The position numbers and the translations under genes are program-made. Shown one piece after another: positions 1 to 29,590 of a stretch of DNA of 29,590 nt. Source of the stretch: a virus; the IMG/VR virus record IMGVR_UViG_3300009705_000076, positions 1-29,590 of that record. The stretch is one strand, 5' to 3'. The notes under the pieces were generated by a model. That model saw only the letters and a program-made list of their open reading frames with translations, was not told the DNA's origin and did not search any database. Position 1 is the stretch's first letter. Each line of letters opens with the position of its first letter.

Positions 1-12
1 AATTAAAATAGA

Positions 13-234
13 ATGGCAATAACAGCAAAAGAATATCTACACTCAGACGCTATACGTGAATGGGATTCAGTATTTGATCCAGCAACAGAGAAATGTGAAT
101 ACACAGAAGAACAACTAATAAGATTTGCAGAATTGTGGGCAGCTAGTGTACTAATAGCAAAAGAAAATGAAGAGAGGTATGATGGTAAAACACGTACAGG
201 AGGTTTATCACCAGACACAGGACCAAGGAACTAA
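13..234 (+). CDS. Hypothetical phage protein (73 aa)
   Basis: I do not recognise this small acidic protein. It begins MAITAKEY at an ATG preceded by an A-rich leader (aattaaaataga), the same leader style seen before most genes here, and ends in a polar tail (GGLSPDTGPRN). It has no membrane segment, cysteine motif or signal peptide. The central part (EYTEEQLIRFAELWAASVLI) reads as one amphipathic helix. It is separated from the next gene by a 105-nt intergenic region with a strong hairpin, so it probably ends an upstream transcription unit. The minus-strand frame across the same bases (3-218) looks like a shadow. Coding status is likely; function is unknown. Confidence 0.65.
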   Translation: MAITAKEYLHSDAIREWDSVFDPATEKCEYTEEQLIRFAELWAASVLIAKENEERYDGKTRTGGLSPDTGPRN

Positions 235-339
235 AACAATAGATATGCAAATACATATAATGTGTCCAGTTTTTTAACTAATAAACTGGACAAATGAACC
301 GAATAGAAATACTAATCAGCTCAAATAAAACTAAATAAA
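235..339 (+). promoter_or_regulatory. Intergenic region with -10-like box and 10-bp perfect hairpin
   Basis: This is the longest spacer in the first 10 kb. It contains TATAAT at 256-261 and, starting two bases later, a perfect 10-bp inverted repeat: TGTCCAGTTT (263-272) and AAACTGGACA (283-292) around a 10-nt loop. No U-run follows the stem, so it is not a standard intrinsic terminator. If TATAAT is a real -10 element, the hairpin would sit close to the 5' end of the recombination-operon mRNA, where it could protect the transcript or bind a regulator. No convincing -35 or Bacteroidetes -33 TTG element is seen at the right distance, so the promoter call is weak. The hairpin itself is seen directly. 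Confidence 0.5.
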
Positions 340-1020
340 ATGGCACAAAGTGTATTAGTCATAGCAGACTCCGGGACAGGAAAGTCCACAGCAATTAGGA
401 CATTAGATCCTAAAGAAACATTTATAATTAACATTGCAAATAAACCTCTACCTTTCAAAGGTTGGAAGAAAACATATACTATGATTTCTAAAGATAATGC
501 AAAAGGTAACATGACATCAGCTTCTACAGCACCTGGTATAGTTAAAGCAATGCAACATGTTAATGAAAAAATGTTACATATTAAAACACTAGTCATAGAT
601 GACTGGCAATATATGTCCAGCTTTGAATACTTTGATAGAGCTAATGAAAAAGGATATGATAAGTTTACTCAAATAGCAGCCAACCTAGCACAAGTTGCTA
701 AGATGCCTAAAGATATGAGAGAAGACTTAACTATATTTTTCATGACTCACTCAGAGGATACAGTAGATGGTAATGGACATAGGAAAGTTAAAGCAAAAAC
801 TATTGGTAAGATGATAGATAATGTATTAACTTTGGAAGGATTATTCTCCACAGTATTATTTGGTAGAATAAAGAAAACAGAAGATGGTTTAGAATATGGA
901 TTTGATACAGTAAATAATGGAGAGAACACATGTAAAGCTCCAATGGACATGTTTGAAGAGTCCTTTATAGATAATGACCTACAGTTAGTAAAGAACTGTA
1001 TAGCAGAGTATGAAAAATAA
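340..1020 (+). CDS. Sak4-like P-loop ATPase (phage recombinase family)
   Basis: A 226-aa RecA-fold NTPase of the kind annotated as AAA_24/Sak4 in phages. These are compact recombinases that work with a single-strand-binding protein in annealing or strand exchange. A Walker A motif is at residues 9-16 (ADSGTGKS) and a Walker B with two aspartates at about 84-88 (LVIDD). MTHSED after a hydrophobic strand at about residues 135-140 fits a sensor-like position. The length is normal for Sak4 and there is no extra DNA-binding domain. It starts at ATG 340 behind an A-rich leader (aactaaataaa). The next gene, 27 nt downstream, is a candidate ssDNA-binding protein, and a resolvase and exonuclease follow, which fits a recombination module. 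A generic phage nucleotide-binding protein is the alternative. Confidence 0.8.
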   Translation: MAQSVLVIADSGTGKSTAIRTLDPKETFIINIANKPLPFKGWKKTYTMISKDNAKGNMTSASTAPGIVKAMQHVNEKMLHIKTLVIDDWQYMSSFEYFDRANEKGYDKFTQIAANLAQVAKMPKDMREDLTIFFMTHSEDTVDGNGHRKVKAKTIGKMIDNVLTLEGLFSTVLFGRIKKTEDGLEYGFDTVNNGENTCKAPMDMFEESFIDNDLQLVKNCIAEYEK

Positions 1021-1047
1021 TCAATTAATTAATCAAAAAAAGAAAGT

Positions 1048-1722
1048 ATGTTAAACACTAAAGACATGACCGTTGGGAGCGGCAAGACAAGACCATTAAT
1101 GGGTCCAGGAAATTCAGTAGTAAGAATTAATTCTATTACATTAGATCAAACACCATATGACAGAGAAGCATATAATATAAATATGCATATGGAAACTGAA
1201 CCAGTTGGTGGAGAGTTTGAAGGATTCTTTAGAGATAAAGATAATGAATCTAAAGGTAGATATGAAGGTCAGATTGGAAGAGTAAGAGTTTCACCATTCC
1301 CTTTCAAAGATACTACATTAGCTAGCGGTAGAGAGATTAGTAAAGATCAAGAGATCTTAAAGTCTATGATATTCTTAAGTGAAGTGTTAGGAAAGAGAAC
1401 TGAGTTAGACTCTATAGAAGCTAATACAATTGAAGACTTCATGTCATCAGTTAATTCTTTATTCTCTAATAGTAATTTTATAAACACTTGTTTAGCTAGC
1501 CGTGAATGGGAAAACAAAGAAGGGTATATTAATAATGATTTATATCTTCCTAAGTTATCTAAGGATGGTGTACCTATGGAATCAAAGGATTCAGAGAATT
1601 CAAGATTGATTACATTTGATCCATCTACACATGTAAGAGCAGTGACTAAAAAAGCTGAGACTAATGGTCAAGTAAAGAAAGACTTTGAACCAACAGCTGT
1701 TAAGTCAGACTTTGAGTTGTAA
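1048..1722 (+). CDS. Hypothetical protein, candidate ssDNA-binding protein
   Basis: A 224-aa protein I cannot assign by motif. It has a beta-rich N-terminal half (VVRINSITLDQTPYD, then a run with MHMETEPVGGEFEGFF and GQIGRVRVSPFPF), a helical middle (about residues 100-145) and a polar C-terminal tail with acidic residues ending SDFEL. A beta-rich core with an acidic, aromatic-containing tail immediately downstream of a Sak4-like ATPase is the usual setting for a phage ssDNA-binding partner. That assignment is inference from context only; no OB-fold signature can be proven by eye. Its leader (TTAATTAATCAAA plus A-rich tract) closely resembles the leader of the MoxR gene at 4677. It is followed by the primase-like gene, with a hairpin between them. 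Confidence 0.6.
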   Translation: MLNTKDMTVGSGKTRPLMGPGNSVVRINSITLDQTPYDREAYNINMHMETEPVGGEFEGFFRDKDNESKGRYEGQIGRVRVSPFPFKDTTLASGREISKDQEILKSMIFLSEVLGKRTELDSIEANTIEDFMSSVNSLFSNSNFINTCLASREWENKEGYINNDLYLPKLSKDGVPMESKDSENSRLITFDPSTHVRAVTKKAETNGQVKKDFEPTAVKSDFEL

Positions 1723-1728
1723 TATTTA

Positions 1729-1762
1729 AATAGAGGGGATGGGAAACTGTCCCCTTTCTATT
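1729..1762 (+). promoter_or_regulatory. Stem-loop at the start of the primase-like gene
   Basis: AATAGAGGGGA (1729-1739) pairs with TCCCC, T and TCTATT-type bases at 1750-1762. This gives about 11 bp with a two-base bulge and a 10-nt loop. The G-rich run stands out in this AT-rich sequence. No U-run follows the stem. An in-frame ATG at 1739 sits at the top of the stem and another at 1766 lies just past its 3' foot. The structure could therefore control translation initiation of the downstream gene, or act as a processing or attenuation site between it and the upstream gene. Confidence 0.5.
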
Positions 1763-1765
1763 ACT

Positions 1766-2740
1766 ATGATAACTACAAAGAACTTTGCAAGTGAGAAAAA
1801 AGATATAAAAAGTAGTTGGGTATTTGAATACTACTTAGACTTACCTGAAAGATTAACTGGTCAAGATGTTAAGATTAAATCTATTTTTAATCCTAATGAT
1901 AAGACTCCAAGTATGTTTATATATTTAGATACCAACCGTAATGAGTATAGATATAAAGATTTCTCCACTGGTAAGCAAGGAAGTAAGATAGATATAGTGC
2001 AAGCTGTATTTGATTTAAGTTACTCTCAAGCTTTATTTAGAATCACTGAAGATTACAATGCATTTATTAGAGAAAATGGTTGTATGAAAGATATAGAGTA
2101 TATACCTGTAGCTAAGTATAAGGTAGACTATATCAAGAACCGTGATTGGAATGAATCAGATGCAAATTATTGGTTACAATATAATATTGGGACTACTCTA
2201 TTAAATAAGTTTAATGTTAGACCAATTGAGTATTATACTATGGTTAAAGAAGAGGCTAATGATATAAGTAAAATCACTCTTCAAAATCCTATGATATATG
2301 GTTACTATGATAAGGCCGGTGAGATATATAAGATATACCAACCTAAACAAAAGAAACATAAGTTCATAAAGGTTAAGTCTTATCTTCAGGGCCTGGATCA
2401 GTTAGAGTATAGTAAGAAGTATTTAGTTATATGTAGTTCACTTAAGGATGCATTGTGTATACTTAGTTTCAATTTTGGTGTAGATGTTATTGCACCTGAC
2501 TCAGAGAACACTATGATTAAACCATATATAATCCAAAATCTTTTGTCAAAGTATAAAAAGGTTGTATGTTTGCTGGACAATGATGAAGCAGGTCATATAG
2601 GTATGGAGAAGTATAAGAAACTGTATAAGATAAACTCAGTTCATCTTAAATCAGAGAAAGATATATCAGATGCAGTATCTAAATATGGATCAACTAATGT
2701 AATGCCTAAATTATTTAAAATTATTAAAGACTCAATATGA
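1766..2740 (+). CDS. DNA primase-like protein with degenerate zinc-finger and Toprim domains
   Basis: From ATG 1766 the product is 324 aa; ATG 1739 would add nine residues encoded inside the hairpin, so I prefer 1766. The N-terminus has the layout of the DnaG CHC2 zinc domain (FNPNDKTPSMFIY, then a strand and DFSTGKQGSKIDIVQAVF), but the zinc-binding Cys/His residues are absent. The C-terminal third resembles Toprim: a strand-turn (LVICSSLKDALCI) followed by VVCLLDNDEAGHIGMEKY, which keeps the DxDxxG-type acidic motif. The position of the usual Toprim glutamate is serine. It is probably a phage primase or primase-derived replication protein. It overlaps the RusA-like gene by ATGA, suggesting translational coupling. 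Enzymatic competence is uncertain. Confidence 0.7.
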   Translation: MITTKNFASEKKDIKSSWVFEYYLDLPERLTGQDVKIKSIFNPNDKTPSMFIYLDTNRNEYRYKDFSTGKQGSKIDIVQAVFDLSYSQALFRITEDYNAFIRENGCMKDIEYIPVAKYKVDYIKNRDWNESDANYWLQYNIGTTLLNKFNVRPIEYYTMVKEEANDISKITLQNPMIYGYYDKAGEIYKIYQPKQKKHKFIKVKSYLQGLDQLEYSKKYLVICSSLKDALCILSFNFGVDVIAPDSENTMIKPYIIQNLLSKYKKVVCLLDNDEAGHIGMEKYKKLYKINSVHLKSEKDISDAVSKYGSTNVMPKLFKIIKDSI

Positions 2741-3126
2741 AGTGGTGGATACCGGGGAACGTACCAAGTTCTAAGAATAGTAGGAGGTGGACTGGAAAGT
2801 TCTTTATAGCAAGTAAGACTGTTATGAAGTACAGAAAAGAAACTGAGAAACTATTTAAAGATAATGCTATTGAATTTGTTAGAGAGTTCAGTAAGTATGA
2901 GCTGCCCGTGTATATACATTTTACTTTTATAAGAGGATCAAGGCACAAGTTTGATTACTTGAACCCTGCACAAACTGTACAGGATGATATGACTAAACAC
3001 GGTTGGATAGTAGATGATAACTGTGAGTACATCATACCATGCTTTGATAAGTATTCATATGATAAGGAAAAACCAGGAGTAATAATAGAAATAAAAGATG
3101 ACAGAAATAAAAAAAGAAATACTTGA
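2737..3126 (+). CDS. rusA-like: RusA-like Holliday-junction resolvase
   Basis: A 129-aa protein of the usual RusA length. The N-terminus has the family pattern WWIPGNVPSSKNSRRW, followed by a Ser/Lys/Tyr stretch (ASKTVMKYRKE) and a strand (PVYIHFTF). The acidic active-site region reads HKFDYLNPAQTVQDDM, then GWIVDDNCEYI, matching the RusA order D-x-D-N, then D, then DD. The second aspartate of the first motif is leucine here. RusA dimers resolve four-way junctions, fitting the recombination genes around it. The start codon overlaps the stop of the primase-like gene (ATGA at 2737), and its 3' end overlaps the next gene by 29 nt. The family call is good; activity with the altered aspartate is less certain. 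Confidence 0.78.
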   Translation: MKWWIPGNVPSSKNSRRWTGKFFIASKTVMKYRKETEKLFKDNAIEFVREFSKYELPVYIHFTFIRGSRHKFDYLNPAQTVQDDMTKHGWIVDDNCEYIIPCFDKYSYDKEKPGVIIEIKDDRNKKRNT

Positions 3127-3496
3127 TATAGATAAATTTAATAATTTACAGAAAATGTTTGAATCCTCACTTGATGAGGATTTTTTTTTGGCATTAAATC
3201 TGTGGGGAAAGCATTCACTATCACAGACTATCAATACACTCATGGCACGGAGGATAAGCCGTAATGAAAGTCGTAATACTACCCACAGTAGAATGAGACA
3301 TTTTGTAGGAAAACATACAACTTTCTGCCTTGATGACTCACTTCATATGTTAATACCCAAGATGAACAAGGATAAACTATGCACACAGTTGATCAGAGAA
3401 GAATTGTTATATACAATGAACCAGGTATTAAAATTTCATAACCTAGACCAGGTAATGAAAAATTTCACATTAACACAAATTAAATTACATGAATAA
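3098..3496 (+). CDS. Hypothetical protein with an embedded terminator-like hairpin
   Basis: A 132-aa basic protein I do not recognise. It has a charged N-terminus (MTEIKKEILDIDKF), then FFLALNLWGKHSLSQTINTL, an Arg/His-rich middle (MARRISRNESRNTTHSRMRH) and a C-terminal helical region. It overlaps the RusA-like gene by 29 nt and the zincin-VWA gene by 8 nt, so it appears to be part of the same operon. A strong terminator-like stem-loop plus nine T lies inside codons 22-31. If transcription often stops there, a shorter product beginning at ATG 3241 (MARRISRNESR) is an alternative reading. The whole frame reads like protein on both sides of the hairpin, so I keep the long form. Confidence 0.55.
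   Translation: MTEIKKEILDIDKFNNLQKMFESSLDEDFFLALNLWGKHSLSQTINTLMARRISRNESRNTTHSRMRHFVGKHTTFCLDDSLHMLIPKMNKDKLCTQLIREELLYTMNQVLKFHNLDQVMKNFTLTQIKLHE
3162..3189 (+). terminator. Intrinsic-terminator-like hairpin inside a coding sequence
   Basis: AATCCTCA (3162-3169), a five-base loop CTTGA, then TGAGGATT (3175-3182), with nine consecutive T at 3181-3189. The stem is perfect and the U-tract starts at its base, which is the classical rho-independent form. It lies 36 nt past the RusA-like stop codon but inside the reading frame starting at 3098. It may terminate part of the transcripts after the recombination genes. A translating ribosome would prevent hairpin folding, giving translation-dependent read-through into the zincin-VWA and MoxR genes. 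Confidence 0.65.
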
Positions 3497-4658
3497 TATA
3501 ATGGATATTGTAGCAAAAGCTACTAAAACACTAATGTTTAAAGAACCATACTATGGTTTATTTCTCATTGGATTAAATAAAACATACTCAGATAGAATAC
3601 CTACAGCAGGTGTAAGTAAAAATGGTATAGGTGTACAACTGACAATGAATCCTGAATTCATGTTAGGTCTAACTGAAAAACAAAGAATGGGATTAATTAA
3701 ACATGAACTATTACATATATCCTTTGGGCATCTTATATTAAGAGATAGTTTTAAATGTCCTAAGCTATTTAATATAGCTGCTGACTTAGAGATTAACCAA
3801 TATATAGAAGATGACTACTTACCAGAAGGCGGTGTAACTTTAGAATGCTTTCCTGACCTAAACTTAGATGAAAGAGCAGGTACCACATACTATTATGAAA
3901 AATTGGAAGAAGCACAAGAAGATGGTAACTGCCCTGGGTTAGAGAACATACTTAATCAAATGGATGGTAACAGTATATATGATCACCCTACATGGGATGA
4001 ATTTGATGACCTATCTGAAGCTGATAAAAAACTTGTCCAAAAACAAGTTGAACATCAGATGAAAGAAACTGCTGAACAAACAACTAAAAGATGTGGTAAC
4101 ATACCTGGTGAACTCAGTGACGTAATACGTAGATTGTTACATGTTGAACCACCATCATTTAACTGGAAACAGTATCTAAGAAGATTTGTTGGTAATTCAT
4201 CTATCTCTTATACAAAGAAGCTTAGGCGTAAGTATAACAAAAGGTATACAGGCAACCCGGGACTGAAGATTAAGTTTAAGAATCATATCCTTGTAGGTGT
4301 AGATACATCTGGCTCAGTATCAACTGATGAACTTAAAGAATTTATGAATGAGTTAGGTCATATGCATAAGACTGGGCATCAAATCACTGTAGCTCAATGT
4401 GATACAAAAATAGGTAGCATAGAAGTATTTAATCCCAAGAAAGATTGGGATATAACTGGAAGAGGAGGCACATGCTTTCAACCAGTAGTAGATCATTATA
4501 ATGAAAAGAAAGGAACCTATACGGCTCTAATATATTTAACAGATGGAGAAGCAGGTACTCCAACAGACTGTCCTAAGAATGCATTATGGGTACACAGTAG
4601 TTCAAATTACTGTAACGTTAATGAAGACTTACCAGGACAAAAAATACAACTTAATTAA
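3489..4658 (+). CDS. VWA-like protein with N-terminal zincin (metallopeptidase) domain
   Basis: A 389-aa protein matching the DUF2201 architecture: a zincin-like N-terminal domain followed by a von Willebrand A-like domain. The zinc motif HELLH is at residues 72-76, followed by GHL and NIAADLEINQ, which would supply the third ligand. The VWA MIDAS signature DTSGS is at 272-276, with a later TDG at about 351-353. The middle (about 120-260) is variable and ends in a basic stretch (YTKKLRRKYNKRYTGN). Such VWA proteins commonly pair with MoxR ATPases, and one follows 18 nt downstream, so the two likely form an ATP-driven complex acting on a protein target. Whether the peptidase acts is unknown, but the key His/Glu residues are intact. 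It overlaps the upstream gene by 8 nt. Confidence 0.88.
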   Translation: MNNIMDIVAKATKTLMFKEPYYGLFLIGLNKTYSDRIPTAGVSKNGIGVQLTMNPEFMLGLTEKQRMGLIKHELLHISFGHLILRDSFKCPKLFNIAADLEINQYIEDDYLPEGGVTLECFPDLNLDERAGTTYYYEKLEEAQEDGNCPGLENILNQMDGNSIYDHPTWDEFDDLSEADKKLVQKQVEHQMKETAEQTTKRCGNIPGELSDVIRRLLHVEPPSFNWKQYLRRFVGNSSISYTKKLRRKYNKRYTGNPGLKIKFKNHILVGVDTSGSVSTDELKEFMNELGHMHKTGHQITVAQCDTKIGSIEVFNPKKDWDITGRGGTCFQPVVDHYNEKKGTYTALIYLTDGEAGTPTDCPKNALWVHSSSNYCNVNEDLPGQKIQLN

Positions 4659-4676
4659 TCAAATAAAAAAAAGAAA

Positions 4677-5942
4677 ATGGCAGAAGTAAATTTAAACATT
4701 GAAGAACTAGAAGGATTTGTAGATCACATTATATCTAACAATAGATTCTTACAAAAAGATGGTAAAAACCCTGTAGCTGTAGAAGTAGTAGGTGAATCAG
4801 GTATTGGTAAAACATCAGCTGTAATGCAAATGGCACAGAAACATAACTTAGATTTTGTTAAACTAAATCTAGCACAAATAGAAGAGTTAGGTGATCTAGT
4901 AGGATTTCCTGTAAGACAATTTCAAATGTATAAAGAAAAGACAGTTAAGATGTCTGAGAAAGAAATATTAAACTATAACTCTAGAGCAGCCGCTTCTGAA
5001 GACTTAGCTAAGATGCCAACAACTGTAACTAAGAAAGTTGGTCAATGGGTTGATGAGATGGCTGTAAGTGACTACTTAAAGAGTGGTTACAAAATGGGAG
5101 GTAAAAATAGAATGTCTTATTGTGCACCAGAATGGATTGCTGATAAGAAACAAGGTGGTATACTATTATTAGATGATTGGAATAGAGCTGATGTAAGATT
5201 TATTCAAGCATGTATGGAATTAGTTGACCGTCAAACTTATATCTCATGGACATTACCACAGGACTGGCATATTATACTAACAGCTAACCCAGATAATGGA
5301 GACTATATGGTAAACTCTGTGGATTCAGCACAAAAGACTCGTTATATATCAGCTAATCTAAAGTTTGATATTAATGTATGGGCTAAATGGGCTGAGGGAG
5401 CAGGTATTGACTCAAGATGTATTAACTTCTTGTTGATGCATCCTGAACTTGTAACTCAAGAGACTAATGCAAGATCTATATCAACGTTCTTTAATGCAAT
5501 ATCTAGCTTTGAAAAGTTTGAAGAGAACTTATCTTTAATCCAAATGATTGGTGAAGGTAGTGTTGGTGAGGAATTCTCATCTTTATTCACTATGTTTATT
5601 AATAACAAGTTAGATAGATTAATAACTCCTAAAGATCTATTAACTCATTCAGATGAGAAATATATTCTTGGTGAACTAAGAAGTTGTGTTGGAAAAGATG
5701 ATACATATCGTGCAGATATAGCATCATGTATAGCAACAAGACTTGCAAACTTTTCAATTGTATATTCTAAAGAGAATACTATATCTCAGAAGATTACAGA
5801 TAGATTGATTGCATTGTGTACTAAAGATTATTTTACTGATGACTTGAAGTATTTAGTTGTTAGGAGTATCTTTAATGGGAACAAACAAAAGTTCAATAAG
5901 ATGATGATGAACCCAGCAATAATTAAAATGACTATAAAATAA
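4677..5942 (+). CDS. MoxR-type AAA+ ATPase
   Basis: A 421-aa AAA+ protein. Walker A is at residues 39-46 (GESGIGKT), Walker B at about 162-167 (ILLLDD, followed by WNRAD), sensor-1 Asn at about 204 (LTANPDNGDY) and Arg222 is a possible arginine finger. The helical C-terminal half has no other recognised domain. The family pairs with VWA-domain proteins to remodel or activate target complexes, and the VWA-zincin gene is immediately upstream. Its start lies behind a leader (TTAATTAATCAAA then A-rich) shared with the gene at 1048. It is joined to the next gene by a TAATG overlap, implying coupled translation. The ATPase call is firm; the target is not known. Confidence 0.88.
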   Translation: MAEVNLNIEELEGFVDHIISNNRFLQKDGKNPVAVEVVGESGIGKTSAVMQMAQKHNLDFVKLNLAQIEELGDLVGFPVRQFQMYKEKTVKMSEKEILNYNSRAAASEDLAKMPTTVTKKVGQWVDEMAVSDYLKSGYKMGGKNRMSYCAPEWIADKKQGGILLLDDWNRADVRFIQACMELVDRQTYISWTLPQDWHIILTANPDNGDYMVNSVDSAQKTRYISANLKFDINVWAKWAEGAGIDSRCINFLLMHPELVTQETNARSISTFFNAISSFEKFEENLSLIQMIGEGSVGEEFSSLFTMFINNKLDRLITPKDLLTHSDEKYILGELRSCVGKDDTYRADIASCIATRLANFSIVYSKENTISQKITDRLIALCTKDYFTDDLKYLVVRSIFNGNKQKFNKMMMNPAIIKMTIK

Positions 5943-7018
5943 TGGCAAAGAAAACAATATTTCAAGATATTGATGATAACGCTGCTAAAAGATTGGGCAT
6001 TGAGGAAGGAGTATACTATGGTGTATACTCCACCTCTGGTCCTTTTGCAGATATATATGATATATTAGGTACAGAGGATGACTCTGCATTTTATCACATA
6101 AATGATTTGTTGACAACAGAAACAACTAATAATTTAACTACTCTTAATAAAGGATTTATATTACCCGGGTCTTCAGTATCAGCAGATAGAATAAAAGAAG
6201 CATGCAAAGAACATAGTATAACTCTTACTAATGATTATGAGGCAGCAGATTTTATAATATCTGGTTGTGAAACTCTTATCAGTGATATTACTGGAACCAG
6301 TGATAATTTTTCTGTAAGATCATTATTAACCCACTTTACTAATGGTTATGTTCTAATACCAAGTGAGGATAATGATGACCATTTAGGTAGAAAGTTTGTT
6401 GAGTATTGTCAAAATACACCTGAACTATCACGTGTAATATATGATGGAAGAATTGCAGAATATCATTCATTATCTCAATTAGACTATGACTCAGGACCTT
6501 TTGATAACTATCTAATTAGCGGTCTTGCATTGAATTTAGCTGATCTAGTACGAAATGAAGAGTTAGCTGTAGTTGATGTTGATACTATACTTAGCTCTTC
6601 TAGTAATGTTCAAGTATTAACTACAGAATTATTAGCTACAATGACAAACATGTGGGAAGCTAATAGTGAAGATAGAGAAATACTAGGTTCTTTATTATGT
6701 ACAATAGATCATACTAAGACACCCGCATTAATGTGGCAGTTAAGTCAATTACTTGGTAATCAAGAGTATCAGTGGTCTAGAAATAAAGATGTAAAGTATT
6801 GGTATAATGTATCAGATATAAATGAACTTGCACAATTGAATGCTGAACAAGCAATTGAACACTTTATTAGTAAAGAAGTAATGGATAGAGATAATTTTAA
6901 AATATTAGAACCTATATGTAGAGAACAAATATATATCTCAAATAGAGAATTGTATTCATTCACTGTGCAGGTTAAACCAGAATATAGAAAATACTTAAAA
7001 AAAGAAAACAATGAATAA
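5942..7018 (+). CDS. Hypothetical protein, first of a tandem paralogue pair
   Basis: A 358-aa acidic protein with no recognised domain. It shares an order of blocks with the next gene. Around residues 80-105 it has SADRIKEACKEHSITLTNDY then EAADFIISG, against SRDKLTTLKNKYDVKVVRDM then EAADVCVIS in the neighbour. Around 235-265 it has MWEANSEDREILGSLLCTID then HTKTPALMWQL, against MLSATNDDQNVAMTLMANCQ then IEKSKTALGLLFF. The second block looks like paired helices. The gene starts at a TAATG overlap with MoxR and overlaps the paralogue by 8 nt, so the MoxR-VWA pair and the two paralogues appear to be one translationally coupled unit. A role as substrate or adaptor of the MoxR complex is inference. 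Confidence 0.75.
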   Translation: MAKKTIFQDIDDNAAKRLGIEEGVYYGVYSTSGPFADIYDILGTEDDSAFYHINDLLTTETTNNLTTLNKGFILPGSSVSADRIKEACKEHSITLTNDYEAADFIISGCETLISDITGTSDNFSVRSLLTHFTNGYVLIPSEDNDDHLGRKFVEYCQNTPELSRVIYDGRIAEYHSLSQLDYDSGPFDNYLISGLALNLADLVRNEELAVVDVDTILSSSSNVQVLTTELLATMTNMWEANSEDREILGSLLCTIDHTKTPALMWQLSQLLGNQEYQWSRNKDVKYWYNVSDINELAQLNAEQAIEHFISKEVMDRDNFKILEPICREQIYISNRELYSFTVQVKPEYRKYLKKENNE

Positions 7019-8249
7019 AAAAATACACACTCTAAATATAGAACTAGATGATTACTATGCAACAAAAGATGTAAACATTCAAATAAAAAAAACTGATATA
7101 AGTATTAACTTATTTGGTTATTATATTTCAGAATACAATTGGAACTACAACCAGAAAAATAGTAATCAAGATTTAATAGATAGTTTAGTAACACGTGATA
7201 TAGATTGGAAAACTATAAATAAATTATATAGATTTCCACATTTATCTTTATCCCGTGATAAATTGACCACACTTAAAAATAAGTATGATGTTAAAGTAGT
7301 TAGAGATATGGAGGCTGCAGATGTCTGTGTTATATCAGAGAAAACTATAATGAAACTTACACAGCAGAATTATTATGGACATTTATTTACTAAGACAGAA
7401 TTCATTAAGAAACTTAATGATCCTAGATTTGTTAATTGCTTTACAGAAGAATCATTTGATTTCATTAAATGTTATTTTGATAATATGGATGATGATGAAT
7501 ACATATATATGAATGATAGATTTCAAAGTTGGGAACTCTCTGATACTTTTCTTAAATGTCCTTTATTATATTTCACTGAAGGAAAGTTCAAGAAAGGTTC
7601 TACAGAAGCTGGTCTGAGTTATGTATCTCCATCTAACTGGGTTCACCATCAAACCATTTTTGGAAAAGATGCAAATAGAACTTTTGTTTCAGATATATAT
7701 GTGAATGAAGTTTGTTCTGAAGACTCTATTGTTATTGATTGGGAATACTATAATAATGTTAAAAAAATGTTAAGTGCTACTAATGATGATCAAAATGTTG
7801 CTATGACATTAATGGCTAACTGTCAGATTGAAAAGTCTAAGACAGCTCTTGGTTTATTATTCTTTCATTATGGTGAAAGTATGAAAAGTTCAAAAGTTTG
7901 GAATCAAGTTGCCTTTAAAGCAATACGTCAACAATTTGATCACTATATGATTAGTGGTTGGAATTCAGGTCATACATCTACATTTAGTATGCTTGTTCAA
8001 AAATTAGCGGCAGATGATGCATTAACTGAAGACGCAATGAAACATGTATGTGAGTTAGTATTTGAAAGAGTACTAATGAGTGGTTGTGGATTTACTAAAG
8101 ATGAATGTGCTTTTGAGATGGAACTAAAGGATGTTAGGTTAACACAAGAGTACAAAGATAAGTTAAAAAGGAGTCCATTAGTGATAAATGAAAAAATAAC
8201 AAATAATTCAGAATTAATAACGGGGAGTTTTGATGATCTTCCATTTTAA
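7011..8249 (+). CDS. Hypothetical protein, second paralogue, with SSB-like C-terminal tail
   Basis: A 412-aa protein that is a diverged copy of the upstream gene product; see the paired blocks described there. It is longer mainly in the middle and at the C-terminus. Its last residues are GSFDDLPF after a polar, low-complexity linker (INEKITNNSELIT). The DDLPF ending matches the C-terminal tip of bacterial ssDNA-binding proteins, which docks many replication and repair enzymes. No OB fold is visible, so this is not an obvious SSB. The gene overlaps the previous one by 8 nt, and the PD-(D/E)XK nuclease follows within 8 nt. It may recruit host SSB-interacting proteins to this phage complex, but that is inferred from the tail alone. 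Confidence 0.75.
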   Translation: MNKKIHTLNIELDDYYATKDVNIQIKKTDISINLFGYYISEYNWNYNQKNSNQDLIDSLVTRDIDWKTINKLYRFPHLSLSRDKLTTLKNKYDVKVVRDMEAADVCVISEKTIMKLTQQNYYGHLFTKTEFIKKLNDPRFVNCFTEESFDFIKCYFDNMDDDEYIYMNDRFQSWELSDTFLKCPLLYFTEGKFKKGSTEAGLSYVSPSNWVHHQTIFGKDANRTFVSDIYVNEVCSEDSIVIDWEYYNNVKKMLSATNDDQNVAMTLMANCQIEKSKTALGLLFFHYGESMKSSKVWNQVAFKAIRQQFDHYMISGWNSGHTSTFSMLVQKLAADDALTEDAMKHVCELVFERVLMSGCGFTKDECAFEMELKDVRLTQEYKDKLKRSPLVINEKITNNSELITGSFDDLPF

Positions 8250-8257
8250 ATTTAAAC

Positions 8258-9256
8258 ATGAGAAAAGATATAAATAAAGAGAAAGAGTTTCAGTCTGCTG
8301 TGCAGGCTGGGACTTTTAACTTCAGTTACTCATCACTGAACAAATTAATTTTTTCTCCTCAGCTATTCTATAAGGATTATATACTTAAGGATAGGGAGGA
8401 GAGAACAGATAAACATTTAATACAAGGTAAGCTTATACATCTATTGATATTACAACCAGAAGAGTTTGATAAGAACTTTGTTGTGATGCCATCCAAGTTA
8501 CCGTCTGATACATTACGTAGAGTTTTAAAAAATATTATGCTCTACACGGATGCCATAGAGTTGGTGTTAGTTGAGGATAAATTGATTTTAGATTCTTTAA
8601 AAGAGGTAGGACTGTACCAATCATTAAAGGATGAAGAAAAGCGTGTAGCTAAGGTACGTACTCCTGAGTGTGGAGACTACTATGCATTCTCTCAAACAAC
8701 CGGTAAAGATATTATAGATACTGATACGCTTGAAAGGTGTAAGGGTTCTGTAGAACTCATGAAAGAAAATAAATCTATTATGGAACTATTATCTCATGAA
8801 GTAACTGACTTTGAAATGGACGGTATAGAAGTATTCAATGAGAAGTATCTTAAGTGTACACTAGAAGATTATGACTTTGGAATGCACGGTTATATTGATA
8901 GATATGTTATAGATGCTGACAAAAAGTTGATCACTATCATAGACATCAAAACCACTGGTAAAACCATTACAGACTTCCCTGAGACCGTAGAATTCTATAA
9001 TTATTGGCTCCAAGCTGCCATATATAGAGTATTAGTGACAAAAAATGTTGATAAAAGTATGGTAGATTACAAAATTAATTTTAACTTTATAGTAATAGAT
9101 AAGTATAACCAAATGTATAACTTTCCAGTTAAGAGCACCACCATGGCTGCATGGGGTGATGGCTTAAAAGGAATATTAGAAATGGTAAATTATCATATCA
9201 AGGAGAATAGGTTTGATCTTCCTTATGATTTCTTAACTAAAACTATGACTTTATAA
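8258..9256 (+). CDS. PD-(D/E)XK nuclease (Cas4/RecB-like, exodeoxyribonuclease VIII-type)
   Basis: A 332-aa nuclease of the PDDEXK_1/DUF3799-like phage group. It has an N-terminal SYSSLNKLIFSPQLFY motif, His61 in GKLIHLL, Asp214 in HGYIDRY, the catalytic Asp229-x-Lys231 in IIDIKTT and Gln252 in YWLQAAIYR, in the order expected for RecB-family exonucleases. No iron-sulphur cysteine cluster of the Cas4 type is seen. Such enzymes resect DNA ends to give the single strands used by recombinases such as the Sak4-like ATPase upstream. It begins 8 nt after the paralogue pair and ends in a TAATG overlap with the next gene. Confidence 0.85.
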   Translation: MRKDINKEKEFQSAVQAGTFNFSYSSLNKLIFSPQLFYKDYILKDREERTDKHLIQGKLIHLLILQPEEFDKNFVVMPSKLPSDTLRRVLKNIMLYTDAIELVLVEDKLILDSLKEVGLYQSLKDEEKRVAKVRTPECGDYYAFSQTTGKDIIDTDTLERCKGSVELMKENKSIMELLSHEVTDFEMDGIEVFNEKYLKCTLEDYDFGMHGYIDRYVIDADKKLITIIDIKTTGKTITDFPETVEFYNYWLQAAIYRVLVTKNVDKSMVDYKINFNFIVIDKYNQMYNFPVKSTTMAAWGDGLKGILEMVNYHIKENRFDLPYDFLTKTMTL

Positions 9257-9921
9257 TGCAAATGTATAGGGACTATTTTCAAAAAAGTAAGGTTTTCTTC
9301 TATCCTCTGTTAGGTATACCTAAAGGTACAAAATATGTTCCTGTTGGGACATACCTAGCATGGGAAGATGAAATTGATCTCAATGAGAGAAAGTTTATGA
9401 TCTTATATAAGCAAAAAGAAGGGAAAATGTTTAGAAAGTTTGAAGATAAATATCTATTAGGTAATAAGTTGTTTGATGACTACCAGCAGTTAGATAAAAA
9501 TATTCATTTATACATATTTGACTTCTCTAAATTTCCACATGATTGGGAAGCATTATTAAAAGGTAAGTATTCAAACTTTACAAAAAGAACTAAAGAGACT
9601 ATAACAAAATTCTTTGGGGAAGTAGGTAAAATAACTGAATATGTAGAAAGTTATATATATCCTGAATATTATCATGAAGATTGTGCAGATGATCTAGATG
9701 TAAGTTTAGAATTACTACAAAATGTATGGGAATTAACAGATAGACCTGATTTAGATAAAGAAGTTCTGAAAATAAAGGTTCCAGAATCAGACTTATTTAA
9801 AAATAATGATGTATGTTTGCAATCTAATTTAAAAGATAAAAGCAATGGCAACAAAAAACCAACCACCTCTTCAATTAAGCAAGAGCATGATGTTAACGAC
9901 ATCAAACTGGGGTCCAAATAA
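9256..9921 (+). CDS. Hypothetical phage protein (221 aa)
   Basis: Function not recognised. The N-terminal part (MQMYRDYFQKSKVFFYPLLG, then IPKGTKYVPVGTYLAW) and the middle (IHLYIFDFSKFPHDWEALL) read like a folded globular protein. The stretch at about residues 130-175 is acidic. The last 25 residues (from SNGNKKPTTSS onward) are polar and low in complexity and are encoded by the same DNA as the N-terminus of the next gene, in another frame. It is coupled to the nuclease by TAATG. A shortened ancestral end, with loss of the original stop codon, would explain the unusual 77-nt overlap. Confidence 0.65.
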   Translation: MQMYRDYFQKSKVFFYPLLGIPKGTKYVPVGTYLAWEDEIDLNERKFMILYKQKEGKMFRKFEDKYLLGNKLFDDYQQLDKNIHLYIFDFSKFPHDWEALLKGKYSNFTKRTKETITKFFGEVGKITEYVESYIYPEYYHEDCADDLDVSLELLQNVWELTDRPDLDKEVLKIKVPESDLFKNNDVCLQSNLKDKSNGNKKPTTSSIKQEHDVNDIKLGSK

Positions 9922-10315
9922 GACCTTTAAACTAATTCCAGTCTCAAAAGACTGTCCATATGTAGAAGCAATTTTTGATCCAGGTAGTAAGATCCTAGCT
10001 GTTATATCAACAATTGCAAAAGAAACATATCACATGATAGATAAGTTAGATGATAACGGAGATCCTCAAAAAATGAAACTCACAAGAACACAAGATGGAG
10101 GTGAGATAAAGAAAGAGAGAAGACTCCTTAAAACTTATGCTGAATATTATGTGACTGTACAAGAGGAAATAGAAACTTTTATAAATGGTTTCTGTATGAA
10201 TGCTGACTCATTTAACTTTAAAGAGTATTTAGATGCGGATGCTGTACCTCAACCTGACCCTAGAGCACTGCCTGCTGAAAAGGCTACTAATATGAATGTT
10301 GACTTAGTATTGTAG
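9845..10315 (+). CDS. Hypothetical phage protein (156 aa)
   Basis: A 156-aa protein of a type I believe recurs in phages of Bacteroidetes but cannot name. It begins MATKNQPPLQLSKSMML and continues with GPNKTFKLIPVSKDCPYVEA and FDPGSKILAVISTIAKETYH, an alternating strand pattern. A charged helix (EIKKERRLLKTYAEYYVTVQ) and an acidic, proline-containing tail follow. Its ATG overlaps the previous gene by 77 nt; the next in-frame Met codons (residues 15 and 16) would shorten the overlap, but the ATGGCA start fits the others here. It is the last gene before a strong terminator and so closes the recombination operon. Confidence 0.7.
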   Translation: MATKNQPPLQLSKSMMLTTSNWGPNKTFKLIPVSKDCPYVEAIFDPGSKILAVISTIAKETYHMIDKLDDNGDPQKMKLTRTQDGGEIKKERRLLKTYAEYYVTVQEEIETFINGFCMNADSFNFKEYLDADAVPQPDPRALPAEKATNMNVDLVL

Positions 10316-10346
10316 TCTAGATTTTTTTAATTAACCATCCAGAACG

Positions 10347-10369
10347 AGGAGCTTATTGCTCCTTTTTTT
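10347..10369 (+). terminator. Intrinsic terminator between recombination genes and DNA polymerase
   Basis: AGGAGC (10347-10352), loop TTATT, GCTCCT (10358-10363), with a run of seven T ending at 10369; a G-T wobble could extend the stem. It is a compact rho-independent terminator 32 nt downstream of the stop codon at 10315. It marks the end of the first plus-strand transcription unit and implies that the polymerase gene has its own promoter in the AT-rich bases at about 10370-10410, though I see no convincing consensus there. Confidence 0.85.
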
Positions 10370-10387
10370 GGCTCTAAATTTTAATAT

Positions 10388-10420
10388 ATGAAAGATAATA
10401 TAGTAGTAATATGGCCATGA
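10388..10420 (+). CDS. Possible 10-codon leader peptide overlapping the polymerase start
   Basis: ATG at 10388 opens a short frame (MKDNIVVIWP) that stops at TGA 10418-10420. The stop overlaps the second in-frame Met of the polymerase (ATGA at 10417), the same coupling arrangement as other gene joints in this window. It lies directly after the intrinsic terminator. It may be a translation-coupling leader for the polymerase or simply chance in AT-rich DNA. Confidence 0.3.
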   Translation: MKDNIVVIWP

Positions 10421-12333
10421 ATCATTGGGTAATGGATTATGAGACCCTTAAGAATTGTTTTGTAGCAGTATTTAAACATTATAAAACTGAAGAGACTAAA
10501 ATCTTTGTAATCAGCCCGTTAAGAAATGATTATACAGAATTCATAAGTTTCCTAAAGGAAAATATAAAAAACAAAGAATGGCATATATCTTATAATGGAT
10601 TAGCATTTGACGCACAAGTAACACATAACATACTTAAGCATCATAAAGATTGGAAAGATGAAGATGGTATAGATCTTGATGGACATCTAGTAGCTAATAT
10701 TATTTATACATATGCACAGAGAGCTATAACTAAATCAAATAATAGAGAATTTCAAGACTTTCCTGAATGGGAAATGAAAATACCTCAGATAGATGTATTC
10801 AAATTGAATCATTGGGATAACCCGGCCAAACGCTCTAGTCTTAAGTGGATAGAGTATACTATGGATTGGGATAACATTCTTGATATGCCTATTCATCATG
10901 AGTCAGAGATAACTACTCAAGAGCAATTAGATACTATCGTAGAGTATTGTATAAATGATGTGGACGCAACTAAAGAGATCTATAATAGATCCAAGAGTCT
11001 AATTGGTTTAAGGCTAAATCTATCTGAAGAGTATAATATTAACCTTATTAATGCTTCTGAGCCACGTATATCTAAAGAATTGTTTAGTTATTACTTAAGT
11101 GATGAATTAAACATCCCTAAACGTGAACTTAAAAGTATGAGAACATATAGAGATGTTATCAAATTAAATGACATTATCTTACCTTATATTGAGTTTAAAA
11201 CTCCTGAATTCCAAATGTTGCTTAGTAGGTTTAAAACTGTTGAACTTGACCCTACAAACATTAAAGGTGCTTTTAAGTACTCTGTTGCTTACAAAGGGAT
11301 GAAGACACACTTTGGTCTTGGAGGTGCTCACGGGGCTGCTAGACCTGGTATATATGAATCAGATGATGATAATATAATAATGTCTTCTGATGTAACTAGT
11401 TTCTATCCTAACCTTGCTATTGTTAATGGTTGGGCACCTGCACACTTACCTTCTAAAGAATTCTGTAGACTGTACAATTGGTTCTTTGAGGAAAGAAAGA
11501 AGATTCCTAAGAGTGATCCTATGAACTATGTATATAAAATTATACTTAATAGTACATATGGTTTATCTAATGATAAGAATGCTTTCTTATATGATCCTGA
11601 GTTTACTATGCGTATCACCATCAATGGTCAACTTACACTGATGATGCTATATGAAATGGTTATGGAAGCTATACCGGATGCTATACCTCTATTACAAAAC
11701 ACAGACGGTATTGAAACAATCATTCCTAAATCAGCAAAAGAAGAATATCTTAAAGTATGTGCACGCTGGGAGGCGCTAACAGACTTTAACTTAGAACATG
11801 ATCAATATAAGAAAATCATACTAGCAGATGTAAATAATTACATAGCAATCAATAATGATAACAAAGCTAAATGCAAAGGACGTTTTGAATTTAATAACTT
11901 AGCATTACATAAGAATAAATCTAAGCTTATTATTCCTCAAGCTATCTATGAGTATTTTGTTAATGGCATACTACCTGAAGATTTCCTTAGACTAAATAAG
12001 AATATTCTTGACTATTGCATAGGTGGAAAAACAAATGGCGGATGGCAAGTAACATCCAATAGTATAGTAGAAGGAGAAAAACATATAGAAAATCTACAGA
12101 AAATAAACAGATATTATATTAGTAATCATGGTGTTAAGATGCTTAAGGTTAATAAGAATGATGGTAGAATCATTCAACTTGAAGCTGGGCAATGGTTACA
12201 GACAGTATACAACAAGATTGAAGAGAAAAAATGGGAAGAATATGATATTAATACTAAATATTATATACAAGCAATTGAAAAAGAAATCAATAATATTCTT
12301 GGTGTTTCTTCCAATCAATTAGAATTATTTTAA
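10411..12333 (+). CDS. Family B DNA polymerase
   Basis: A 640-aa replicative polymerase with a 3'-5' exonuclease domain and a family B palm. Exo I is D9-Y-E11; Exo II is N62-GLAF-D67; Exo III is the YCINDVDATKEIY region near 180. Palm motif A is DVTSFYPNL from Asp327; motif B is K376-IILNSTYG; motif C is QNTDGIE at 429-435, where the usual DTD is NTD, keeping the essential second aspartate. It is shorter than T4-type family B enzymes and closer to compact phage polymerases. I see no protein-priming TPR insertion, but cannot exclude one. It starts at ATG 10411 or 10417. It follows a terminator and is followed by DUF932- and DUF5664-type genes. Confidence 0.92.
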   Translation: MAMNHWVMDYETLKNCFVAVFKHYKTEETKIFVISPLRNDYTEFISFLKENIKNKEWHISYNGLAFDAQVTHNILKHHKDWKDEDGIDLDGHLVANIIYTYAQRAITKSNNREFQDFPEWEMKIPQIDVFKLNHWDNPAKRSSLKWIEYTMDWDNILDMPIHHESEITTQEQLDTIVEYCINDVDATKEIYNRSKSLIGLRLNLSEEYNINLINASEPRISKELFSYYLSDELNIPKRELKSMRTYRDVIKLNDIILPYIEFKTPEFQMLLSRFKTVELDPTNIKGAFKYSVAYKGMKTHFGLGGAHGAARPGIYESDDDNIIMSSDVTSFYPNLAIVNGWAPAHLPSKEFCRLYNWFFEERKKIPKSDPMNYVYKIILNSTYGLSNDKNAFLYDPEFTMRITINGQLTLMMLYEMVMEAIPDAIPLLQNTDGIETIIPKSAKEEYLKVCARWEALTDFNLEHDQYKKIILADVNNYIAINNDNKAKCKGRFEFNNLALHKNKSKLIIPQAIYEYFVNGILPEDFLRLNKNILDYCIGGKTNGGWQVTSNSIVEGEKHIENLQKINRYYISNHGVKMLKVNKNDGRIIQLEAGQWLQTVYNKIEEKKWEEYDINTKYYIQAIEKEINNILGVSSNQLELF

Positions 12334-12355
12334 TAAATTTGTAAAAACAATAAAA

Positions 12356-13192
12356 ATGGGACATATAAAACCAAAATTCACAACAAGACAGTATTTAAAA
12401 AATGCTGCACTCCCTAACCATGGGAAAACATACACTGTAGTACCACATACAGAAGTTATAGATCATACTGAGAAGCTTTTAAAGAGTCATGGGTTTTCTA
12501 TAGAGAAACAAATATTTAGGTCAAACCTTAATGCTAAGGTTGCACAAGGAATATATTATATCACATCTGATGCACACATAAAAGATGAAGAATTGGGTAT
12601 GATGTTTGCTTGGACTAATTCATATGACAAAAGCACAAGATTTCAGTGTGGGATAGGCGCTCATGTATTTGTATGTAATAATGGAATAATCCACGGTGAC
12701 TTGGAGAACTTTGCAAGAAAACATACTGGTACAGCAAATTCTGATGTATCAGGTGCAATTGCTACACATATTGGTAGAGCTGCAAATACTTTCAAAGAAT
12801 TACTTAAAGATAAGGATGAGATGAAAGATATTAATCTCTCAATAACTCAGCAAGCAGAATTAGTTGGAAGACTATTCATAGAAGAAAAACTAATTGATAG
12901 TACACAAATGTCATCTGTAAAAGCAGAAATAGATTCTTCCTCATTTGATTATGGAGTTGATCCGGATACTGCATGGATGTTTTACAATCATGTAACACAT
13001 GCTTTTAAGCAAACTCACCCACGGAATTGGATGGAAAGTCAAGCTAAGTTTCATAAGTTTATGACATCTGAGATATTAAACAATCATGGTACTAAAAATC
13101 AGGATACTCCTGTTGCTGAAGAGTTTGATGTAGAAGATGTTATGATAGAAGTAGAAGAAAATAATACATCAGGTAATGAATTTTTCTTATAA
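12356..13192 (+). CDS. DUF932-like phage/plasmid protein
   Basis: A 278-aa protein resembling the DUF932 family (phage/plasmid-like protein TIGR03299). The recognisable core is WTNSYDKSTRFQCGIGAHVF then VCNNGIIHGD, matching the family pattern of a Ser/Asp-rich strand and a C-N-G turn. A helical region follows, then FYNHVTHAFKQTHPRNWM and an acidic C-terminal tail (about residues 245-275). The molecular function of DUF932 is not established; it is widespread in phages and plasmids next to replication genes, as here. It begins 22 nt after the polymerase and ends 2 nt before the DUF5664-like gene. Confidence 0.75.
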   Translation: MGHIKPKFTTRQYLKNAALPNHGKTYTVVPHTEVIDHTEKLLKSHGFSIEKQIFRSNLNAKVAQGIYYITSDAHIKDEELGMMFAWTNSYDKSTRFQCGIGAHVFVCNNGIIHGDLENFARKHTGTANSDVSGAIATHIGRAANTFKELLKDKDEMKDINLSITQQAELVGRLFIEEKLIDSTQMSSVKAEIDSSSFDYGVDPDTAWMFYNHVTHAFKQTHPRNWMESQAKFHKFMTSEILNNHGTKNQDTPVAEEFDVEDVMIEVEENNTSGNEFFL

Positions 13193-13194
13193 TT

Positions 13195-13620
13195 ATGAGT
13201 GATAAAAAAGATAAACATAGTGACCACTATTGGGATAGTAACCGTAATATGGAGCATACAGGAATACAGAAAGTAATGATGTCTGTACCGGATGGATTAG
13301 AATTTAGTAAACCTTATCCTATTAAAAAAGATAGGAAAAAATACCCCGTATATACTGGAGTAGTTAAATACTTTCCTGATGCACTGATGGAAGTATCTAA
13401 TGTATCACGTATAGGTAATGAACAGCACCATGCAGGTGAACCATTACATTGGGATAAAAGTAAGAGTAAAGATCATCTAGATGCTTTAATGAGACACCTA
13501 TTAGAAGCAGATAATTATGATGAAGATGGAGTATTACACCTTGCTAAGGTAGCCTGGAGAGCATTAGCTGCACTTCAAGATAGAATAGATAAAGAAAAAT
13601 GTATGGATTTAGATGCATAA
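13195..13620 (+). CDS. DUF5664-like protein (dATP/dGTP diphosphohydrolase N-terminal-type)
   Basis: A 141-aa protein matching the DUF5664 pattern found in many phages. A YTGVVKYFPDALMEVSNVSR segment is followed by GNEQHHAGEPLHWDKSKS, DHLDALMRHLLEA and a helix ending in RALAALQDRIDKE. Some family members act on purine dNTPs (the MazZ-like dATP/dGTP diphosphohydrolases), which could adjust nucleotide pools during replication. The His/Asp/Glu pattern here is compatible, but activity cannot be read from sequence alone. No purZ or datZ homologue is in this window. Its last codons overlap the start of a 27-aa microprotein (ATGCATAA). Confidence 0.75.
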   Translation: MSDKKDKHSDHYWDSNRNMEHTGIQKVMMSVPDGLEFSKPYPIKKDRKKYPVYTGVVKYFPDALMEVSNVSRIGNEQHHAGEPLHWDKSKSKDHLDALMRHLLEADNYDEDGVLHLAKVAWRALAALQDRIDKEKCMDLDA

Positions 13621-13696
13621 AGACACCATCTTTCTAGTCATAGGACTAATTGTACTTATTATAATAGTTTATAATATGAAAAAACAAACTTACTAA
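13613..13696 (+). CDS. 27-aa single-transmembrane microprotein
   Basis: A small frame missed by length cut-offs. ATG at 13613 overlaps the stop codon of the DUF5664-like gene, and TAA ends at 13696, one base before the next gene's ATG. The product starts MHKDTIFLVIG, has a hydrophobic stretch of about 16 residues rich in Ile, Leu and Val, and ends in a basic polar tail (NMKKQTY). This matches a one-pass inner-membrane microprotein. The exact fit between two genes, with no spare bases, supports its reality. Membrane modulation or a lysis role is possible but cannot be decided. Confidence 0.6.
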   Translation: MHKDTIFLVIGLIVLIIIVYNMKKQTY

Positions 13697-13906
13697 ATGG
13701 AAGAATCAGACATAAAATCATTACTTAAATTAGGCTATTGGCCTATTATAGCACCTACTAAAGATGGAATATGGAAATTATCCATATATAAAAAGAAAAA
13801 AGATTCTTGGATTATAACTAAACAAAAACTATTCAATGATGCATATGAAGCATCTGAATGGTCTATTGAATATCTTTCTAATATATATTATGCTAAACAG
13901 CAGTAA
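13697..13906 (+). CDS. Hypothetical protein (69 aa), last plus-strand gene
   Basis: A small basic protein that I do not recognise. It has a WPIIAPTKDGIWKLSIYKKK strand-turn-strand pattern and a C-terminal helix (NDAYEASEWSIEYLSNIYYA). It resembles a small single-domain fold rather than a membrane protein. It follows the microprotein without a gap and its stop codon (13904-13906) lies inside the 3' end of the minus-strand gene at 13893-14276. No terminator is seen after it. Confidence 0.65.
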   Translation: MEESDIKSLLKLGYWPIIAPTKDGIWKLSIYKKKKDSWIITKQKLFNDAYEASEWSIEYLSNIYYAKQQ

Positions 13907-14276
13907 AGTATCCGTATTCTGCATGACCTGTCACTGTTGCTGGACAATCTAAAGTAACTGTCTGACTAGGAACTAATGGGAGATAGCAAAATTCACCTAA
14001 ATTCAATCTAATGAAATTAGTTGCTGTTTCAGCACAATCAAACCCTACAGTTATATATGATTGAGATACACTTCCAGTATTCTTTACATAAAGAAAAGTA
14101 CGTGTTGGTGTTGCCCCAGTTGTTAATATTTCCACACCTGCTGGAGTTATATCTACACTAGCTGATTCAATTGCTGGTGCTGTAACTGTAGGATTACTTA
14201 CATAGTCTACTGCAATAGGATCAGAAGTTACTGCTGCCCCACTAATCATTAATCTTGTTGATATTGTTGATGCCAT
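13893..14276 (-). CDS. Small beta-rich phage protein, paralogue A
   Basis: A 127-aa protein rich in Thr, Ser, Val and Ala, with an alternating strand pattern and no signal peptide. It shares its layout with the next gene: an N-terminal MAxTI.. start, an AIESAS segment near residue 35, a TFLYVKNTG strand, LNLGEFCYLPL and a closing EYGYFTAV. The pattern suggests a small beta-sandwich that could be a capsid decoration or tail-associated protein. This is inferred from composition and the position at the end of the late operon. Its 3' end overlaps the last plus-strand gene by 14 nt. Confidence 0.7.
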   Translation of the reverse strand: MASTISTRLMISGAAVTSDPIAVDYVSNPTVTAPAIESASVDITPAGVEILTTGATPTRTFLYVKNTGSVSQSYITVGFDCAETATNFIRLNLGEFCYLPLVPSQTVTLDCPATVTGHAEYGYFTAV

Positions 14277-14302
14277 TTTATTTATTTTTTATTTATTAAT
14301 GA

Positions 14303-14692
14303 TTATGCTGCTGTCCAAAACCCAAACTCACAAGTAGTGTCTGGTCCTAATTTGGAATTAACTTTAATTACTTCTGTTGCTATTGTTGGGAAAAATGCCC
14401 ATTCACCAGGTTTTAATGAACCTGCTGCTACTCCTCCATGAAATATATCTACGGTTGCTGCTGTTGTTGGTTCAGTATTTTTGATATATACATATCCACC
14501 AGTTGCACCAATAGCAGTACCATCTATTAATGTAGTAAAGCCAGTACTTACTGTTCCTGGAACTACCTTTGCTCCTGATTCAATTGTAGGAGAATCAATA
14601 ACTAATGTTGTTGCTCTCCCAACTGCTAAAGACTGAGATGTCATTCCTGGACCTGATAGTCCTATTGTTGCTGTGATTGTTGATGTTGCCAT
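14303..14692 (-). CDS. Small beta-rich phage protein, paralogue B
   Basis: A 129-aa protein homologous in layout to the gene downstream of it (13893-14276). Matching blocks are TIESGA, GYVYIKNTE, LKPGEWAFFP and CEFGFWTAA. Small proteins with an IKNT strand followed by a KPGE turn occur in marine phages, and I suspect a virion role, but no activity can be assigned. The start is ATG with an A/T-rich leader; it ends 26 nt before paralogue A. Two adjacent diverged copies indicate a local duplication. Confidence 0.7.
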   Translation of the reverse strand: MATSTITATIGLSGPGMTSQSLAVGRATTLVIDSPTIESGAKVVPGTVSTGFTTLIDGTAIGATGGYVYIKNTEPTTAATVDIFHGGVAAGSLKPGEWAFFPTIATEVIKVNSKLGPDTTCEFGFWTAA

Positions 14693-14695
14693 AAT

Positions 14696-15019
14696 TTATT
14701 CTCTATTTGTTATTCTATTTATTACTCTATCAGTACTATTAACATCTAATTTGATGGCAACATCTAACTGTCCACCTTCTTGACGTTTTTTTCTTTTACT
14801 ACCTTTTAACCTACTTTTTTCTGCTCTACCCTTATTCTTAGAAGACTTTTCAAAACCTACTATTTTACCTCCCTTATGAGATGCATCTAAGCCATCATCA
14901 TTCCCATATGTTCCCTTCTTTCTATTGTACTTGTTTAGCGCAGCTCTTTTCTTTTTTGCTTTAGCTGACTTACCAAATTTAGCGTACTCTTTTTTATAGT
15001 TTCTTTTAGCTTTTGCCAC
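14696..15019 (-). CDS. Lys/Arg-rich small protein (degenerate HNH-like?)
   Basis: A 107-aa strongly basic protein with two lysine/arginine-rich blocks (NYKKEYAKFGKSAKAKKKRA and SRLKGSKRKKRQEGG). The central GLDASHKGG and later NKGRAEKS stretches recall, to my memory, small basic marine-phage proteins with a remnant HNH-type DxDH..N motif. Here the second acidic residue and key Asn are not clearly present. A nucleic-acid-binding or DNA-packaging role fits the composition; catalytic activity does not. It overlaps the upstream 57-aa frame by 14 nt and lies 3 nt before paralogue B. Confidence 0.6.
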   Translation of the reverse strand: MAKAKRNYKKEYAKFGKSAKAKKKRAALNKYNRKKGTYGNDDGLDASHKGGKIVGFEKSSKNKGRAEKSRLKGSKRKKRQEGGQLDVAIKLDVNSTDRVINRITNRE

Positions 15020-15179
15020 AAATGCAAATTCCTAAATTAAATAATACAGCTCTATGTTCTACACCAGGGTTGCAGTATAACTCTAATACAGTTACTTTAC
15101 CTAATCTAATAGATATATCATAGATAGATTTCTTCTTCTTATCTGTACCTGACCAACTATTTATTAAACATTTTTCCAT
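15006..15179 (-). CDS. Hypothetical small protein (57 aa)
   Basis: A short frame that fills the gap between the basic-protein and CDGSH-like genes. Its ATG overlaps the TAA of the CDGSH-like frame (TAATG) and its 3' end overlaps the basic-protein gene by 14 nt. The product starts MEKCLINSWSG, has a KKKK run, a strand-like YDISIRLGKVTVLELYCN and ends NLGICICGKS with a C-x-C pair. Four cysteines in 57 residues could bind metal, but this is not proven. The tight joints on both sides support coding. Confidence 0.6.
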   Translation of the reverse strand: MEKCLINSWSGTDKKKKSIYDISIRLGKVTVLELYCNPGVEHRAVLFNLGICICGKS

Positions 15180-15256
15180 TACTTAGTTTCTTTTTTATGA
15201 GAACCATCACAAGTACCATCCTCTGATTTAGTTTTACCACATGCACATTTTGCCAT
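15179..15256 (-). CDS. 25-aa CDGSH-like iron-sulphur microprotein
   Basis: ATG at 15256 shares a base with the holin's TAA (TAATG), and its own TAA overlaps the next ATG. The 25-aa product contains C4-A-C6-G-K-T9, then an acidic spacer, then C16-D-G-S-H20 and a lysine-rich tail. The CDGSH family [2Fe-2S] motif is C-x-C-x2-(S/T)-x3-P-x-C-D-G-(S/A/T)-H. All four ligands (Cys4, Cys6, Cys16, His20) are in the right order, with one extra residue in the spacer and no proline. This is almost only the motif, far smaller than mitoNEET-type proteins. Cluster binding, perhaps as a dimer, is inference. Confidence 0.65.
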   Translation of the reverse strand: MAKCACGKTKSEDGTCDGSHKKETK

Positions 15257-15648
15257 TATTTCTTTGCTTTTTCTAGTGAACGTCCACCGAAGTAGGCACC
15301 TATCACTGTTATTAATACTAATTGTAGTAAGTCAGTCCATTTAGCTTCTACTACAAAATTTATTACTCCTGCATCAATGAATATTAATAATACCGTAGAT
15401 ATTACTAAAAAGATTAATACTAAGGGTCTTACATTTTTACTTAACCAAGAGTCAGATTTCATATCTGCTTGCCATCTTGAACTTATTTCTTTCTCCATCT
15501 GAACTTCATAACTAGCTATAAGCTCTTTTACTTTTAACTCTGCCGCTAACTTCTCTTCTTTAGATGTATGTAAATTATCTATAACTCCACCTACACCTTT
15601 AATAAGTTCAGTAGCACCACTGCTAAATATTTGAGTTAAAATACTCAC
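15256..15648 (-). CDS. Holin, GTA/3TM-type
   Basis: A 130-aa protein with the arrangement of the 3TM holin family (gene-transfer-agent-type). It has an N-terminal amphipathic part (ILTQIFSSGATELIKGVGGV), a charged coiled helix (EEKLAAELKVKELIASYEVQ), then WLSKNVRPLVLIFLVISTVL and a second hydrophobic helix (LLQLVLITVIGAYFGGRS) ending in a basic tail. Holins of this kind form inner-membrane lesions that release the phage lysin. The start is GTG at 15648, overlapping the upstream stop as TAGTG. No endolysin is recognised in this window. Confidence 0.82.
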   Translation of the reverse strand: MSILTQIFSSGATELIKGVGGVIDNLHTSKEEKLAAELKVKELIASYEVQMEKEISSRWQADMKSDSWLSKNVRPLVLIFLVISTVLLIFIDAGVINFVVEAKWTDLLQLVLITVIGAYFGGRSLEKAKK

Positions 15649-16142
15649 TATGAAGCACCGTATATTGTAATAGTAATATCTGTAACATTAGGTATAACTA
15701 TAGGTGAACCACCCGCAGTTGCACCACGTGAACAGAAATTCTGTACCCATACAAATGTATTACCTGCTTTCCATCCTCCTATTATACTTGCAATTTGATT
15801 CCACACTTCAGTCTGAAAATCCATATCAATAGCCATTTCTATTATATCTACAACTGATGATGCAGGTAATGCTGTTGATGGTCCAGCCATAGGTTCAAAA
15901 TGCCATTTAATTTTGTCTGCCTCTTGCACAACAGCTCTAAGTCTGTGTAATGGAACAACATATGTGAATCCTTCAACTGCAGGACCACCTTTATCATCCC
16001 AATCTGCAGGCTTACATGTGGAAAATCCTAAAAGTAAGCTACCACCAAGACCACGTGCAGCAGCACTATCCTGTGATCCCAAAGCTAAATTTGACATCAT
16101 TTTTCCTTCTCCTTTTGCTGGTCCTTTTTTTTCTCTTGCCAT
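15648..16142 (-). CDS. Hypothetical phage protein (164 aa)
   Basis: Function not recognised. It has a basic N-terminus (MAREKKGPAKGEGKMM), then a globular part with GGSLLLGFSTCKPADW, FTYVVPLHRLRAVVQEADKI, a helix (VVDIIEMAIDMDFQTEVWNQ) and a beta-rich C-terminal end (IVIPNVTDITITIYGAS). A virion or accessory late role is likely from position. It is the first gene of the second minus-strand unit, about 30 nt downstream of a putative late promoter, and ends in an overlap with the GTG of the holin. Confidence 0.65.
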   Translation of the reverse strand: MAREKKGPAKGEGKMMSNLALGSQDSAAARGLGGSLLLGFSTCKPADWDDKGGPAVEGFTYVVPLHRLRAVVQEADKIKWHFEPMAGPSTALPASSVVDIIEMAIDMDFQTEVWNQIASIIGGWKAGNTFVWVQNFCSRGATAGGSPIVIPNVTDITITIYGAS

Positions 16143-16171
16143 AACTTTATATTTTAATGATCATTAGTTCT

Positions 16172-16198
16172 CTTTATTATATAGTATAATATACGAAA
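16172..16198 (-). promoter_or_regulatory. Putative late promoter, copy 1
   Basis: Read on the minus strand, the bases form TTTCGTATATTATACTATAT followed by AATAAAG, with a TATAAT box. Its 3' edge is about 30 nt upstream of the ATG at 16142. A nearly identical motif (one indel, few substitutions) lies at the same distance from the gene at 29484. Recurrence of the motif and of its spacing is the evidence; no -35 box is claimed. Confidence 0.55.
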
Positions 16199-16206
16199 TC
16201 TTCATT

Positions 16207-16224
16207 ACATATACTAGTGTATGT
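16207..16224. repeat. 18-bp near-perfect palindrome
   Basis: ACATATACTAGTGTATGT is centred on ACTAGT and is symmetrical except for one T/G pair. It lies between the stop of the DUF6321-like gene and the putative promoter for the next unit. It could be an operator or a weak transcript-end structure for the upstream unit. There is no U-run beside it. Confidence 0.4.
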
Positions 16225-16229
16225 TATTT

Positions 16230-16499
16230 TTATTTCATAGATTTCTTACCCTTACATTTCCACTTCTTTCTACTCAATGCATTAGCACAAGGTGGATTTT
16301 TACATTTCTTTATTCCTGCAGACCTAGCACAATATGCATCACCCTTCTTAGTTCCCGGTCTTATACGGTCCCCACCTTTCTTAGCTTTACCAGCTTGACC
16401 ATAACTTACTTTTCTAGTACGTCCTGTCTTAGCATTCTTTACAACCTTTACAAAACGTTTACCTTTTGCAGGTGTCTTTTTAGTTTTTTTTGCAGCCAT
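16230..16499 (-). CDS. Basic Cys-containing protein, DUF6321-like
   Basis: From ATG 16499 the product is 89 aa. A TTG at 16520, directly after the upstream stop, would add seven residues, but the ATG start (MAAKKTKKT) looks more natural. It is Lys-rich with VKVVKNAKTGRTRKVSYGQA, GGDRIRPGTKKGDAYCARS, and a C-terminal NPPCANALSRKKWKCKGKKS. This pattern matches my memory of DUF6321, a small basic family common in marine phages. Four cysteines in the last third could bind zinc. A role in DNA or RNA binding is suspected from charge only. It is the last gene of the first minus-strand unit. Confidence 0.72.
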   Translation of the reverse strand: MAAKKTKKTPAKGKRFVKVVKNAKTGRTRKVSYGQAGKAKKGGDRIRPGTKKGDAYCARSAGIKKCKNPPCANALSRKKWKCKGKKSMK

Positions 16500-16520
16500 G
16501 CTTTTTCTATGTTTTGCCAA

Positions 16521-17600
16521 TTAGAATATTATATAGTTAACTCCAAATTTAAAGTCATACCATTCTCTATCCCAGTACTTGTTATATTTCCCTTCTACAA
16601 ATGCGCCAAGATTTTTGGTTATCTTGTATCCAAATATTACACCTCCTGAATAATCTAACCATTGCTTATTGTCATTGAACTTATGATAAGAGAAGTCCCC
16701 TCCATCATCATAATGCCAAGGTAATACATTTCCCCATGCATGCATCCACACATCTTTCTTATATTTATAATAATCAAATCCTATTACTAATGATTGAGCC
16801 CATTGAGTAGGTAACTTATTTCTCTCTGACTCAACATAATCTACCAATACCTCTGGGATTATCACAGCTTCCCACACTTCACTACTAGTTGCAACAATGT
16901 TCCCACCGGGATCACTATATTCATTTGCATATACATTGACGTTATATCCCTCTTCTATAGCTAAATACGTATAATGAATTCCTCCATTAGATAATAACCA
17001 TTCTTCCAAAGGATCATATCCGTATGGCTCAGAAAGTCTTTGTGCTGCCCCTATGTTAAAAGAGAGAGTCTTTGTCACATTATACTTATACCTTTCTGAT
17101 GATTCAAAATACTTAATATCAGCAAAACCATTCTCAAGATACTCGCCTTTAATCATCCAATGATTCAAACAAAGACTCTTGCCACACCCATCATCAGCAA
17201 CATATCTTATCATGTGATGTTGATCAAAGTAGTCTTCTCCTTCTTGTCGTCTTAGGTCTACCTCAAATAAATATTCCCATTTATTCTTTAATCTACCAAT
17301 TGTAGCTGCATCATTGAAGGACGTTTCTGTTCCGTCTTTGAAGTTTGATTTTGGTTCGTATTGGAATCTCTGTATCTTTCTTACACCAAACGTTACTGTA
17401 TAATCATGGGGAGTTTTTACCACATTGGTTTGCAATAGACCTGTATTAACAGAGAATTCATTCTGATCGGATATAGATGTTCCTCCATTGACTGAAGTAT
17501 AAAATGTAGAATACTTAAAGAAATCTTTAAACATCTCTTGTGCATTAACATTTATTGTTAATAAAATAAATACTGTAATTAATATCCTTATCACTATCAT
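16521..17600 (-). CDS. Signal-peptide protein, probable outer-membrane beta-barrel
   Basis: A 359-aa protein with a hydrophobic N-terminal signal peptide (residues 1-20, likely cut at A20-Q21, ..NVNAQ, a common Bacteroidetes cleavage context). The mature part is rich in Tyr, Trp, Lys and Asp with alternating hydrophobic strands, for example HDYTVTFGVRKI, KWEYLFEVDLRR, TLSFNIGAAQRL and QWLDYSGGVIFGYKI. It ends KFGVNYIIF, with the terminal phenylalanine typical of barrels inserted by the BAM machinery. A phage gene for an exported barrel could change the host surface, for example to block superinfection, or serve release. Barrel topology is predicted by eye only. It lies 3 nt after the giant adhesin gene. 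Confidence 0.68.
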   Translation of the reverse strand: MIVIRILITVFILLTINVNAQEMFKDFFKYSTFYTSVNGGTSISDQNEFSVNTGLLQTNVVKTPHDYTVTFGVRKIQRFQYEPKSNFKDGTETSFNDAATIGRLKNKWEYLFEVDLRRQEGEDYFDQHHMIRYVADDGCGKSLCLNHWMIKGEYLENGFADIKYFESSERYKYNVTKTLSFNIGAAQRLSEPYGYDPLEEWLLSNGGIHYTYLAIEEGYNVNVYANEYSDPGGNIVATSSEVWEAVIIPEVLVDYVESERNKLPTQWAQSLVIGFDYYKYKKDVWMHAWGNVLPWHYDDGGDFSYHKFNDNKQWLDYSGGVIFGYKITKNLGAFVEGKYNKYWDREWYDFKFGVNYIIF

Positions 17601-17602
17601 AA

Positions 17603-20600
17603 TTATAATGTTCTTACTGTTTCATTCATAACTCTATACATTGACAATCTTTGTCCATCACTTATTTCTACTTCTTTCCAGAACATGAAGTCAAATAACC
17701 ATCCAAACATAAATACAGTACCTGCACCTAATAGATGGGTAATTTCACCATCTGTAATACTATTATGTATTCCTACTAGACTCTGATCAACAAATACACC
17801 ACCATCTATTCCTACTTTCATATCACCATTACTCATTCTCACTACAGTAAATATATATGTATCAGTATAAGTTATACCAGGAGAAGGCACTGCAAAGTCC
17901 ATTGTAATTCCTCCACCTAACTTTACACTAAATACATCAGGAGCGGTCATTCTAACAAAAGTATCTGCATTGCTTGAACCCATAAAATACCCAGGTAAAT
18001 CATTTACTTCTAGTCTAGTTCTAAACATTAAAGTAAATCCACCTGAATTAATTGCTTCATTAATTGTAGCTATCTGTATAGGGTTAGAACCACGCTTACC
18101 ATATAATTTTAGTTGTTTGTCACCTTTTCCATAGACTCCATTAATTAATGGTGTAATAGTTCCATCACCTTCATACATAGGTTTAGATGCTAAAGTTGTT
18201 TGAGCACCATATATACCTTTATTTGAATAACATTCCCATATGGCAAGTTTATCTCCTATCTCTAAAGAATTACCTTGCATATAATCAGCTCTTTGAATGA
18301 CAGCATCAGTAATACTATAATCAGCAAGCATTTTTGTACCAGCCCTTAACCATAATACTAAACCAGGTATATCAATAGGTTGACCTGCATTTACTGGATC
18401 TATATCAGTAGTATCAAGTGTAACTCCACCATACTTTATAACTGGTAAACGTCTTGGTCCACGATCTGTTATTATTTCAGAATCCATATCTGTATAGAAG
18501 GTTACATTATCAGCTTGAGCATATGGTGAACCTGTACTTTTTAAAGTCCCCATATTATCATTAGACATTGGATCAAAATAAGCTCCATTTGAATATACTT
18601 CTTTTATCTCATCTTCAAGTAATTCAGTATTCCAAGTCATAAATTGACTAAAATTAGCTTTAGTAGTAAAATTATTTCTAGAACTATCTCCTATATTTAA
18701 TGTATAATTACTATCTCTTCTTACACCTCCTCCTGGAGCAGTTGCAGGTTGAGTGCCAGTCATATTAACACCATCTATATATATTTCTAATCCTGATCCA
18801 TGTATATCAGCCATTGTAACACTAACATGTTTCCATTTACCTACTAGAGCTGCACAACTAGCTTCACCAAGCCAAGCAAGACTAGATATTGATCTTCTAT
18901 AGTTTCCTATATAAGCTCTAGGGGAATCACCAAATACATCCCAATATAATTTTCCAAAGTCTGCTGAAGCTGGTTGACCATTTATTAATAATCTAAATGC
19001 AACATCTTCATTATCTAAAGGAATATTCAAACCTTTTTCAAATAAACAACCATCTGGTGTAGCTCCCGCCTCATAAATACAGTCATTAAGCCTAACCCAA
19101 AAAGCTGCAGTAAATCCTCCATGTCCAGGATTAATAGTTTCAGCAGTCTGAACAGCAATATGAGTTAAATCTTGTCCATCAAACGCTGTTGACTTAAATG
19201 CATCTCCACACCCAGGTGGTAATTGATCAGGTATATTAAGAGCGGTAGTTCCATACTTAGCCTCCATCTCTATAAGTTCATCTGCTACTTGATATTTATC
19301 AAAAGAACAATTATATGCTCTTACTTCACTAAACCATCCTTGACCAGGTTTAAAGTTATCAAGACCTCTATTTCTAGTATTAATATTAGCAAGTATCATA
19401 TCCAAGTCTACTCCTTTAATAGTATCTTTAAATTGCATAGCATGACCAACACCCCATATAACATCAAACAAATCATTACCATATGGAAATTGTTCTGTAG
19501 CTACTATCCAATGTAGATACCATACCCCTCCCTTCAATGTTCTATATCCAGTATTATTTATCTCATTTAGTGGGGAAGACTCATAATAACTACTAGGTGT
19601 AACTTCTTCAGCATGATTATGACCATAATAATTACTCTTACAATATGGTTGTCCATGTGGTTTTAGACCAGAAGCATTTGAGTTTTCCTCATTATTGCTT
19701 ACTGTCCAGTCATCACCCATAAACCATGTTTTACTATTTACCCATTCATCAGTTGTTGTTGTACGATGAAAGAATACTGACCATCCTTTACCATAAGTTG
19801 CAGGTATAAGAGTTGTATCTGGTTCTAACCTTGGTGGATTAGGTCCATCAGGATTAGCAATAAGATACTGACATCTAGGATCTGCCTTACAAGTAAAATT
19901 TATAGCATGAAAAGGAAAACTTATAGTATCGTATTTTGGAGCAGTTATTATAAGATTATCAATAGTATCCCATGTATAATATGCAGTTAAATCTAAAGGT
20001 AGACCAATACCATTATATGCTTTATTTTGTATTCGTTCTATAGGTGTAAGTCCTGACAGACTTGGAGGACCTTGAAGTGTAACACTTGTCATATCAGTTG
20101 CATCTAACCATAATACTAAACATGACTTACGTCCTGCAGGATCAATCGGTGGACAACCTTTTGTACATTCACAACAAATACATTCCCATTTTAATTCTGC
20201 TTTTCCTTGACCATAATAAGCCCACAATTTAGCCTCTACATCACTATATACATCAGTTGCAACAAAACCTAAACCAGCAATAGCCATTCCATCAACTATA
20301 AAGGAATCCCATGTAAGATATGATACTGCAAATCCTACTAATGAAGCTCCATTACCTGGATTATATGGTATGATTGGTCCCATAGCAACTTGAGCAGATC
20401 CTAGTAAATCTGATATACCTGGACAATCTGTATTATTTTGTAAATCACAAAACTCATTGCCATTAGGACCCCCCGCTATATAATATGAGGTAGTAGTTAC
20501 ATCTACTAAAGGTGTATTGTAGGATATGGCCTCTTTTAAGTGTTCACAATTGAGAAATGGAATCCAACCCCATGTAAGTGTTGTATCTTCACAACTATTT

Positions 20601-23600
20601 ATTGGTAATACTGACTGTTCACAATCAAACTGACTAAGATGTGTTCCTCCAGCTATCTGTATACACCCTCCATCTGGTTGACATTCCCATGGAAGACCTC
20701 CACCACAAGAGACGCAACCACATTGCATAGAAGCTGTGTAACACCTGTGACAACATTCATGTAATCCTTGTGGGTCACAACCATTACAACCAGGATTATA
20801 AAATTGTGATACAATACCAGCACACCCTGATGAATGACCCCATACATCTTCAAAGGTATTATTTAGTGTTACCGGTACACCTTGAGCTTGTAAAGCAATA
20901 ATACAATCCTCCCAAGAGGTAAAATATCCTCCAGTAACACCAGGAATATCCGTACAATTTGGATTAGTTGCGCTATGAGTAAATGGTTGATAAGTTGGTC
21001 CTCTCCAATAAGAACATCCTGTTACTGGATCACTCGGACACGCATGAGGACCAGTTTGAGGACACTGTGATGGAGTATTATTAATCCAAGTAAATTCATC
21101 ATCATTTAAAGTAGTAAAATCTGGAACATGTGTATTATCTGTTGTATCAGCTACTAATGCAGCTCCAGAACTTGTATATGTTCCTATAACCAGTCCTCCA
21201 ATTGGCTGAGGACAATTAGTATAACCAGGAGATGCTTGACAAAGAGCTGCAGTTGCATATGGTCCAGTTCCATTCCCTGGGTCAACACAAGTACCACCTG
21301 CTGTACAAACCCAAGATTCTTTATTTCTATCATCACAACAATCCTCTTGACAATCTGCCAATGCTGTAGCGCCTGAGTATGTTCCTGTTCCATCACCCGG
21401 ATCATAACAATCACATGTTTTTGGATCACACTCATAAGTTACATTATCACAAGATGGTTCACAATAACAAAATGCATTATTAATACAAGATGATACACCT
21501 CTGTCACACATAACATCATAAGGTCCTAGCCAAGGATTTGGAGGGCATGCCTCATTAGTCCATTCAATACCATCACATGCACAAGGTAGAGTTTGACACA
21601 CAATATATCCTCCTTTTAGAGTACCATTTGAAGTAAAAATGAGATTATATATTTGAGCAAAAGTCATTGAGGGACTAGCACCAGAAATATTAAATAGAGT
21701 TGTAGTGTTTAACCAATCACAAATATATTGTACTCCTAAACTTGAACTCAACTGTATTGCACCAGTCACGTTATATACGTGGAAAGCATTATTTATCGTC
21801 CAACAACCACCACTTGGTGAAGTACAAGTATTAGTAGTACCTGCTAGCATACAATTAGCATCATCATACATACCAGCAAATAGAAAAGGTTGAGTAGGAT
21901 CCAATAAACGTGAATAATCCCATATGTCATCACAACTATTAATAACTTGACCATTATCAGCATATCCATTTTGTAAACAACTATTTAACCCATGACACCA
22001 ATCCATTTGAGCTGGATTTGTAATTTGCCATGACCTTATATCTCCATTGAAATTCCCAGCACCATTTGCACCACTATTCCAAGGTGTATTCATTCCAAGA
22101 GTTAGATTAACACCTCCAGCAATTGCATCTGAAAGAATTTCATCCCAATTCCAAGATTGTATATTACCAAACCCATCATTTCCATACCAACCTTGATAAT
22201 CAGCATTAGGTCCAAGAAAAGGAATATAAACTACACCTGTATCATAACTAGCTGGAGAGGAATTATTAAGACAACAATAAACTACATTAGATGCTCCAGC
22301 AATTTGATTAGGATCCCAGTATGGCATAGTGAAATTCATATCCTCAATATAAGTCATTATAGTTGCTCCTGCACCACTACCAACACTATTTGGTCCAGGA
22401 CAACAAGTTTGATTAGCAGGTAAATTAACACAAGGATTCCAAGGCAATGTTGTAAGAGATACCTCAAAGAAAAGAGTAGCAGCATCTGTACCACTTATTC
22501 CATTAGCAGGATCTGTATAATAATTATTTGCACCAGAGACATTACTAAAAATTACACCAGGTGCACCGTTTACTCTTGCTGTTGGTCCTATTCCATTAAC
22601 ATCACATGAACTGTTTGAACCAGTAGCTAAAGCAGCAAGACAATCAGCTTCATTTAGATACTGACCACTTCCATCTGTAGGATCAGCACAGTAACTACCA
22701 GCAGCACCTTCATAACATTCCCAACTAGCTCCTGGTCCTGAACCACAACCACTACATTCACATGGTTCTCCTATTGCATCAAGTGTTATATCACATATTC
22801 CATCATTAATACAATTACATAAAAACATTGGTGATGCTACATGACCATAACCAGCGGTCGTATATCCTTGTGCCGCTTTCCATTCTTGCCCTAAATCCCA
22901 TATATTCATCCCTGAAATACAAGCAGGACAAGGATTAAGAGTACCTGGAGGACTTTGTGCTAGAGCAATAAGACCATTCATAGTAGTTGACCCTATATCT
23001 ATTATGGTTGTTGTTTGGGTAAGTTGATACTTAGAATGCCAAACCATTGGACCTCCATCAGGTCCAGGAGCACATCCTGTGTTTGGATCATATGGATGGA
23101 CAGATTGTTCATACTGATAATTACTAATATCCTGAGCTGGATGGTTATCAGACATATATTGTAAATGATCCATCCAATTAGAAACCTGAAAGGTATTTGT
23201 TCTATTAGCACAAGTATTAAAAGTACCTGTACAATAACATGGTAAAAGACTTGGTGCCATATGATTAGTTGTACCTTGACCTAAAAAAGTAGAATACAAA
23301 GCACTAACCTGATTCCAAGTCATACCACAAGAGTATCCACCTCCACCATTAGCATTCATCCAAGTTATAACAGCTGCAGCATTAGAAGTAATTGTTTGAA
23401 TTACACTATAAGCCTTATCATAAATTATTACTGAGTACATAGTAGTATAAACACCTCCATTAGGTCCTATACAATCATCAATACTTGGTGGTAGTGTCAT
23501 GTCTTCATAGAAGTAATCACCAAAAGGAACTCCATTTGCACAATTAGTAGTTGAATGCCAAGTAAACTGATCCTGTGCTGTACCTGAAACTGATGAATCC

Positions 23601-24592
23601 CAACCTTGACAACCACCTGCTTCTGCACATAAACATAGAGATAGTTCTGCCGTAATTTGAGCAAATGTCATACCTGTATTTACACTTCCCGCACATCCGT
23701 TTGCATTTGCCCAAACTACTAAATCATTATAGCTAGCAAAACCTGGACCTATTTGAACAGCTCCAGATGTAAGATCACTAATTGTTAGTGTATTATATGA
23801 ATATAGGTATCCTCCATTTGGTCCATAACAACATTCAGCTTCAAGAACCGTACATATACAAGGAACCCCTCTAACGTGTAATGTAGAACCTCCTCCTTCA
23901 GCGGTTTGCCATATACCCTTCAGCTGTATGTAACCCATACCTACTGTTGCTGATGGAGCACCATTAGCATTCATATAAGTTACTAAATCATTAATACTAG
24001 TAGATGTATATGCATTTGTACCACTACTATCCCATATCTGAATCTGACTTATTATATTTTGTATATAACCATCAGGTCCATAGCAGTCCATTCCAGTATA
24101 ATACCCAGTCATAGGCGCCTGATATATATCTTCATAGTATGTTGCACCAAAAGCAGTACCTGGTAGGAATAAAGAAAGATAATCAATATGTTGTATGAAT
24201 GAACCAACTACATTTGTATTAATTAAACTAGGTGTACAAGTGCTATGATTAGATGATGGACATGGACCATTAAACTCAAAAAAGTAATTAGCAATAGGAT
24301 CATTTGGATGATTTGCAAAATACCAATCCCAAAAAACTGTTGGGTTATTAGTAAAGATTCCACTATCAACTCCACCAGAAGTTAAACAACTATTTACAAG
24401 GGGATTTGCTAAACACTCTGCCAAAGTATCATATTGTCCTCCAATTTGTGCTTCACAATCTCCATCAATGCATTCAAAACAATTCTCTGTACACGGTGCT
24501 TCATCACATCTAACTTCAATATGACGTGCTTTAGCACCTACAATCTTGCATTTATTTATTCTTCCTAAGTCTACATATGATGCATTTGACAT
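17603..24592 (-). CDS. Giant Cys-rich modular adhesin / tail-fibre protein with three ConA-like domains
   Basis: A 2329-aa protein without a signal peptide. Residues 30-1450 are Cys-rich and repetitive. One unit has C-(I/V)GPNGG, strands, W-x-NANG, GMTxxQ and a closing CxC, seen near 169, 252, 374, 510 and 925. A second unit is C-x(5-8)-C-x-DPGDGTGxY-x(5)-DC-x-C, near 35, 624, 1051, 1094 and 1304. The C-terminal 840 residues hold three concanavalin/LamG-like regions, about 1489-1770 (LVLWLDATDM), 1790-2050 (GGFTAAFWVRLND, IYIDGVNMTG) and 2075-2329 (LVLWLRAG, MKVGIDGGVFVDQ). ConA-like domains commonly bind glycans or proteins, so receptor binding is the best guess. Tail fibre or capsid spike cannot be separated. 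Confidence 0.8.
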   Translation of the reverse strand: MSNASYVDLGRINKCKIVGAKARHIEVRCDEAPCTENCFECIDGDCEAQIGGQYDTLAECLANPLVNSCLTSGGVDSGIFTNNPTVFWDWYFANHPNDPIANYFFEFNGPCPSSNHSTCTPSLINTNVVGSFIQHIDYLSLFLPGTAFGATYYEDIYQAPMTGYYTGMDCYGPDGYIQNIISQIQIWDSSGTNAYTSTSINDLVTYMNANGAPSATVGMGYIQLKGIWQTAEGGGSTLHVRGVPCICTVLEAECCYGPNGGYLYSYNTLTISDLTSGAVQIGPGFASYNDLVVWANANGCAGSVNTGMTFAQITAELSLCLCAEAGGCQGWDSSVSGTAQDQFTWHSTTNCANGVPFGDYFYEDMTLPPSIDDCIGPNGGVYTTMYSVIIYDKAYSVIQTITSNAAAVITWMNANGGGGYSCGMTWNQVSALYSTFLGQGTTNHMAPSLLPCYCTGTFNTCANRTNTFQVSNWMDHLQYMSDNHPAQDISNYQYEQSVHPYDPNTGCAPGPDGGPMVWHSKYQLTQTTTIIDIGSTTMNGLIALAQSPPGTLNPCPACISGMNIWDLGQEWKAAQGYTTAGYGHVASPMFLCNCINDGICDITLDAIGEPCECSGCGSGPGASWECYEGAAGSYCADPTDGSGQYLNEADCLAALATGSNSSCDVNGIGPTARVNGAPGVIFSNVSGANNYYTDPANGISGTDAATLFFEVSLTTLPWNPCVNLPANQTCCPGPNSVGSGAGATIMTYIEDMNFTMPYWDPNQIAGASNVVYCCLNNSSPASYDTGVVYIPFLGPNADYQGWYGNDGFGNIQSWNWDEILSDAIAGGVNLTLGMNTPWNSGANGAGNFNGDIRSWQITNPAQMDWCHGLNSCLQNGYADNGQVINSCDDIWDYSRLLDPTQPFLFAGMYDDANCMLAGTTNTCTSPSGGCWTINNAFHVYNVTGAIQLSSSLGVQYICDWLNTTTLFNISGASPSMTFAQIYNLIFTSNGTLKGGYIVCQTLPCACDGIEWTNEACPPNPWLGPYDVMCDRGVSSCINNAFCYCEPSCDNVTYECDPKTCDCYDPGDGTGTYSGATALADCQEDCCDDRNKESWVCTAGGTCVDPGNGTGPYATAALCQASPGYTNCPQPIGGLVIGTYTSSGAALVADTTDNTHVPDFTTLNDDEFTWINNTPSQCPQTGPHACPSDPVTGCSYWRGPTYQPFTHSATNPNCTDIPGVTGGYFTSWEDCIIALQAQGVPVTLNNTFEDVWGHSSGCAGIVSQFYNPGCNGCDPQGLHECCHRCYTASMQCGCVSCGGGLPWECQPDGGCIQIAGGTHLSQFDCEQSVLPINSCEDTTLTWGWIPFLNCEHLKEAISYNTPLVDVTTTSYYIAGGPNGNEFCDLQNNTDCPGISDLLGSAQVAMGPIIPYNPGNGASLVGFAVSYLTWDSFIVDGMAIAGLGFVATDVYSDVEAKLWAYYGQGKAELKWECICCECTKGCPPIDPAGRKSCLVLWLDATDMTSVTLQGPPSLSGLTPIERIQNKAYNGIGLPLDLTAYYTWDTIDNLIITAPKYDTISFPFHAINFTCKADPRCQYLIANPDGPNPPRLEPDTTLIPATYGKGWSVFFHRTTTTDEWVNSKTWFMGDDWTVSNNEENSNASGLKPHGQPYCKSNYYGHNHAEEVTPSSYYESSPLNEINNTGYRTLKGGVWYLHWIVATEQFPYGNDLFDVIWGVGHAMQFKDTIKGVDLDMILANINTRNRGLDNFKPGQGWFSEVRAYNCSFDKYQVADELIEMEAKYGTTALNIPDQLPPGCGDAFKSTAFDGQDLTHIAVQTAETINPGHGGFTAAFWVRLNDCIYEAGATPDGCLFEKGLNIPLDNEDVAFRLLINGQPASADFGKLYWDVFGDSPRAYIGNYRRSISSLAWLGEASCAALVGKWKHVSVTMADIHGSGLEIYIDGVNMTGTQPATAPGGGVRRDSNYTLNIGDSSRNNFTTKANFSQFMTWNTELLEDEIKEVYSNGAYFDPMSNDNMGTLKSTGSPYAQADNVTFYTDMDSEIITDRGPRRLPVIKYGGVTLDTTDIDPVNAGQPIDIPGLVLWLRAGTKMLADYSITDAVIQRADYMQGNSLEIGDKLAIWECYSNKGIYGAQTTLASKPMYEGDGTITPLINGVYGKGDKQLKLYGKRGSNPIQIATINEAINSGGFTLMFRTRLEVNDLPGYFMGSSNADTFVRMTAPDVFSVKLGGGITMDFAVPSPGITYTDTYIFTVVRMSNGDMKVGIDGGVFVDQSLVGIHNSITDGEITHLLGAGTVFMFGWLFDFMFWKEVEISDGQRLSMYRVMNETVRTL

Positions 24593-24596
24593 AACT

Positions 24597-26987
24597 TTAT
24601 TGTTTTATTACTTTATCAATTGTTCCATCATCATAGATGTACAACATTATTTGTTTAGTTTGATCTTTTATTTCTCTCCCTAATAGATCAGTAATCATTA
24701 TTAACTTTTTACTTTGTTCAATTACTCTACTAGCTATAGGTCCTGTCCAGGTTCCTTCACAGTAATCATAAGTTAATTGACATATATTATCCCATTCATT
24801 ATCACAACAGTACTCATCAACTTCTATAACCCAAGCATAACAAAGATCATTTAACCAATAAGGTATCCCATCACCTGTTATACATCCTGCACTATAAAGA
24901 CAAGATGCTGAGTCAGATACATTTGCTAAGTCATCATAGTTGTACGCAATCGGATCCATACATCCCTCAATAGCAGTAATACAAGTATTATTGCTTGTAT
25001 TAGCCATTGGGCTATAATTGAGAGCAGTGCTATCCATGCAACCATAAATATAAGCAATACAAGAGAAATCTTCTGTATTGGCAGAGGCATTGAAGTTAAG
25101 AGCGGAAGGATCAGTGCACCCATAAGTAATAGGAACACAAGTATTATTATCAGCATTGGCTAAAGGATTAAAGTTAAACATTGTGGAATCAGTACATCCA
25201 TAGATAAATGGAATACATGAACCATCATTAGTATTTGCAATAGAATCATAATTAAATTGAGTTGGATTTATACACCCATAGATCACAGGTATACATGAGT
25301 TATCGTCACAGTTGGCTAATGGTGCAAAGTTAAATGCAGCTGTATCAGTACATCCATAAACAATACCTATACAACTATTATCATCTACATTTGCTAATGA
25401 ATCATAGTTTAAAGCTATTGAACTCATACATCCATATACTATAGCAATACAAGTATCTGGTGTATTAGCTAGCGGTTCAAAGTTGAATGCCAAAGGTTGC
25501 ATACATCCTAATATCACTGGTATACAAGCAGTATTTACATTAGCTGTTGAGTCATAGTTAAATGCTGTAGAATCCATACACGCAAATACAGCTACTGTAT
25601 CACAACTCCCATCATCTATATCAGCAATAAAACCTTGAGTATGATATGTTAAGTAATAAGGAAACATGCATCCTGGATTATAATAACAAGTGTTTGCAAC
25701 ATTTGCATAGGCGTTATAGTTATAAGCTGTGCTATCTGTACATCCTATTACTACTGGCTCACATTCAACACCACAGCTAGTCATTGCTGTATAAAGATTA
25801 AAAGGGAGTATTGGACCAGAATAACTAAATCCACCAGGTACATACAAAGTTGTATCTCCTGAAGAACTAACTAATGAGAAGCCGCATTCTACAACCGTGG
25901 CACTAGCATTAGGATCTAGAAGAATAAACTCAGCTGTTACTAGCTTAGGAGATGTTAACATTAAATAAAATGTTTCAGTATAACCAGAATCTAAAACATA
26001 TGATAATGTATCATCACAGTGGTAAATATTTAAAACACTACCCACCCATCCGTTACTCTGATAATCATATAAAGTTAATGTATATAAACAACTATCAACA
26101 TAATCCATAGTGTTTGCAGTGGAATCATAGTTAAACATTGTACTATCAGTACATCCATAAATTTTTAAAGTAACACAACTAGTATCCGCTACAGTTGCTA
26201 ATGGATTATATTCTATATAATTTACATCCATACAACCAGGTACTGGTGGTGGAGGAACACATGTATCTGAAGTAAACACGTGAGTAGTATCATGTCCAAA
26301 TGCTGGATCTGTTCCATATATCAATGTATCTCCACACTGTGTAAGATAATATGAACCATCTTGTCCCTGCCATAATGAACCTTGCAATCCGTCACCATAT
26401 GAATCATATATGGTTAAACTTATTTCTCCTACAGGTAGGCAGATATTCTCAAATTGTGGTTGATAACCCGGTGCTTGTCCGTAAGGTCCACCTGCAAATA
26501 ACAAACTACCTGTAGAGTCATGTATCTCCCAAGTAGTCTCTGGTGTAAATTGATCTAAGTTTATATTAAGTACTGCTGGCACACACGGTCCTGTTGGAGG
26601 CCCGGTAGGCATACAAGCTGGTACAGTTCTATTAGAGAAAGTACCAGTATTAAAAGAAGGAGTAGGATAACTTATTATTGTATCTGCACATATAGATACG
26701 TAATAACTACCATCCATACCATCCCCGTAGGAATCATATATAACAAAGGTAATGTCAGTTATAGTATCAGAAATATATAATGTATCTGTATATATTGTAT
26801 TAGGTGTATTGTAGTGTCCGTAGTTAACATCACCTATAATAAAACCATTCAAACTATCAACGTGCAATACCCATCTAGTCTCAGCAGGATAATTATCTGT
26901 AGTTATATGAACGATAACCTCCTTAATAGGAGTGTACTGTCCAAAACCTAATATAGGTAGTAATAATAGTAGTAATAATTTTTTCAT
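24597..26987 (-). CDS. Secreted Cys-repeat protein with T9SS-like C-terminal tail
   Basis: A 796-aa protein with a signal peptide (MKKLLLLLLLPILGFGQ, cut before or at Q17). Residues 80-335 hold three modules with YDSYGDG-type turns, common in marine Bacteroidetes surface proteins. From about 251 to 696 there are about 13 units of the form GC(T/M)D-x-x-A-x-N-(Y/F)-x(3)-AN-x(4-5)-C, of about 25-45 residues, some degenerate. A W/C-rich segment follows (CYAWVIEVDEYCCDNEWDNI). The C-terminal 44 residues contain KLIMITDLLGREIKDQT and LYIYDDGTIDKVIKQ, closely resembling T9SS C-terminal sorting domains. This predicts Sec export to the periplasm, then T9SS secretion to the host surface. It lies 4 nt before the giant adhesin. 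Confidence 0.85.
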   Translation of the reverse strand: MKKLLLLLLLPILGFGQYTPIKEVIVHITTDNYPAETRWVLHVDSLNGFIIGDVNYGHYNTPNTIYTDTLYISDTITDITFVIYDSYGDGMDGSYYVSICADTIISYPTPSFNTGTFSNRTVPACMPTGPPTGPCVPAVLNINLDQFTPETTWEIHDSTGSLLFAGGPYGQAPGYQPQFENICLPVGEISLTIYDSYGDGLQGSLWQGQDGSYYLTQCGDTLIYGTDPAFGHDTTHVFTSDTCVPPPPVPGCMDVNYIEYNPLATVADTSCVTLKIYGCTDSTMFNYDSTANTMDYVDSCLYTLTLYDYQSNGWVGSVLNIYHCDDTLSYVLDSGYTETFYLMLTSPKLVTAEFILLDPNASATVVECGFSLVSSSGDTTLYVPGGFSYSGPILPFNLYTAMTSCGVECEPVVIGCTDSTAYNYNAYANVANTCYYNPGCMFPYYLTYHTQGFIADIDDGSCDTVAVFACMDSTAFNYDSTANVNTACIPVILGCMQPLAFNFEPLANTPDTCIAIVYGCMSSIALNYDSLANVDDNSCIGIVYGCTDTAAFNFAPLANCDDNSCIPVIYGCINPTQFNYDSIANTNDGSCIPFIYGCTDSTMFNFNPLANADNNTCVPITYGCTDPSALNFNASANTEDFSCIAYIYGCMDSTALNYSPMANTSNNTCITAIEGCMDPIAYNYDDLANVSDSASCLYSAGCITGDGIPYWLNDLCYAWVIEVDEYCCDNEWDNICQLTYDYCEGTWTGPIASRVIEQSKKLIMITDLLGREIKDQTKQIMLYIYDDGTIDKVIKQ
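24897..26235 (-). repeat. Tandem degenerate GCTD/NYDxxAN coding repeats
   Basis: About 13 coding repeats of roughly 75 nt (longer where interrupted) inside the secreted-protein gene. Each starts with Gly-Cys, carries an N-(Y/F) pair and an AN pair, and ends in Cys. The middle eight, about 24,970-25,600, are the most regular, separated by hydrophobic linkers such as IPVIYGC and IPFIYGC. Copies are diverged at the base level, so recent slippage is not evident, but recombination between copies could change repeat number. Confidence 0.75.
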
Positions 26988-26991
26988 TTTT

Positions 26992-27672
26992 TTATTGTGT
27001 TACTATTTCTTGTTGTAGTCTTTTAACAATGTTTCTTCTTTTTCTTTGCATATCCATTTTTCCTTCTGGTTTTCTCCATGTATCAAGAGAATGTGGTTCA
27101 TGTAATAATATAGTTTTATTATTTACAGTATATGTAAAGAAATGTTCAAAGTTCACTAGTGAAACATCCGTATCTATTATACTAATTAATTTATCACTTG
27201 TTTTTAATCCTCCTGGAGCAAACTTTAAGTCATTCCATACAGTAAGTAACTCCTGTACAACTCTTGAATTAGGTGTAGATCCTTGGATCCCACATTCAAT
27301 TAGTGCTCCTCTTGTATCTACCTTAGCTCTCATTCCAGCAAAATATGTAATATTTTCACTTAACCTATCCATAATATTATCAAATGATCTTATTATCTCA
27401 CAGTCCGGATCAACTGCAATACCACCATAGTCTCTTAATAATAACATTCTAAATCTATCTGTAACATAGGCTAATGGAAAGTTCTTCCCTGCATAAGCTG
27501 CTATATAAGGATCTTTAGAATATTTCTTCCATATTTCATTACCCCATAAGTAATGTTTATAACCTTTCTCTTCATGTACTTCTTTCATCTTATCTGTAAA
27601 TCCTTTAAACTTACTAGGAATCTCTTTACCTATCCAGATCTGATGTATTATTTTTGGTATTTTTGTCTTCAT
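26992..27672 (-). CDS. Glycosyltransferase, GT32/OCH1-like (DXD sugar transferase)
   Basis: A 226-aa protein with the typical start IPKIIHQIWIGKEIPSKF, a YKHYLWGNE strand, then AYVTDRFRMLLLRDYGGIAV and DPD at 88-90. This is the RxxxLxxxGGxxxDxD core of the Gly_transf_sug (GT32) group, which uses a nucleotide-sugar and a metal ion bound by the DxD motif. The length is about normal for a single catalytic domain. No membrane segment is present. In this operon it could glycosylate the neighbouring surface proteins or host glycans; the acceptor and sugar are unknown. It starts 5 nt after the thioredoxin-like gene. Confidence 0.85.
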   Translation of the reverse strand: MKTKIPKIIHQIWIGKEIPSKFKGFTDKMKEVHEEKGYKHYLWGNEIWKKYSKDPYIAAYAGKNFPLAYVTDRFRMLLLRDYGGIAVDPDCEIIRSFDNIMDRLSENITYFAGMRAKVDTRGALIECGIQGSTPNSRVVQELLTVWNDLKFAPGGLKTSDKLISIIDTDVSLVNFEHFFTYTVNNKTILLHEPHSLDTWRKPEGKMDMQRKRRNIVKRLQQEIVTQ

Positions 27673-27676
27673 TGGT

Positions 27677-28051
27677 TTAAAAGTCTTCCATTAATAAGTC
27701 ATCTATATAATCCTGCATTTCTTTTCTTGTAGCCTTCATACTAAAAGATATGTCAGCTTTAAATCTTTTTCTTTCTTCTCCATCTTTAAATATAACAACT
27801 GTTGGGACTACTGATATATCATGTTTGGCTTGTAACTTTGGTGATGCAGCTATATCAACATAAACTATATCACAATCTGTTAGTTCACCAATGTATTCAA
27901 CCTTATTAGGATTATTCCATGCAGCATTAAAGTGTGTTACTACAACATTTTGTCCAATAGCCATTCCACTAAGCAACATTAAACCAAGTAACACAAGATA
28001 AATTACAAATATTTTCCAACTAATATCTTTATCTGTATCTAAGTGTTTCAT
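27677..28051 (-). CDS. Membrane-anchored thioredoxin-like protein without CxxC
   Basis: A 124-aa protein. Residues 12-33 form a hydrophobic anchor or uncleaved signal (SWKIFVIYLVLLGLMLLSGM). The rest has the thioredoxin order: VVVTHFNAAW, then a helix, DCDIVYVDIAAS, HDISVVPTVVIFKDGEERK with the cis-Pro at about 83, and a C-terminal helix. At the active-site position the usual WCGPC reads W45-N-N-P-N, so both redox cysteines are missing. It therefore probably acts as a binding or scaffold protein, not a disulphide enzyme, with the soluble domain likely on the periplasmic side. It is joined to the upstream gene by ATGA. Confidence 0.75.
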   Translation of the reverse strand: MKHLDTDKDISWKIFVIYLVLLGLMLLSGMAIGQNVVVTHFNAAWNNPNKVEYIGELTDCDIVYVDIAASPKLQAKHDISVVPTVVIFKDGEERKRFKADISFSMKATRKEMQDYIDDLLMEDF

Positions 28052-28329
28052 CTTAATCTATCTATTTTATCCTCCATTCTTTTTAGGTCTTCTTTAATTT
28101 CATTAACAGCATCTTCTGTATGTTCAATTGATTGTCTTATGTTTTTGTCTTTCATATCAAATTCCATTCTAGATACATCGTTTGTATGTTTTGGTAATTC
28201 TTTAGCTTCCTCAATATCAGCTTGCAGCATAAACCACATACTAATAACCGTAGCCATAGCAGCACCAATTGCTATTAAAGTTTTAACACTTACTTGAAAT
28301 CCTGAATTTTCATTTAATTCTTTTGCCAT
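28048..28329 (-). CDS. Membrane protein with C-terminal coiled coil
   Basis: From ATG 28329 the product is 93 aa. A longer TTG-started frame exists, but it lies inside the upstream gene, so I use the ATG, which is one base after the upstream stop. A transmembrane helix spans about residues 15-35 (TLIAIGAAMATVISMWFML), followed by a charged helix ending in heptads (AVNEIKEDLKRMEDKIDRLR). Such a one-TM plus coiled-coil layout occurs in small phage spanin- or holin-like proteins and also in unknown proteins. I do not assign a function. Confidence 0.6.
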   Translation of the reverse strand: MAKELNENSGFQVSVKTLIAIGAAMATVISMWFMLQADIEEAKELPKHTNDVSRMEFDMKDKNIRQSIEHTEDAVNEIKEDLKRMEDKIDRLR

Positions 28330-28330
28330 T

Positions 28331-28957
28331 TTATTCTGTATTTCCTTTTGCTTTATTTGGAGTCCCAGATAGAACTCTTCCAACTTTCATACTTATTGAG
28401 TTAATTGATGCACTAGTTTCTCCAGCTCCATGTACTACTTCTGGTTCATGTGAAACAGCTTCAATAGTATCTTTCTCATCATAATATTGTGACCATTGTT
28501 CTAACCATATTGATATAACAAATCCATCTAGAGATGTGTGTGATTGAAACTGAATAATATCTTGTAAATTATTTAACTTCAAAGGTGACTCACTTCCAAG
28601 CAATGCTACACGCTCACCATCACTAAGAGTTAAATTATCACAAAGTGTCATCTCCGCTGGAACTGATACAAATGATGGAACTTCACCATTAAATGTAGCA
28701 GTGGTTATAGCTGAATTATATATTCTCATAGAAAAAACCTTATTATTAGTTTCACCTATTGAGTTATTTTGTATATATATTTGTTTAATGTAAAATGGTG
28801 GTCTCTTCTGAGCTTCTCTAAAGTCATCAACTCTAGTATCATATCTTAATGCTGGGTAACTTTCATAGACTGTATCCCAAGTATTTAATGACGGAGTGTC
28901 AATTCTATTTCTTCCTCCCCATATGGCTGCTGCATTAGTATTAAGGGTGCTTGTCAT
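28331..28957 (-). CDS. Hypothetical late protein (208 aa), possible virion protein
   Basis: I do not recognise the family. It begins MTSTLNTNAAAIWGG and contains PFYIKQIYIQNNSIGETNNK, SMRIYNSAITTATFNG, NLTLSDGERVALLGSES, a strand-rich FVISIWLEQW and an acidic-polar C-terminus. The strand-heavy pattern and lack of signal peptide or Cys suit a phage structural or accessory virion protein. It lies within 2 nt of its neighbours on both sides, so it is clearly part of the operon. Confidence 0.65.
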   Translation of the reverse strand: MTSTLNTNAAAIWGGRNRIDTPSLNTWDTVYESYPALRYDTRVDDFREAQKRPPFYIKQIYIQNNSIGETNNKVFSMRIYNSAITTATFNGEVPSFVSVPAEMTLCDNLTLSDGERVALLGSESPLKLNNLQDIIQFQSHTSLDGFVISIWLEQWSQYYDEKDTIEAVSHEPEVVHGAGETSASINSISMKVGRVLSGTPNKAKGNTE

Positions 28958-28958
28958 C

Positions 28959-29195
28959 TTAGTTCCAGATCATTTTAACTACTAGCCCTATTACTATTGC
29001 ATAGATTACCCATAGAGCTTTACTCATTACTTTACGGTGAGTAGTGTTTCTATTCACTCTTGCTGTTACCCCATAATCAGGATCTAACAGCTTCTCAGTA
29101 AGCATATCTAACTTACCGTCAATTTTGTTCAACTTCTCTTCCATAGAGTCCATACGTTGTTTCATTAATCCTATTTCAATATTAGTAGAGGCCAT
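28959..29195 (-). CDS. Small coiled-coil protein with C-terminal membrane anchor
   Basis: A 78-aa protein with an N-terminal coiled coil (MKQRMDSMEEKLNKIDGKLD, hydrophobic residues in heptad spacing), a polar linker (DPDYGVTARVNRNTTHR) and a C-terminal transmembrane helix (ALWVIYAIVIGLVVKMIW). The layout resembles XhlA-type lysis-associated proteins and other small phage tail-anchored proteins. With the coiled-coil gene at 28048-28329 it forms a pair of similar small membrane proteins in one operon. A lysis role is inference from layout. Confidence 0.65.
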   Translation of the reverse strand: MASTNIEIGLMKQRMDSMEEKLNKIDGKLDMLTEKLLDPDYGVTARVNRNTTHRKVMSKALWVIYAIVIGLVVKMIWN

Positions 29196-29199
29196 AAAC

Positions 29200-29484
29200 T
29201 TATATAGTTGCTACAATTACGCAATCTGTTGCATTAACAGTAATGGTCGCTCCTTTTAGTTTATTAAGTTTACCACTTTGTGAACCTGCATCCCAGTTAA
29301 CTGTTACTCCTACTGGAATAACCATTGTGTTACCTTGAGGCATGATAACAGTACATGTTCCACTGTTATTCAATATAGAAAATGTTCTAAATTTTTGTAT
29401 ATAAGTTTTATTAACTACATTACCTGTTTCACCAAATGGTGTGGTAATTGATACTACATTTCTTTTAGGTGCTTGTGTTGCCAT
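29200..29484 (-). CDS. Small beta-rich phage protein (94 aa), first gene of the late unit
   Basis: A 94-aa protein with alternating strands (NVVSITTPFGETGNVV, RTFSILNNSGTCTVIMPQGN, VIPVGVTVNWDAGSQSG, ATITVNATDCVIVATI), no signal peptide and two cysteines. It may be a small virion or decoration protein, by the same reasoning as for the genes at 13893 and 14303, though it shares no clear sequence block with them. It is the first gene after the putative promoter at 29516-29542. Confidence 0.65.
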   Translation of the reverse strand: MATQAPKRNVVSITTPFGETGNVVNKTYIQKFRTFSILNNSGTCTVIMPQGNTMVIPVGVTVNWDAGSQSGKLNKLKGATITVNATDCVIVATI

Positions 29485-29515
29485 AATTTAAATTTTTTAT
29501 TACTTTTGTTTAATA

Positions 29516-29542
29516 TTTATTATACATATATAATATACTAAA
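29516..29542 (-). promoter_or_regulatory. Putative late promoter, copy 2
   Basis: On the minus strand the bases read TTTAGTATATTATATATGTA followed by TAATAAA. This matches copy 1 at 16172-16198 except for one indel and a few bases, and lies about 32 nt from the ATG at 29484, as copy 1 does from its gene. The region 29485-29571 separates divergent genes, so a plus-strand promoter for the gene at 29572 may overlap it; TTTG at 29505-29508 followed by AT-rich boxes is a possible Bacteroidetes-type -33 element. Confidence 0.55.
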
Positions 29543-29571
29543 TAAATAGCAATTAAGGAAATAAAAATCAT

Positions 29572-29590
29572 ATGAATAAAAATATAGACA
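29572..29590 (+). CDS. Start of a divergent gene, cut by window end
   Basis: ATG at 29572 follows an A-rich leader (ggaaataaaaatcat) like those of other genes here and opens a frame reading MNKNID to the edge of the window. Only six codons are seen, so neither coding status nor function can be judged. It would be divergent from the late operon. Confidence 0.35.

Follow-up and report, generated by a model that had tools for sequence, protein, structure and literature searches.

A phage protein family with exchangeable short and full-length T9SS-type C-terminal tails is encoded in a conserved four-gene module

The window analysed here, an IMG/VR virus record taken at its full length of 29590 bases, encodes a 796-residue protein, F1 (24597..26987; all window features described below lie on the minus strand), that is likely to be a phage-encoded cargo exported by the type IX secretion system (T9SS) of its host. 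F1 belongs to a family in which the putative sorting signal is swapped repeatedly between a short C-terminal tail and a full-length one, and its gene lies in a conserved set of four genes, referred to as F1 to F4 herein. As far as our searches of the open-licence PMC literature reach, the widespread conserved family, the four-gene module, and the short tail together with its recurrent replacement by a full-length one are new.

The F1 open reading frame begins MKKLLLLLLLPILGFGQ and ends TDLLGREIKDQTKQIMLYIYDDGTIDKVIKQ. The original prediction described a secreted phage protein with Cys repeats, and each of these elements was recovered. The Sec signal peptide (26940..26987) reads MKKLLLLLLLPILGFG, with predicted cleavage before Q17. 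Using a crude rule, we found a hydrophobic N-terminus in 77 of 77 scored F1 starts and an SPI-like site in 74, while the same rule found this N-terminus mostly absent from structural and RNR control families. A few F1 proteins have a lipobox-like N-terminal LxxC..CC.Q, hinting at a lipoprotein form. After the signal peptide come two beta domains, each marked by (I/V)YDSYGDG (26268..26930), modelled by AlphaFold2 with pLDDT values mostly of 70-90 over residues 20-240; a fold search gave only weak C2/galectin-like matches, which were not used, and no convincing PDB match for these N-terminal domains. The Cys-rich region (24894..26237), defined by sequence and alignment, consists of about nine GCxDxxAxNYxxxANxDDxSC repeats whose Cys and Gly columns are conserved (alignment A1); residues 437-731 have pLDDT values below 50, and the model gives the repeats no confidence. 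A CCxNxWDxxC..YxxC segment lies between the repeats and the 45-residue tail (24600..24731). The phage context is clear, as the record carries genes for a Sak4 annealase, primase, RusA, exonuclease VIII, DNA polymerase and holin. Since phage replication functions are numerous in the record, a holin is present as well, and relatives of F1 are spread across many viral contigs, a host or binning artefact was ruled out.

The claim that the C-terminus of F1 is T9SS-like had been tied to a match with curated sorting-domain models, and here the outcome was divided. Neither the tail nor whole F1 matched any NCBIfam model at E-values up to 10, TIGR04183 and the type B sorting domain TIGR04131 included, and Pfam, with PF18962 included, gave no T9SS match for F1 at E up to 1 and no match to any family for the isolated tail at E up to 10. 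Taken alone, and by the yardstick set with the original prediction, this result would refute it. In contrast, a hidden Markov model built from bacterial tails only matched the C-terminus of F1 far above chance, with 57.4 bits (E=8.2e-18), while the next best of the 184 open reading frames in the window reached 11.4 bits. Internal matches of the tail model within F1 were inspected and found to be spurious; with these removed, all matches in the viral loci examined lie in F1 or its split-off end. AlphaFold2 predicts three beta strands in the tail (residues 762-766, 780-785 and 790-794; pLDDT 75-86). In alignments A2 and A6 motif B has an invariant Gly, mostly followed by Arg or Lys, and the Lys/Arg-rich end corresponds to the basic motif E; the motif D region reads LLFYIY and lacks the Gly before Tyr. 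Profile-profile comparison of short and canonical tails with hhalign failed to link them (probability 5% over 15 columns), and a claim of homology between the two was therefore dropped. The miss by the curated models is nonetheless outweighed, and the T9SS-like reading of the tail well supported, by the bacterial tail model, the use of the tail in host bacteria, its interchange with type A domains in F1 homologues, and a predicted fold like that of Prevotella short tails.

The short tail is found at the very C-terminus of diverse signal-peptide-bearing bacterial proteins, whose Pfam domains include esterases, LRR, M43 peptidases, arylsulfotransferases and Kelch repeats. Nearly all of the genomes that carry it are titled marine or uncultured Flavobacteriales, Cryomorphaceae or Crocinitomicaceae, and marine Flavobacteriales are apparently the hosts of these viruses. 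The tail was present in 81 of 246 Flavobacteriales genomes, many with 20 to at least 29 tail-bearing proteins each. SprA was found in 77 of these 81 genomes, and TIGR04183 cargo in all 81, including the four without a SprA match. No tail was found in the 42 genomes lacking TIGR04183 cargo (Fisher p=9.5e-9, a value inflated by relatedness), an association confounded by the many T9SS-less genomes of about 600 kb, which are probably those of reduced symbionts. Within a secreted esterase-like host family, 47 members have the short tail and 10 the canonical one; this ratio carries little meaning because sequence length partly guided the sampling, but the coexistence of the two types is independent of that choice, and one genome, G299, holds both within the family. 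Across loci L112 and L321-L368 and the tail-bearing genomes, the tail missed by curated models marks dozens of secreted proteins per genome. T9SS cargo counts in streamlined marine Flavobacteriales are probably underestimates.

Among the viruses, a tblastn-confirmed scan identified 152 relatives of F1, and 80 of the loci were fetched. In these, 57 tails are short, 19 are canonical YPNP-type full type A domains, and four are cut by contig ends. A canonical tail reads, for example, IYPNPTSDKVNI..VFNILGDMVI..LDVTxLSPGTYNLQIIYNGKIINKRIIKK. The curated models that miss the window tail do recognise tails of F1 homologues, with TIGR04183 matching 15 of 42 scanned F1 proteins (best 4.7e-13) and PF18962 all 14 of the canonical tails compared with it. 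On a tree of F1 bodies built with the tail removed, the tail type switches at least eight times, all forced by well-supported branches, and the nearest relative of the window protein, L077 (71% identical over 678 columns), has a canonical tail. Alternative seeding on F3, which has 570 viral relatives, gave a locus set overlapping the F1-seeded one in some contigs; among its 52 loci with complete F1, the tail is short in 32, canonical in 19 and split off in one. In this last locus (L179:1802-3963) a stop lies just upstream of the tail, which falls in the next open reading frame, reflecting either a sequencing error or a genuine loss of the signal. The putative sorting signal in the F1 family is therefore one that is swapped repeatedly between a short and a full-length tail.

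These swaps bear on the reading of the tail as a folding or assembly domain of a virion or periplasmic protein, in which it would not be an export signal. The gene lies in the late region, curated models miss the tail, and one of the distant matches to the Cys repeats is a gene of Synechococcus phage S-CAM3 that bears the annotation virion structural protein. We nonetheless consider this reading very unlikely, as essentially all F1 proteins have a Sec signal, the short tail has been exchanged with certified type A sorting domains on at least eight occasions, and the identical tail type occurs on dozens of unrelated host proteins. The S-CAM3 match is confined to some 120 residues of the Cys-repeat region (E=4e-3), and an assignment of the F1 repeats as a virion fibre on this basis was rejected.

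Gene clustering across 81 loci, the 80 seeded on F1 plus the window, revealed a co-directional set, absent from the original prediction, comprising F1 (81 loci), F2 (73), F3 (70) and F4 (69). The module was seen in more than 100 viral contigs, in the order F3-F4-F2-F1 or F4-F2-F1-F3, occasionally with interposed genes. Co-inheritance, expressed as Spearman coefficients, was 0.32-0.50 among F2, F3 and F4, and 0.09-0.26 between F1 and these genes. None of 50,697 isolate phage records contained F2, F3 or an F1 matching at length, and among 396 Flavobacteriales genomes F3 was found in two, on contigs that a provirus check showed to be phage-looking in both cases. A phage-like contig binned with genome G126 (L240:1-20000) carries an F1 with a canonical tail and what appears by eye to be a queuosine-type gene cluster.

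F3 (16521..17600; present in 69 of the 80 F1-seeded loci) has a signal peptide, an aromatic C-terminal residue and a predicted 12-strand outer-membrane beta-barrel, modelled by AlphaFold2 with a mean pLDDT of 75.8. Foldseek matched this model to NanC (1.6e-7) and also to porins, FapF and NalP, autotransporter barrels among them, with a probability of about 1. As searches of Pfam and NCBIfam gave no PorP/SprF family match, and the 12-strand model is generic and porin-like, we do not claim F3 as a PorV or SprF. By a crude rule, 17 of 68 F3 proteins have a lipobox-like N-terminal LxxC..CC.Q, suggesting a lipoprotein form; the lipobox-like cases in F3 or F1 include L004:6165-7262, L025:7566-10133 and L044:8001-10340. 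F2 (27677..28051; 72 of 80 loci) combines a signal peptide with a thioredoxin fold, matching Pfam Thioredoxin just below the cut-off (1e-4, 22.7 bits). At the CxxC position its members have a conserved (F/Y)NAxWN (alignment A5), and judging from these sequences F2 is probably a redox-dead periplasmic thioredoxin-fold family in phages. F4 (28048..28329; 68 of 80 loci) is predicted to have a single transmembrane helix and, after it, a charged coiled-coil stretch; its start was set from the family alignment, whereas the open reading frame call starts at 28383, and all 69 members have the hydrophobic segment. A PHROG tape-measure match of F4 (4e-4) probably reflects coiled-coil similarity and was set aside.

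Three neighbouring genes of the window fall outside this set. A glycosyltransferase (26992..27672; PF04488, 6.3e-5), inserted between F2 and F1, was found in one of the 80 related loci and is not a conserved part of the module; it could modify surface glycans. Between F1 and F3 lies a gene for a 2329-residue Cys-rich protein with a laminin-G-like domain (17603..24592; PF13385, 6.9e-9) and without a signal peptide, which is likewise not a conserved part, with a similar match in one of 80 loci, and is probably a virion fibre. The holin, F6 (15256..15648; phrog_3427 lysis, 4.2e-32), is not co-inherited with F1 to F4 (Spearman about 0) and is probably a nearby lysis gene outside the module.

From the signal peptides, tail identity, tail interchange and module conservation computed here, we infer export, the physical assembly of the module and its function. 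F1 would cross into the periplasm via Sec, and its 45-residue tail would be read as a short sorting domain by the host translocon and carrier, so that F1 would be displayed on the infected cell at a late stage. The module would then be layered across the envelope, reaching from F4 in the inner membrane through periplasmic F2 and the outer-membrane barrel F3 to F1 on the outside. The original prediction that a phage diverts the T9SS of its host for its own protein is strengthened by the identity and interchange of the tail; the export step itself is still one that we infer.

Phage-resistant F. columnare carry mutations in sprA, gldM, gldK and gldN, that is, in T9SS and gliding genes (PMC9233685). 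Since flavobacterial phages thus need T9SS function to infect, a phage cargo occupying the surface could mask receptors. Such remodelling might cause the receptors of an infected cell to cease binding incoming or newly released phage, with F1 masking them against other phages or against the loss of progeny to debris. We regard receptor masking as the most likely function of F1, though with considerable doubt. Slightly less tentatively, F4-F2-F1-F3 could be a dedicated envelope machine of Bacteroidota phages that runs from the inner membrane to the cell surface, has its outer part delivered by the host T9SS, serves either in receptor masking or in opening the outer membrane at lysis, and has a sorting signal exchangeable between a minimal and a full-length form, a reading that falls somewhat short of an even chance in our judgement.

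With lysis genes nearby and a layout, F4-F2-F3-F1, that spans the envelope, lysis or egress is the main rival to masking. Here, once holin and endolysin had acted, the module would weaken or breach the outer membrane as spanins do, and F1 could still be exported by the T9SS. A gene for a holin, M15 endolysin or DUF5675 protein occurs in the examined stretch of 62 of the 81 loci, at a median distance of 1.7 kb, and the late position of the module fits that of a lysis module. The gene next to F2 in L240, on its far side, resembles a peptidoglycan-binding endolysin by eye, and the arrangement of F4, one helix and a coiled-coil, is like that of an inner-membrane lysis protein. A diverged F2-F4-F3 set directly followed by an M15 endolysin-like gene (L241:7677-9546), with no F1 detected within the 20 kb examined, points the same way. 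Against this, F1 to F4 are not inherited together with the holin, F2 to F4 have no similarity at a useful E-value to known spanins or holins in PHROGs and Pfam, and a large Cys-rich protein at the surface does not readily suggest a part in lysis. We consider the lysis reading somewhat unlikely in itself, yet it fits about equally well as the block of superinfection or the attachment role originally proposed for F1.

F1 might instead be a host-derived adhesin or fitness factor (moron) through which the infected cell adheres to particles or to neighbouring cells, aiding transmission while leaving receptors unaffected. The repeats, the DSYGDG domains and the tail all resemble parts of host secreted proteins, and similar roles have been proposed for the cargo of Cryophage (Bellas et al., PMC7468147). 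That cargo is variable, however, whereas F1 is nearly constant over many phage backgrounds and is tied to F2-F4, and we judge this alternative unlikely. For F1 as T9SS cargo, the preferred reading, conservation across a large group of uncultured viruses suggests that the T9SS probably belongs to their usual course of infection; phage-borne T9SS cargo was formerly known mainly from one cryoconite phage, as a variable extra. The swaps between a 45-residue tail and a full type A domain, made in a phage protein and in a host enzyme alike, amount to a natural experiment that probes how small a T9SS signal can be, and they indicate that streamlined marine Flavobacteriales hold many cargo proteins yet to be annotated, while F2-F4 provide a defined target for studying how phages handle the Bacteroidota outer membrane.

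Phage T5 encodes Llp, a receptor-blocking lipoprotein, and the receptor masking of infected cells proposed for F1 would resemble its action. We know of no sequence or mechanistic relation between Llp and F1, nor of any use of the T9SS by Llp. As with SprF/PorP, the carriers of type B cargo, the pairing of F3 with F1 places a predicted outer-membrane barrel beside a probable T9SS cargo; unlike that system, F3 is a 12-strand model without a family match and F1 has no type B domain.

The closest counterpart of the tail itself is the short C-terminal domain (CTD) of P. intermedia, which is 43-55 residues long and is cleaved and glycosylated by the T9SS like the long ones (Ye et al. 2025, PMC11969387). 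These short CTDs are predicted to form one three-strand sheet, whose counterparts in long CTDs are strands 3, 6 and 7, were modelled to bind PorV as the long ones do, and were described from what was stated to be the sole species reported with both short and long CTDs (PMC11969387). The F1 tail is similar in its length of about 45 residues, its occurrence on Sec-exported cargo, its three predicted strands, the invariant Gly and basic residue of motif B, the basic motif E, and its coexistence with long CTDs. It differs in motif D, which in P. intermedia is GxYxI with an absolutely conserved Gly and in F1 is LLFYIY; it is found in marine Flavobacteriales and their phages, and it is known from sequence, whereas cleavage and glycosylation are known for the P. 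intermedia CTDs. As the motif D Gly is absent and no profile links the tail to canonical ones, we describe it as probably working like a short CTD and claim no membership of that class. The type A domain of TIGR04183 and PF18962, which occupies the position of the short tail in F1 homologues, spans 72-75 positions, starts with YPNP and has seven strands in solved examples; the window tail is not matched by it.

Sorting-domain proteins in Bacteroidota phages have been reported before. In crAss-like phages, open reading frames with T9SS sorting domains were noted near BACON proteins (de Jonge et al. 2019, PMC6949934), a passing mention that included neither a conserved module nor a short tail. 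Cryophage, from cryoconite, carries three variable T9SS cargo genes that were called a unique occurrence (Bellas et al. 2020, PMC7468147), and these, like F1, are phage genes with T9SS sorting domains that were read as a hijack of host export. The Cryophage cargo consists of endoglucanase, GH39 and PA14 proteins with recognised type A domains, whereas F1 is one conserved family on at least 150 viral contigs, set in a four-gene module and usually bearing a short tail invisible to curated models.
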